Shown one piece after another: positions 1-64,000 of a stretch of DNA of 64,000 nucleotides (within the stretch, counting starts at the first letter, position 1; every line of letters begins with the position of its first letter). The DNA lies in the NCBI GenBank assembly GCA_021927905.1, contig BLLK01000029.1, forward strand, positions 992,001-1,056,000, read 5' to 3'. Both the position numbers and the translations under genes were made by a program. The stretch is from Chaetoceros tenuissimus (taxonomy: Eukaryota > Bacillariophyta > Thalassiosirophyceae > Chaetocerotales > Chaetocerotaceae). The notes beneath the pieces were generated by a model. That model was not told the origin of the DNA and ran no database searches. It saw nothing but the letters and a program-made list of their open reading frames with translations.

Positions 1-2421
1 AATCTTTTCTGAACTGTAGGATCGATTGGATCAGACTTGGAAACCTTTCGCCAGAAGACCTCTTTGGATACCTCCAAGAAAACAAGGAAACAAACCAGCA
101 CAACTGCAAAAGGCAAAGACAGGGTAAAGAGGAAACCAACGAAACGAAGTGCCCATTTCCTCCACCCTAACGAAAATCCGAGACATCATAATGAGTGAAT
201 TCATTGAAGAAAGCCGTTGCATCACCAGCCTGTAATGCATTCAACGCAACTTGAGAAGCCTCCAATCGAACTCCTTTAGCAGTCTCAGCACGCTTCTTTG
301 CAGAGTTACTTGAAGATGAACCAGAAAAATCAGAGTCATCGGAGAGCTTCTTGCACTTGTTGCAATCAGCAACTTTCCACTTGCGCCAAAGCTTCTCCTT
401 CGGATGCCAGTAATGAGTGTCTCCATGACGAAGCTGAGTAGTGAAGCCGTCAGAAGGAGGTTTTGACATCCAAGACTTATCTCCCTTTGAAGCATTCGAA
501 GTCTCCTTTCCTTTCGACTTGGGAGTTGATTTAGCAGAAGATTGTTTGGACTCTCCTTCCTTCTTCGGAGTAACCTTTGGAGCAGACTTAGCAGCCTGAG
601 CAAATGACGCTGGCTTGCTCTTCACTTCCAATTTCCAAGCTCCAGAGACTCCTTTGAGACCCAATTCGAGAGTTTGAATCTTTTGAACTAAATCAGGAAA
701 GGTATCAGGAGGTTGGCCCTGCACTAGCTTGGTTTCAACACCAAGTTTGAATTCAATGATCTTGTTCTTCATCAATTGAACACCGCAAGTGGCACAACCA
801 TCAAGGAGAAGCTGAGTCCATTCAGAAGGAGAGATGGCAACATTGCTTCGATCCGCAGTTTGTTTCAATGCCGAGATTTCTGCAGCAGCTCGAGTACAAC
901 TGTGATCAGCATAATTTGAAGCCTTGATACGCTTAGCCTGTTGACGGAATGACTCAGGAAGATTGCTCAACAATGGACAAAGTCCTCGAAGCAAGAGATA
1001 GAGAAACACAAAAGGGTCAGTGTATGCAACTCCTTGGAAATAATAGGTAACATCCGATCGATAAGTATTCATGATGTAGTTCACAGTCTGAGTATCGAGG
1101 ACATTTTCAATGGATTGCATCAAAACCTTTGAAAGTGTGCGGACGTTAGCACGACGCTTTGTATTACGCATCCTTTCGGGTCGAGACAAGCCATTTGCAA
1201 CATCGAATCTCTGAGTTTCCTCTTCATCATAACGAAGTGTGACTGCCGCCTTAACTTCTTGAAGCGAAAGTTTACATCCAATCTGCACTATGTCGGCATC
1301 ACCCACTTTACTATATTCGGTCAAGCCAACAGCACCAAGTTTTCCTTCAACGACTCGTTCAAATCGCTTGAGGTCGGAAGAAATGTGCTCAACTGTAAGC
1401 TGTCCCTCTTTGACAAAACTGATTCTTTGACCTTTATTGGCTTCAATGTGTTTCGATTGCTTGAAAAAGTCACTTGAAGTAGTATCACAGTCATGATTGA
1501 GAGAAGTACTTCCTGAATTCAAAGAAACTTGATCAAGAAGCAACTTGAATTCATGTTCAGGAATTGGGTTGGGATTGTTCTCATTAGATTCAGAGAGGCG
1601 AATGGAAGTTTCATCAGAAACGAATGGTTGACCGCGAGAATTCAAATTCGTACCGCCTGAACCACGTCCATCAGTTCTTCTAATGGATTCGATGCTGGTC
1701 TCGAGGGCTGCCTGACGCTGTTCAAGTCTCTCGAGACTCTCTGAGGTCGTCTCCGAATGTTGTTCGACCTTCGATTGCAAGTCCTCGATGCTCTCGAATT
1801 TCGCATCCATGTTCCTCTCGAAGCTCGCGAAGAGTGCCTCGAGTACTGACAACGACGCGGTTTCTTGCGAATCACTGTTATCATTTGTTGGATCACCACT
1901 TCTTCTGACACTTTGATTTGATGAGGATGAAGTTGAAGGAATTTCAAAAGAATCCTCATAGACTGAAGTGCTATCAATTGAGTCACCATCATTGGGATGC
2001 TCTTGATTCGAGTTCCGAGTCGCTTCACTCTGTTGATTCTCTTCACTCTGTTGATTAGAATGATCACGCTGAGTCCTCGAATTAGGATTAGACCCATCAC
2101 GAGTGCTGCTTCCACCAGGACCAATCCCTTCGTGAGAGGCATAAGGTCCGCTTCCTTGAGATCTCCCCCCAGCGCTTGGTGGGTTTGAATCAAGACCAGA
2201 AGGAGGATCCCGAGAGTCACCGGAAGGAGTGCCTTCAGGAGCATTGCCGAGGAGTCTCCTGCCAAGTGGAGTACGTGAGAAGCTTCGAGAAACATGCCGA
2301 GCTAAGTCTTCGAATGGCATTAAAATTGCTTGGTTACGCGGATAATATTAATCGTTTCGCGATCTGCAGAGTGACGAAACGTGAACGCGGGCTCAATTTA
2401 CCTGTTCTTTTAATATAATAA
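1..2421 (-). mobile_element. Retroelement 5' part (Gag region), running off the left edge
   Basis: The strand reads right to left. A long Gag-type frame fills most of the interval and the pol genes would lie left of base 1, outside the window. The roughly 100 bases to its right (2,321-2,421) are non-coding and abut the end of the neighbouring Copia pol frame, so this element probably inserted into, or was joined to, that Copia element. I could not define an LTR or primer site here. The type is most likely Ty1/copia (CoDi-like), judged only from the style of the Gag C-terminus. It looks whole as far as it can be seen. Confidence 0.55.
167..2320 (-). CDS. Gag-like protein of a retroelement, 717 aa
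   Basis: This would be the structural Gag of the element at the left edge. The N-terminal 150 residues are rich in Ser, Asn, Gln and Gly and look disordered. A coiled coil of Glu/Gln/Ser heptads follows (about residues 165-215). Then comes a longer folded-looking region (about 300-580) and a basic Lys/Ser-rich linker. Near residue 640 there is a Trp/Cys cluster, HYWHPKEKLWRKW followed by CNKC, of the kind seen at the end of diatom Copia Gag proteins. The tail is acidic and serine-rich. No protease or RT motif is present. The family call rests on architecture and position, and the Gag could instead belong to another LTR group. Confidence 0.5.
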   Translation of the reverse strand: MPFEDLARHVSRSFSRTPLGRRLLGNAPEGTPSGDSRDPPSGLDSNPPSAGGRSQGSGPYASHEGIGPGGSSTRDGSNPNSRTQRDHSNQQSEENQQSEATRNSNQEHPNDGDSIDSTSVYEDSFEIPSTSSSSNQSVRRSGDPTNDNSDSQETASLSVLEALFASFERNMDAKFESIEDLQSKVEQHSETTSESLERLEQRQAALETSIESIRRTDGRGSGGTNLNSRGQPFVSDETSIRLSESNENNPNPIPEHEFKLLLDQVSLNSGSTSLNHDCDTTSSDFFKQSKHIEANKGQRISFVKEGQLTVEHISSDLKRFERVVEGKLGAVGLTEYSKVGDADIVQIGCKLSLQEVKAAVTLRYDEEETQRFDVANGLSRPERMRNTKRRANVRTLSKVLMQSIENVLDTQTVNYIMNTYRSDVTYYFQGVAYTDPFVFLYLLLRGLCPLLSNLPESFRQQAKRIKASNYADHSCTRAAAEISALKQTADRSNVAISPSEWTQLLLDGCATCGVQLMKNKIIEFKLGVETKLVQGQPPDTFPDLVQKIQTLELGLKGVSGAWKLEVKSKPASFAQAAKSAPKVTPKKEGESKQSSAKSTPKSKGKETSNASKGDKSWMSKPPSDGFTTQLRHGDTHYWHPKEKLWRKWKVADCNKCKKLSDDSDFSGSSSSNSAKKRAETAKGVRLEASQVALNALQAGDATAFFNEFTHYDVSDFR

Positions 2422-4416
2422 TTAGTTTATTCGAATTGTTTTATCTAGTTTGTTACTTGTGAGACATAGCTTCACAATGATGACTTCCGAGTTGATGTAA
2501 TTATCCAGTGCCTCAAGATATCTATCATTAACCTCTTCAAGCTTAGCTTCATGCAGTTCTTCACCATATGGTAGTTGACTCTCATCATCCTCAACAGGAT
2601 CATCAAAAGCATCATAGTAAACACGCTGAGGGTAGATATTATTATAGATCGGTACCTTGGTATTTCCAATTTTCTCATGTATACAGTCCATGAAGATCTT
2701 GGTACGACGCTTCAATTCATCAGACTCTAGCTCATGGTCCGGTATAGGAATGACAGATGATCGAGCTATGAAGTTTCCATTGCTTAGAAGTACCCAGTGA
2801 CAAAAGGACTGTCCTACTTCATGAGCAGGACCCAACCAACGACAGATCTTCTTACTCTTAGAGTCCTCATCGAAGTAGTAGCACCACTGAAACCAACCAA
2901 ATGAAACATATTCCGAGATATCTGGAGTATAGTGCATAATCATTTCGTACGGTGTTCTCCCCTGGAGATCGAACCGTCCGGTTGCCAGAAGTGATAAGAG
3001 ATCAGCAGTATACTCATAACAAAAGCACCAAAGACGAATAGGTGTATCAGTACTCATCATAATCTTCCTAGCATATCTCTTGACCTCTCCAATGGCCGGC
3101 TCAGCCCTATTCTGCCATGGCAAGTGTGGCTCAGTGAAGGTCTGATAGATACCGAATTTCCTCATCAATCTCTTGAAGAGTCCATCTTTAAAGTTACCAT
3201 GGTTATCAGAGTGCAAGCTATACGGCAGACCTATGACATGCAGAAAGTACCTAAGGGTCCTACCAGTAGTTTCAGAAGTCTCATTCTCACATGGAAGAAA
3301 CTTATAGAAACCGAGTCCATTAGTATAGATGACTCCTCCTTTGTATCCACGAATCGAAGTAGCATTGACTTTGAGATAGTCACAATAAAACTTCCCGAAG
3401 ATTCTCGACAATTGTTTATATTGTAGCTGAGCCTTGTCAGTCTTGAAACGCCGAGAAAGAGCACCAGTAGTTCTAATGAATTTCGAAGTAGTAGCCTGTA
3501 AAGTTCTTTGGGCGGTTTTCAACCCAATCTTCAGCAGCCGTGCCATTTCCTCAGGACTGATGCTTTCTTTGCTCTTATACGAATTCATCGCATGTAATGA
3601 CTTAAAGGTATCCTCATGTGGATGAAGTATAGGAGTTGACTGCACAGCAGACAAAAAATGTAGCGACATAAGGGAAGAACCAACAGGATCATCTTGCACT
3701 GAATCAAGGATACTGGTTGAAGTAGAAAATACAGATCTTGGCTGAGAAAAGTTACCACCTGGGATACTGGGATCCCAAGGGAACTTAGCTGACATGATAA
3801 GTCTTGGACATGTATGGATCTCATCCGCCGTAGGACGACGAATAGGGATGAACGGCAATGCCCCATCATATTCCACAGGGATTACAGTACCACAGGGAAA
3901 AGTTATGGATTGTGCATGTGGATCAGAGTAATATCGCTTAGGTCTTGTATCAACCCTTACATCAGATTCTTCTGCCTGTATTGGATTCATTAGAGAGTCA
4001 TCCATCCTATCACCAAGGTATATTGAGTTATTGCATTCGATGATGTAAGTCTTACTATCATCCGCATCATATGCATAGAGTACATTTGCAATTGGTAGAT
4101 CTGATATGGTTCCAAGTGAAGCGCTGAACCCTCCAGCAGTAACAAACTTGTCAACCACAAACTCCTCAACAAAGGCATGTTTACCAGCACAATTGGTGTC
4201 TGCCCATGAATCGATTCCTAGTCTGGTACCATGTTCATGTTCATGAGAAGTCAGATTCGGATGCACAAAAGATTCAATATCAAAAGAAGTTCTAGCTGCA
4301 GAGATCTTGGTCGTGATGAATGCTCTAATAGTATAGGTTGGAGTACAGGTGGAGCGAAGCAATAGTCCCTGAAACAGTCTACGGGACAAGAGAAATAGGC
4401 CAGCCATCAATAACAA
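2422..4416 (-). CDS. Copia protease-integrase polyprotein portion
   Basis: A retropepsin-like motif IDSWADTNCAGKH lies near residue 70, the diatom Copia form in which the usual D-S/T-G is replaced by a D-x-x-A-D-T block. The integrase core follows from about residue 340. Its first catalytic Asp is in FYCDYLKV, the second in LHSDNHG, and the Glu in NRAEPAIGEVKR, a D,D(35-ish)E arrangement. The Trp-rich integrase C-terminal region (SFGWFQWCYYF, then KICRWLGP) is typical of this group. The frame ends before RT. This is an old retroelement copy and is broken. Confidence 0.75.
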   Translation of the reverse strand: MLLMAGLFLLSRRLFQGLLLRSTCTPTYTIRAFITTKISAARTSFDIESFVHPNLTSHEHEHGTRLGIDSWADTNCAGKHAFVEEFVVDKFVTAGGFSASLGTISDLPIANVLYAYDADDSKTYIIECNNSIYLGDRMDDSLMNPIQAEESDVRVDTRPKRYYSDPHAQSITFPCGTVIPVEYDGALPFIPIRRPTADEIHTCPRLIMSAKFPWDPSIPGGNFSQPRSVFSTSTSILDSVQDDPVGSSLMSLHFLSAVQSTPILHPHEDTFKSLHAMNSYKSKESISPEEMARLLKIGLKTAQRTLQATTSKFIRTTGALSRRFKTDKAQLQYKQLSRIFGKFYCDYLKVNATSIRGYKGGVIYTNGLGFYKFLPCENETSETTGRTLRYFLHVIGLPYSLHSDNHGNFKDGLFKRLMRKFGIYQTFTEPHLPWQNRAEPAIGEVKRYARKIMMSTDTPIRLWCFCYEYTADLLSLLATGRFDLQGRTPYEMIMHYTPDISEYVSFGWFQWCYYFDEDSKSKKICRWLGPAHEVGQSFCHWVLLSNGNFIARSSVIPIPDHELESDELKRRTKIFMDCIHEKIGNTKVPIYNNIYPQRVYYDAFDDPVEDDESQLPYGEELHEAKLEEVNDRYLEALDNYINSEVIIVKLCLTSNKLDKTIRIN

Positions 4417-4428
4417 CTGGCATAACAG

Positions 4429-6084
4429 TCAGGAGATTCTATTACCATTCGCATCATAGACATGACCTTGATATGAACGGCCATTGACAGTAGAAATAAC
4501 ACTAGAAGCATCACCATTTCCTCCCCTTGATGCAGACGAGCCAAAAGCTTGACCTGCATTATTGGTAGTGATGGTTCCAGGAATAGGAGGAGCTGGTGCA
4601 GGAGCAGCTGGTGGAGGCGCAGCACCAGGGGTCTGTGCCTGCTGGAACTGCCTAATGTTCAACTGGGTTTGAACTGCAGCAACAATTTGCGGAGAAGGGA
4701 TAGCATAGCCGTCACCATTCACGGTGAAGCCATCAGGGGGCGTACGACCATCTTTCCATCCATTATCAATCTTCATTTGCTGGACTGCCGCCTTCTGCAT
4801 CTTAGACATCTTATTAAACATGTCCTGTGGATAATTCCTGGCTTCTGCAGTAAAATTTGGTAGTCCTGGAGGATTGTGGTAAGGATTGTTGTTGTGGTAA
4901 GAGCCTCTTCCTCTGCCACGACCACGACCACGACCTCTGCCACCTCCTCTTCCAAATCGTCCACCATGTCCAGATCTTCCACGTCCTCCTGTATCAACAT
5001 TATTAATTCGTCTATTATCAGTATGTGCACCATTTTCTGCCAAAGTACGGTAACGTTGAAGTTTGGATGCAAACAAATTGTAATATGTGTCAAAATCCTT
5101 TGGGCCTTGAATGTCATCCCATGCATCCTTTGCATCCACATGGTATTTGATTGCGGTAGTATTCTTCAATCCCTGACAGAAAGCTTGGATTTTCTGGTGG
5201 TCGTTCATAGCATAGTGGGCACCACCATTTGCTAGGTCATTAAAACATTGTGTCATACGATTGTAGTAGTCCTCCATCTTGAAGCGATGCTTATCTCCAG
5301 AGTAATTCAACTTGGTCAAATCTGTTGCTGCCTGAGCTGCTTTATTTTGAAGGTATGTATCATTTGCAAAATGGTTCACAAAGGCAAAATGCAGCTGGTA
5401 GCCTTGATTGCGAGGTAAGAATTGCTTCACAAGGTTTGCACCATGCCCTGTTGTTCCGATGTACTGGAGGTATAGTCCAAAGAGAGTCTTGGAATCTTCT
5501 TGGAACTTCGGACCTCTCCTGGACAGACATGCTCTCAACTTCAACTTTCGAGTTGGATGGATATCATTGAAGTTACCATCAGCTTGACGAATAATGTAAT
5601 CGATAGATACACCATGTACACCTTTTGTACGTGAGACGACAGTTAGAAATTTTGCCATGAAATCATCATAATTATCTGTGGTAAATTTTGGCACATCGAT
5701 ATCGGGTAGAGTTGCGGCATCATCATTCTCTCTATCTTGTAGTGCTTGATCACGATAAGTCTGCATGAGAGCTAACTGGGCTTGATCTAAGGCAGCAAGA
5801 GCTTGAGCATCATATAGAGCATTACAACTGGCTCTATCTTTAAGAGTGAAAGACAATGCTTTAAGGTTAGCAGCCAAAGCAGGTCCATACACAATACGCT
5901 GAGCAGCTTGGCGACCAGAGTTAGAAGAATGGACTTGCGAAATAAATCTATCAATGTCTTCTTCTGAGATTGTCATCAATCGTCTAAATGTTGGAATAAA
6001 AGCAATCAATTCTGTGCGAGCTCTAGCAACAGCTACGCCTAGAATATTCTGCACAAATGCAGTGAAGGTTGGAATATCGTCCAT
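4429..6084 (-). CDS. Copia (CoDi-type) Gag, 551 aa
   Basis: This is the structural protein of the Copia element. The first 300 residues form the helical Gag body. About residues 320-350 are a strongly Gly/Arg-rich block of GRGRGR type, a likely RNA-binding stretch in place of a zinc knuckle. After it come MSKMQKAAVQQMKIDNGWK and an Ala/Pro-rich tail ending near a short Gly/Ser segment. The pol frame starts 12 bases downstream in another frame, which fits the separate or shifted pol expression used by this family. The match of body, Gly/Arg block and tail to diatom Copia Gag is by recollection and was not searched. Confidence 0.7.
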   Translation of the reverse strand: MDDIPTFTAFVQNILGVAVARARTELIAFIPTFRRLMTISEEDIDRFISQVHSSNSGRQAAQRIVYGPALAANLKALSFTLKDRASCNALYDAQALAALDQAQLALMQTYRDQALQDRENDDAATLPDIDVPKFTTDNYDDFMAKFLTVVSRTKGVHGVSIDYIIRQADGNFNDIHPTRKLKLRACLSRRGPKFQEDSKTLFGLYLQYIGTTGHGANLVKQFLPRNQGYQLHFAFVNHFANDTYLQNKAAQAATDLTKLNYSGDKHRFKMEDYYNRMTQCFNDLANGGAHYAMNDHQKIQAFCQGLKNTTAIKYHVDAKDAWDDIQGPKDFDTYYNLFASKLQRYRTLAENGAHTDNRRINNVDTGGRGRSGHGGRFGRGGGRGRGRGRGRGRGSYHNNNPYHNPPGLPNFTAEARNYPQDMFNKMSKMQKAAVQQMKIDNGWKDGRTPPDGFTVNGDGYAIPSPQIVAAVQTQLNIRQFQQAQTPGAAPPPAAPAPAPPIPGTITTNNAGQAFGSSASRGGNGDASSVISTVNGRSYQGHVYDANGNRIS

Positions 6085-6638
6085 TCTATTTATTTGAAAA
6101 ATTTGGAAAATTTTATTAGTAAAATATCTTTATTTCATTCCATAGGAATGCTCACACGGTTACTTGCTCCATAGGCTTCTGCTGAGCTCCCAACCATAAC
6201 TCCAGTTGATCAGACTGAGTTCTAAAATATTGGTTGGGCTCTCTATAAACATAGGGTTTAAATAGAGAGGTTCTTTCCATCCGTGAGCCGAGGTGTACTA
6301 TGTTGTATAACACAAGTACTTTCTATTATCCGATTTCATCTTCGGACCTCGTTTTATGTGTCATCAGTTTGTGTACCTTTATTGCAGAGGCCGAAGCAGC
6401 ATGCAAGGCATAATCACACCAAACTGTTACTAGTCAAACAAATATTCACTTACTTGAATTTCTTTCTTGGTTAGAGCTATTGGGACTTGATAAACTGAAA
6501 AAATATAGTAGTTACGTATCAAAATAGTAATTATCTTATTGTGTGTATATGTAAAGTGTTCGTTTGTGATGTGAAAAAGATACTTCAAATAGTGTTCGGG
6601 TTCTCAAAATCTACCAACCTAACAGTGGGATTTTCTCA
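6085..6638. other. Non-coding stretch between Copia Gag and DIRS-like copy A
   Basis: About 550 AT-rich bases. The part next to the Copia Gag should hold the leader and 5' LTR of that element, but no second copy of the sequence exists in the window, so LTR borders cannot be assigned. I saw no initiator-Met primer-site complement. The last ~160 bases show no recognisable feature and end abruptly at the truncated 3' side of copy A. Confidence 0.4.
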
Positions 6639-7161
6639 GTGGAGCGTGGATCTTAAGAAAAACTTTTGTTTGCAGACCACTTTTACGATTTGGTGCTGGA
6701 TCTACTTTTTCGCATGCTCGGAAGAATTCTTCAAATTCAGGTCGTAAGTCTCCAGATTGTAATCTGCACGGATCTGCCAGACCTCGCGCCTGACAAACGC
6801 TTCCGATGTATTGTCAAACGACTCCTGCAGTAAGTTGCTTACCTCTGTTGGTACCAAACCAATCATATCGCAGGACAAAGGCAAAGCTGAGGATAAAGTA
6901 CCTTATTTCAATTCCTCGACGACTGTGTGGATTCTGGAGACACGAGTCAAAGCGGATTCCTCCGTGCTGTAGGTATTTGTTCCATCTCGACCAAGCTCTA
7001 GAGTGCTTCTGATTGATTCTGACTGTGTTTGCTGCTTTGGCGACAGATGTACCGCCAGCGATTGAAAAAAGGATGACAGCTCTTCCCCGTTTTGCTCGAA
7101 TATCACAAGCTTGTCTGGTAGCATCGCCTTCGTCTCTGGAATGGAGAGAAGCTTTTCCCAT
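6639..7161 (-). pseudogene. DIRS-like tyrosine recombinase, N-terminal part only (copy A)
   Basis: This matches the first third of the recombinase of copy B (19,397-20,578): a basic N-terminus, then a stretch containing the Tyr/Phe-rich RYFILSFAFVLRYDWFG. The catalytic Arg, HxxR and Tyr boxes are not present in this copy. In the intact form the enzyme would integrate a circular DNA intermediate, without a DDE integrase. This is a fossil. Confidence 0.65.
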
Positions 7162-7278
7162 AAGTGCAGTGGTGTGACGTCTGTGTCACGAGAAAAAGAG
7201 TCTGAGACAAGGTTGTGATCACCTTTGATGTGGCCCTTATCGAGTTATCTACTAGTTCTGATGCTATAGCTCGCGAGA

Positions 7279-7664
7279 CTATATCGTGACATCGTGACAA
7301 GGTTGTAAACGAGGATTGAAACAATTTCTTCTCATCCAACCTAAAGCTGATGAAGAATCAGTTATCGCCAAAACCCTGAAATTTGGGGGACTAACACATC
7401 GAACAATCTTAATTAGCAAGTGCAGGCTATAAATTCCAAGAGATTTAAAGTAAAAAGTCTTCTCCATTCTGGTGGGATTTCGAAACGCCATGCATATGCT
7501 ACCCCATTCAGAATAAAGTAACCTCCCATACCATGCTCTGAAGCATCACTCAGAGTTACATAGTCACAGACTACTGGAAGTATGTGATCTAAAGACCAGC
7601 CTGCTGCGTTTTCTCGAAGTTTGGAGATGACCCCTCTCCAGAAATGGAGGTCCTTCTTTTCCAT
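7279..7664 (-). pseudogene. DIRS-like RNase H region (copy A)
   Basis: The RNase H signature DASEHGMGGYF with nearby LLEFIA and ITDSSSALGW is readable in this interval. These carry the Asp, Glu and Asp of the active site as seen in copy B. The family order RT, RNase H, recombinase is kept. The copy is broken. Confidence 0.65.
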
Positions 7665-7735
7665 ATTGTTGAATTTACGATTTGAATTGTCTTGGTTGTT
7701 CTACCTAGAAGTCTTATGACGGTATTGCAGTCTGT

Positions 7736-8706
7736 TCAGAAAGAATCTGCCTTCAAAAATAAGATCAAGACGTCTTGTAGCTTTCTGATAAGGCTTTCAA
7801 GTCGCTTCCTGTCTGCCTGAGTAAGAGGGGTTCCAATGGCTGCTAGAGAAATAAAGTGTTCCAAAGATAACAAGATGAGATCAGCTTTGGACGATGTGAT
7901 GTTAACTTTCATTGCATTGGTATCCACTACCCATCTGAGTATGGTTTGCCTAACTTTCAGTGTTCCTTCCTGTAATAACTTGAGTGGACTTAAAATAGGA
8001 GGTCGACGGACTGATTAATTTGGGTCGGCTGGACGGAATATACAATCCAGAATGTAGGGGACTACGTGAAAAGCTCGTCGTGCTAGATCGCCTTGATGTA
8101 GACAGAAAACCAGGAAATCGTCGATAAAAATCTCAATGTAAGCTGTGAAAGGTGTCACTTCGAATTTGAGCGCTTTAACTGGGGTGAGCGAAGTTGGTTG
8201 CCATTCCATCATAGGAATGTTTTGAACGAGATTGGAATGCATTGTCCATGGGTCCCAGGTTGGGTCCAAGACTAGCTGGTTTGTAAGATCTGCTACAAAT
8301 TCAGTTAATACTGTGAACTCTCCTGCTGCTGGTGAGGAGCCGAAAGGTAGTCACAATAGAATAAAAGCCAGTCCCATGAATACAGTGCAGCATAGCAAAG
8401 CATCTTGTAACTGTGCAAAGCATCGTCGGTAGGCGCTATCTAGTTCAAACTTGGCTTGCAGGATAGGTATGGTGGGGTAGTGGAACCTGGTATTGTGTAT
8501 ATTGAAGAAAAATCTATACAAGGCTTTTCAGTATCTGGTCTTCTCTTGTTTGTCTTTGTCACAGAGCTTATTGACTGAGTGTCCACTCTCTTGAGCTTGA
8601 GAACAATCCTGCTGCATCGAGGAAGGTTCTTGTAGCTACACCGATCTTGATGCCGCCAGCTCCAGTTAGTTTCTTCAAAGTAGATACTAGAATAGGGATT
8701 TGCCAA
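7736..8706 (-). pseudogene. DIRS-like reverse transcriptase region (copy A)
   Basis: The palm motifs are visible as in copy B: LQAKFDLDSAYQR-type motif A is eroded here, the conserved Pro-Ala-Ala-Gly block (motif B) can be read, and motif C is IFIDDFLVFC with the two catalytic aspartates. The region then runs into a thumb-like segment before the RNase H. It is a fossil copy of the reverse transcriptase and reading is interrupted. Confidence 0.6.
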
Positions 8707-9283
8707 CCTCTGTTGACCTCTTTGGATATTGCTGACGCTAGGAATTCTTCATTGCCTCTGGTGGAGGAGTTGTTTGACTTTTTGACTGCAGATTGGAGGT
8801 CTGAGTCTCTTTCTTTGTAGTTTGAGTGGTCTATTGGATATTCAATGCCGGTACTAATTATTTTATTGAGTTTATGTTCGGTGTTCACAGAGCCGAGGGT
8901 GAAAAGATCACTTAGTATATCAGTATCTCAAAATTCAAAGTTGGGACTTATGACAGAGTTAGGTTCTTGTAAAAGAACTTGAGATAAATCAAAATTTGCT
9001 TCCTCGATAATAGAGGAGATGTAGGTCGCTGCCTCTTCTTTATGTTCAAATCTAAATTTGGATGCAGCTGGAGTTGGAGTTACCATTTGGTGTAATTTCG
9101 ACAGGATTCTAACCAGTCTGGAAGGTGGCTTAGAAGGTCGGTTAGGTGCAGGTAATGCAGGTTGATCAGGTGGTTCAAGTGGAGCGATAGGTACGGTTTT
9201 GTCTGTATTGCTGTGTTCTGTCGCAAGTAAAGATACATTTTAGTTATATTTTATTCTTAGATTATTTGTTGAGTACTACTTAG
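8707..9283 (-). other. Gag-pol junction and pol N-terminal linker of copy A
   Basis: This holds the pol N-terminal linker shared with copy D (34,264-34,782) and absent from copy B. It is an acidic, helix-prone segment with FRFEHKEEAATYISSIIEEA in copy D. The final ~180 bases next to gag are non-coding in the frames examined. No separate gene is seen. Confidence 0.45.
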
Positions 9284-10909
9284 TTACTCATGTTTGGTAA
9301 CTGCTACTGAACATTTGTTGGCGAAAGTATTAACTACGCTTTCTGACCCGGCAAAGGAGTTGTGAAGGAGCTGACTGTTGGTTTTCTTGCTAAGATGACA
9401 AGAGTTATCCCCGAAAATCATACAACGAAGGCACATCATCTTTCCTTTGAAGGAAGGGATATTATCCTTGGCTGTGTTTGTTAGGCTCAAGTATTTTTGA
9501 AGTTCATCTGCATTGACTTTGTAGAAACCTTTCTGCTCTTTCTTCTTTGAAGGTTTGCTGTTGGTGGAGTTTGGCTTGTGGGATCCAGCTGAAGCATTTC
9601 CTTTCTTGTTTGATGAATGAGCGTTGTTGGAGAAGGAGTTGCCTGCAGAAGGGTTACTCTGAAAGGAGTAAGTGCACATCTTGAGTTTCTTCTCTATTCC
9701 TAACTCCATTTTGACGTTGGAAGGGTCTTTCTTGTCTTTAGTGACTTCAACAATTCCTTGGACAACAGCATTATGAATCAACTTCGCGAGGAGAAGAGAG
9801 AAATCTTTTCCAGATGGTGAAGCAAGCAAGAGTTCATCGAGGTAATGCTGGATCTGATACACTTCAGTGATTAGGTCTCGTAGTATTACTACTACTGCTG
9901 GTTCTTCTTCAAGAATGAGCTCGGCTTCTTCTACTGACTTATTCCGGTAGTAGTTCTCTAGAGATGAGACAATCTTGTGAGACCATCCTAAGGTTAAAAA
10001 CATGTTGAGTTCTTCGAGCTGAGCTAGAAATCCTGCTGTACCGTTCTGAGGCACGTGGATCACTTGGCCGGAACTAGTCTTGATGGTCTCGCAAGGGATA
10101 GCTGCTGGTTTGGAGGATAGAAGGCTGAGGCCTACTACTTCTTTCAGATCCAACACTGGCCTGTCATTGCAAATTTCTCCTTTCAGCATGGAGTTGAAAG
10201 TTTTAGCATCCATCGGATTCATTTTGGTGGTATTTCTTGGGCCCATGTAGACTTGCTTCAAGGTAGAGATTGCGTCCGACACTTCTCTGCCAATCGTGTC
10301 TGGAGATAAGTTATCGTTTAGGATATTAAGGAGCCGAGGGCTGATGATGTTGAGATCAACTCCGTTTAAAGATCTGCTTAGACTTTGTAGACTTCTCTTT
10401 GCTGCCTTATCTGCGTTATTCCATGCGGATCTTGATGTTTGCATAAGGCTGGAGTAAGCTATGGATTGAAGAGTTCCTTCGCTGGTGGATAGGTTGAACT
10501 TGGGTTTAGCAAAGGATTCCATTTTCTCTTTGGCTTTAGTAGCTGAGTCGCTGAGCATAGATCTGGCAGATTTTGAAGTTGACTTGTTAGTGTCATGAAA
10601 GAGTCTTTTCCTGTTACCATTACCTGGAATTTCTCCCAAATAGCTTTCCTGTTCTTTGTCATCGTCTAGGATGATGGGACTCTTCTTTTGGTTCTGATCT
10701 TTGTCTTCAGTTTTGGGTACTCCGTCTAAAGGAGAAGTTACTGGGGAAGGTCTCTGAGGAGAGTTGTGTGCTGACTTATTCCAACTGGTCTTCGTTTGGA
10801 AAAAGGTATCAGTTTTCTTGGAGTTGGTGCTCTTTGAGACATGGCTGTTTTGCTCTAATTCAACAGTGGTGATAGAGATGTGGTTTTTTTTAATGAGCAG
10901 GCAAGACAA
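9284..10909 (-). CDS. DIRS-like Gag, C-terminal 541 aa (copy A)
   Basis: This is the larger C-terminal part of Gag. It has a Ser/Lys-rich region near the start, a middle helical domain shared with copy B, and a C-terminus that copy B lacks. That C-terminus has a Lys/Ser/Asn-rich linker and a CLRC...C-H cluster (CLRCMIFGDNSCHLSKK) that may bind zinc or nucleic acid. Copy A therefore shows the fuller end of Gag, with copy D agreeing over the last ~130 residues. The rest of Gag lies to the right, past an internal tandem repeat. This is a retroelement fossil. Confidence 0.65.
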   Translation of the reverse strand: MSCLLIKKNHISITTVELEQNSHVSKSTNSKKTDTFFQTKTSWNKSAHNSPQRPSPVTSPLDGVPKTEDKDQNQKKSPIILDDDKEQESYLGEIPGNGNRKRLFHDTNKSTSKSARSMLSDSATKAKEKMESFAKPKFNLSTSEGTLQSIAYSSLMQTSRSAWNNADKAAKRSLQSLSRSLNGVDLNIISPRLLNILNDNLSPDTIGREVSDAISTLKQVYMGPRNTTKMNPMDAKTFNSMLKGEICNDRPVLDLKEVVGLSLLSSKPAAIPCETIKTSSGQVIHVPQNGTAGFLAQLEELNMFLTLGWSHKIVSSLENYYRNKSVEEAELILEEEPAVVVILRDLITEVYQIQHYLDELLLASPSGKDFSLLLAKLIHNAVVQGIVEVTKDKKDPSNVKMELGIEKKLKMCTYSFQSNPSAGNSFSNNAHSSNKKGNASAGSHKPNSTNSKPSKKKEQKGFYKVNADELQKYLSLTNTAKDNIPSFKGKMMCLRCMIFGDNSCHLSKKTNSQLLHNSFAGSESVVNTFANKCSVAVTKHE

Positions 10910-11757
10910 TACAGAAACTATGCTCTTAGCTGATCTCTTCCTTCAAGCTGTTTTCTTTGTTAGGTGAGATGCAAGTGTTAACCAGATTGAGCAGTAACTG
11001 CATGGGTTTGATGCAAAATTGGTCTAGGTCCTCTTTAGGGAGATTCAGCAATTCTGTCAAGTCTGCTGTTGCAATTTGCGCATAAGGCGCGAGGAGAGTT
11101 GTGTGCTGACTTATTCCAACTGGTCTTTGTTTGGAAAAAGGTATCGGTTTTCTTGGAGTTGGTGCTCTTTGAGACATGGCTGTTTTTCTCTAATTCGACA
11201 GTGGTGATAGAGTTGTGTTTTTTTTTAATGAGCAGGCAAGACAATACAGAAACTATGCTCTTAGCTGATCTCTTCCTTCAAGCTGTTTTCTTTGTTAGGT
11301 GAGATGCAAGTGTTAACCAGATTGAGCAGTAACTGCATGGGTTTGATGCAAAATTGGTCTAGGTCCTCTTTAGGGAGATTCAGCAATTCTGTCAAGTCTG
11401 CTGTTGCAATTTGCGCATAAGGCGCGAGGAGAGTTGTGTGCTGACTTATTCCAACTGGTCTTTGTTTGGAAAAAGGTATCGGTTTTCTTGGAGTTGGTGC
11501 TCTTTGAGACATGGCTGTTTTGCTATAATTCAACAGTGGTGATAGAGTTGTGTTTTTTTTTAATGAGCAGGCAAGACAATACAGAAACTATGCTCTTAGC
11601 TGATCTCTTCCTTCAAGCTGTTTTCTTTGTTAGGTGAGATGCAAGTGTTAACCAGATTGAGCAGTAACTGCATGGGTTTGATGCAAAATTGGTCTAGGTC
11701 CTCTTTAGGGAGATTCAGCAATTCTGTCAAGTCTGCTGTTGCAATTTGCGCATAAGG
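10757..11757. repeat. 335-base tandem repeat, about three units, inside gag of copy A
   Basis: The block containing GTGTGCTGACTTATTCC recurs at 10,765, 11,100 and 11,435, giving an exact 335-base period. Units differ at only a few bases. Copies B and C carry the same block once (near 16,490-16,820 in copy B), so this is a local expansion in copy A. A single unit corresponds to the middle of Gag. The near-identity of the units points to a recent event. Confidence 0.9.
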
Positions 11758-12192
11758 CACGGCAGGAGCTTGGTTTGTGAACTCTTTGTCTTTCATCAAG
11801 TCTTCAAGGACTTCTTTGGTGAACTTTTCTTCCTTTTTCTAACAGTTTGTCAAAATTAAGCTTGGTGATTTGTTGCAGTATCTGTCAAGTTGGCTGTTTT
11901 CACTACTGTGCTGTATGCTGCAAGGCTGTTCATTAGAAGGTTGCAGTAGAAACGGTGATTGAAGCTGGTACGCTCGTCCTGTTTTCCATGCAGAGAAATG
12001 GCGAGTTGGAGTTGTCTAGCGGTTTTGGCTGGAAAGAGAGTGGAAACTGAGACATCACTTGTGAGGGCTTCTCCAAGGCTCTTTTTGTTCACAACAGCAC
12101 TGGCGATGCTTTCCTTAGTGGAGTCCAGGATCTGAGCTGTTTTGAGGTACTAAACGACTAGTTTGGGGGCTGCTGGATCGATTGGAGCCATG
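11596..12192 (-). pseudogene. DIRS-like Gag N-terminal part (copy A)
   Basis: Matches the first ~190 residues of the copy B Gag: a start like MAPIDPAAP, a helical stretch with TLFPAKT and ISLHGKQDERTSFNHRF, then LTELLNLPKEDLDQF. It lies upstream of the tandem block and completes the family's Gag region in this fossil. The copy is broken. Confidence 0.6.
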
Positions 12193-12380
12193 ATTTCTTT
12201 CAAAACTTCCTTTTATAACGTTGAGAGAGGGAGACTTTGAATCGTGCCAAAAGAAAGAGAAGAAAATTTTGTTGACCGTTGTTGGTTGTGAGATTTTTGA
12301 GCGAAGACTGTGTCAGGTGATTTTGGGGGTTTTAGTAGGAGTTTGTGTACTTGTGTACTTGTGAGATAGTTTCTCATTAA

Positions 12381-12749
12381 ATGATGAGCGTTGGGTTAGT
12401 TGTCACTGCTATTGAAGGGGATGGTCTCTGTGGGGCTGGGATCCATTTCTCTTGGTTTCTAAAGTGTATTCCCCACTTAAGTAGAAGAACTTGTCGTTGG
12501 TTGGCGCGGCAGCCGAAGGGTGTGTGGGTTATTAATTTCGAAGATTATGAAGATTTTGGAAAGGCTTGGCTTTCAAAGGACTTCAATGTTAGTGTAAAGT
12601 TAGAGAATAGTGAAATGTATTCCAGGTTTATGGGAGCTGCTTTGTCTACTAATAGGACAAGCCGTAGTGACAACATAGTGTGCCTCTATGATGAGAGAGG
12701 GTTTATCCATTTGGACATTGTGAATATGTTAGAAATTTGGCATTGGTGA
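12381..12749 (+). CDS. Divergent small ORF of the DIRS-like family, 122 aa (copy A)
   Basis: A short frame in the 5' region of copy A, pointing away from gag. Its partner in copy B (15,501-15,923) and copy C (23,908-24,330) is about 140 aa, and copy A matches most of it at roughly 90% identity. It contains GDGLCGAG, several Trp and Cys residues, and the conserved end GFIHLDIVNM. No family is recognised. Persistence of the frame in three copies, including across substitutions, suggests it may be a real product, but the copies are young and conservation could be passive. Confidence 0.45.
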   Translation: MMSVGLVVTAIEGDGLCGAGIHFSWFLKCIPHLSRRTCRWLARQPKGVWVINFEDYEDFGKAWLSKDFNVSVKLENSEMYSRFMGAALSTNRTSRSDNIVCLYDERGFIHLDIVNMLEIWHW

Positions 12750-13323
12750 TCTACTTTTAAATTTATAAAGGAATTTGGTTTTAATTTAGTTTCTACTTTG
12801 GAGTAGGCTGCGATCTTATTAGAAGATGCAAAGCTTGTTCTGCTGTAGGCAGTGGGTTGTACACGTATGGCAGTACTTGGTTTGTGATGAGAGAAACGTG
12901 TGGTTCTGTCATTTAGGTGTCAAGAGAAGAGAGTGACTTTTCTTGTTAGGTTTTGGAGGAATGAAGTGAGTGGTTCACTTTGCTGTTTGCAAAACTTGGT
13001 AACTTAGCAATAAGGTTGAAGAAAACTTTCTCTAAGAGCTTATGCTCCAGATCGAGTAATCAACACATTAACATACTAATTCCAAGACCTCTGAATGAGG
13101 TTATCTCTCGACCAAGTTAGTTGTGTCTGTTCCCTTGCTGTGAAAGCCGGAGTGTCACCAATGACAGCTCTTCGCTTTCTTTAGCTTCAAAGGATCGCTA
13201 CGTCATTGGGTCCCCTTCATCTGAACCCTTTTCCTACAGGGTTTTCATATGTCAAACTTACGAGATCACCTTTTCCCGAATACACCAAAGTACATTATTA
13301 TTTCGCACGCAAAAAGGAGATCA

Positions 13324-14715
13324 ATGAAAACAAAAACAAAAATCTTATTTTTCACATTATTATGTCTTTCACTTTACTCCTCTTTTACCCTACACAAAGC
13401 AAAATATATATCATTTCATCAACCTTCACCAAAAATTGACCTAATTCCTTTAATGAGCTTGGAAGAGAGCAAAGAAAAATCATTGATTGATAAATATGGT
13501 ACAAATAATTCCCATCACCTACGTTCTGAGATAAATAAAATCGTTCATTTCTCAAACGAAGCGAAAATAGTCATTTACCTTAAAAATATTCAAAAGGATA
13601 GAATATGCAAAACTCCAAGAGTTTTTGGTAGACTTTCTGGTAAATTTCTTTCTCTTATTTATTGGGAAAATGATGCAAGAGGAAAGATTCATGGGAAAAA
13701 CCTAACGACAACCAATAAAATAATTGGTTACTACTCTGTTCCAATCAAAGGGAAATATTATATTGAAATAATAGGTTTGTTATGTAATGATTTTCCTTAT
13801 CATGCGAATTTTCGTAAAATTTGCCTTGAAAATGTGGAATATAATCATCTGACATCATCCTTTGCATCAATTGAAGTTTCGACTACAAATAAAAAAATGT
13901 ATCAGTTGCCAATATTCAATTCATCTTTATCTACAAGTGCATCAAATGAAATTGTTGGATATTGGAAATGGACTAACAATCAGTCAAACCCTGCACCACT
14001 TCAAACAAGATACCAAAGACAAAATTGTCGAGGTGCAAAGACATCAAAAAAGGAATGCTTAGAGTCTGGAAGCATGGACCGATTTTCTTCATATTCTTAT
14101 GAATTTCTAAATTCAAATTTCATTCAATATCACAATTTGCAAAAAAACAACGAACTCAAGATTTGTGCTGGAGGGCAAAGTCACGCCCGTTTCTTGTCTA
14201 ATCACTTGTCACTTATCTTGACTGATTTAAATATTACCAGTATTGAAATTGGGCATGTTCCATTGAGTTATCCAAGAGAAATGTCTTCAAGGCGGATAAT
14301 TAATCGTGCAAAACTTTGCAATATAACAATTCTAGGATTAGGTCAGTGGTCAGCAGGAAAAAAGCCAAGGAAAGTTATTCCAGCAACTTTGTTTGAAGAT
14401 TATTTTAAAGAACTCGAACAAGGGATTTTGTTTTGGAAAAAAAATAATATTAATTTTTTCTTCCGAAAGACACATTATAATCCACTTGGAGATATAAAAA
14501 ATACTTGCCCACCAACGGATTGGCGAAGTCCAAGTGTGATTGATGGCTATAATGAAATTACAAGATTTCTGACAAAGAAGCACAACATAACTTTTATAGA
14601 ATCTGGAAGTGTAATAGATGCAATGTGGGATAGTGCTGAAGATTTCTGTCATTATAGTGGTAAGGAAGGGAGAACAGAAGCACTTTTCTTCCTTCAAAAA
14701 ATACTTAATAATTAA
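13324..14715 (+). CDS. SGNH/PC-esterase-like membrane-anchored protein, copy 1
   Basis: Probably an acyl transferase or esterase of the SGNH (GDSL-like, PC-esterase) fold acting on glycans in the secretory pathway; the substrate is unknown. I chose the Met at 13,324 (463 aa) because it directly precedes a Lys-rich stretch and a hydrophobic signal anchor (ILFFTLLCLSLYSSF). The upstream in-frame Met at 13,249 lies in repeat sequence. The nucleophile block is ICAGGQSHARFL with Ser about residue 286. The C-terminal DFCH supplies the paired Asp (440) and His (443), followed by HYSGKEGRTEALFFL. Several N-x-S/T sites fit secretion. Base composition is AT-richer than the flanking elements, as expected of a host gene between them. 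No intron is needed. Confidence 0.6.
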   Translation: MKTKTKILFFTLLCLSLYSSFTLHKAKYISFHQPSPKIDLIPLMSLEESKEKSLIDKYGTNNSHHLRSEINKIVHFSNEAKIVIYLKNIQKDRICKTPRVFGRLSGKFLSLIYWENDARGKIHGKNLTTTNKIIGYYSVPIKGKYYIEIIGLLCNDFPYHANFRKICLENVEYNHLTSSFASIEVSTTNKKMYQLPIFNSSLSTSASNEIVGYWKWTNNQSNPAPLQTRYQRQNCRGAKTSKKECLESGSMDRFSSYSYEFLNSNFIQYHNLQKNNELKICAGGQSHARFLSNHLSLILTDLNITSIEIGHVPLSYPREMSSRRIINRAKLCNITILGLGQWSAGKKPRKVIPATLFEDYFKELEQGILFWKKNNINFFFRKTHYNPLGDIKNTCPPTDWRSPSVIDGYNEITRFLTKKHNITFIESGSVIDAMWDSAEDFCHYSGKEGRTEALFFLQKILNN

Positions 14716-14830
14716 GAGCCAATGAAAAAATCCCACTGGAGGGTTGGAAGATTTTAAGTGACTAGCCACAAATATTCTGTGTTCAAATATCGATGTTTGA
14801 AGATTTCATCAACATGAAAGTGTAATGAAA

Positions 14831-14941
14831 CATAGGTCAAGGTAGATAAATAGAAACAGGTAGTGCCGCGATTTTTCGCGCCATTTTTTTCAGTATAGAC
14901 AAACTTACGATACACTCTCGAGCTAAAAACATCCGCGGCAC
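14831..14941. repeat. Left terminal inverted repeat candidate of DIRS-like copy B
   Basis: The stretch starts with AGGTCAAGGTAGATAA and ends with GCTAAAAACATCCGCGGCAC, immediately before the element's 5' motif TTTGGTGTATTCGG. The reverse complement of 28,534-28,589 has the same two blocks in the same order. The left version is longer because of ~50 extra bases between them, which include a small palindrome (GCCGCGATTTTTCGCG-like). Paired ends of this kind match the inverted terminal repeats of DIRS elements. The same sequence recurs in the second tandem unit at 23,238-23,348. Confidence 0.5.
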
Positions 14942-15500
14942 CTTTGGTGTATTCGGTAAAAAGGAGATCTCGTAAGTCAATAGAGAAAGAACCCTGAAAG
15001 GTAAGGATTCAGGGGAGAGGTCCAATGACGTTTCAGTCGTTTTGGACTGGAGGAAACAAAGGGAGGTGTCATTGGTGACACTCAAATCTTCACGGCGTGT
15101 TAGACAGACACGACTGATCCAGTGGAGAGATGACCTCATTGGAGGCCTTGGAATTAGTATGTTAATGTGTTGATTACTCGATCTGGAGCGCAAGCTCTTA
15201 GAGAAAGTTTTCTTTAACCTTATCACTAAGTTACCAAGTTTTGCAAACAGCAAAGTGAACCATTCGCTTCACTCCTTCCAAACCAAACAAAGAAAGAAGC
15301 CAATTGCCCTCTTCTCTTTGACACCTGGATGACAGAACCACACATTTCTCCCTCATCACAAACCAACTGCCTACAGCAGAACAAACTTAGCATCTTCCAA
15401 CAAGATTGCAGCCTGCTCTAAAAGTAGAAAGTAAACTAAAACCAAAATCTCGTACAGAGACTAAACTACTCTAAAAGTAGAACTTCAATCCCAAATTCCA

Positions 15501-15923
15501 CTACATATTCACAATATCTAAATGGATGAACCCTCTATCATCATAACGGTAAACTACACTGTCACTACGACTTGCCCTACTAGTAGATAAAGCAGCTCCC
15601 ATGAAATCGGAGTACATATCGCTATTCTCTAACTTTACACTAACATCGAAGTCCTTTGAAAGCCAAGCCTTTCCAAAATCTTCATAATCTTCGAAATTAA
15701 TAACCCACACTCCCTTCGGCTGCCGAGCCAACCAACGACAAGTTCTTCTACTTAAGTGGGGAATACACTTTAGAAACCAAGAGAAATGGATCCCAGCTCC
15801 ACAGAGACCATCCCCTTCAATAGCAGTGACAACTAACCCAACGCTCATCATGTAATGAGAAACTATCTCACAAGTACGCATAGTACACAAACTCCTACTA
15901 AAACCCCCAAAATCACCTGACAC
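15501..15923 (-). CDS. Divergent small ORF of the DIRS-like family, 140 aa (copy B)
   Basis: Lies upstream of gag and is transcribed away from it, with about 120 bases between the two starts. It carries GDGLCGAG, a Trp-rich HFSWFLK, a basic RRTCRWLARQ and an acidic, Ser-rich C-terminal half ending HLDIVNM. An internal Met aligns with the start in copy A. I recognise no family: no zinc finger, RT or recombinase motif. A regulatory or accessory role is only a guess; the alternative is a chance frame in a conserved 5' region. Confidence 0.45.
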   Translation of the reverse strand: MSGDFGGFSRSLCTMRTCEIVSHYMMSVGLVVTAIEGDGLCGAGIHFSWFLKCIPHLSRRTCRWLARQPKGVWVINFEDYEDFGKAWLSKDFDVSVKLENSDMYSDFMGAALSTSRASRSDSVVYRYDDRGFIHLDIVNM

Positions 15924-16015
15924 AGTCTTCGCTCAAAAATCTCACAACCAACAACGGTCAACAAAATTTTCTTCTCTTTCTTTTGGCACGATTCAAAGTC
16001 TCCCTCTCTCAACGT

Positions 16016-16023
16016 TATAAAAG
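16016..16023 (+). promoter_or_regulatory. TATA-like box before gag of copy B
   Basis: The sequence GTTATAAAAGGAAG lies about 20-25 bases upstream of the gag ATG (16,042) and is preserved at 24,423-24,430 before gag of copy C. If it works as a core promoter, the transcript leader would be extremely short. The divergent small ORF starts about 90 bases to the left, so the interval may act in both directions. This is inference from sequence only. Confidence 0.35.
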
Positions 16024-16041
16024 GAAGTTTTGAAAGAAATC

Positions 16042-17775
16042 ATGGCTCCAATCGATCCAGCAGCCCCCAAACTAGTCGTTGAGTACCTCAAAACAGCTCA
16101 GATCCTGGACTCCACTAAGGAAAGCATCGCCAGTGCTGTTGCGAACAAAAAGAGCCTCGGAGAAGCTCTCATAAGTGATGTCTCAGTTTCCACTCTCTTT
16201 CCAGCCAAAACCACTAGACAACTCCAACTCGCCATTTCTCTGCATGGAAAACAGGACGAGCGTACCAGCTTCAATCACCGTTTCTACTGCAACCTTCTAA
16301 TGGACAACCTCGCAGCATACAGCACAGTAGTGAAAACAGCCAACTTGACAGATACCGCACCCCAAATCACCCAGCTTGATTTTGACAAACTGTTAGAAAA
16401 AGGAAGCCAATTCAAAAGTGGCGAAAAGTTCACCGAAGAAGTACTCGAAGACTTGATGAAAGACAAAGAGTTCACAAACCAAGCTCCTGCCGCCCCTTAT
16501 GCGCAAATTGCAACAGCAGACTTGACAGAATTGCTGAATCTCCCCAAAGAGGACCTAGACCAATTTCGCATCGAACCCATGCAGTTACTGCTCAATCTGG
16601 TTAACACTTGCATCTCACCTAACGAAGAAAACAGATTGAAGGAAGCTTACAAGAGATCAGCTAAGAGCATAGTTTCTGTATTGTCTTGCCTGCTCATTAA
16701 GGAAAACCACAACTCTATCACCACTGTCGAATTAGAGAAAAACAGCCATGTCTCAAGGAGCACCAACTCCAAGAAAACCGATACCTTTTTCCAAACGAAG
16801 ACCAGTTGGAATAAGTCAGCACACAACTCTCCTCAGAGACCTTCCCCAGTAACTTCTCCTTTAGACGGATTACCCGAAACTGAAGACAAAGATCAGAACC
16901 AAAAGAAGAGTCCCATCATCCTAGACGATGACGAAGAACAGGAAAGCTATTTGGAACAAGTCCTCAGAGGAGAAATTCCAGGTAATGGTAACAGGAAAAG
17001 ACTCTTTCATGACACTAACAAGTCAACTTCAAAATCTGCCAGATCTAAGCTCAGCGACTCAGCTACCAAAGCCAAAGAGAAAATGGAATCCTTTGCTAAA
17101 CCCAAGTTCAACCTATCCACCAGCGAAGGAACTCTTCAATCCATAGCTTACTCCAGCCTTATGCAAACATCAAGATCCGCATGGAATAACGCAGATAAGG
17201 CAGCAAAGAGAAGTCTACAAAGTCTAAGCAGATCTTTAAACGGAGTTGATCTCAACATCATCAGCCCTCAGCTCCTTAATATCCTAAACGATAACTTATC
17301 TCCAGACACGATCGGCAGAGAAGTGTTGGACGCAATCTCCACCTTGAAGCAAGTCTACATGGGCCCAAGAAATACCACCAAAATGAATCCTATGGATGCT
17401 AAAACTTTCAACTCCATGCTGAAAGGAGAAATTTGCAATGACAGGCCAGTGTTGGATCTGAAAGAAGTAGTAGGCCTCAGCCCTCTATCCTCCAAACCAG
17501 CAGCTATCCCTTGCGAGACCATTAAGACTAGTTCCGGCCAAGTGATCCACGTGCCTCAGAACGGTACAGCAGGATTTCTAGCTCAACTCAAAGAATTCAA
17601 CATGTTTTTAACCTTAGGATGGTCTCACCAGATTGTCCCATCTCTAGAGTACTACTACCAGAATAAGTCAGTAGAAGAAGCCGAGCTCATTCTCGAAGAA
17701 GAACCACAAAGAAAGAGACTCAGACCTCCAATCCGCAGTCAAAAAGTCAAACAACTCCTCCACCAGAGGCAATGA
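16042..17775 (+). CDS. DIRS-like Gag (copy B)
   Basis: Structural protein of the element. The Met at 16,042 (MAPIDPAAP) is preferred over one four codons upstream because it is the start shared with copy C and close to the start region in copy A. Residues 1-210 are a helical domain. About 220-380 are Ser/Lys-rich and disordered, with an acidic ILDDDEEQESY patch. About 380-570 are a second helical domain with a Pro/Ser-rich loop. The zinc-binding-like tail present in copies A and D is not in this copy. Fossil, broken relative to its relatives. Confidence 0.65.
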   Translation: MAPIDPAAPKLVVEYLKTAQILDSTKESIASAVANKKSLGEALISDVSVSTLFPAKTTRQLQLAISLHGKQDERTSFNHRFYCNLLMDNLAAYSTVVKTANLTDTAPQITQLDFDKLLEKGSQFKSGEKFTEEVLEDLMKDKEFTNQAPAAPYAQIATADLTELLNLPKEDLDQFRIEPMQLLLNLVNTCISPNEENRLKEAYKRSAKSIVSVLSCLLIKENHNSITTVELEKNSHVSRSTNSKKTDTFFQTKTSWNKSAHNSPQRPSPVTSPLDGLPETEDKDQNQKKSPIILDDDEEQESYLEQVLRGEIPGNGNRKRLFHDTNKSTSKSARSKLSDSATKAKEKMESFAKPKFNLSTSEGTLQSIAYSSLMQTSRSAWNNADKAAKRSLQSLSRSLNGVDLNIISPQLLNILNDNLSPDTIGREVLDAISTLKQVYMGPRNTTKMNPMDAKTFNSMLKGEICNDRPVLDLKEVVGLSPLSSKPAAIPCETIKTSSGQVIHVPQNGTAGFLAQLKEFNMFLTLGWSHQIVPSLEYYYQNKSVEEAELILEEEPQRKRLRPPIRSQKVKQLLHQRQ

Positions 17776-17845
17776 AGAATTCCTAGCGTCAGCAATATCC
17801 AAAGAGGTCAACAGAGGTTGGCAAATCCCTATTCTAGTATCTACT

Positions 17846-18820
17846 TTGAAGAAACTAACTGGAGCTGGCCACATCAAGATCGGTGTAGCTACAAGAACCT
17901 TCCTCGATGCAGCAGGCAAACTTTTCGAGAAGCTGAGGATGACTCACGATTGTTCTCAAGCTCAAGAGAGTGGACACTCAGTCAATAAGCTCTGTGACAA
18001 AGATAAACAAGAAAAGACCAGATATGGAAAAGCCTTGTTTAGATTCCTCTTCAATATACACAATACCAGGTTCCACTACCCCACCATACCTATCCTGCAA
18101 GCCAAGTTTGACCTAGATAGTGCCTACCAGCGATGCTTCGCACGGTTACAAGATGCTTTGCTATGCTGCACTGTATTCATGGGACTGGCTTTTATTCTAT
18201 TGTGACTACCTTTCGGCTCCTCACCAGCAGCAGGAGAGTTCACAGTATTAACTGAATTTGTAGCAGATCTTACAAACCAGCTAGTCTTGGACCCAACCTG
18301 GGACCCATGGACAATGCATTCCAATCTCGTTCAAAACATTCCTATGATGGAATGGCAACCAACTTCGCTCACCCCAGTTAAAGCGCTCAAATTCGAAGTG
18401 ACACCTTTCACAGCTTACATTGAGATTTTTATCGACGATTTCCTGGTTTTCTGTCTACATCAAGGCGATCTAGCACGACGAGCTTTTCACGTAGTCCCCT
18501 ACATTCTGGATTGTATATTCCGTCCAGCCGACCCAAATTAATCAGTCCGTCGACCTCCTATTTTAAGTCCACTCAAGTTATTACAGGAAGGAACACTGAA
18601 AGTTAGGCAAACCATACTCAGATGGGTAGTGGATACCAATGCAATGAAAGTTAACATCACATCGTCCAAAGCTGATCTCATCTTGTTATCTTTGGAACAC
18701 TTTATTTCTCTAGCAGCCATTGGAACCCCTCTTACTCAGGCAGACAGGAAGCGACTTGAAAGCCTTATCAGAAAGCTACAAGACGTCTTGATCTTATTTT
18801 TGAAGGCAGATTCTTTCTGA
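17846..18820 (+). pseudogene. DIRS-like reverse transcriptase region (copy B)
   Basis: RT motif A is AKFDLDSAYQRCFARL, with the first catalytic Asp. Motif B is the Pro-Phe-Gly-Ser-Ser-Pro-Ala-Ala-Gly region. Motif C is IEIFIDDFLVFC with the Asp pair. A thumb-like segment with SKADLILLSLEHFI follows. The spacing and the F-I-D-D box fit the DIRS/Ngaro branch rather than Copia (YVDD). Reading is interrupted in this copy, so it is a fossil. Confidence 0.7.
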
Positions 18821-18891
18821 ACAGACTGCAATACCGTCATAAGACTTCTAGGTAGAACAACCAAGACAATTCAAATCGTAAATTCAACAAT

Positions 18892-19390
18892 ATGGAAAAG
18901 AAGGACCTCCATTTCTGGAGAGGGGTCATCTCCAAACTTCGAGAAAACGCAGCAGGCTGGTCTTTAGATCACATACTTCCAGTAGTCTGTGACTATGTAA
19001 CTCTGAGTGATGCTTCAGAGCATGGTATGGGAGGTTACTTTATTCTGAATGGGGTAGCATATGCATGGCGTTTCGAAATCCCACCAGAATGGAGAAGACT
19101 TTTTACTTTAAATCTCTTGGAATTTATAGCCTGCACTTGCTAATTAAGATTGTTCGATGTGTTAGTCCCCCAAATTTCAGGGTTTTGGCGATAACTGATT
19201 CTTCATCAGCTTTAGGTTGGATGAGAAGAAATTGTTTCAATCCTCATTTACAACCTTGTCACGATATAGTCTCGCGAGCTATAGCATCAGAACTAGTAGA
19301 TAACTCCGTCTCTCTTGATAAGGGGCACATCAAAGGTGATCATAACCTTGTCTCAGACTCTTTTTCTCGTGACACAGACGTCACACCACT
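18892..19390 (+). pseudogene. DIRS-like RNase H region (copy B)
   Basis: RNase H fold markers in order: LSDASEHGMGGYF (first Asp), LNLLEFIA (Glu), LAITDSSSALGWMRR (second Asp), and GDHNLVSDSFSRDTD (last Asp with the SR end typical of these elements). It degrades the RNA strand after reverse transcription. It sits between RT and recombinase, as usual in DIRS-like elements. The copy is broken. Confidence 0.7.
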
Positions 19391-19396
19391 GCACTT

Positions 19397-20578
19397 ATGC
19401 GAAAAGCTTCTCTCCATTCCAGAGACGAAGGCGATGCTACCAGACAAGCTTGTGATATTCGAGCAAAACGGGGAAGAGCTTTCATCCTTTCTTCAATCGC
19501 TGGCGGTACATCTGTCGCCAAAGCAGCAAACACAGTCAGAATCAATCAGAAGCACTCTAGAGCTTGGTCGAGATGGAACAAATACCTACAGCACGGAGGA
19601 ATCCGCTTTGACCCGTTTCTCCAGAATCCACACAGTCGTCGAGGAATTGAAATAAGGTACTTTATCCTCGGCTTTGCCTTTGTCCTGCGATATGATTGGT
19701 TTGGTACCAACAGAGGTAAGCAACTTACTGCAGGAGTCGTTCGACAATACATCGGAAGCGTTTGTCAGACATTCGTTAGACGAGGTCTGGCAGATCCGTC
19801 CAGATTACAATCTGGAGACTTACGACCTGAATTTGAAGAATTCTTCCGAGCATGCAAAAAAGTAGATCCAGCACCAAATCGTAAAAGTGGTCTGCAAACA
19901 AAAGTTTTTCGTAAGATCCGTGCTCCACGGTCCAAACCTATCCTTCACGCCATAGGGGAACTAGTAAATGGAGCAGTGCATTTTGCTATGAGAGCTTGTG
20001 AATATACACTCTCGGCAGACCCTGCACCTCTCACCAAGCTTCTTACCATCAGAGATATAGTATTTTTAAAAAACGGCCGACCAACTACCAATAGGGCAGA
20101 AGCCGATCATGTTATGATCACTTTCCGTATGCAAAAGAACGGAAAGAAGGAAGAATCTATTGTTCGTAAAAGATCGGCTGTTTCTCCTGAATTTTGTCCA
20201 GTTCGAATCTGGGCTGGCATTGTTGATCGTATACTTTCGTACCCCGGTACAACGCTCGACTCCCCAGTCAATACAGTTCAGTTTAACGATGGCAGCTTAG
20301 GTTCCATCACTAGTGCAGCAGTTAGTGCTCGGCTTAAAGCAGTTGTACACAAACTTGATACTACTTTCCCTCTGGAAAAGGTTACAGCGCATTCCATACG
20401 CGCAACTTACGCTACCATGCTTTTTCGTCAAGGCGCCTCCTTGGAAACAGTAAAGTTAATGGGACGCTGGAAAAGCGATGCCTTCTTACTATACATCAGG
20501 CAAAACTCACTTATGGTCGATGTCAGCGAAGCATTACAAGCTTGTGACACTCTTAACTACATCCCTGTAAATAATTAA
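19397..20578 (+). CDS. DIRS-like tyrosine recombinase, 393 aa (copy B)
   Basis: The recombinase would integrate the circular DNA made by reverse transcription. The N-terminal ~130 residues form a core-binding domain. The first catalytic Arg lies in HFAMRACEYTLSADP, the HxxR box is AHSIRATYATMLFRQG, and the GRWKSDAFLLYIR segment gives the Gly-Arg-Trp turn and the Tyr nucleophile. All boxes are in place, so this frame looks whole. It overlaps the end of the RNase H frame in another frame. Tyrosine recombinases of this kind leave no LTRs or staggered target duplications, which fits the lack of LTRs here. Confidence 0.8.
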   Translation: MRKASLHSRDEGDATRQACDIRAKRGRAFILSSIAGGTSVAKAANTVRINQKHSRAWSRWNKYLQHGGIRFDPFLQNPHSRRGIEIRYFILGFAFVLRYDWFGTNRGKQLTAGVVRQYIGSVCQTFVRRGLADPSRLQSGDLRPEFEEFFRACKKVDPAPNRKSGLQTKVFRKIRAPRSKPILHAIGELVNGAVHFAMRACEYTLSADPAPLTKLLTIRDIVFLKNGRPTTNRAEADHVMITFRMQKNGKKEESIVRKRSAVSPEFCPVRIWAGIVDRILSYPGTTLDSPVNTVQFNDGSLGSITSAAVSARLKAVVHKLDTTFPLEKVTAHSIRATYATMLFRQGASLETVKLMGRWKSDAFLLYIRQNSLMVDVSEALQACDTLNYIPVNN

Positions 20579-20937
20579 TCCCTGGTTTATTGCCTCCATA
20601 TCCTTCATATGGTTTCACTCTGTTAGATCTGATTCACACTACCAAGATATCTTACTATTGTGTATCATCACCGAAGAATACTTCTTCAATATGTTAGGCA
20701 TATTGTAACTCATTTGAAGTATAACGGAAGTAATAACACGTAGTGGGAGCAATGCTCGGCATTGTTTCTTGGTGAAGTAAAGAAACTTTAGCTAGCCAGA
20801 TAAGGGAAGCTTATCCGGCTAGGGCTAGCTTCAGAGAAGCCAAACCATACACTGCTTGCAGTGTAGGAGTAAATAACCAGTAACTTAACTAATGAAGAAG
20901 ACTCCGAGTATGAATACATTTAATTACTTAAGGAATT
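20579..20937 (+). other. 3' non-coding tail of DIRS-like copy B
   Basis: Non-coding. It contains a strong stem, AGCTAGCCAGATAAGGGAAG followed by CTTATCCGGCTAGGGCTAGC, at about 20,792-20,830, which could act in RNA folding or transcript ending. The tail is repeated at 27,347-27,705, 27,990-28,235 and, inverted, at 31,504-31,805. It ends with TACTTAAGGAATT, which in two other places is joined directly to the element's 5' end. Confidence 0.55.
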
Positions 20938-20956
20938 AATGCGCTAATCGACTTCG

Positions 20957-21182
20957 GCACCTCAACATTTTTCCCACGATGAAATGTTTAGAAAGCAATT
21001 ACGCCACTAACGGATGTAAGCAATAACACTATCTACATGTAAACAAAATATATCACATATATCATATGCCTGTTTTATTATTACTTTGAAAATATATACT
21101 TGTACATTGGGGCTCTGCATAGATCCGTTAGTAGTGTACTTGCTTTCTCAACATTTCTCCGTGGGAAAAATGGTTGAGGTGC
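20957..21182. repeat. Fold-back (inverted repeat) at the 3' end of copy B
   Basis: Left arm from 20,957 (GCACCTCAACATTTTTCCCA) and right arm ending at 21,182 (TGGGAAAAATGGTTGAGGTGC) are imperfect reverse complements over about 60 bases, through GAAAGCAA and CTAACGGAT at their inner ends, with ~110 AT-rich bases between. The same unit at 28,243-28,489 has longer arms. It may be the internal complementary region that DIRS elements use to finish their circle, or a separate fold-back insertion. Confidence 0.7.
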
Positions 21183-21730
21183 AAGTCGGATGTACCTCAG
21201 TACCGATAAGTACGTACAAAACTTGTTAGAAGATGCAAAGCTTGTTCTGCTGTAGGCAGTGGGTTGTACACGTATGGCAGTACTTGGTTTGTGATGAGAG
21301 AAACGTGTGGTTCTGTCATTTAGGTGTCAAGAGAAGAGAGTGACTTTTCTTGTTAGGTTTTGGAGGAATGAAGTGAGTGGTTCACTTTGCTGTTTGCAAA
21401 ACTTGGTAACTTAGCAATAAGGTTGAAGAAAACTTTCTCTAAGAGCTTATGCTCCAGATCGAGTAATCAACACATTAACATACTAATTCCAAGACCTCTG
21501 AATGAGGTTATCTCTCGACCAAGTTAGTTGTGTCTGTTCCCTTGCTGTGAAAGCCGGAGTGTCACCAATGACAGCTCTTCGCTTTCTTTAGCTTCAAAGG
21601 ATCGCTACGTCATTGGGTCCCCTTCATCTGAACCCTTTTCCTACAGGGTTTTCATATGTCAAACTTACGAGATCACCTTTTCCCGAATACACCAAAGTAC
21701 ATTATTATTTCGCACGCAAAAAGGAGATCA

Positions 21731-23122
21731 ATGAAAACAAAAACAAAAATCTTATTTTTCACATTATTATGTCTTTCACTTTACTCCTCTTTTACCCTAC
21801 ACAAAGCAAAATATATATCATTTCATCAACCTTCACCAAAAATTGACCTAATTCCTTTAATGAGCTTGGAAGAGAGCAAAGAAAAATCATTGATTGATAA
21901 ATATGGTACAAATAATTCCCATCACCTACGTTCTGAGATAAATAAAATCGTTCATTTCTCAAACGAAGCGAAAATAGTCATTTACCTTAAAAATATTCAA
22001 AAGGATAGAATATGCAAAACTCCAAGAGTTTTTGGTAGACTTTCTGGTAAATTTCTTTCTCTTATTTATTGGGAAAATGATGCAAGAGGAAAGATTCATG
22101 GGAAAAACCTAACGACAACCAATAAAATAATTGGTTACTACTCTGTTCCAATCAAAGGGAAATATTATATTGAAATAATAGGTTTGTTATGTAATGATTT
22201 TCCTTATCATGCGAATTTTCGTAAAATTTGCCTTGAAAATGTGGAATATAATCATCTGACATCATCCTTTGCATCAATTGAAGTTTCGACTACAAATAAA
22301 AAAATGTATCAGTTGCCAATATTCAATTCATCTTTATCTACAAGTGCATCAAATGAAATTGTTGGATATTGGAAATGGACTAACAATCAGTCAAACCCTG
22401 CACCACTTCAAACAAGATACCAAAGACAAAATTGTCGAGGTGCAAAGACATCAAAAAAGGAATGCTTAGAGTCTGGAAGCATGGACCGATTTTCTTCATA
22501 TTCTTATGAATTTCTAAATTCAAATTTCATTCAATATCACAATTTGCAAAAAAACAACGAACTCAAGATTTGTGCTGGAGGGCAAAGTCACGCCCGTTTC
22601 TTGTCTAATCACTTGTCACTTATCTTGACTGATTTAAATATTACCAGTATTGAAATTGGGCATGTTCCATTGAGTTATCCAAGAGAAATGTCTTCAAGGC
22701 GGATAATTAATCGTGCAAAACTTTGCAATATAACAATTCTAGGATTAGGTCAGTGGTCAGCAGGAAAAAAGCCAAGGAAAGTTATTCCAGCAACTTTGTT
22801 TGAAGATTATTTTAAAGAACTCGAACAAGGGATTTTGTTTTGGAAAAAAAATAATATTAATTTTTTCTTCCGAAAGACACATTATAATCCACTTGGAGAT
22901 ATAAAAAATACTTGCCCACCAACGGATTGGCGAAGTCCAAGTGTGATTGATGGCTATAATGAAATTACAAGATTTCTGACAAAGAAGCACAACATAACTT
23001 TTATAGAATCTGGAAGTGTAATAGATGCAATGTGGGATAGTGCTGAAGATTTCTGTCATTATAGTGGTAAGGAAGGGAGAACAGAAGCACTTTTCTTCCT
23101 TCAAAAAATACTTAATAATTAA
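21731..23122 (+). CDS. SGNH/PC-esterase-like membrane-anchored protein, copy 2
   Basis: The encoded protein is identical to the product of 13,324-14,715 and the start choice is the same (Met before the Lys-rich signal anchor). Ser of AGGQSHAR and the C-terminal DFCH are intact, so the copy should be functional if expressed. About 460 bases of repeat lie upstream, as at copy 1, so both have the same promoter context. Lack of any coding change shows that the duplication is very recent or kept uniform by conversion, or reflects an assembly duplication. Confidence 0.6.
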   Translation: MKTKTKILFFTLLCLSLYSSFTLHKAKYISFHQPSPKIDLIPLMSLEESKEKSLIDKYGTNNSHHLRSEINKIVHFSNEAKIVIYLKNIQKDRICKTPRVFGRLSGKFLSLIYWENDARGKIHGKNLTTTNKIIGYYSVPIKGKYYIEIIGLLCNDFPYHANFRKICLENVEYNHLTSSFASIEVSTTNKKMYQLPIFNSSLSTSASNEIVGYWKWTNNQSNPAPLQTRYQRQNCRGAKTSKKECLESGSMDRFSSYSYEFLNSNFIQYHNLQKNNELKICAGGQSHARFLSNHLSLILTDLNITSIEIGHVPLSYPREMSSRRIINRAKLCNITILGLGQWSAGKKPRKVIPATLFEDYFKELEQGILFWKKNNINFFFRKTHYNPLGDIKNTCPPTDWRSPSVIDGYNEITRFLTKKHNITFIESGSVIDAMWDSAEDFCHYSGKEGRTEALFFLQKILNN

Positions 23123-23907
23123 GAGCCAATGAAAAAATCCCACTGGAGGGTTGGAAGATTTTAAGTGACTAGCCACAAATATTCTGTGTTCAAATATCGA
23201 TGTTTGAAGATTTCATCAACATGAAAGTGTAATGAAACATAGGTCAAGGTAGATAAATAGAAACAGGTAGTGCCGCGATTTTTCGCGCCATTTTTTTCAG
23301 TATAGACAAACTTACGATACACTCTCGAGCTAAAAACATCCGCGGCACCTTTGGTGTATTCGGTAAAAAGGAGATCTCGTAAGTCAATAGAGAAAGAACC
23401 CTGAAAGGTAAGGATTCAGGGGAGAGGTCCAATGACGTTTCAGTCGTTTTGGACTGGAGGAAACAAAGGGAGGTGTCATTGGTGACACTCAAATCTTCAC
23501 GGCGTGTTAGACAGACACGACTGATCCAGTGGAGAGATGACCTCATTGGAGGCCTTGGAATTAGTATGTTAATGTGTTGATTACTCGATCTGGAGCGCAA
23601 GCTCTTAGAGAAAGTTTTCTTTAACCTTATCACTAAGTTACCAAGTTTTGCAAACAGCAAAGTGAACCATTCGCTTCACTCCTTCCAAACCAAACAAAGA
23701 AAGAAGCCAATTGCCCTCTTCTCTTTGACACCTGGATGACAGAACCACACATTTCTCCCTCATCACAAACCAACTGCCTACAGCAGAACAAACTTAGCAT
23801 CTTCCAACAAGATTGCAGCCTGCTCTAAAAGTAGAAAGTAAACTAAAACCAAAATCTCGTACAGAGACTAAACTACTCTAAAAGTAGAACTTCAATCCCA
23901 AATTCCA

Positions 23908-24330
23908 CTACATATTCACAATATCTAAATGGATGAACCCTCTATCATCATAATGGCAAACTACACTGTCACTACGACTTGCCCTACTAGTAGATAAAGC
24001 AGCTCCCATGAAATCGGAGTACATATCGCTATTCTCTAACTTTACACTAACATCGAAGTCCTTTGAAAGCCAAGCCTTTCCAAAATCTTCATAATCTTCG
24101 AAATTAATAACCCACACTCCCTTCGGCTGCCGAGCCAACCAACGACGAGTTCTTCTACTTAAGTGAGGAATACACTTTAGAAACCAAGAGAAATGGATCC
24201 CAGCTCCACAGAGACCATCCCCTTCAATAGCAGTGACAACTAACCCAACGCTCATCATGTAATGAGAAACTATCTCACAAGTACGCATAGTACACAAACT
24301 CCTACTAAAACCCACAAAATCACCTGACAC
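23908..24330 (-). CDS. Divergent small ORF of the DIRS-like family, 140 aa (copy C)
   Basis: Same length and position as in copy B with a handful of amino-acid changes (for example in the region before GFIHLDIVNM). The frame stays open. No recognised domain. See the copy B entry for motifs and alternatives. Confidence 0.45.
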   Translation of the reverse strand: MSGDFVGFSRSLCTMRTCEIVSHYMMSVGLVVTAIEGDGLCGAGIHFSWFLKCIPHLSRRTRRWLARQPKGVWVINFEDYEDFGKAWLSKDFDVSVKLENSDMYSDFMGAALSTSRASRSDSVVCHYDDRGFIHLDIVNM

Positions 24331-24448
24331 AGCCTTCGCTCAAAAATCTCACAACCAACAACGGTCAACAAAATTTTCTTCTCTTTCTTTTGGCACGATT
24401 CAAAGTCTCCCTCTCTCAACGTTATAAAAGGAAGTTTTGAAAGAAATC

Positions 24449-25612
24449 ATGGCTCCAATCGATCCAGCAGCCCCCGAACTAGTCGGTGAGTACCTCAAAA
24501 CAGCTCAGATCCTCGACTCCACTAAGGAAAGCATCGCCAGTGCTGTTGTGAACAAAAAGAGCCTCGGAGAAGCTCTCATAAGTGATGTCTCAGTTTCCAC
24601 TCTCTTTCCAGCCAAAACCACTAGACAACTCCAACTCGCCATTTCTCTGCATGGAAAACAGGACGAGCGTACCAGCTTCAATCACCGTTTCTACTGCAAC
24701 CTTCTAATGGACAACCTCGCAGCATACAGCACAGTAGTGAAAACAGCCAACTTGACAGATACCGCACCCCAAATCACCCAGCTTGATTTTGACAAACTGT
24801 TAGAAAAAGGAAGCCAATTCAAAAGTGGCGAAAAGTTCACCGAAGAAGTACTCGAAGACTTGATGAAAGACAAAGAGTTCACAAACCAAGCTCCTGCCGC
24901 CCCTTATGCGCAAATTGCAACAGCAGACTTGACAGAATTGCTGAATCTCCCCAAAGAGGACCTAGACCAATTTCGCATCGAACCCATGCAGTTACTGCTC
25001 AATCTGGTTAACACTTGCATCTCACCTAACGAAGAAAACAGATTGAAGGAAGCTTACAAGAGATCAGCTAAGAGCATAGTTTCTGTATTGTCTTGCCTGC
25101 TCATTAAGGAAAACCACAACTCTATCACCACTGTCGAATTAGAGAAAAACAGCCATGTCTCAAGGAGCACCAACTCCAAGAAAACCAATACCTTTTTCCA
25201 AACGAAGACCAGTTGGAATAAGTCAGCACACAACTCTCCTCAGAGACCTTCCCCAGTAACTTCTCCTTTAGACGGATTACCCGAAACTGAAGACAAAGAT
25301 CAGAACCAAAAGAAGAGTCCCATCATCCTAGACGATGACGAAGAACAGGAAAGCTATTTGGAACAAGTCCTCAGAGGAGAAATTCCAGGTAATGGTAACA
25401 GGAAAAGACTCTTTCATGACACTAACAAGTCAACTTCAAAATCCGCCAGATCTAAGCTCAGCAACTCAGCTACCAAAGCCAAAGAGAAAATGGAATCCTT
25501 TGCTAAACCCAAGTTCAACCTATCCACCAGCGAAGGAACTCTTCAATCCATAGCTTACTCCAGCCTTATGCAAACATCAAGATCCGCATGGAATAACGCA
25601 GATAAGTCATAA
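24449..25612 (+). pseudogene. DIRS-like Gag, N-terminal two thirds (copy C)
   Basis: Starts at the same MAPIDPAAP methionine as copy B and follows it closely through the helical N-terminal domain and the Ser/Lys-rich region. It then ends where the shortened element passes into the RNase H side. Fossil. Confidence 0.65.
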
Positions 25613-25661
25613 GACTTCTAGGTGGAACAACCAAGACAATTCAAATCGTAAATTCGACAAT

Positions 25662-26300
25662 ATGGAAAAGAAGGACCTCCATTTCTGGCGAGAGGTCATC
25701 TCCAAACTTCGAGAAAACGCAGCAGGCTGGTCTTTAGATCACATACTTCCAGTAGTCTGCGACTATGTAACTCTGAGTGATGCTTCAGAGCATGGTATGG
25801 GAGGTTACTTTATTCTGAACGGGGTAGCATATGCATGGCGTTTCGAAATCCCACCAGAATGGAGAAGACTTTTTACTTTAAATCTCTTGGAATTTATAGC
25901 CACGAACTGGACACTACACTTGCTAATTAAGATTGTTCGATGTGTTAGTCCCGCGAATTTCAGGGTTTTGGCGATAACTGATTCTTCATCAGCTTTAGGT
26001 TGGATGAGAAGAAATTGTTTCAATCCTCATTTACAACCTTGTCACGATATAGTCTCGCGAGCTATAGCATCAGAACTAGTAGATAACTCCGTCTCTCTTG
26101 ATAAGGGGCACATCAAAGGTGATCATAACCTTGTCTCAGACTCTTTTTCTCGTGACACAGACGTCACACCACTGCACTTATGCGAAAAGCTTCTCTCCAT
26201 TCCAGAGACGAAGGCGATGCTACCAGACAAGCTTGTGATATTCGAGCAAAACGGGGAAGAGCTTTCATCCTTTCTTCAATCGCTGGCGGTACATCTGTCG
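25662..26300 (+). pseudogene. DIRS-like RNase H region (copy C)
   Basis: LSDASEHGMGGYF, LLEFIA, ITDSSSALGW and VSDSFSRDTD can all be read here in a single frame, so this is the clearest RNase H of the family in the window. Because it is readable without a break, it is the best guide to the domain in the other copies. Confidence 0.7.
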
Positions 26301-27346
26301 CCAAAGCAGCAAACACAGTCAGAATCAATCAGAAGCACTCTAGAGCTTGGTCGAGATGGAACAAATACCTACAGCACGGAGGAATCCGCTTTGACCCGTT
26401 TCTCCAGAATCCACACAGTCGTCGAGGAATTGAAATAAGGTACTTTATCCTCGGCTTTGCCTTTGTCCTGCGATATGATTGGTTTGGTACCAACAGAGGT
26501 AAGCAACTTACTGCAGGAGTCGTTCGACAATACATCGGAAGCGTTTGTCAGACATTCGTTAGACGAGGTCTGGCAGATCCGTCCAGATTACAATCTGGAG
26601 ACTTACGACCTGAATTTGAAGAATTCTTCCGAGCATGCGAAAAAGTAGATCCAGCACCAAATCGTAAAAGTGGTCTGCAAACAAAAGTTTTTCGTAAGAT
26701 CCGTGCTCCACGGTCCAAACCTATCCTTCACGCCATAGGGGAACTAGTAAATGGAGCAGTGCATTTTGCTATGAGAGCTTGTGAATATACACTCTCGGCA
26801 GACCCTGCACCTCTCACCAAGCTTCTTACCATTTTAAAAAACGGCCGACCAACTACCAATAGGGCAGAAGCCGATCATGTTATGATCACTTTCCGTATGC
26901 AAAAGAACGGAAAGAAGGAAGAATCTATTGTTCGTAAAAGATCAGCTGTTTCTCCTGAATTTTGTCCAGTTCGAATCTGGGCTGGCATTGTTGATCGTAT
27001 ACTTTCGTACCCCGGTACAACGCTCGACTCCCCAGTCAATACAGTTCAGTTTAACGATGGCAGCTTAGGTTCCATCACTAGTGCAGCAGTTAGTGCTCGG
27101 CTTAAAGCAGTTGTACACAAACTTGATACTACTTTCCCTCTGGAAAAGGTTACAGCGCATTCCATACGCGCAACTTACGCTACCATGCTTTTTCGTCAAG
27201 GCGCCTCCTTGGAAACAGTAAAGTTAATGGGACGCTGGAAAAGCGATGCCTTCTTACTATACATCAGGCAAAACTCACTTATGGTCGATGTCAGCGAAGC
27301 ATTACAAGCTTGTGACACTCTTAACTACATCCCTGTAAATAATTAA
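26180..27346 (+). CDS. DIRS-like tyrosine recombinase, 388 aa (copy C)
   Basis: Near-identical to the copy B recombinase, five residues shorter, with the Arg (RACEYT), HSIRATYAT and GRWKSDAFLLYIR boxes. The frame looks whole. It could act in trans on related copies if expressed; that is inference. Confidence 0.75.
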   Translation: MRKASLHSRDEGDATRQACDIRAKRGRAFILSSIAGGTSVAKAANTVRINQKHSRAWSRWNKYLQHGGIRFDPFLQNPHSRRGIEIRYFILGFAFVLRYDWFGTNRGKQLTAGVVRQYIGSVCQTFVRRGLADPSRLQSGDLRPEFEEFFRACEKVDPAPNRKSGLQTKVFRKIRAPRSKPILHAIGELVNGAVHFAMRACEYTLSADPAPLTKLLTILKNGRPTTNRAEADHVMITFRMQKNGKKEESIVRKRSAVSPEFCPVRIWAGIVDRILSYPGTTLDSPVNTVQFNDGSLGSITSAAVSARLKAVVHKLDTTFPLEKVTAHSIRATYATMLFRQGASLETVKLMGRWKSDAFLLYIRQNSLMVDVSEALQACDTLNYIPVNN

Positions 27347-27702
27347 TCCCTGGTTTATTGCCTCCATATCCTTCATATGGTTTCACTCTGTTAGATCTGA
27401 TTCACACTACCAAGATATCTTACTATTGTGTATCATCACCGAAGAATACTTCTTCAATATGTTAGGCATATTGTAACTCATTTGAAGTATAACGGAAGTA
27501 ATAACACGTAGTGGGAGCAATGCTCGGCATTGTTTCTTGGTGAAGTAAAGAAACTTTAGCTAGCCAGATAAGGGAAGCTTATCCGGCTAGGGCTAGCTTC
27601 AGAGAAGCCAAACCATACACTGCTTGCAGTGTAGGAGTAAATAACCAGTAACTTAACTAATGAAGAAGACTCCGAGTACGAATACATTTAATTACTTAAG
27701 GA

Positions 27703-27977
27703 ATTTTGGTGTATTTGGTAAAAAGGAGATCTCGTAAGTCAATAGAGAAAGAACCCTGAAAGGTAAGGATTCAGGGGAGAGGTCCAATGACGTTTCAATC
27801 GTTTTGGACTGGAGGAAACAAAGGGAGGTGTCATTGGTGACACTCAAATCTTCACAGCATGTTAGACAGACACGACTGATCCAGTGGAGAGATGACCTCA
27901 TTGGAGGCCTTGGAATTAGTATGTTAATGTGTTGATTACTCGATCTGGAGCGCAAGCTCTTAGAGAAAGTTTTCTTT
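27703..27977 (+). mobile_element. DIRS-like 5' end fragment joined head-to-tail to copy C
   Basis: Starts with TTTGGTGTATTTGG directly after the 3' tail of copy C (CTTAAGGAAT) and follows the 5' region seen at 14,942 onward for ~275 bases. It then switches through a short C-rich join (CCACCCGCCCACCC) to another 3' tail. Broken fragment. Confidence 0.75.
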
Positions 27978-27989
27978 ACCACCCGCCCA

Positions 27990-28533
27990 CCCAGCATATT
28001 GTAACTCATTTGAAGTATAACGGAAGTAATAACACGTAGTGGGAGCAATGCTCGGCATTGTTTCTTGGTGAAGTAAAGAAACTTTAGCTAGCCAGATAAG
28101 GGAAGCTTATCCGGCTAGGGCTAGCTTCAGAGAAGCCAAACCATACACTGCTTGCAGTGTAGGAGTAAATAACCAGTAACTTAACTAATGAAGAAGACTC
28201 CGAGTATGAATACATTTAATTACTTAAGGAATTAATGCGCTAATCGACTTCGGCACCTCAACATTTTTCCCACGATGAAATGTTTAGAAAGCAATTACGC
28301 CACTAACGGATGTAAGCAATAACACTATCTACATGTAAACAAAATATATCACATATATCATATGCCTGTTTTATTATTACTTTGAAAATATATACTTGTA
28401 CATTGGGGCTCTGCATAGATCCGTTAGTAGTGTACTTGCTTTCTCAACATTTCTCCGTGGGAAAAATGGTTGAGGTGCTGGAGTCGATCTCAAGTCGGAT
28501 GTACCTCAGTACCGATAAGTACGTACACAACTT
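27990..28533 (+). mobile_element. DIRS-like 3' tail fragment with fold-back
   Basis: Repeats the 3' tail of copy B from GCATATTGTAACTC through CTTAAGGAATT, then the fold-back and the CAAGTCGGATGTACCTCAG end. Here the end continues into an inverted terminal repeat, so this fragment shows the complete right end of the family. Confidence 0.75.
28243..28489. repeat. Fold-back at the DIRS-like 3' end (fuller copy)
   Basis: Arms AATCGACTTCGGCACCTCAA and the reverse complement of TTGAGGTGCTGGAGTCGAT enclose the same AT-rich loop as at 20,957-21,182. The arms are about 12 bases longer on each side here. Total length is about 247 bases. Confidence 0.7.
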
Positions 28534-28589
28534 GTGCCGCGCATGTTTTTAGCGCAAAGCGGTCGCTGCATTATCTACCTTGACATAGG
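28534..28589. repeat. Right terminal inverted repeat candidate
   Basis: GTGCCGCGCATGTTTTTAGC followed by ATTATCTACCTTGACATAGG. Its reverse complement matches the two blocks of the left end at 14,831-14,941 in the same order. This most likely marks the true right end of the DIRS-like family. Confidence 0.5.
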
Positions 28590-30857
28590 TTAAACCTACG
28601 AAGAATGGTCGGAGACCCGGAGCCTACTCAAGGTTCAAGACCGAGAACTCGTTAAGCAAGTGAACAGTATCTGAAAAGAATGCAGAAGTAGCTGAAAAAG
28701 TAGTGGAGTCCCTGTGGAATAAAAGAAGGTAAGCTGAAAATTGAGCATTCTTGAAGTACGTAGATGTTTTCAAAAATCTCACTTTTTTATTTAAAAATTC
28801 TGCCAATAAAGTGACAAAGCATCAAGTACCAATGTCTTCTCAATTATAATATTTTGAGAAGCAAGTCTTCACATGCTCCTTAATGTCAGTAGAAGTCTCT
28901 ACTTTCCATTTTTAAAGTATCTTATCTAATGCTAAATAATCATATGCTGAGCAAAAACATATACAGCAATTTCTAAATATTTTATGGACCTTTTGATTTT
29001 TAATAGGTTACGAATATTTTTTCTTAGCCCTATTTCTGACACTTTTTTAATAAAACACGGTATTTGAAATACATGCGCTGAAAACTGGTAAATTCAGTGT
29101 TTTTCAGCGATTTTTAGCGTTTTTTCGGAAATTTAGTAAAAAAACTGGTGGATTACTGGCCCCATATTTCTAAGATACACTACAGAAATGAAATTTTTAT
29201 ATTTTTTCCGGGCTCTTTTTCTATGAATATTTTTTATTTTAGAAAATTCTCCAATCCTACTATCCCTTAGTGGGAATGGGGGCATACGGCTATAGTCGGG
29301 TTAAGCCCAAAAATTTTTAGGTTGCCGTCTCCATAGTAAAGATCATATACTTTCTATATTTCTCATTAGAACATTATTATATGATAATAAAGATTCTAAC
29401 CTTTGAATATGATGTTCCAATTTCATTTTTTTTCATGAAATATGAAAACGTTACAATGACCCTATTTTCAAAAATATCCTTAAAAGTCACATTTCAAGTG
29501 AATAACATGTACTTTGTATTTCTTGATGAATATGAATATCTACAAAAAAAAATATTTGAGGATATCATCATTTATATATTAAAGTAGATGCCCATTGTGT
29601 TTGTTGTTCGTTTTCAACGACCATGCCAAAACAGATCCCCTTCCCCCTTTTCTGCCATAAAACAATCAAAACGACCAGTATTGCTAGATCTAAAGCCTTA
29701 ACATACATCTCAAGTGTATCCTTTTTGTGGGTGTCAATTGATTTGAAAATCAGGTTGGTTTTGAATAAGATATTGCACCTCTCATTTTGGCATGGTCAAG
29801 CAATGGGTATGGGACTGTACAAAAGTTGATTGTTGTGTCATCATGTATTTTACATATTCCAAACCACCTTTGAACTCCACGGTATTTTCATAAGTTGTTG
29901 TTGTATGTTTTCTTCTTGTATTTTAAATTTGATGCAATTTGGATGTGAATTGCAGAAGCTATAATGGAGACAATTTCACATTTGAAAAAAGTTCATTAAC
30001 CCGACTTCTCAACAACAGATTTTCGTGGTTCAGATTGCTCGAGGCTGTATCTCAAGAAGTATAAACACTATTGAACTCGTTTCAAGATGGTATACTATGA
30101 AAATTGGTGTATAGAGGATGTTGGTGTCCTTGTTTTAGTCTATTTTAGTGTTTTTTCAAGATTTATGGTGCACTGAAATGTTGGAGTAACCTCGGCCATA
30201 GTCGGGTTACCAACTAATAAAAATTAATGATGTTTTTTTGCCATTTAGTAAATTATGTAGCCATTTAGGGTAAAAGTGCTTTGGACACGGGAAGGCAAGT
30301 ACGTTAGTAATCAACGAGTCAGTTAGAATTAGTTAGCCATTTACAAAGTGAGACCTTTCAAGTGATACTTGATAAGGGGGTATGGGGACGCAGTCCCACC
30401 ACACCTCAAGTTCCAGATAAACGGGAGTAAAATCAAATTTGAATTCTTCACATTTCGTAGATACCTGTCTTTTAATTCTTATAAGAGTGAGGGAAGAGAA
30501 CATTCTATTGACTCCAAACATACAATCAAAATGAATTTCTTATATGTCTGAAGTTTCATAGTGCACCTAGAACCTCAGCACCAAGATGAGAGCTTGCTGC
30601 AAAAGGAGATGGCGCTATGTCACTTCTCCATAAGCTCAACATCCTCTAATGTGCAATCCAGCACTTTTGAATTTCAAATAAGGAATTTACTACTTGAAAG
30701 ACAATCATAAAAACAATTTCTTCTGGAAGACCTTGATCTCTCCCCCTCATCATTCCCTACCTCACAATGCTTTCTGCTTCAATGCTGGTCTCAACAAGTA
30801 GGTATACATCGTCTGTGCTCAAAATGGGGCCTACTACATTGCAGCAGAAAAGGCTAG
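28590..30857. other. AT-rich stretch without recognisable gene
   Basis: About 2.3 kb of AT-rich DNA with only short, unconvincing frames. A 12-mer ATAGTCGGGTTA occurs at 29,292 and 30,198 in the same orientation. No LTR, TIR, tRNA or domain was recognised. It separates the tandem DIRS-like block from the inverted block E-D and may be original host intergenic sequence. Confidence 0.5.
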
Positions 30858-31503
30858 AGGGCAAGTCGTAGTGACAATGTAGTTTGCCGTTATGATGATA
30901 GAGGGTTCATCCATTTAGATATTGTGAATATGTAGTGGAATTTGGGATTGAAGTTCTACTTTTAGAGTAGTTTAGTCTCTGTACGAGATTTTGGTTTTAG
31001 TTTACTTTCTACTTTTAGAGCAGGCTGCAATCATGTTGGAAGATGCTAGGTTTGTTCTGCTGTAGGCAGTTGGTTTGTGATGAGGGAGAAATGTGTGGTT
31101 CTGTCATCCAGGACACAGGTGTCAAAGAGAAGAGGGCAATTGGCTTCTTTCTTTGTTTGGTTTGGAAGGAGTGAAGCGAGTGGTTCACTTTGCTGTTTGC
31201 AAAACTTGGTAACTTAGTGATAAGGTTAAAGAAAACTTTCTCTAAGAGCTTGCGCTCCAGATCGAGTAATCAACACATTAACATACTAATTCCAAGGCCT
31301 CCAATGAGGTCATCTCTCCACTGGATCAGTCGTGTCTGTCTAACATGCTGTGAAGATTTGAGTGTCACCAATGACACCCCCCTTTGTTTCCTCCAGTCCA
31401 AAACAACTGAAACGTTATTGGACCTGTCCCCTGAATCCTTACCTTTCAGGGTTCTTTCTCTATTGACTTACGAGATCTCCTTTTTACCGAATACACCAAA
31501 ATT
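30858..31503 (-). mobile_element. DIRS-like 5' end fragment, copy E
   Basis: Matches the reverse complement of about 14,942-15,575 of copy B, from the tail of the divergent ORF (GGGCAAGTCGTAGTGAC) to the 5' end motif ACCGAATACACCAAA. It directly adjoins the 3' tail of copy D, the same head-to-tail join as at 27,703 but on the other strand. Broken fragment. Confidence 0.75.
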
Positions 31504-31861
31504 CCTTAAGTAATTAAATGTATTCATTCTCGGAGTCTTCTTCATTAGTTAAGTTTCTGGTTATTTACTCCTACACCGCCGGATAAGCTTCCCTTATCTG
31601 GCTAGCTAAAGTTTCTTTACTTCACCAAGAAACAATGCCGAGCATTGCTCAAACTACGTGTTATCACTTCCGTTATACTTCAAATGAGTTACAATATGCC
31701 TAACACATTGAAGAAGTACAAAATAGTAGGATATTTTGGTAGTGTGAATCAGATCTAACAGAGTGAAACCATATGAAGGATATGGAGGCAATAAACCAGG
31801 GATTAATTATTTACAGGGATGTAGTTAAGAGTGTCGCAAGCTTGTAATGCTTCGCTGACAT

Positions 31862-32857
31862 CTACCATAAGTGAGTTTTGCCTGATGTATAGTAAGAAGG
31901 CATTGCTTTTGAATGTGCTGTAACCTTTTCCAGAGGGAGAGTAGTATCAAGTTTGTGTACAACTGCTTTAAGCCGAGCACTAACTGCTGCACTAGTGATG
32001 GAACCTAAGCTGCCATCATTAAACTGAACTGTATTGACTGCGGAGTCGAGCGTTGTACCGGGGTACGAAAGTATATGATCAACAATGCCAGCCCAGATTT
32101 GAACTGGACAAAATTCAGGAGAAACAGCCGATCTTTTAAAAGTGATCATAACATGATCGGCCTCTGCCCTATTGGTAGTTGGTCAGCCATTTTTTAAAAA
32201 TACTATATCTCTGATGGTAAGAAGCTTGGTGAGAGGTGCAGGGTCTGCTGAGAGTGTATATTCACAAGCTCTCATAGCAAAATGCACTGCTCCATTTACT
32301 AGTTCCCCTATGGCTTGAAAGATAGGTTTGGACCGTGGAGCGTGGATCTTAAGAAAAACTTTTGTTTGCAGACCACTTTTACGATTTGGTGCTGGATCTA
32401 CTTTTTCGCATGCTCGGAAGAATTCTTCAAATTCAGGTCGTAAGTCTCCAGATTGTAATCTGCACGGATCTGCCAGACCTCGCGCCTGACAAACGCTTCC
32501 GATGTATTGTCAAACGACTCCTGCAGTAAGTTGCTTACCTCTGTTGGTACCAAACCAATCATATCGCAGGACAAAGGCAAAGCTGAGGATAAAGTACCTT
32601 ATTTCAATTCCTCGACGACTGTGTGGATTCTGGAGACACGAGTCAAAGCGGATTCCTCCGTGCTGTAGGTATTTGTTCCATCTCGACCAAGCTCTAGAGT
32701 GCTTCTGATTGATTCTGACTGTGTTTGCTGCTTTGGCGACAGATGTACCGCCAGCGATTGAAAAAAGGATGAAAGCTCTTCCCCGTTTTGCTCGAATATC
32801 ACAAGCTTGTCTGGTAGCATCGCCTTTGTCTCTGGAATGGAGAGAAGCTTTTACCAT
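31862..32857 (-). pseudogene. DIRS-like tyrosine recombinase region (copy D)
   Basis: Both the N-terminal region and the C-terminal part up to the GSITSAAVSARLKAVVHKLD segment can be read. The active-site end is eroded. Fossil relative of the copy B enzyme. Confidence 0.65.
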
Positions 32858-32974
32858 AAGTGCAGTGGTGTGACGTCTGTGTCACGAGAAAAAGAGTCTG
32901 AGACAAGGTTGTGATCACCTTTGATGTGGCCCTTATCGAGTTATCTACTAGTTCTGATGCTATAGCTCGCGAGA

Positions 32975-33360
32975 CTATATCGTGACATCGTGACAAGGTT
33001 GTAAACGAGGATTGAAACAATTTCTTCTCATCCAACCTAAAGCTGATGAAGAATCAGTTATCGCCAAAACCCTGAAATTTGGGGGACTAACACATCGAAC
33101 AATCTTAATTAGCAAGTGCAGGCTATAAATTCCAAGAGATTTAAAGTAAAAAGTCTTCTCCATTCTGGTGGGATTTCGAAACGCCATGCATATGCTACCC
33201 CATTCAGAATAAAGTAACCTCCCATACCATGCTCTGAAGCATCACTCAGAGTTACATAGTCACAGACTACTGGAAGTATGTGATCTAAAGACCAGCCTGC
33301 TGCGTTTTCTCGAAGTTTGGAGATGACCCCTCTCCAGAAATGGAGGTCCTTCTTTTCCAT
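32975..33360 (-). pseudogene. DIRS-like RNase H region (copy D)
   Basis: Carries DASEHGMGGYF and ITDSSSALGWMRR as in the other copies. Almost identical to copy A over the same span. Broken. Confidence 0.65.
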
Positions 33361-33431
33361 ATTGTTGAATTTACGATTTGAATTGTCTTGGTTGTTCCAC
33401 CTAGAAGTCTTATGACGGTATTGCAGTCTGT

Positions 33432-34402
33432 TCAGAAAGAATCTGCCTTCAAAAATAAGATCAAGACGTCTTGTAGCTTTCTGATAAGGCTTTCAAGTCG
33501 CTTCCTGTCTGCCTGAGTAAGAGGGGTTCCAGTGGCTGCTAGAGAAATAAAGTGTTCCAAAGATAACAAGATGAGATCAGCTTTGGACGATGTGATGTTA
33601 ACTTTCATTGCATTGGTATCCACTACCCATCTGAGTATGGTTTGCCTAACTTTCAGTGTTCCTTCCTGTAATAACTTGAGTGGACTTAAAATAGGAGGTC
33701 GACGGACTGATTAATTTGGGTCGGCTGGACGGAATATACAATCCAGAATGTAGGGGACTACGTGAAAAGCTCGTCGTGCTAGATCGCCTTGATGTAGACA
33801 GAAAACCAGGAAATCGTCGATAAAAATCTCAATGTAAGCTGTGAAAGGTGTCACTTCGAATTTGAGCGCTTTAACTGGGGTGAGCGAAGTTGGTTGCCAT
33901 TCCATCATAGGAATGTTTTGAACGAGATTGGAATGCATTGTCCATGGGTCCCAGGTTGGGTCCAAGACTAGCTGGTTTGTAAGATCTGCTACAAATTCAG
34001 TTAATACTGTGAACTCTCCTGCTGCTGGTGAGGAGCCGAAAGGTAGTCACAATAGAATAAAAGCCAGTCCCATGAATACAGTGCAGCATAGCAAAGCATC
34101 TTGTAACTGTGCAAAGCATCGTCGGTAGGCGCTATCTAGTTCAAACTTGGCTTGCAGGATAGGTATGGTGGGGTAGTGGAACCTGGTATTGTGTATATTG
34201 AAGAAAAATCTATACAAGGCTTTTCAGTATCTGGTCTTTTCTTGTTTGTCTTTGTCACAGAGCTTATTGACTGAGTGTCCACTCTCTTGAGCTTGAGAAC
34301 AATCCTGCTGCATCGAGGAAGGTTCTTGTAGATACACCGATCTTGATGCCGCCAGCTCCAGTTAGTTTCTTCAAAGTAGATACTAGAATAGGGATTTGCC
34401 AA
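33432..34402 (-). pseudogene. DIRS-like reverse transcriptase region (copy D)
   Basis: The catalytic FIDD box (IEIFIDDFLVFC) and the following thumb-like region are readable. Nearly identical to copy A. Broken fossil. Confidence 0.65.
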
Positions 34403-34782
34403 CCTCTGTTGACCTCTTTGGATATTGCTGACGCTAGGAATTCTTCATTGCCTCTGGTGGAGGAGTTGTTTGACTTTTTGAGTGCAGATTGGAGGTCTGA
34501 GTCTCTTTCTTTGTAGTTTGAGTGGTCTATTGGATATTCAATGCCAGTACTAATTATTTTATTGAGTTTATGTTCGGTGTTCACAGAGCCGAGGGTGAAA
34601 AGATCACTTAGTATATCAGTATCTCGAAATTCAAAGTTGGGACTTATGACAGAGTTAGGTTCTTGTAAAAGAACTTGAGATAAATCAAAATTTGCTTCCT
34701 CGATAATAGAGGAGATGTAGGTCGCTGCCTCTTCTTTATGTTCAAATCTAAATTTGGATGCAGCTGGAGTTGGAGTTACCAT
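34264..34782 (-). CDS. Pol N-terminal linker of the DIRS-like family (copy D), 172 aa
   Basis: A readable stretch that precedes RT. It starts MVTPTPAASKFRFEHKEEAA, is acidic and helix-rich in the middle, and ends in the segment shared with the start of the copy B RT region (GIKIGVSTRTFLDAAG). No known domain; it may be a spacer or hold a protease-like activity that I cannot identify. Confidence 0.45.
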   Translation of the reverse strand: MVTPTPAASKFRFEHKEEAATYISSIIEEANFDLSQVLLQEPNSVISPNFEFRDTDILSDLFTLGSVNTEHKLNKIISTGIEYPIDHSNYKERDSDLQSALKKSNNSSTRGNEEFLASAISKEVNRGWQIPILVSTLKKLTGAGGIKIGVSTRTFLDAAGLFSSSREWTLSQ

Positions 34783-34979
34783 TTGGTGTAATTTCGACAG
34801 GATTCTAACCAGTCTGGAAGGTGGCTTAGAAGGTCGGTTAGGTGCAGGTACTGCAGGTTGATCAGGTGGTTCAAGTGGAGCGATAGGTACGGTTTTGTCT
34901 GTATTGCTGTGTTCTGTCGCAAGTAAAGATACATTTTAGTTATATTTTATTCTTAGATTATTTGTTGAGTACTACTTAG

Positions 34980-35317
34980 TTACTCATGTTTGGTAACTGC
35001 TACTGAACATTTGTTGGCGAAAGTATTAACTACGCTTTCTGACCCGGCAAAGGAGTTGTGAAGGAGCTGACTGTTGGTTTTCTTGCTAAGATGACAAGAG
35101 TTATCCCCGAAAATCATACAACGAAGGCACATCATCTTTCCTTTGAAGGAAGGGATATTATCCTTGGCTGTGTTTGTTAGGCTCAAGTATTTTTGAAGTT
35201 CATCTGCATTGACTTTGTAGAAACCTTTCTGCTCTTTCTTCTTTGAAGGTTTGCTGTTGGTGGAGTTTGGCTTGTGGGATCCAGCTGAAGCGTTTCCTTT
35301 CTTGTTTGATGAATGAG
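34980..35317 (-). pseudogene. DIRS-like Gag C-terminus (copy D)
   Basis: Ser/Asn/Lys-rich linker then CLRCMIFGDNSCHLSKK, agreeing with copy A. The readable frame continues a little into flanking DNA to the right; that extension is not part of Gag. Fossil fragment. Confidence 0.65.
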
Positions 35318-35579
35318 CGTACCGAATACACCAAGTTCTAAAGAGTGATTCCATTCTATATTTGGTTCCAAAGAGTGCCAAAGAGAATTTTCCACTCCTG
35401 CAGGCCTAAGAAATTAAAATGATAATAATATTTTATAGATTGAATATTTCGTTGTCCAATCAACATTTTTCCCAAATAACAGCATTTTTTACTTAAATTT
35501 GTTCTGCATAAGCCGTTTTTGTTGTTTTTTTTTTTTTTTTAATAAAGTTTCTTGCTTTGCGGCGTCATTTACTACTCAT

Positions 35580-36719
35580 TCAACAAGTAGCTGCTCCTCT
35601 AGTAGCAGCGTGTGGTATGATATTTTTGTCATTCTTATTATCCATGAAACAATCATACATGGTCCTATAGGACAGATTTTTTAAAAGAATATTCAAATAT
35701 TTGGACTTTGGATGTATATAAAGGTCAGATTTTGCAACAAGCTTTGTGAAACGAATGTAGCCTTCATTATCCATCATCCTACGAAAATTATCACGGCTCT
35801 GACAATGATCATTCCTTCTGCAGAAATGATTCGCATGCTCAATAATCATTATTTCAATAAAGATTCTTTTAAAATCAATATTCTGTACTATATATGGCTC
35901 AGATCCTTCTAAATCCAATGAGAAGAATGTTACATGTCCATTTGGAAACATGTCAAGAAGAACTGGGGTCAATGGACCTCAAGGTACATCCATTGTCCAT
36001 TTTTTTGCAGTGTAGGCTGTGGTCACATTCGCTGCTCCTGAAACCCCTGCATTAGTCTGAGGATAGTGTCTTGTTTGCCATTTCTTCTTCTTCTGTACAA
36101 GACGGAGCAAAGTTCATACGATGTGCCTGCGGACGATTGAGAAGCAATTGTTCATATGTTTTAGGCATACCCTCTATAAGTAAATTATTCCAACCAAGGC
36201 AAACATCGAAGAAACGAGAATTTGATTGCTGAATACCATATTATATGCTCCCATTTCAACCACAGAACCTCTTTCAATGCTGCTTGCGTTCTTAAAAAAT
36301 AACTCATAAATGACCTTATCTTCACCATCTCCAGATCTTTGTCCTGGACAGCCTTGAAAATATTTGGTATAGTTTGGGGCTGGACCACATATTTCCTCTC
36401 GTAATGTGTGATTGAAATAAGTTGTAGGTAGGTGATAATTATATCTTTGTTTGTATCTTTTTAAGCGCTCTTGATAGGTCATGGAATTCATCATGAAACT
36501 ATTGCTGAAAGATGTATGCGAAACAAAAGAGGCAAAACTATCGCCTGTACAATTTATAGATCCCAACTTCACACCTTCGCTGACAAATTACATTTCTTTG
36601 TAGAGAGTTCTCAAGAATTGATATTGCTTACCTTCGAACTGAACAGCACAGAGTAGACACAATAGAACTAGCGTTACAAGTAATATATTTTTCCCTTTGT
36701 CACATCTATTGGAAGTCAT
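35580..36719 (-). pseudogene. FkbM-type methyltransferase-like gene, decayed
   Basis: Host-type gene for a secreted or membrane-anchored FkbM-family methyltransferase (S-adenosylmethionine-dependent O-methylation of a glycan or similar). Read right to left: Met at 36,719 with a hydrophobic anchor (ILLVTLVLLCLLCAV), a probable 57-base GT-AG intron (36,631-36,575), then GDGEDKVIYELFF and VVEMGAYNMVFSNQ, the start of the SAM-binding fold. The fold continues in another frame with LIEGMPKTYEQLL, and later FFSLDLEGSEPYIVQ, the FkbM D-x-E-G signature. A frameshift near 36,230 and one in-frame TGA just before the GPLTPVLLDMFP stretch break it. It sits 250 bases from the truncated end of copy D. Confidence 0.7.
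36575..36631 (-). other. Probable intron in the FkbM-like pseudogene
   Basis: GTAAGC donor and AAG acceptor, 57 bases. Joining keeps the frame from the signal anchor into the segment with SINCTGDSF. An alternative CAG acceptor four bases earlier would not keep the frame. Confidence 0.4.
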
Positions 36720-38800
36720 GATGTCTATGATTCTGACTAGTCTAAAATGAAAAAAAAATAATGAAAATATATTGTACGTATTGAACAGGTGATGATATTT
36801 ATAACGGAAGTTACAGGTTTATATGTAACTCACTAAATCTGAATAACGTAGGTCAGAACGAGATAGTCCAAAGTGCTCGATCTCTTACTAATAGAAAATA
36901 GTTATCTCTCCGAATGTGAAAAACTAATATTTTAATTTCTACAAATTGAAAAGTCATTTTTCTTTTGTTTTGATTCCATTCTATGTATGGTTCCAAAGAG
37001 TACCATCATGTTTAATAGATTGAAGGTCTTAGTTCTCCAATCAACACTTTTCCCAAAAAACAGCAAATTGAAACATCTTTCCTTCATTTTGGAAATCAGA
37101 TTCAATCAAATCTAAGAAGAGGGTTTACATAAAAAAAAGCCAAAAAGGAAATCACTACAAAAAAATATGTAACAGAAAGCAAGGAAAGCCTTTACTGCAG
37201 TATTGAATCTTTTAGAATTTCTTTTTTGCTGAGACTAAATATTATTGCAGTTGTTGGAATATATTGAAATTTTTACAATGAAATATGCTACTGACAATGA
37301 GAAATTGACAACCATCATTGCGTTATTGCTCTTGTTGAATGATGATTGATCTTCTGACATCTGTGTCAAAGCTGACCATTCCCCTTCAACCTTTCACTAG
37401 GACACTTACCTGTTGCTCTAAGCCTCTTTGTTATCAAATTAATAGTAAAGTTACACGCTTCCTCTGCGAAAAGCAAGTTGAAAGTCAAGGAGTTATCATT
37501 GTTCTATCAGTGTTTTGGTGGGACCACTTTCCAGAGATGGAATAAGATACAGCAAAACAGGATTGGAAGGATATTATCGATCAGAATTTATCAGCGTACG
37601 TCATAAACTATCAAAAGAAGGAGGAATTGGTTTGTGACATCTACTTCAGAAATGGAAAAATGCATCTAGTGTGTAATAGTTTTGGTGCAGGAGTAGTAGT
37701 GGATGCAATGAAGAATATGATAAACTATATGATCAAGGCACTATCAGAAGAACAGATGGCAGGGTTATGTAACATTTATCAGTACAAACCAAAAAGAATC
37801 CCAAGAGTGTCAGCAGTATTAAAGCATGGAAAACAAGGCATCACCCAAGTGCCTTTTGACATTTGTACCTGAAGAATTAGTAGAAGAACTTGAAAATGAA
37901 ACAATTGAAGTAGATCTCACACTATATGAACCAGACTCACACGAAAATTCACCAGCAGCAACCTATTACAAGCGTAAGTGAGCTCCTGTCCATGTTCAAT
38001 TGCATGATGAATCTATCAACTTCTGGAAGAAAAAAAAACAAGATGCAATGAAAAAAGAAGCAAATAAGAAAAGAGACAATAAGGATAAGAGACAAGCAAC
38101 ATCAACAGTAATAGTAGTAGACCATGGATAAAAAGCAATCAGAGCAACAAATGGAATGCAACAGCAAAACGTACAAGCATTGAAGAACCAATTCCAGAAA
38201 AAATTGGAGGAACGGGAGAGACAATTGGAAGCAAGAGAACGGGAGAGACAATTGGAAGCAAGATTTAACAGCGGTGTCACGTAAGAATACCATTTTTTGT
38301 GAGTTTTTCCTGCAAAGTGAAAATGCTATTTTCGGCTCCAATTGACGCGCGATAAAGTAGTAATACCTTTCTAAAAGCTCTTTTTACACTTGTTTCAAAA
38401 CTGTAATCGACGAGAGCGCGCATGCATTCTGAGTAGAGAAAGTATCCTCTAAAGTAGCTTACTTCGGTAACGTCACATTTTGGTTGCAACCATATTTCTC
38501 AACACAAAATGAGTTGACGAACGCGAGAAGTTACAAATAAATTCTTGAAGTTATTGTGTGAATGAATATGTAATTAGTTTAACCATAGAGTAAAAGCAAG
38601 TATTTTTATCGATTGTCTCTTTGGAGGGTATTTTCGTGTTGTGAAACTCAGTGTGAAATTCGAATTTGAATTCGTACCTATGTAGCGGACGTATCAAACA
38701 ACAGTACTCTTTCAGCATGCCATATCTGATTACTTTCCTTGTATCGCCTTCTTGAAAGTGCTTTTTGATGGTACAGACATCTTGTAAAGAGCATAAAATC
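36720..38800. other. Stretch with decayed coding-like remnants, no recognised gene
   Basis: AT-rich. Between about 37,540 and 38,280 several frames in succession have protein-like composition (for example ELVCDIYFRNGKMHLVC, EELVEELENETIEVDLTLYE, then Lys/Glu/Gln-rich helices), so a decayed gene lies here that I cannot name. A 24-base tandem repeat (AGAGACAATTGGAAGCAAGA) occurs twice at about 38,213-38,260. A 20-mer at 38,273-38,292 recurs inverted at 63,603-63,622. Confidence 0.4.
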
Positions 38801-41800
38801 AAATTTTCCAGCAAATGCAACAAATGTAAAAGATGCAAAGCATGTACCTGTGCAATTCTTGAAAATCAAAAGCAAACAAGTTGACCTTCAGAGACTGCGA
38901 CAGGGAAGAAGAGAGGATCATATGCTCCCAAGGAAACTAACCCAGTCTCTTCTGGAAGGTCAAAACGAACTCGGTCACAAAATGTATCAACTTTGTCCAG
39001 TTCATATGGAGATGATGAATCAATTTCACATGCAAATGATAGCGAATTGGATTCTCCAAATGATTCTACTCCCTCTGTCAATGAGATACTTTCAGATCTC
39101 GGCTTTAGTGAAGAATACATTACAAAAACGAAAAAACAGATTGGGTCTGCTGAAAATAGAGCCACTGATACCAATCTACCATCGACCAATCCTAATAATG
39201 TCTACAATGCATTGAAAACCACTCTTGTCGATTGTACAGCCGTAGTTGCAAATGTATTATTCCCTGCTGATCCTGAGCAACTTCAAAAGACTGCTGCAGA
39301 GGCTACTCTATCCAACCTTGAAAAATCCAAAAAGAAGGAAGCGAAGCCACCAAGAGCGACAAGAAAGAGACTCTTTGATGAAACAAGAAACAAATTTACT
39401 GATTTCATTTCAAATTTGACAAATAGTTCAATTGCAAAAAGAGCAGCCAATGCACTTATCCAAGCTTGTTTGCCAGATGAAGGTATCATCACTCAAACTT
39501 GAACCAGAAAGAAAGCAAAACAAGATATCAAAACACTCAAGAAGTTTGGAACTCTTGAACAGACTCATCACTCTAGAAAGAAAGTATCTGACGAAGACGT
39601 AGATTTTGCAGTCAAGTTTATTCTCTCAGATTACGTGCAATGACTTTCCTGGGGTACCAAGAAGATTCGAATTTGCTCTAATGAAACTATTGAGCTACCT
39701 AAAATCATTAGATGTATAGGTCTAGAAGATCTATTTGTTTTGTACAAAGCAGCGTGTGAAGATCAGAACAAGACTCCACTTGGAAAGACCACGTTTCGAG
39801 AACTTGCTGGAAAAATTACGAGCGGTGGACAGACCAAAGCTATCTCCTGTGTGAACTACATTGATGGAAATCTAGTGAATGATAACTGCGAAAGACTGCA
39901 GATGATTGTAGATACCATCTTTGAGAAATCTTCAGAAAAGCACAAGTTTTATACAGAGCATATCAGTCATATGAAGAACTTTCTCAAGACACAGTTTGAT
40001 AGTCATCTTCAGAAGAATGACGGCGATGCGTTTCACTCCCTCACTCTTGCATTGTGTAAACCATGTCGGCATGATACGACAAAGTGTGATCACAGAGCAC
40101 ATTTATGCAGTGTTTGTATTAACCCTGAGAAAAAGTTCGAATGTACTGGATGCAACTTCTCCTTTTTGCTCCTTGCTGAATTGCATGATGAAGTAAAGAG
40201 GGCGCCTTTGCAATCATCGTCATCGCAAGTAGAAAATGATCAGAACAATTCTTCCGAAGTTAGTGACAATCTTGAAAGCCAACCTTGACGAGAATCAATT
40301 TTAGTAGAAGATGTCATAGAAGAAGATGAAGAAGACGAAAGTAGCAATGATAGCTCTACAAGTAGTAGTCCACTTGTAGATGCTGATGAAATGATTCAGT
40401 CCCAGATTTACCTCACTTGAGACTTGATGACACAAATGAGAGAGATGAAATTCTTGAAGTAATAAAAGACTCTTCTGAGAAAGTCTATTTGTACATGAAG
40501 CACAGAGCCCGAGTTTGGTGCCAACGAGAATTTTACAATTATTTGGAGGAGGAGCTATATGAAGAATGCAAAGAAAGATGGGACTAAATGCATATGGGTC
40601 ATTGATTTCAAACAAAAATTTGAAGCAATGAGTGCTCGCGAGACTCAAACTGAAGGGTTTGGAAAGTGAGGAATGTCTTGGCATGGGATTAGTGTTATTT
40701 TCTATGTATGGAATGAAGCGACACTGCAGCTAGAAAGACGCATTTACTATATTGATCAAGTTCTTGACAAGACTAATAAACAAGATACATGGTCGACTGC
40801 AACTCTGATCGAAGCAGCTATCGCCGCTGTAAAGCTTGATCTTCCACAATTGGAAAAGGCTGTAGTTTGCTGCGACAATACTGCAATCTATTCAAGCAAG
40901 TACTTGGTCATCCTTCTTTGCATCATAAATGCAAAACATTATGGAACCTTTTACTTTGAAAGGCTTTTCCATACGGAAACTCAAGATGGAAAAGGAGTGA
41001 CAGACTCTCATTTTGCAATTTCCATGAAGCAGCTATGGCGTTTTATCAACAGATACCTTCCAAATAGACTACACAAAATCCTTACACCACATGGTTTAAC
41101 TTTTGCACTATCCTGGCAGGGGGGAATTCGAAATTCTATTGTCCAACTTGTCGATATTGATAGTGAGCATTTATTGGATCTCTCTTCTATTTTGTTTAAA
41201 ACAAATACGGCACTTGTGAAAGTTTTCAGACATAGTGCAAGTGGCATCTGTTTTCCAAAGCCAGATCTACGAACTGTGCATCGAATCCAACAAATAAAAT
41301 TTAGTGATAGTGAGTATGTCCAAAAAAATCTTAATGGATTTCAATTTACAATTGATGCTGCAGCTCATTCTGGATATAGAAGAAGAGTAAAGTTTCATAT
41401 TACGTTAGAAGAGAAAAAGCCAACAGTGAGTCTTGATGAAGCTAGTCGAGTTCTTGTCAATGAATATTTAGGGGTAACAAATGAAGCAAGAAATGAAACT
41501 GCCGTTACAAGAGATGACGAGGAGGAAGTGCAGGAGGAGGAAGTGCATCAGGGGAGCATATTCAATTTCAATGGTCATGATGAGGTGTATGCATATGATG
41601 ATGATGACCCAGCGTATATGCTACATAGCTAACATTTTGAAATGCGAGAGGAGTTTGAAGGAGAAGAAGATGATGACAGTGGTAGCTGTATAAGTGAAAC
41701 AGGATCTTTGGAGTCACATGTTCAAGAATTGCTAGACGAGATGGATCCTAGTGAAACCGAGGCATTCCAAGGCCATCATGGTTATGGAAAACCTACTGAA

Positions 41801-42573
41801 GATCTATATACAAATGAGAATGGATTTTGTACAAATGCTAACGTGTTGATGAGCATTCGTTACAAGGTGTTTGAAAAAAAGAGAAAGTCGAAATCTACTA
41901 GAGTTGTACAAGATTGAGTAGCAAATGTAAGAAGACAATTCTTGCAAGAGGATTACGAATGTCAAAGCAAAAGATTGAAGGAGATCAGATGTTTGTGTGC
42001 CATGGGAGTGAAGCTAATGACAAGATCTATGAAGTTGCAAAGGGTTTCGTACCAAGGCTTTGGATGAAGATAAAAAATTTTCCTGGATGGGCTAGACGTG
42101 ATATTGGTGGAGATGATTTGACTGGCGCCAAATATATAGAGCCGTACAAAGAGTTCATCAAACAATGCGTTGAAGAAGGGAATAGAAGAAGTGATATGAA
42201 GTGGTCTGCTGCAAAAATTCAAGAGCGTATTGTATTGGACAATCCTCGCAAATTCAAGATCCCTTCAACACATGAAATACAGCTTTGTATCAATTCGACT
42301 TTGCAACAAGCGAAGCAAGAATCGCAAAGTGTGAGTAGAAGACCCAGAAATACGATAGAAGAATTACCAGATGATGAATGTCAATGTTACATTCAAGAAT
42401 ATCTAAAGAAAGGAAACTTTGACAAGATGCCGGAAGAAAAGTACAAAGCCTTCGTTGGGCAATTTCCAGCAAGAGAGGGCGATAGATCAAAGGAACAGAA
42501 GAAACGTGTAAAGGCGCAACTCAAAAAGATCGACAATGCGCATACAAATAAAGCATATGAATCCATAATGTAA
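38801..42573 (+). pseudogene. Decayed transposase-like gene with Cys-rich N-terminus
   Basis: About 3.8 kb of one reading direction. In order: CNKCKRCKACTC Cys-rich motif (38,816 on); a Ser/Lys-rich linker; LSWGTKKI and IELPKIIRCIGLEDLF (near 39,650-39,740); AISCVNYIDGNLVND (39,840); a Cys/His cluster CKPCRHDTTKCDHRAHLC with CSVC and CTGC (40,060-40,160); WVIDFKQKFEAMSARET (40,600) leading into MSWHGISVIFYVW; VVCCDNTAIYSSKYLV (40,865); and TETQDGKGVTDSHFA (40,976). Asp in VIDF, Asp in CCDN and Glu/Asp in the last could form an RNase H-fold DDE core. An acidic stretch and a Lys-rich C-terminal domain follow. It is broken by several in-frame TGA codons and a few frame changes. I recall similar proteins of unknown role in oomycetes. 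No TIRs were confirmed. Confidence 0.5.
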
Positions 42574-42604
42574 ACGTTCTTGAAACTTGTGACTTTTTTG
42601 AAAT

Positions 42605-43087
42605 TTAGAAAAAATGACTTCTCCTAGCACAATAGGAGAAGTCATTCCCCAAATAGTACTTCAAAGGTCCATGCTCTTTAACTAGGAAATATTCCTGAAT
42701 TTTCTTGAGCAAATGTTCAGGCTTTTGAGCAACAATCTTGAAATTGTTGACATGTGTGCAGATATAATCATAACCATCGTTCTGAACATCCAGATCAGAC
42801 TTCTTACCACCTATTCTGCGGCAAAGCCAGACATCTCTGTCAAATTTTGAGGGAGTAAATCCAAGACCTCTAAGAAAGTCAGCTAAGAGAGAATGAAAAT
42901 GTTCTGCACTTGTACGAAGACCATAGAGAGCCTTGACAATAAGAGTTATGCAGCCATGCCTATCGCCAAACTCTGGTCCACATTTAATAAAACATTTCTC
43001 TTTCGTTGGCAATGAAGGCGTAGCCAATATCTCCAATGAATGTCTCCAGTCCATTGGCCGCAGCAATGATGTCCGAAGCTCTTGCAC
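42605..43087 (-). mobile_element. Copia reverse transcriptase fragment, minus strand
   Basis: Contains VKALYGLRTSAEHFHSLL and FDRDVWLCRR, the Copia RT region around and after motif B, and PLKYYLGNDF, the conserved element after the catalytic box. Only ~480 bases remain. Old, broken CoDi-like fragment abutting the LTR at 43,121. Confidence 0.7.
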
Positions 43088-43120
43088 TAAGAGTCTTAAC
43101 TAATGTAGCTCAAGTACTGA

Positions 43121-43392
43121 TGATTAAATATTGGTGTGGCCCTGTTTTAGGTGCTATCGTAACACTGTCTAGGTTTGCTGTCTCCTGACTCTATATGGAT
43201 AGGCTTTAGCAGAGCGCATCATCACTTTCACTTCACATATAGGCTTCGGGTTCTTGATATCCCTTTTATTGCACCTTTTTGGTTGTTTTGGTGTATCTTA
43301 TAGTTTAGAATCTATCTAGTAATAACAAATGTGTTTTCACCTATTCGTAGCAATATCTTATTAGTTTACAAGTAAGTACAGGAATATTTAGC
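43121..43392 (+). repeat. Isolated Copia LTR, related to the LTR at 55,488
   Basis: Begins TGATTAAATATTG and ends AATATTTAG, with the shared core TTATAGTTTAGAATCTATCT and GTTTACAAGTAAGTAC. It is similar to, but longer and clearly diverged from, the 3' LTR at 55,488-55,731. No polypurine tract precedes it and no Copia body follows, so a solo or truncated LTR is likely. It abuts the truncated start of the next retroelement. Confidence 0.6.
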
Positions 43393-43400
43393 GTCCGACA

Positions 43401-44261
43401 TTGACCAACGCATGCAAACAATTGTCCCCCTATTTGTGCTCCAATCTTACGGATACGGAGTTGTCATCCATGGTGGCTATCAGAGAGGCAATCGAGGCTG
43501 CAAGTCATGTCACAGTGCAAGATAATGAAAGACTGGCATCCAAAGCAGTTCCAACTACTCCTGGAGCTTATCAAGATTTTGTGGATATGCTCAAGAAATT
43601 TGCAAATACTCTGCTTGCTTTGTTTGGTGCAAATTGCACTCTGTATGACAATATCAAAGACCTTATCACGGGTATTGAGGCTATCAATCAGGGAGCACAC
43701 CCTATGGTATTTACTCACAACAATAAAGCAACAATCTTATGGCTCACTTTTCTCCAAACCAGACAGTTCACTAACGATCCATCTAAGTCGGTCAAGGCTT
43801 TTGAAATCAAGCTGGAGGAAATCACCAACAAGGTGCGATTGTCTGAATATCTGGAAATGCCTCAAGCACTACTTCGCACTCCTGTTCCTGACAACAATGG
43901 AGAGAGAGATTCAAAGCGATCCGGTGACAGCCCTCCTGCCTCTCCTAAGAAGAGTCTCAAACAAGTCTCGGATACAAGAGATGAAAGATTGAAAGTGATT
44001 GATGATGCCATTGCGAAGGCGGTGCAGGGTACCAAGTTGAGATTTGTTGCACCGGGATTGATTTGTAAAAAATGTGACACTAGTATGAATGAACTCATCG
44101 GAAATGCGGAAATGTGCGGAAATTTCAAAGTCTTGGGAAAATGCAGTCAGCCAAGCTGCATGAAAAAGCATGAAGATGCCACTGCAGATGAGGTGACTCG
44201 TTATCTCACGAAGCTTAAGCCTTTTCTTGATGAGCCTACCATGGTGGCAAAGACCAAGTAA
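43401..44261 (+). CDS. Gag-like protein of the Ngaro/PAT-like element, 286 aa
   Basis: Helical body (residues 1-165), a Pro/Ser/Lys-rich linker, and a C-terminal Cys/His region: CKKCDTSMNELIG, then CGNFKVLGKCSQPSCMKKH, which looks like a zinc-binding nucleic-acid module. The apparent start is at the truncated left end, so the N-terminus may be missing. RT follows ~120 bases later in another frame. Confidence 0.55.
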   Translation: MTNACKQLSPYLCSNLTDTELSSMVAIREAIEAASHVTVQDNERLASKAVPTTPGAYQDFVDMLKKFANTLLALFGANCTLYDNIKDLITGIEAINQGAHPMVFTHNNKATILWLTFLQTRQFTNDPSKSVKAFEIKLEEITNKVRLSEYLEMPQALLRTPVPDNNGERDSKRSGDSPPASPKKSLKQVSDTRDERLKVIDDAIAKAVQGTKLRFVAPGLICKKCDTSMNELIGNAEMCGNFKVLGKCSQPSCMKKHEDATADEVTRYLTKLKPFLDEPTMVAKTK

Positions 44262-44381
44262 GTAACCTAATCACTCAAAATGTTCGCACTCTGTAATCTT
44301 CATTATAAGTGCGCATATGCCTACGGTCGTCCAGACCTATGAGCAGTACATTTCAAGGAAGTAGAAAAGCAATTTCCGTTC

Positions 44382-45812
44382 TTGGGGCTTCCTCTGATTC
44401 AACTCAGACCCCAATGCTTTATTTCTCTACGACTTTCTCCTTTTTCCAACTCACTCAATACATTCTACCTCACTCTTTCCAGACGGAAGTCCATTCCGTC
44501 TTTCTACAATACTGTACAAGTACCAAAAAAGTTTAAAGCAGTCCATGCAACTTCAACGGAAACAGCTGTTCTTATTCCACCTGATCCAGATTGTTCAGTA
44601 CTCTCAGACATTGTAAGCTCTTCCAAGGAAAAATGTCCAATTACCAAAAGAGAAGTGGAACTAGAACTCAAACGTATTGTCAAAGAAGAAGCAGCCATTC
44701 CCACAGATGTACAAGGCATCAAAGAAGATATAGGTAAGAAAAACGTTTCTTTAATGAGACCATCTGGCCCAGCTCTGGATCATCCTGCAAGTGACATGCT
44801 ATTGGATTATGCAGACAATGGTTGTCCTGTCGATTGTGGAGATAATTGGTCGCGAGAACACATTGAAGCTGCTCTATTGCGGGGACCACACATTTCAGCC
44901 AAGTCAAATGAAGCGATTACTGTATTACGTGAGGAAACAGCGGCCAAGGTTGAAGCAGGCTTTGCAAGAGTTGTACGTTATGGGGACATTCGGGATTTAC
45001 TCCCTCCTTCATTAAAAATATCACCAATTGCAGGAGTTCCGCATAAAAGCAGACGATTTCGATGGATTCTTGATTTGTCTTTCCAACTACTATGGAACGG
45101 CAAAAAACTCCCTTCGGTAAATTCAGCAACTTCTGTACAATCCAAACACCAGTCAATGACTCAATTGGGACAAGTTCTAAAAAGAATCATAGCAATTATG
45201 GCGGATGCAAGGAAAAAGGATGCAGATGCTACATTTCGATTTGCAAAACTAGACATCAAAGATGGTTTCTGGCGCCTTGGTGTGTCTGATGAAGATGCAT
45301 GGAACTTCTGTTATGTTTTACCATCATTAACAGAAGTGGAAAACATTGATGAGGTTGAAATAGTAGTCCCAAACTCGCTACAAATGGGATGGTGCGAATC
45401 CCCTCCTTTATTCTGCTCAGCGTCTGAAACAGGCAGAGACGTGATTGCTGAATTACTTAAGCAGGATTCCCTACCTGAACACAAATTTGAAAATCAAATG
45501 TTCGATGACACTTATGCAGACATCATTTCGCCGGAAGAATTGGTAAATTTAATTGAGGTATTTGTGGATGATTACATCGCCATCAGCAATGCTCCAACCA
45601 AACAACAACTACTTCACATCAGCAGAGCTATGTTACATGGAATACATTCCATTTTTCCACCTCCCGACATCACTGGGCATGCAGGTGAGGATCCGATCGT
45701 GCAAAAGAAGATGCTTGAGGGGGAAGGACTGTGGCAAGATTGCAAGGAAATTCTGGGTTGGATTTTTGATGGCAAAGCCTATACCATCAGCTTACCGGAG
45801 AAAAAAAATTGA
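44382..45812 (+). CDS. Reverse transcriptase of the Ngaro/PAT-like element
   Basis: Motifs in order: FRWILDLSF, motif A RFAKLDIKDGFWRLGV with the first Asp, motif B QMGWCESPPLFCSASE, motif C EVFVDDYIAIS with the Asp pair, and the motif E-like KEILGWIFDGKAYTISL. It would copy the element's RNA into DNA. FVDD rather than YVDD/YIDD and the following RNase H-recombinase order support the DIRS/Ngaro branch. The frame then passes into RNase H. Confidence 0.75.
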   Translation: MGLPLIQLRPQCFISLRLSPFSNSLNTFYLTLSRRKSIPSFYNTVQVPKKFKAVHATSTETAVLIPPDPDCSVLSDIVSSSKEKCPITKREVELELKRIVKEEAAIPTDVQGIKEDIGKKNVSLMRPSGPALDHPASDMLLDYADNGCPVDCGDNWSREHIEAALLRGPHISAKSNEAITVLREETAAKVEAGFARVVRYGDIRDLLPPSLKISPIAGVPHKSRRFRWILDLSFQLLWNGKKLPSVNSATSVQSKHQSMTQLGQVLKRIIAIMADARKKDADATFRFAKLDIKDGFWRLGVSDEDAWNFCYVLPSLTEVENIDEVEIVVPNSLQMGWCESPPLFCSASETGRDVIAELLKQDSLPEHKFENQMFDDTYADIISPEELVNLIEVFVDDYIAISNAPTKQQLLHISRAMLHGIHSIFPPPDITGHAGEDPIVQKKMLEGEGLWQDCKEILGWIFDGKAYTISLPEKKN

Positions 45813-46601
45813 AAAGATCATTGCGGAAATTAACAAGTTTAAGAAGGTTGCAAACAGAAAGCAAAAGCGAAAACAACGAATGCCTCTTAATAAATGGCAG
45901 AAGATGGCGGGCTCGCTTATGCATGCATCCTTTGGTCTAGTTGGAGGCAAAGCAATGTTCTCTCCTATTTGGAAAGCAATGGAAGGCTCTCCAAAATTCA
46001 TTCAATTCAATCCTGCCCTTCTCGAATGTCTCAAAGACTGGAAATACATACTGAAAAATATGATGAAAAATCCAACAGATATATCTTTACTGGTAGCAGA
46101 ATATCCTCACTACACAGCATACCTAGACGCTTGTGGCTTGGGAGCTGGAGGTGTATTATTAGCAGGATCATTGGATTTCCCTCCAATTGTATGGCAAATA
46201 GAGTGGCCGACGGAAATAAAAGAACGCTTCAAAAAGCATGAAATCACAATCAATGACTTGGAGCTGGCTGCAATTGTTTTAGCTTGGCTCTCATTCGAAA
46301 ACATTCTGACGGATATGTCTAACATTCGAATTGGGCTCTCTTGTGACAACACCAGCGCTGTAGCTTGGAATCAAAAAGGCAGCTCGTCTACCTCCAAAGT
46401 AGCAGGAAGATTGTTACGCATGCTTTATCTCCGTGTAAGAGACAAAGGAGCAGGTGAAGCCATGACAACCAATATTGCAGGCATCCACAACGTACTGGCT
46501 GATATAGCGTCCAGAGCTTTCAAAGATGGAAAATTCTTTGCTGCAAACCAAAATCTAATCTCTTACTTCAATTCTCATTTCCCTTTGCAACAGAACGAAT
46601 C
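45813..46601 (+). CDS. RNase H domain of the Ngaro/PAT-like element
   Basis: YTAYLDACGLGAGGVLL (first Asp), TINDLELAAIVLAWL (Glu), IGLSCDNTSAVAWNQKG (second Asp), and a final NVLADIASRAF block. It lies directly after the RT and before the recombinase, overlapping it slightly in another frame. Confidence 0.7.
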
Positions 46602-47802
46602 TTGGCAGCAGTTCCACTTACCGATAGAATGGACATCACGCGTGATGTCGTGTCTGCTTGGAAAGCAGCCAGCAGTGGAGTCACTACGCAGACTGAAAAG
46701 AACAGGAAAAAGTACTTTGGGCACTGGGTCGACTACTGTAAAAAACTTCAAATGGACCCCTTACTCAGACAGCACTCAGACTCAGAAATCTGCATCGCAG
46801 CCATGGCATTTGCTGCACGGGTCAGGAAAGGTAGCTACGGCTATGGAGCTACAGTCAAAGTGGGACAAGTCTCTAAAGCACTCGCGGCCATCTCCAAGAC
46901 CATTGAACTGGCAGGAGCAGCCAGTCCCCTCTACTTGAAAAAAAGGAGTTTTTAAAACACCGATAGCACGGATGCTTGAGGGATATAGACGAGAGGATCC
47001 TCCAGTGGTTCCTCAGCTAGCAGTCCCAGTTGAAGTACCTCATGCTGCATTTCAAACAGCCTATGCCACATCTTGTAAGGTTGAAAAAGCTAAGGCGGAT
47101 TTAGCGTTAATTGCTTTCTACTATCTACTTCGTGTGGGGGAATACACCAAACCAAAGTACACAACAGTCAATGGTGTCAGAAGAAGGACGACAAGAACAA
47201 AACAATTCAGCATTGGAAACATCGGTTTCTTCAAGGATGATTCTCTTTTGAAAGTTGTAGACGAAGACGGAAATCTTCTGCTGTCATTGGAGGAACTACT
47301 AGAAGCAACCTCAGCCACTCTCAAAATCACAAACCAGAAAAATGGTAGAATGGGAGAAACCATCCATCATGAATGCACAGGACATGACACATCCCCAGTG
47401 AAAGCATTGGCAAGAAGGGTACACCAAATTCTAGCTGATGGGGGATCAAAGGACAGTCTTCTGTGCAATTATTTTGACTCTGACAGTGAACAATGGTTTG
47501 CAATTACGGCTGACCAGATGCGACAGGTGATAAAAACTACAGTCACAAAGCTTGACTTAAAAGCAAAGGGTATCACAGCTGACCTAGTGGGATCACATTC
47601 TCTTCGCTCCGGTGGAGCTATGGCTCTAAAATTACATGGCATAGATGATATCACAATCAAAAAGATGGGAAGATGGAGCTCTCTAACTTTCACCATGTAC
47701 ATCCACACACAAATTGCACACCTGTCTGCTGGGATATCCTCTGCAATGAGCACTCCGTTACCGTATGTGAACATCGCAGCAGTTGGCATAGGCCATGCAT
47801 AA
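46602..47802 (+). CDS. Tyrosine recombinase of the Ngaro/PAT-like element
   Basis: N-terminal core-binding region (46,602-46,955) and catalytic domain (46,972-47,802). Active-site boxes: FYYLLRVGEYTKP with the first Arg, GSHSLRSGGAMALK with HxxR, and KKMGRWSSLTFTMYIHTQ with the GRW turn and the Tyr nucleophile. It integrates a circular intermediate. The two parts are in different frames, so this fossil carries at least one break. Confidence 0.7.
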
Positions 47803-48086
47803 CTTCAGTGCCAACAGGTACAACGAGGCATATCTTTAGGACATTCTCAGTTTCCTTGCCATGTTATATCATTTCATCTCATTTCATCCTTCCTCTTTTT
47901 CTCTTATACGGCGTCTCGCTGTATTTCCAAGCACATTCTGCTTTCAGGCCCACAAGAAATACCATTGCTGACGTAACGCTACCAACAATGATATTTCCTA
48001 TTCCAAAATCAGGCACATAAGCAAAATATACTTGCGTCCTATTATGTGTTTGGGGGCCGCGTACAGTAAGGTACTGTACACATTTG
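47803..48086 (+). other. 3' non-coding segment of the Ngaro/PAT-like element
   Basis: AT/CT-rich, no coding signal. A short palindrome GTACAGTAAGGTACTGTAC lies at 48,062-48,080, just before the first repeated block, and could be a recombinase or processing site. Confidence 0.4.
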
Positions 48087-48227
48087 GGTTAGATTTCGAC
48101 ACAAGATCGAGGGTCCGAAAAAGTATTTTAAGTCACTCTTTTTCGGCACACTCACACACTAGCGTTGTCTTTACTCTCTCCTTAGTCTTCAAGGATAGCA
48201 GCTGACTTGGGGCATACAACCGTAGGC
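48087..48227 (+). repeat. Split direct repeat block B1
   Basis: GGGTTAGATTTCGACACAAG to GGGGCATACAACCGTAGGC, 141 bases, repeated at 48,458-48,599 almost without change. Inside is an inverted pair CCGAAAAAGT / ACTCTTTTTCGG forming a hairpin. Confidence 0.8.
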
Positions 48228-48457
48228 TCGACAAGTAGCGTTGGATACGGACAGACAAGATACCTATGACGACGACTAGCTACATTAGTCTACATGGCTA
48301 CGCAGCAGCAACTTTTGAATTGGCGATTCTTGCACAAACCGCCAAATACACAAAGTTGCACACATGTTCATATTTTTTGGAGTTGTAGTAAAGTCTAATA
48401 GAGGACTTTAGAATCAATTAATAAATAATTAAAAAGGACCCTCCCACTACCACCCTG

Positions 48458-48599
48458 GGGTTAGATTTCGACACAAGATCGAGGGTCCGAAAAAGTATTT
48501 TAAGTCACTCTTTTTCGGCACACTCACACACTAGCGTTGTCTTTACTCTCTCCTTAGTCTTCAAGGATAGCAGCTGACTTGGGGCATACAACCGTAGGC
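48458..48599 (+). repeat. Split direct repeat block B2
   Basis: Second copy of the 141-base block, 230 bases after the first. The element sequence ends at its last base and the Copia fragment begins, so this is the likely 3' end. Confidence 0.8.
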
Positions 48600-48948
48600 G
48601 TCTATGTCCAGTATATCGCATTTGTGGTGTTCTAATAATGGGGCAGGTAGAGCAAAAGTCTGACCCTTAGTCCTTGTCATCTTTCCCATGAGTAGTGGCT
48701 CTGCCATGCCACCATGAATTGCTGCAGCTCTTGTTACATCGTCTGGTGTGACAGGAGCATTGATGAAAGCTTGTCCTTTTCCTGAGAGTGCCTCCTTGAA
48801 CTGTTTTGTCAGAAGGCCACCCTACTCTTCCTTGTAGTTCATGTGCTTTTTCCGCTCCTTCGATTTCCTGGCGACTAAAATATTCCTTATTCTTAGAAAC
48901 AGTTGAGAAGAAAGATGTGTGTGTGTGTCAGGTATAAGAGGTTCTAGT

Positions 48949-49438
48949 TTATCTGCTGCTCAGCATCAAAGACTTAGCCAGTCTTTTGAAATGCATGCCT
49001 TCAGTCTCCGTTACATGCACAACAAAGTAATCGCCATTCCAAGAGTCAAATGTAACAGGATAGTTGTCAACGACATCGCAAAAACCTAGGATGTTTGCCA
49101 AAGAATTGGAGTTTACATACGACTTGATTTTTGGTAGCACTTTCACATTTCTGTTTTTCGTGTAGTCCAAAGATCCACCATTGCTGTAAGCTCTAATACC
49201 GGCACACACACATATCTTAACCACCTGTTCAAAGTTGAAGAAGGATGAGAAGGTCAAGCCAGTATCGATAATGATAAGTGTTGGCAAAAGAAAACTCTTG
49301 TTTCTTGCGTAAAAAGATAGGAATACCATCGCCATTATTGGGGCACACGTTACCGAAATGTCCATGTTGGTTACAACGGTAGCATTGAATATCTACTCTT
49401 AGCACTCCATTCGTACCAGCAACTGGTTGGCACTGCAT
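48949..49438 (-). pseudogene. Copia zinc knuckle and protease-like segment
   Basis: IQCYRCNQHGHFGNVCPN is a classic CCHC knuckle. Next comes IIIDTGLTFSSFFN, a retropepsin-type D-T-G active site, and downstream beta-rich segments such as NYPVTFDSWNGDYFVV. Gag-protease order is as in other Copia elements. Fossil. Confidence 0.65.
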
Positions 49439-49668
49439 GAAGCTTAAGCCACTTCCATTATTCTGAGTATTACCATTCTGTCTGTTGTTTTTGTTTGGAC
49501 CATTATTTGTGCCTGAAACACAGTAGGGTACTTATCCTCTCCCAAAAGAAGGCTGTTACTCAAGTATTTCCACATCTCTACATACCGCTTTGGGTCTGTG
49601 TTCATAATGAAAACCATAGCCGTGTACTTCTGGTGCACCTCTTCATCAGTGATCTGAGGATTCTTGAT

Positions 49669-50490
49669 TCACTGCTTAGCTAGAAGCTCCGTATGGTCTA
49701 AGATATCAACATCCGCCTGGTTTACTAGTTCCTGAAGGTTGATGAACCCATTGTAATATTCGTCTACGCTCTGGTTGCCTTGTCTGAACTTGTACAGGTC
49801 TCTAATTGAGCAGAATGCAGTGTGAAAATCATTGGACGAAGCTGTTACCCCATGAACGATCCTCTTGATCGTCTTCAGCAGCCAGATACTATCAAAGGCT
49901 TTAGCCTTATCCTCATAGTCGTGCTCCTCTCGGATATCAGCGACTAACGCTTTTGTGCATTGACCAATGATTATTCGCCACAAAGTAGTCATGTTCGATG
50001 TAGTAACATCCATCTTTTTACTAAAGATGGCCATCTGGGACAACTGGTACAATTCTACCGCTGCCAACTTATCAGCATTATCTGCCTCCCACTTCACTTT
50101 CTCAACGTCCGTCTCTGTTGCAGTTGCCTCTGCTAATGTGACCTTCAATTTTTCCATACAACGAGTCAAAGTCGGGAGCTCATCACTCAAGAAGTTATTT
50201 GGGTCCTCAAGTTCAACAATACCCCTAGCAATTGGTGCTGGTTGTTTGAAATTGCGTAACACATAATTCTCAAGCTCCTTCAAGAAGTGGGTATTGTTCT
50301 GGGTCCAAGCTTCCTTGCGAGTCCCTAGTACTGGCAGGCTTGCTTCCTTGCCTTTGAAGTTCCTTAGTGCATTATTGTTGTTCCTGTTCCGATCCCTAAC
50401 CGGGATGCGTGTTGGTGGCTGCCTCTCATCACCCAATGGAGGAGCTGGAGCTGGTGCTGGTACTGGAGGTTGACTATTAGGCTTGCTCAT
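49669..50490 (-). CDS. Copia Gag, N-terminal 273 aa
   Basis: Pro/Ala-rich start (PPVPAPAPAPPLGDERQPPT), then the Copia Gag body with WTQNNTHFLKELENYVL and a run of helices ending VDEYYNGFINLQELVNQA. Gag continues leftward in neighbouring frames to the zinc knuckle. Fossil. Confidence 0.65.
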   Translation of the reverse strand: MSKPNSQPPVPAPAPAPPLGDERQPPTRIPVRDRNRNNNNALRNFKGKEASLPVLGTRKEAWTQNNTHFLKELENYVLRNFKQPAPIARGIVELEDPNNFLSDELPTLTRCMEKLKVTLAEATATETDVEKVKWEADNADKLAAVELYQLSQMAIFSKKMDVTTSNMTTLWRIIIGQCTKALVADIREEHDYEDKAKAFDSIWLLKTIKRIVHGVTASSNDFHTAFCSIRDLYKFRQGNQSVDEYYNGFINLQELVNQADVDILDHTELLAKQ

Positions 50491-50797
50491 GCTTCATGAT
50501 GGCACAGGTTCTCTGGCTTCCTAGTAGTAGTCTTTCCCAACTGTAGTCTTACTGTGATGAACGCCTTACCAATGTGTTCTACCTTTGCTATGTCACCCCT
50601 CTTCCTGTACTTTGCTTTTGTTCTCAACTCTCCTTTGGTACCTGGGTCTCCTTTCTTCCGGCATCTGTACTGATACTGAGTCTATCTATCTTATCCGATA
50701 GGTCCTTGATTACGTCCTTTAGAGCTTTTAGTTCCGCTACTAGTTCGTGGTGTTCCTTTTCCAATGAGCTGTTGATATTGAAGTGTGTTCTAGCCAT

Positions 50798-51058
50798 AAG
50801 CTGTTGTGTTGTTGACTATGAATTTAAAAAGAAACAACGTTGGAAAATGACTTGTGGCTGACTACAAAAATGCTATTGAAGTGTTGTAGAGACGTAGTGT
50901 AGAGTATCTCGGTCTTCTTAGATTAGTCTATGTAGATGTTTTAGAAGCGGGTTGTTTTTTTTTTAATGAGCTTTGCTCATTAATACCTTTCATGAATCTT
51001 ACATTATGCTTCTTCACCGCTTCTGCATACGAGGAACGTTTACTTTCAGCGATCCTCA
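50798..51058. other. Non-coding join between two Copia elements
   Basis: No gene. A perfect small palindrome AATGAGCTTTGCTCATT lies at 50,972-50,988 after a poly-T run. One or both flanking elements may contribute LTR remnants here but no border could be set. Confidence 0.35.
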
Positions 51059-52250
51059 ATGTCTGTGACGTCACCGACTCGTCAACCTTGTCGTCGTTAT
51101 TTTCCTTATTTCCAACGCACTAGCAATGAACAAATGATTTATGCCACTGCTTTGAACAGTCCTCAGTTTAATAATGATAGCAAAGAGGTCCACAACCTCA
51201 TCAAGGAGTTGGTTCAAAATACTGATGGAGACTCTTGGTTACTTCCAAGGTGTAGTTGTGGTAGAACAGCCATGCAATCATTGCGCAACCATTATGACGG
51301 ACCTGATCAGGCTGAGTCTAGGATCGATGTTGCTAGAGCTTCTATTGAGAAACTGTTCTACAGGAACGAGAATATGTTTTCTTTGGAGTCCTACTCAACT
51401 CAAATGAAGAAAAACTATGATGTACTTGAGAAGTACAACCAACTGGAGTATGAGGCTAACAAGATCGACACATTCTTGAAAGGGATCAGGAATGAAAATA
51501 ATAAGGTCGTCAATGTAGTCAGTATTGCCAAAACCATGGCAAACCTTAATACCTTCCAGTTGGTGCAAGAATTTATTAGTAATCAATTGAAGACTATCTT
51601 TCCTCCTCATGAGATCCAGCAAGGTGGTAAGAAAGGTGGTAGAAGAGGTGTAGCCGCTTCAAAGAAACAAAAGAAGAAAGCAACAAAACAGAGAGCTGCC
51701 CGTATTGCAAAGATTTCCATAAGTGGTAGGAAAGAGAATGGTGTCCAGCTCCAGGGTTATGCTCATTACTATTCCAACAAAGACTTCCACGCACTTACTC
51801 AAGATACCAGAAACACGATCCTGAAGGCTTGTAGAGATAACAATTGGGTCCCTGGTAATCGTAATAGGAATGTCGATGCAATTGCTACTGGTAGTAAAAA
51901 TGATGATGACATGTCTTCTGTTGGTCACTCTCTTGCTGGCCATACTATCACCATGGATGCTTCTGTCCTCAGAGGTGTAATGGCTGCCTCTGCATCTGCA
52001 ATTGATGAGCAGCAGCAGGCTACTCCTCCTTCAAATGGCTCTCATGCACGTTCTACTGCATCAACTGGAACAAAGAAATACAAGGTTACCTATGACGCTA
52101 ACAGGAATATGTCTCATGTAACTGAGTCTAGACTATCTCAGGCTATCCAAGTTGCCAAGAGGATCAGTTTGGGATGGACAGAAAGATCTGCTACTGGGCA
52201 CTTCAAGCCTAGCTTGGATGCCTACGACTATGGATTCAGAGACAAAGCAG
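51059..52250 (+). pseudogene. Copia Gag region
   Basis: Begins inside the Gag body (LIKELVQNTDGDSW, AMQSLRNHYDGPDQAESRI), the most recognisable CoDi Gag block. It passes through a Lys/Gly-rich segment (KKGGRRGVAASKKQKKKATK) in place of a zinc knuckle, then DFHALTQDTRNTILKACRDN and a Ser/Ala-rich tail. The frame continues past Gag into unrelated-frame sequence. Fossil. Confidence 0.65.
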
Positions 52251-52406
52251 TGGAGTGGGTGAGTTTTGCATGGAAAATAGGAAAGTCATCAGGTATCAAG
52301 ACATTTGTAGAATCAAAACAAGTGATAGAAGAGCTTGTTCCATTGAAGTTTCTCCTCTTTCTGCTGCAACACGTTATGAGAATCCTCTTCCAACTGAAAT
52401 GGACAA

Positions 52407-52784
52407 TTGTTTTGGCAAGAATATATTATCTTGGAATATACTGGTCAGCAGTGCTCTGTGGCTCCAGTCCTTGCTGAATATGATGAGACAAAGAATATTG
52501 ACATAGTTACCAGTGCAACAGCTGTAGATCTTGAAGATGGATCTACTGTCATTTGTGTGTTTGGACAAGGATTGTGGTTTGGAGAACAAATGAAAAAGTC
52601 ACCGATTAATCCTAATCAATGCAGAAACTATGGTGTTTCACTTTGTCATGATCCTACTGATCCCCACCGCCCTCTTGCTATAAGGAAAGAGAGATTTTCC
52701 ATACCTATGCAAATGTTCAATTCTAGCTGTGGTTTTGAATCTAGGCACCCAACTATGGAGGAGTTGGAGTGTCATACTGTCTGA
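52407..52784 (+). pseudogene. Copia protease-like region
   Basis: ILEYTGQQCSVAPVLAEYDE, VICVFGQGLWFGEQM and PINPNQCRNYGVSLC are the successive strands of the CoDi protease/pre-integrase part. The catalytic D-T box lies at its start and is not clear here. Fossil. Confidence 0.55.
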
Positions 52785-53289
52785 TATGCATTCTTGGAAT
52801 CCAGAAACTGTTTCCTTCCAAATCTCTTCTCTAAAGGAGGAGCAGCGTACCAAGCATGACTGGAGTTTGGAGCATTCCAAGCTTGACCTCCCTTTAACTC
52901 GGCTTTTTTCCTTAGTTGAAAGACCAAATGGTGTTCAAGTGCCTGTTTTTCACGATGACACTTTCATCTCTGATGTCATATGTATCCTAAAGCAGCAGGA
53001 TACATATGACATGTACATTGGTGCTGAGGTGTTGTTTCCAAATGCTGTTGGTGATGAACAAATGGGGAAGGTGGTCAAAAGGCTTCGTAAGAATGATGGT
53101 GATCCTTTAAACACTGGTAGCTATAACCCGCTGCATGATACTGCACTTTATCAAGTTGAATTTCCTTCTGGTTTAACAGAAAACATACAAGCTAACATTA
53201 TTGCTGAAAACATGTTCGCACAGGTAGATAGCAAGGGCCACCACCAGCAAATTCTTAAAGAAATCTCTGACCACTCTTGGGACCATACG

Positions 53290-53570
53290 GCCATACCTAG
53301 ATGGGATGGTTACATCAAGTCCAAGTCTGAAATGGTGCTGAAGAAGACCACTAAAGGATGGGAGCTGCTGGTGGAATGGAAGGATGGAACAATGACATGG
53401 GTACCTCTCAAGGACTTGAAGAATAGCAATCCGATAGAACTAGCTCAGTATGCTGTTATGAATGCTCTGGAGGAGGAGCCTGCTTTTAAGTGGTGGGTTC
53501 CATATACCCTTAAGAAGAGGGATAGTATTGTTGCCAAGGTGAAGTCTAAGTACTGGAGGACGATACATAA
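53290..53570 (+). other. Chromo-like segment at the integrase end
   Basis: IPRWDGYIKSKSEMVL followed by GWELLVEWKDGTMTWVPL and the AQYAVMNALEEEPAF helix. Three strands with spaced aromatic residues plus an acidic C-terminal helix resemble a chromodomain, lying between integrase and RT. Such a module could steer integration to particular chromatin. That role is inference. Confidence 0.55.
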
Positions 53571-53619
53571 GTTTGGTATACGAATTCCCAAGTCAGCAGA
53601 TGAAGCTTACAAATTGGAT

Positions 53620-54632
53620 GCTGATTCGAAGACTACCTTCTGGACTGATGCAATTAATAAAGAGATGGAGAACGTCAGGGTTGCCTTTGAATTTCTAGCA
53701 GGTGTGACTCCGGAGGACATACGTACTGGGAAAGAGAGACCTGGGTACAAGGGGATTCCTTGTCACATGATTTTTGATATAAAGATGAATGGCAAGTTTA
53801 CTCGTAAGGCCAGGCGTGTTGCAGGAGGACATGTCACTGATCCACCCTCGGCTATCACCTACTCCAGTGGTGTATCACCTACTCCAGTGTTGTATCTTGC
53901 GACAGTGTTAGGATTGCTCTGACAATTGCTAGCTTGAATGATCTTGATTTGTTTGCATGTGGTGTGGAGTCTGCTTATTTGTGTGCTGATTGCCTTGTTA
54001 GAATTGCTCTGACAATTGCTAGTTTAAATGATCTTGATTTGTTTGCATGTGATGTGGAATCTGCTTATTTGTGTGCTGACTGCCTTGAAAAAGTTTGGTG
54101 TGTAGCAGGTTCAGAATTTGGTTCTGACAAAGGCAAGGTTCTTCTGATTGTGTGTGCACTGTATGGACTAAAGTCATCCGGTGCTGCTTGGAGAGCCATG
54201 CTTGCCAAAGTTCTTCGTGAGGAGATGCATTTTGTTTGAACTGAGGCTGATCTTGACGTATACATCAGACAGGCATCTAAGGCAAACGGGGAGCTATACT
54301 ATGAGATGCTTCTTGTCTATGTTGAAAACATACTTGCAGTTTCAGAAGTTGCTGAAGAGCTAGTAGGTGTCATTGGATCGAAGTTCAAGTTGAAGAAGTC
54401 TTCAGTAGGCAGGCCTTCAAGATATCTTGGTGGTGGTATTGAGCAGGTCCAGACTGACGATGGTAGAATCATTTGGAGTGCAAACTGTATTGAGTATGTA
54501 AGGTCTGCAATTGAGATAGTTAAGAAGGATTTGTCTTCCAATCAAATTCCTCTGCACAGGAGAGGAGATGGAAAATGTCCTTTCCCTTCATCATATAGAC
54601 CTGAGCTGGATATGTTATCAGTAGTATATTAG
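53620..54632 (+). pseudogene. Copia reverse transcriptase region
   Basis: TTFWTDAINKEMENVRVAFE, IFDIKMNGKFTRKARRVAGG, then LDLFACDVESAYLCAD (motif A with Asp, duplicated nearby), ALYGLKSSGAAWRAML (motif B) and LLVYVENILAVSE, which stands where the YVDD box is expected. A ~65-base stretch around 53,925-54,075 is tandemly repeated. Fossil, broken. Confidence 0.65.
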
Positions 54633-54794
54633 AGTTTTGGGATGGGTATGTGAGCTTAGAAGGATTGATATCTTGACAGAAGTTAGTGTGCTTTTGCAAC
54701 ACTTATGCAATCCACATGAAGGGCACTTGGATGCTGTCTAGCTTCTGGGAAGCTTGGTTTTGATCCAGTCAGACCTGATGATGTACTCAGTCCT

Positions 54795-55320
54795 TTGGAT
54801 TGTGCTTTGATTAGTAAGATTGATTGGGCAGAGTTCTATCCAGATGCTGACGAACAGTTGCCACGTAGGATGCCTACACCTCATGGTGCAGAGGTTTTAA
54901 CTAGGGCCTATGTTGATGCGAATCATGCTGGTAACTTGGCTAACAGGCGTTCACATACTGGTATTTTGATTTATATTAACAACTCACCTGTTCTTTGGTA
55001 TAGCAAGAAACAGAACACTGTGGAGACTTCATCCTTTGGTAGTGAATTTGTTGCATTGCACATTGCTGTGGAGATGGTAGAGGCACTCAGATACAAGCTG
55101 AGATGTTTTGGCGTTCCTATTGATGGTCCTACTGAGGTACTTTGTGACAACAGGTCTGTTGTTACCAATTCAAGTGTGCTTGCATCAACTCCCAACAAAC
55201 GTCACAATGCTATTTAATATCATAGGGTGCGTGAAGCACAAGCATGTGGGATGATTAAAGTTTTGTGGGTCAAAGGCAAGTATAACTTGCCTGATTTGTT
55301 CAGTAAGACTACCATTGCTG
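54795..55320 (+). pseudogene. Copia RNase H region
   Basis: YVDANHAGNLANRRSHTGI, the Copia RNase H start with its Asp, then NTVETSSFGSEFVALHIAVE with the Glu, and EVLCDNRSVVTNSSV with the second Asp. The usual KELRKK-to-end segment follows. Fossil. Confidence 0.7.
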
Positions 55321-55479
55321 GAGATACTCGGTGGAATTTTGTAAATCAGATTATATAAGTCAGATTCTGTGGATGAAGTTTAGTTTAGATGGAGCGTAGG
55401 TCCTTCTCTTTGCAGTTGTACCTCCTGGCATAGCGCAGAAACCAGCTCCCGTTGGAGTATAGGAGTTCAATAAAAGAAT

Positions 55480-55487
55480 GTGGGGAG
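55480..55487 (+). promoter_or_regulatory. Polypurine tract before the 3' LTR
   Basis: GTGGGGAG directly before the LTR start TGATTAAATATT. Such tracts prime plus-strand DNA synthesis in LTR elements. Position and purine run support it. Confidence 0.6.
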
Positions 55488-55731
55488 TGATTAAATATTG
55501 CTGTTTAAGTGCTATGGTAACGCTGTATTGGTTAGAGCAAAGGTCTGTCTCCTGACTTAATATGGATAGGCACATATAGGCTTCTGGTTCTCAATATCTT
55601 TGTTTTTGCACCTTTTTGATTGTTCTGGTGCATCTTATAGTTTAGAATCTATCTAGTAATAACAAGTGTGTTTTCACCTACTCATAGCGATATCTTATTA
55701 GTTTACAAGTAAGTACACAAATATTTAGTCA
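55488..55731 (+). repeat. 3' LTR of the chromo-like Copia element
   Basis: 244 bases, TGATTAAATATT ... AATATTTAGTCA; the two ends are inverted complements over most of 12 bases. Related to the isolated LTR at 43,121-43,392. No matching 5' LTR is adjacent to the Gag end. Confidence 0.7.
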
Positions 55732-55824
55732 CCAACAGAATCTTTCTACGAGCATACATCACATCATGCAAAACTCAATATCTTGGCGAAGATGATTTGA
55801 AAACCATTCATCTTCAATGAAATT

Positions 55825-56658
55825 GTGCTTGAAATCCGTGAGCTCCAACATTGTACGATGAGTTTACTTCCAAAGCTGCCAATCTTTGTCATGAATGTTC
55901 GGCTTGGGGCATCACCTTGGCTCAACAGTTTTTTTACTCTCTTTCCAGTATCATTCAAGGAAACCTCAATGAAGATGAGTCTTTTCAGTTACCTGACCCT
56001 AGCACTTTGTGAACCAAATCCGATCACCTCAGAGCTCTCCTTTTGGTTCGTACTGCTGCTCAATCTGCCTATCTCAAATTGGAAAAGCAAAAAGAACCTG
56101 CCAGTAGGATCTTCTCAGTCTGGAGCTGCAGTTGCTGCTTTGCAGGCAGAACTTGATCTTCTTTGTGAACAGCACAGCCAACTTTCTTCTCAGTTGCTCA
56201 AGTTTCAATCTCAGTCTCCAGCCGAGTCTACTCTTGCAAGATACAAAGGCAATCATTCCACTGCTACTCGTCGTGTTCCCAAGGGACATGTATTATTTCC
56301 TATTAATGGTGTTCAGCATGTGAAAAACACCACTACTGGTTATGTGAGTAAATATCCATTTGGTTATAGTGGCTGTTTTCGCTGTGGTGATAAATCAACT
56401 GGAAAAGGTTGTTGGCCAGGAGACAAATGTCCTGCTTATAGATCTGTATCCACTGCGGAATTTTTCGCTGAATTCAATTGTCACATCCCAAATAAGAAGA
56501 ATGTCACTGGTCGTCGTCCAGACACACCTTCTGTAAGTATAGTTTCTTTCTATTTGTTTCTCTTGCCAACTCTACAACTCTACAATTCAAAGAAGATCTT
56601 TGTTTTGATACAACAGATCTTGCTGAAAAAGGCCAATATTGGTATAGAAGTCAATTGA
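55825..56658 (+). pseudogene. Gag-like zinc-knuckle fragment
   Basis: The second half carries a coiled-coil-like AALQAELDLLCEQHSQL and a Cys block GCFRCGDKSTGKGCWPGDKC followed by AEFFAEFNCHIP. A C-x2-C...W...C pattern before an FF-x-E-x2-x-H-x-P motif is what I associate with Gag-type proteins of diatom retroelements, but the family is uncertain. No RT accompanies it. The 3' ~50 codons are probably not part of the protein. Fossil fragment. Confidence 0.4.
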
Positions 56659-56821
56659 AGTGAGAAGAACATGTATACAAATCTTTACATAGAAAAGTTT
56701 CCATGCTAAGTACCACATGTCATATGAATGCTTCAAACTATTGATTTCAATTTTAGCTCTCTTTCTACAAAGGGACATCACCAAATCATGAAGAGGAGAA
56801 TTTTTTCCCCCTTAAATTATA

Positions 56822-57600
56822 GCTGCGTGTGGCATTTGTTATCTTGCTGGTTCAAAATACACTGATTTAATGGATATATTCAACATTTCAAGAACTGAAA
56901 CATATAGATGTCAGGACCAATTTATTGATGCAGTCTTGAATAGTGAGGAATTGAAAATTTGTTTACCATCAACCTATAAAGAAATTGAAAATGTTGCAAG
57001 AGGGTTCACAGAAATATCAACTTATGATATTCACAATGGTAGATGTGTTGGTGCTGTTGATGGTTTCTTCCAGAGTTGCACTTGCCCAACGATGGTTGAG
57101 TCAAACTTCAACCCTGGTGCATACTACTCTGGTCATTATCAGGACTATGGTACGAATACAGGCTGTGTGTGATGCAAAACTAAGATATCTTTTCTTTGCT
57201 GTTGCTGCACCAGGAAAAACAAATGACAGGGTTTCCATCACATTTTGTAGAGATCTACTGGAATATATAAATGGATTGAACTTTGGGGAAATATGTTGCT
57301 GGTGATGCAGCATATGACTTATCTGATCCACTGCTCATTCCCTTCACTGGTAGTCAATGGGCAAATGTAGACAAAGACGCTTTCAATTTTTTCTATCACA
57401 GCTAAGAATTAGAATTGAGATGTCATTTGCAAGATTAGTTTGAAAATGGTGGATTTTACAAATTCTTTGGAAACAAATTCAAGAATTCTAATGGCCTGTG
57501 CTCCACTTCACAACTTTGTTATTGATAAAGATGACAAAGTTACAGAAATATGGGAATCAGAGGATGACAAATCCCAATCTTGTGGATCACATGTTTCTTC
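56822..57600 (+). pseudogene. PIF/Harbinger (HARBI1-like) transposase, decayed
   Basis: DNA transposase relic. ICYLAGSKYTDLMDIFNISR is the helix-turn-helix-like N-terminal block. CVGAVDGFF carries the first Asp, NPGAYYSGHYQDYG follows, and DAKLRYLFFAVAAPGKTND comes in the next frame. VAGDAAYDLSDPLLIPF carries the second Asp, LRIRIEMSFARLV carries the Glu, and ILMACAPLHNFVI is the usual ending. The DDE triad is therefore all visible. A frameshift near 57,170, another near 57,295 and 57,400, and a stop after ARLV make it a pseudogene. An AG acceptor at 56,821 suggests an intron before it. Confidence 0.8.
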
Positions 57601-58130
57601 CTTTTGACCTTGCATATATACCAACAATTCCAGAAGACTTTGAGTCCCAGGTGGATCTTTGATACTCAGAAACACATTGGTCTCTTTGATAAAACAAAAC
57701 TCACTACAAAGACCACACTATAATAGAGTAAGGCAGGACAGGTACAAATTGCTACAAGAAAAATTGGATTCAGACATGATAGATTTAGAGTATTTTTCTC
57801 CAGCAGCTTAAAATTAATAAAATTTCAATCGTCAAGATTTTTACAGCTGTCCCCAACTGGTACAGGTCAGTTCAATAACCTTCCTGCCCTGATGTCCTTT
57901 CAAAGCTAGCTTATACTAGGGAAACTGCAACGATGATATCATAGAGTGGTGGTGATTAATTTACTAGCTTCATCTCTCTCTCTGATGTTACAAGGCCACA
58001 AGTAACTATAATCTGAGAATGCAAACTCTAATATACTCTTCCTTTAGCAGGCAGGCATCCAACTCTAAATGCAGACCTGTGCAGTCAGAGCCTTTACCAA
58101 GAAACCTAACAAACCTTAGATATCCCCTTT
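57601..58130. other. Non-coding stretch after the Harbinger relic
   Basis: AT-rich, no open frame of interest. It separates two convergent genes and may include the right part of a Harbinger element, but I found no TIR or 3-base target duplication. Confidence 0.4.
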
Positions 58131-58171
58131 TGTTTTTTTTTTAATTTTAAAGTAATTTTTGCAATCCCGAT

Positions 58172-59962
58172 TTATACCCCAAGTTGACTTTTTACATTGT
58201 TAAATTCTGCCTTCAAGATGGCAATAAATTCAGCATTTTCCTCAGTATCATCTTTTTCTTCTATAGATCTAATGTCTTGACACAATTTCTTGAATAGGTC
58301 CATTAATGCAGCTCTTGTACCAGCAGACATTAATTTTGTGATTGCCTTATTTCTTTCAACAACAGATTTGCCAATGCCATCATCCTTTTCATTCTGCTGA
58401 AGTTTTTGCATGAGCAGCTTCAGCTACTTCTTTTTCTAGGTCTCTACAATTCCACTACTTCTTTTCTTCATAGATTTGGATGTGTCATTAGAAACAACAG
58501 TAGGAAGCATTGAAAACATTGGAAGGAAGTTGAGAATACACAACATTTTCGAAGTCCAGTACTTCAACTTTGTTCAAGACGAAGATGGTAATAAAGAATA
58601 AAAAATTTGCTTGTGTAATCACCAAATTGTTGTTGTTAGCCACTTTTGTTCTTCTTGTTTCTGTCAGTTCTGTAAAGCTTATTCAGGTGATTGATACAGC
58701 CGCAATTTGTGGATCTTTATCTTGTACCCTTTCAAATTTCTCCTTTAATTCTGGAAATTTGTTGAGGCCAAGAGCCATAACATTTTCAGGAGGATTGTTA
58801 TAGAAGTTTGTTAACTTTTTAATAGTTTTCTTCTTGGGGATGTGGTGGTATCATAATCCTCTCTATCATACTTTTTAAAGAGCATAAGTTAGGAATCTCT
58901 TGTGCTTTCATGTAAGATTACATTAACAAGCTTGAGAAAAGTTTCATCATATGTACCAGCATCTTTTATGTAAACAGGGCAAGCATCTTTTGCAGGGGCT
59001 CTTTTTACATTATTCTTCGAGGAGCCATTGGGGACCTTACTGAGTTCCTCTGTCACTGAAAGTCCATTAGTAATCTCTTTTTGCATGGCTTCCACTACTT
59101 TACCTGTGTATTTGATACCAAAGGTAGAGCAGATGCCTCTCAACATCTCAGCTTTAAAATCATCTCCACCATCTCTGCCCTGAGATTCAAGGCCAGAGCT
59201 GGTATAGTTGCTACGACAATGGGTTAGTACATGCATTGGTATTTGTTGTAGATCTGCCACAAATGCCTTCGGATCCGTGCTGCGCAGCTTTACCATTGCT
59301 GCCGCTGCCAAATTCTTTGCTGCCACTTTCCAATCGGCAAGTCCATCCAACAAATTGAGTCTTGGGAATAGTTCCATTGGGTCCAAATCTCCATCGCCCA
59401 GACCATCATAAACTACAAAGGCAGGGACTGGCACTGCTTGCATCAAGTCATCCGCAGTCGTGGTTACATTCCGAGCCTCCACTGGCTTTCCTGCTGCAAT
59501 TGCAACATCCACCTGTGCCTCCGTTGGCACCAGCATCTTCATGTATTTGAATACTGATGGTGATAGCACCACTGGATCTGGATCGATATCGGCATCTCCA
59601 TCACCAACTAGCCCCAGTACTTTTCCCGCAACTGGACTAAATGTCAAAAAGGTTTTTGTACCGTACCCCATGGAATGGATTACGCAAAGTTGCATTGTGT
59701 CCGGTACAATAACCAACAGCACTACTGCCAAGTGTTCAGCATTTAATGCGCTGAGATCCCTCTCGTCTTGTGACAAGAAATTCCACAACTTTTCTGCCTG
59801 TTCCTTCTGTTCTTGCCGAGGCACTCGTGCAAGCCGTTTTGCCACATTGGAAATAGGTGCCGGCAGCTCGCCATTTCCATCCTGATGTGTCGGAGTTTGT
59901 GCTTCGGAGTCTAGTGCATTTTCGAAGCCTGCATCCTCCCTCTCTTCCTCGTTGTCGTTCAT
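58172..59962 (-). pseudogene. Unrecognised gene, minus strand, probably decayed at its 3' part
   Basis: The first 357 codons (59,962-58,889) are open. They have an acidic start, RQEQKEQAEKLWNFLSQDER, a hydrophobic beta-rich stretch (LAVVLLVIVPDTMQLCVIHS), an Asp/Gly-rich DGDADIDPDP, and a helical C-terminal part. Beyond a stop at 58,889 protein-like sequence continues in changing frames (NPPENVMALGLNKFPELKEK near 58,760, then a coiled coil ending FIAILKAEFNNVKSQLGV at 58,172). Either short introns or lesions separate them. It runs towards the Harbinger transposase, and two-gene Harbinger elements exist, so an accessory transposon gene is possible. A host gene is the alternative. I do not recognise the family. 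Confidence 0.4.
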
Positions 59963-60352
59963 TTTTTTCTATTTATTATTATTACTCTCAACAACGTTCT
60001 TTTGCCCAGATCAACCTTCCAAATTTCAATTCATCTAGCAGAAAGAATGAGTGTTTTGCTAGTCCTTGTGGTGCTTCACTTCTTGTTTGTTTTGGTTCAC
60101 AGCCATCGGACGGCTGTGAACTCTTCGCTGCTTCTCCTTCTTTCCTTCCCATTTCTATCTTCTACCTCTCTGCGAGAGATGATCTCATCTCCATTTTTAT
60201 CCCTGTAGGGTCTGTACAAATGGAATCATTACCTGATTGGAGATAATGTAGATAGTGGAGATGGTTGCTGGGAAAGACCCTTTTAGCCTTTGTGGAGGAC
60301 CTGAACCATAACGTGATTATGACGTCAGGATGAGGTTTACATGCGTACTTGT
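59963..60352. other. Upstream region of the minus-strand gene, no feature
   Basis: AT- and CT-rich 5' flank without a clear frame. An inverted pair GCCATCGGACGGC-like sits near 60,100-60,115. Ends at the TRIM insertion. Confidence 0.35.
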
Positions 60353-60496
60353 TGTTGATGTGCGCGCCACGCGCACTCATCTTTCCAGGAGAAGCATCGC
60401 ATTTCCACCAGATAATCATCACTCGCATAGCTCATAATATTATCTAGTTCCCTTTTTGCACATCTTGTTCACACTACCGTAGTTACTGTTTCAGCA
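60353..60496 (+). repeat. TRIM LTR 1
   Basis: 144 bases, TG...CA. It contains a perfect short hairpin TGCGCGCCACGCGCA (60,359-60,373) and the 13-mer TATTATCTAGTTC (60,438-60,450), which can pair with the priming site just past the LTR. Confidence 0.85.
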
Positions 60497-60509
60497 GAAC
60501 TAGATAATA
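60497..60509 (+). promoter_or_regulatory. Self-complementary primer-binding site of the TRIM
   Basis: GAACTAGATAATA begins at the first base after LTR1 and is the perfect reverse complement of LTR positions 60,438-60,450. Self-priming of this type is known from the Tf1 group, where the transcript's 5' end pairs with the site. It would imply a transcript start near 60,438. No tRNA complement was recognised. Confidence 0.65.
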
Positions 60510-60874
60510 ATTGTGGGACAGTTATTACTTGTAGACGAGTTGTTGCTAGATTAGGTAGCGCCTATCGTTGAGAAGATTGGTACAGATATATGTTATCCAG
60601 TCCTCAGTCCGACAACTGAAACCCCTTCACTACTCTAGAAGTCTTGACCACATCCAGCACCGGCACCAGACCCTCTGCTCGAGTTCCTAAACAGCTTCTA
60701 GTCCGAACCTCTCTATACATGCAGCATCAGCTCCTAGGGTGAATTGATTCAGACCAATTTGCACCAGTTCCTAGGGTGGAGGTTACCGTGGTTCTCACTC
60801 TGTTCATCCCTGACATTTTTGATTTTTTATGGCTCGCAGCACCATAGCCATATACCGCTTCTCGTGCTAGGGTG

Positions 60875-61018
60875 TGTTGATGTGCGCGCCACGCGCACTC
60901 ATCTTTCCACGAGAAGCATCGCATTTCCACCAGATAATCATCACTCGCATAGCTCATAATATTATCTAGTTCCCTTTTTGCACATCTTGTTCACACTACC
61001 GTAGTTACTGTTTCAGCA
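60875..61018 (+). repeat. TRIM LTR 2
   Basis: 144 bases, one difference from LTR1 (CCACGAG against CCAGGAG). Followed directly by the target duplication CTTGT. Any promoter in it would point towards the gene at 61,165. Confidence 0.85.
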
Positions 61019-61164
61019 CTTGTATCTTACAGACCTCTGGATGCAAGTACAAGAAAGAATCATTCCACATCTACGTACATACCAAGTATTTCTATCACTC
61101 AGCTATTTCAGCATCACTTGCACAGCTATACCTATTTCATATTTTCTTTTATTCATTTTAAAAA

Positions 61165-62346
61165 ATGAGACTTTACGTTTGTGTACTGTACTTATTTCTT
61201 TTCACACACATTTACTTTTTTTTCTTTCGGGGAGGGAAAAATCAAAATGCAAAAGAATACATATCAGCAAGCACAGAGTCAATTATATTTGAGAATATGA
61301 AATCTTTACATTATAATGAGAAACATGGAAAAGGATGTGATATATACAAGAATTCTTTTGAAAAACATGATAAATTTGGAAATTACGTGAATGATCTAAA
61401 AAGCACATTTGTTCCTGCTCAGAACAATTTTTCTGGTGTATCTGACCTAATGAAAACAATAAAAAAAAGAAAATCTTTTGATAACCGAAGATTATGCAAA
61501 TCCTTAAGAATAAATGGGTTAGAAACAAAAGAACTTTTCCCACAAAGTTCGCTGTCTTTCATCCCAGGACAAGGTTTTTTGGAACCTTTACTACCACCAA
61601 TGAGACACCCACTATTTTGCAAAAATGTGACAGAATATATTGTTTCAACAGATTATATTGTGCATGATTTTGAGGCAATGTGTAATACACTCAAACCATA
61701 TTCCAAAATTATAATGATTGATATGGGAGCAGGTAAGTCAAGAAGAAACACATTTTTTTCGTCTCATTGTTGCATTTGTATTTTAGACCTTACAAGCCCC
61801 AACTGTGAAGATTTAGCAAGAGAAAATGGTCCCGTTATCAAGCTTCTTGACTTATACTCTAAATTTGGTTTCGAATTTGATCACATATATGGGTTCGAAA
61901 AAAAATTTACTGATCCAAATTATTTGTATGGATCCCAATTGCCAAAAAAATATATGAAATCTTTCCATTGGATCAACGTAGGTAAGAAAGTTGATTTGTA
62001 TTATTTCAAAATTGAAGCTACTTTATTTAATTATTTTCCAGCTGTTGAAAAGGAAAAATCAAGCATGTTAAATCCATTACAAAGTATTGTCAAATCATTT
62101 GAAATTAATGATTTTGTTGTTGTCAAACTCGACATTGATCACAGTGAAACTGAAATGTCTTTAGTTTCTCAAATACTAGATGACGAAGAACTTTTAGAAA
62201 AAATTGACCAGTTCTACTTTGAACATCATGTGAACATGTTTGAAACGGCAAACTTTTTTGGAAAAGTTTCTGGGACAGTCGAAACCACCATGAATTTATT
62301 TCGTAGTCTACGAAAAAATAATATTGCGTCACACTTTTGGGTTTGA
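61165..62346 (+). CDS. Membrane-anchored methyltransferase-like protein with two short introns
   Basis: Type II membrane protein of a family I recall as widespread in diatoms, with a Rossmann/SAM-methyltransferase-like core; substrate unknown. The Met at 61,165 starts a hydrophobic anchor (YVCVLYLFLFTHIYFFFF). A Lys-rich stem follows, then HPLFCKNVTEYIVSTDYIVHDFEAMC, KIIMIDMGA (the glycine-rich nucleotide loop region), GFEFDHIYGFE (acidic residue at a beta-strand end), FHWINV, DFVVVKLDID, and the end IDQFYFEHHVN. The two GT-AG introns (61,733-61,786; 61,982-62,041) are multiples of three and leave the frame open whether removed or kept. Removing them restores the spacing expected of the motifs. 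The protein is then about 355 aa. Confidence 0.65.
   Translation: MRLYVCVLYLFLFTHIYFFFFRGGKNQNAKEYISASTESIIFENMKSLHYNEKHGKGCDIYKNSFEKHDKFGNYVNDLKSTFVPAQNNFSGVSDLMKTIKKRKSFDNRRLCKSLRINGLETKELFPQSSLSFIPGQGFLEPLLPPMRHPLFCKNVTEYIVSTDYIVHDFEAMCNTLKPYSKIIMIDMGAGKSRRNTFFSSHCCICILDLTSPNCEDLARENGPVIKLLDLYSKFGFEFDHIYGFEKKFTDPNYLYGSQLPKKYMKSFHWINVGKKVDLYYFKIEATLFNYFPAVEKEKSSMLNPLQSIVKSFEINDFVVVKLDIDHSETEMSLVSQILDDEELLEKIDQFYFEHHVNMFETANFFGKVSGTVETTMNLFRSLRKNNIASHFWV
61733..61786 (+). other. Intron 1 of the methyltransferase-like gene (predicted)
   Basis: GTAAGT donor, T-rich tract, TTTTAG acceptor, 54 bases. It splits a codon after ATGGGAGCAG. Retention would add 18 residues directly after the MGA motif, in the part most likely to bind cofactor. 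Confidence 0.7.
61982..62041 (+). other. Intron 2 of the methyltransferase-like gene (predicted)
   Basis: GTAAGA donor, TTTTCCAG acceptor, 60 bases, AT-rich. It interrupts the segment after FHWINV. Retention would add 20 residues rich in Tyr, Phe and Leu. Confidence 0.7.
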
Positions 62347-64000
62347 TTCTTTTGTAAAATTTGTGTAACAAGCATAATTTTTCCAAAATGAACTTTTTTA
62401 AATATAGCACCCATGCATATAGGCAATGATGATAACAAGTAAATTTAAATTTGCATCAATTGAAGCATTTTTAGTTTATCTGAATGTGCCGATTTTGACT
62501 TAAGCTGCAAACTCATCAACCAATGACAATTTGATTCGATTCGGGTGTTTTATATCAGTTGGTGTCAGGATTCTGTGCTCTCGATTTTTTTGCGTTTGAT
62601 TCGATTTAGCACAGATTTTTTCAGGCTCAAATTCCTTTTTTAATTTGAAGATGAAATGTAGATAAGCCAGGGTTAGGAAAATTTCATATATATGGGATTT
62701 CAGTGGAGGTTCCGAAGAAGAGAGAAAAGGAAAAAAGAGAGTGAAAAAAGGTCTGAGGAGTTCCGAAAAGTTCTGATGAGTTCTGTGGTACGTAGTATCA
62801 AGTACGTACATCATGCTCAATTTGCATTCATTAGTTCCTCAGAGTCTATCCTTGCCTCCGACTACTATTCATTTGTTCAGAGCAGCAAGAGGAAGGATAC
62901 TCAACAGCTTGGTCCATTCATCTGTCCAAATATCTATTCAAAAGTGCTTCTTCTTCATGGTATGTTTTCTACGTACGGAATCGAATCCATACCATACTTG
63001 AATGCTGGTACTGACAGTAACATTATCAAAAACAACTCCGGGCTTATCGAAAAGACAAAACACTCTTTAAAATAAACAGGAAATAAGTTTCTATCTTTGA
63101 ATTAGTGATGAATGTTATGTTTTAATGAAGAACATGATTCGATTAACTTTATGATGATGGTAGAAAAACATACTAGGCAAGTACATGAATGGAACTTTTC
63201 GGAACTCCTCAGAACTTTTTTCACCCTCTTTTCTCCCTTTCTAAACTTTTCAGAACTTTTCTCAGCTCAAGATCTCTCAATTTGTAGTAAGTTGACTTTT
63301 TACAGAAAAAGTGTTCCCTATTTTATTATTGAATTTAGGGTTCTCACCACACACCCTACCCTAACTCTTGAATTGGACTGCTTGATCAACCGCAAAATCC
63401 AGCACAAACCTCTAACACTTTATTAGATTTGAGTGTTTTATCTTTATGAATTACAATGCATAATGTAGATTCAAATGGCCATACTCTGCTCCAGTTTCTT
63501 CCATTACTTTCTCAAGGTTGTGGATTGCATTGATAAAAAGAGTTTTTAGAAAGGTATCTATTTTAAAGTGGGTTGTTTGGATCAAATCTTAGATTTTTCA
63601 ATTGGTATTCTTACGTGACACCAGTGTTAGCTTGCTATGAACGCTTGCTGGGTCTACTTTGAGGCAAAACTTTTCATTTTGAGGATCTTTCAATACCTAC
63701 AACTCACTTTTCAGAAGACTACAAACTTCAATGACACATGCAAGTCTCCACCTTGATATCTTTTGACCCTATTTGAATTACAACAGCTTTATATCTGCCA
63801 TTGAAACTAGCCAACCCCAACTTCTACATTTACATCTTTCATAATCAGGTTTTATGTGATGGCTATTTGGTGCAGTATTGCCAACTTATTTGACTTCCAC
63901 TTTACTCTGCTTTTTAATCCTCTTTCCAATGAATAAAACAGATTTGTACTGCTTTGGAGCACCTACTATTGCCCTCAGATACAGAATTCCATACTTTGGT
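62347..64000. other. Right-hand stretch without recognisable gene
   Basis: AT-rich with only short frames of unconvincing composition. It holds a fold-back near 62.7-63.2 kb and a 20-mer shared with 38,273. No LTR, tRNA or protein domain was recognised. It may include the terminator and 3' flank of the methyltransferase-like gene and the start of another intergenic region. Confidence 0.4.
62727..63236. repeat. Inverted repeat with ~45-base arms
   Basis: The segment GTGAAAAAAGGTCTGAGGAG with following TTCCGAAAAGTTC near 62,738-62,773 is mirrored as GAACTTTTCGGAACTCCTCA and onward near 63,192-63,225, with two or three mismatches, about 420 bases apart. This is MITE-like, but no target duplication was established. 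Confidence 0.55.

Follow-up and report, generated by a model that had tools for sequence, protein, structure and literature searches.

We conclude that a TRIM in the diatom Chaetoceros tenuissimus, found in a 64,000-nucleotide stretch of DNA from contig C21 (here called the window), is probably a self-priming element which, to judge from its sequence, would be mobilised by self-priming Ty1/copia elements and not by members of the Tf1 (Ty3) group. The complementarity between the priming site and the LTR, the position of this complementarity and its conservation through paired changes in coding families are directly observed.

The TRIM comprises 666 bases (60353-61018 of the window); the interval 60348-61023 adds both copies of the target site duplication CTTGT, at 60348..60352 on the left and at 61019..61023 on the right. 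The LTRs (60353..60496, reading TGTTGATG...TTTCAGCA, and 60875..61018, both on the plus strand) are 144 nt each, have TG/CA ends and are 99.3% identical, with one difference. The tract GCTAGGGTG, which adjoins the 3' LTR (60866..60874, plus strand), was assigned by position as the probable plus-strand priming tract. Sequence comparison thus bore out the structure described in an earlier sequence-only reading of this DNA (666 bases, 144-base LTRs with one difference, CTTGT). The longest ORF inside the element has 76 codons, and none reaches retrotransposon size. When the genome (41.03 Mb, 68 contigs) was searched with the element, at least 10 matches were found, i.e., two full copies, four solo LTRs and four relics. 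The second full copy (C16:680673-681345) is 95% identical and has the target duplication GGACC, and the four solo LTRs have the duplications TAGAA, TATGC, GGGAG and TCCAC. As 5-bp target duplications are present at all six insertions with both ends (the two full copies and the four solo LTRs), these data indicate that the TRIM moved as an LTR element.

Three further features of the family were observed. A GC-rich inverted repeat, GTGCGCG-CCA-CGCGCAC, lies near the LTR start (60360-60376) and is kept in 7 of the 8 aligned complete TRIM LTRs, being changed in L007. The interior contains three copies of a repeat ending in CTAGGGTG (60724-60741, 60761-60778 and 60857-60874), the last of which adjoins the 3' LTR. 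In two of the relics, L003 (C29:358702) and L004 (C21:1105184), the TRIM interior immediately adjoins an LTR end that belongs to another family (family X), and this junction was probably duplicated, as the flanks are common to both. The different-looking 5' LTR of these relics is that family X LTR end, and we rejected the idea of a chimeric TRIM; the stretches upstream, beside neighbouring X LTRs (L066, L067), contained no TRIM sequence.

The predicted priming site, GAACTAGATAATA (60497..60509, plus strand), adjoins the 5' LTR without a gap (offset 0) and is complementary at 13 of 13 bases to LTR bases 86-98, i.e., to the candidate self-primer arm TATTATCTAGTTC (60438..60450, plus strand), which is followed by CC; it is equally complementary (13/13) to the 3' LTR copy of the arm at 60960-60972. 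The sequence-only reading had claimed a 13-base site that is the exact complement of a segment of the element's own LTR, and this claim was confirmed. The possibility that the match arose by chance in an A+T-rich element has to be considered, as 10 of the 13 bases of the site are A or T, but a complementary prefix of at least 13 bases occurred in only 1 of 20,000 dinucleotide shuffles and the same arrangement recurs in coding families (see below), and we regard chance as an almost negligible explanation. A rougher background estimate came from 63,836 positions of the window, 7 of which had a complement of at least 13 bases inside the preceding 144 nt; the TRIM itself is one of the seven. Complementary stretches of 10-16 nt were also found in fetched DNA far from any LTR boundary; length alone is therefore weak evidence, and it is the exact position that carries weight. 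The 13-mer TATTATCTAGTTC occurs nine times in the 41 Mb genome, each time (9/9) within the TRIM family. The pairing, 13/13, is present in both full copies; as both arms are identical between these copies, paired changes cannot show within the TRIM family. Relics of the family provide no test of the pairing, as arm and site survive together in none of them: the site is missing from L017, the arm is altered both in L003, where of the LTRs only the 3' one is left, and in the solo LTR L008, and neither L004 nor L018 has an arm-and-site pair.

Since the LTR end fixes the position of the primer and no tRNA-type TGG is present there, the sequence is at odds with ordinary priming by a tRNA 3' end. At least 63 tRNA genes were listed with RF00005, and 20 of these (none from C67 or C68, which are rich in tRNA genes and organellar-looking) were compared with the site. 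Among these 20 of 63 listed genes, the best uninterrupted match was 7 nt and the next best 5; the 7-nt match falls in the 5' half of a tRNA-Val, not in a 3' end. A 10-nt match at L081 was rejected because it sits in the flank, outside the tRNA. A tRNA whose 3' end matches the site better than the LTR does, which the sequence-only reading had named as evidence against self-priming, was found neither among the 20 of 63 listed genes compared nor in the whole-genome search with the 13-mer. The absence of a TGG start, the absence of a match longer than 7 nt among these genes and the absence of the 13-mer elsewhere in the genome together indicate that the element is TRIM-like in size, structure and mobility but has a different primer: it has two LTRs of 100-250 nt, is shorter than 1 kb, is non-coding, has target duplications and is present in several copies, as TRIMs are, and lacks the tRNA-complementary priming site of the strict definition.

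One alternative is that a fragment of a tRNA, or of another host RNA, primes at the site and that the match to the LTR is incidental. Half-tRNA priming probably exists in this genome, as other copia families have a site of the type GTTTATCA... that fits (by eye) the anticodon arm of tRNA-Ile. This alternative nevertheless seems highly unlikely for the TRIM, given that the 13-mer is absent outside the TRIM family in 41 Mb, that the best match was 7 nt among the 20 of 63 listed tRNA genes, that the LTR match starts exactly at the first base of the site, and that the pattern is repeated with different sequences in five coding families.

The elements with the tRNA-Ile-type site form a second copia-like set (L062, L064, L065, L101 and L124), in which the common site GTTTATCA is followed by a near-constant stretch. 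In the fit of its complement to the anticodon arm of tRNA-Ile (L072), judged by eye, a C stands opposite the base that becomes inosine; plant Bianca elements are likewise described, in the accessible part of the source, with a C opposite the base that becomes inosine (PMC6317226). Shortly into the leader of four of these stretches (L062:266, L064:252, L065:271 and L124:503), the motif TCGCTATGAA(T) is complementary over 10-11 nt to a segment that lies within the LTR or close to it, about 70-90 nt upstream. The resulting stem brackets the site and is not placed at the boundary.

Coding elements were located through integrase and reverse-transcriptase matches, and their 5' ends were fetched. Sampling covered 30 RVT_2 loci out of 133 RVT_2 matches, many of them picked for their likeness to the first family recognised here as F1. 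Five Ty1/copia (RVT_2) families, F1 to F5, were found to have a 14-nt boundary site of family-specific sequence that is perfectly complementary (14/14) to their own 5' LTR: F1 with site TGGTTTCTATTTAA (seven loci with seven different flanks), F2 with TTGTTTCTATTGAA (two loci, two flanks), F3 with TTGTTTCTTTTTAA (one locus), F4 with TTAGATTAAACGAA (one locus) and F5 with TTAGGCTTAAAGAA (two loci with a common flank, i.e., one duplicated insertion). Perfect pairs were thus present at 13 of the 30 sampled loci (five sequences, 12 insertions), which is not a frequency, as many of these loci were chosen for resembling F1; the pair was always between the site and the 5' LTR (13/13). Of the remaining loci, two had a GTTTATCA-type site and one had TATGGTTGCTGACC, while for 14 the boundary was not located and these were not counted as negatives. 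F1 is an abundant copia family with frames of approx. 1736 codons, and the sites of F1-F5 all lie upstream of Pfam RVT_2 (copia) matches, by about 3.9 kb for F1.

After F1, 19 further copia stretches were examined, 10 of which had a perfect pair at the expected position, i.e., six more F1 copies (14 nt) and L114, L127, L125 and L122, which have other sequences and pair over 15 nt, the first of these being the last LTR base. The stretch L123 contained only an LTR end and the site TTAGGCTTAAAGAA at its margin; the F5 arm TTCTTTAAGCCTAA was predicted from this site to lie about 117 nt upstream and was then found in DNA fetched blind, both at the L123 locus and at its duplicate with the same flank. 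That the site lies at the LTR boundary was verified by comparison with a 3' LTR of the same element for F1, F2 (both loci) and F5, and the boundary of F4 was set by alignment with sister LTRs. In all five families TCA directly precedes the arm and YCC directly follows it. All four target duplications that were read are 5 bp long (GAGTC for F1, TCTCC and GTATC for F2, AACTC for F5).

The downstream LTRs of these families are less uniform. That of F4 (L132) shares only 80% identity with the 5' LTR and has an arm that fails to match the site, which gives the F4 locus a mosaic look; the 3' LTR of F5 has lost the arm through a deletion, and that of F3 is incomplete in the fetched stretch L131. An old relative of F3 lies in the window itself (50838..51123, minus strand) as one LTR, 89% identical, whose arm-site pair is no longer perfect. 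The window also contains, around copia-like remains, a diverged pair of repeats (43121-43391 and 55488-55728; 71-90% identical, approx. 12 kb apart), which is probably an old nested copia element.

Comparison of the five families revealed paired changes. Each of F1, F2 and F3 differs from the other two at 2 of 14 pairs, and a change in the arm is always matched in the site. Between F4 and F5, 4 of 14 arm positions and 4 of 14 site positions differ, all of them compensated, and F4 and F5 differ from F1-F3 at 7 or 9 of 14 positions, again with each arm change matched in the site. The F4 and F5 sister LTRs are alignable (122 of 171 aligned columns identical in U3 and 103 of 118 in R-U5), which indicates that the changes in arm and site went together among related elements. 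The five sites can be matched with the five arms in 120 ways, which are few for such a test; only the true one gave 70 of 70 paired bases, the next best giving 66. The sequence-only reading had proposed to look for conservation of the pairing through paired changes; the coding copia families F1-F5 showed such changes, while the two full TRIM copies are too alike to show any. Overall, the paired changes seen over F1-F5, all of them coding copia families, argue strongly at the sequence level for self-priming beyond the Tf1 group.

A different reading of the complementarity is that it forms an RNA structure, with a function in packaging, dimer formation or translation control, and that another primer is used. 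Duplex prediction gave a stem flanking the priming site on both sides, formed by a U5 half (60474..60493, plus strand) and a leader half (60514..60534, plus strand). This duplex between U5 end and leader reached -18.4 kcal/mol in the TRIM of the window (12 of 1000 shuffles as good) and -20.8 kcal/mol in the second full copy (1 of 1000), so that a strong stem brackets the site in both full copies. A similar U5-IR stem is reportedly required in Tf1. Moreover, folding did not always favor the arm-site duplex: the pairing probability per base pair was up to 0.76 and 0.95 for the two TRIM copies in 103-nt folds but fell to approx. 0.5 and 0.05 when 437-440 nt were folded. The 103-nt TRIM RNA was no more stable than its shuffles (z -0.40). 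As the outcome varies with the length folded, we rejected folding as proof of the pairing. Against a purely structural role, the site starts immediately behind the LTR, at the place where a primer has to anneal, its length is fixed at 14 nt in the five coding families, and no U5-leader stem stood out from shuffles in these families (136 to 579 of 1000 shuffles were equally good for F1, F1b, F2, F3, F4 and F5). We therefore consider a structural role with another primer unlikely, though less so than priming by a host RNA.

Under self-priming, the transcript would start within the 5' LTR, at 60438 or a little upstream of it; TCA stands 5' of the TRIM arm at 60432..60434 (plus strand), and the coding copia families, in which the arm directly follows TCA, point to a start near 60434-60438. 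The RNA would thus begin with or near the arm TATTATCTAGTTC. By analogy with Tf1, it would then fold back so that the arm pairs with the 13-nt site adjoining the LTR, RNase H of the helper would cut after the arm, and the released piece would prime the minus strand. The plus strand would copy the primer, and the site of each new copy would in this way be made from the arm; such copying in each round would explain perfect pairs despite sequence drift. The paired changes offer a testable explanation for why primer and site continue to match. The enzymes would come from a coding element, and a TRIM with its own primer could do without a tRNA and would depend on this helper for nothing but packaging, reverse transcriptase and integrase.

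The best candidates for the helper would be the Ty1/copia families F1-F5, as they have the same anatomy, LTRs that mostly start with TGTTG, and 5-bp target duplications where these were read. The TRIM and F1-F5 have in common a site at offset 0, TCA near the arm and CC after it. TGTTG starts the LTRs of the TRIM, F2, F4 and F5, with CGTTG in F1 and TGTTG at the start or one base in for F3; target duplications are 5 bp long in the TRIM as well as in F1, F2 and F5. On the other hand, TCA lies 3 nt before the arm in the TRIM and directly adjoins it in F1-F5, the TRIM arm is followed by CCT and not by YCC, and the gap from arm to site is 46 nt in the TRIM as compared to 113-119 nt in five copia reference copies. 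The LTR sequence of the TRIM differs from those of the copia families, and its probable plus-strand priming tract is GCTAGGGTG as compared to AGGAGCG or AGGAGTG in F2-F5. Searches with the element, the LTR, the 13-mer and a 22-mer (up to 3 mismatches) for a coding element with the LTR or the site of the TRIM yielded only family members, apart from one 3-mismatch site at C17 without LTR context. The coding element with the same LTR ends and priming site that the sequence-only reading had proposed to look for was thus not found in the assembly, and since these searches revealed no coding element with the LTR sequence or the exact site of the TRIM, we infer its partner.

That reading had also hinted at a partner from the Tf1 group. 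Its proposal of self-priming is well supported by the data, but the Tf1-group partner is not: the coding elements that proved self-complementary belong to Ty1/copia and have an RVT_2 polymerase (F1-F5), not the Ty3-type (chromovirus) polymerase of Tf1/sushi elements, and four Ty3 families carry palindromes instead. A reading that we consider less likely than the copia families as helpers, but by no means remote, is that self-priming is right and the helper is another element, e.g., a Ty3 family or an unsampled copia family. Besides the failure to find in the assembly any coding element that has the LTR or the site of the TRIM, this alternative is favored by the 14 of 30 sampled RVT_2 loci without a located LTR boundary and by three Ty3 families that also make 5-bp target duplications (TCTAG, TATAT and GGATA). 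However, the boundary was located in four Ty3 families, and in no case did it have a complement of at least 10 nt to the family's own LTR, and the LTR start TGTTG together with the self-priming anatomy points to the copia families. With these as the preferred helpers, the search for the partner of an orphan non-coding TRIM is narrowed to one group of coding copia families.

In place of a tRNA-type site, the Ty3 families have a perfect palindrome one base after the 5' LTR, at all four located boundaries; a fifth family, whose boundary was not located, is outside this count. The palindromes are all different, i.e., L059:1567-1578 (C16), L088:617-628 (C29) and L092:792-803 (C32) with 12 nt each and L089:782-791 (C59) with 10 nt. 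A shorter palindrome at the same place is described for fungal GalEa copia elements (PMC5445492). It is tempting to speculate, and we do so tentatively, that several groups of LTR elements in this protist left whole-tRNA priming: a copia set and its miniature parasite would self-prime, their arms and sites changing together, whereas the Ty3 palindromes could let two packaged RNAs pair, one priming on the other.

Among known systems, TRIMs of plants, ants and bivalves are described as non-autonomous elements shorter than 1 kb with LTRs of 100-250 nt (PMC6934838), and the TRIM studied here is like them in size, LTR length and non-autonomy. In the available text of that account, TRIMs have a tRNA-complementary starting site, which the element studied here lacks, and for the bivalve TRIMs no clear priming mechanism is proposed (PMC6934838); the same paper, the one TRIM paper found to discuss self-priming, reports no clear mechanism. 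A literature search that covered papers open without subscription, without their supplements, found no published self-priming diatom LTR element or self-priming TRIM. Diatom copia elements (CoDi) have short LTRs of 153-844 nt, mostly with TG/CA ends, and the main text of their account, in which the word "tRNA" is absent, names no priming mode (PMC2806351, seen in part); they resemble F1-F5 as copia elements, a likeness by description only.

Self-priming is established for Tf1, in which 11 nt are used and RNase H cuts between bases 11 and 12, and in the Tf1/sushi group (Tf1, Tf2, Tj1, Maggy and others) the site is complementary to the 5' end of the mRNA (PMC7175516, PMC4600332, both as far as their accessible text goes). 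These are coding Ty3/gypsy elements, in contrast to the self-complementary coding elements found here, which are Ty1/copia. For the plant Ty1/copia TAR lineage (Houba, Osr-1), self-priming is predicted from a site beside the 5' LTR that is complementary to the element's own LTR (Neumann et al. 2019, PMC6317226); self-priming in copia elements is thus not new in itself. By the rule given there, which asks for a complement of 10 nt or more whose start lies 0-5 nt from the LTR (PMC6317226), both the TRIM (13 nt, offset 0) and F1-F5 (14 nt, offset 0) are classed as self-priming. The TAR elements are like F1-F5 in being copia elements with a site complementary to their own LTR, a likeness by anatomy alone, and differ from the TRIM in being coding elements of plants, with no miniature element in the portion of the account seen (PMC6317226).
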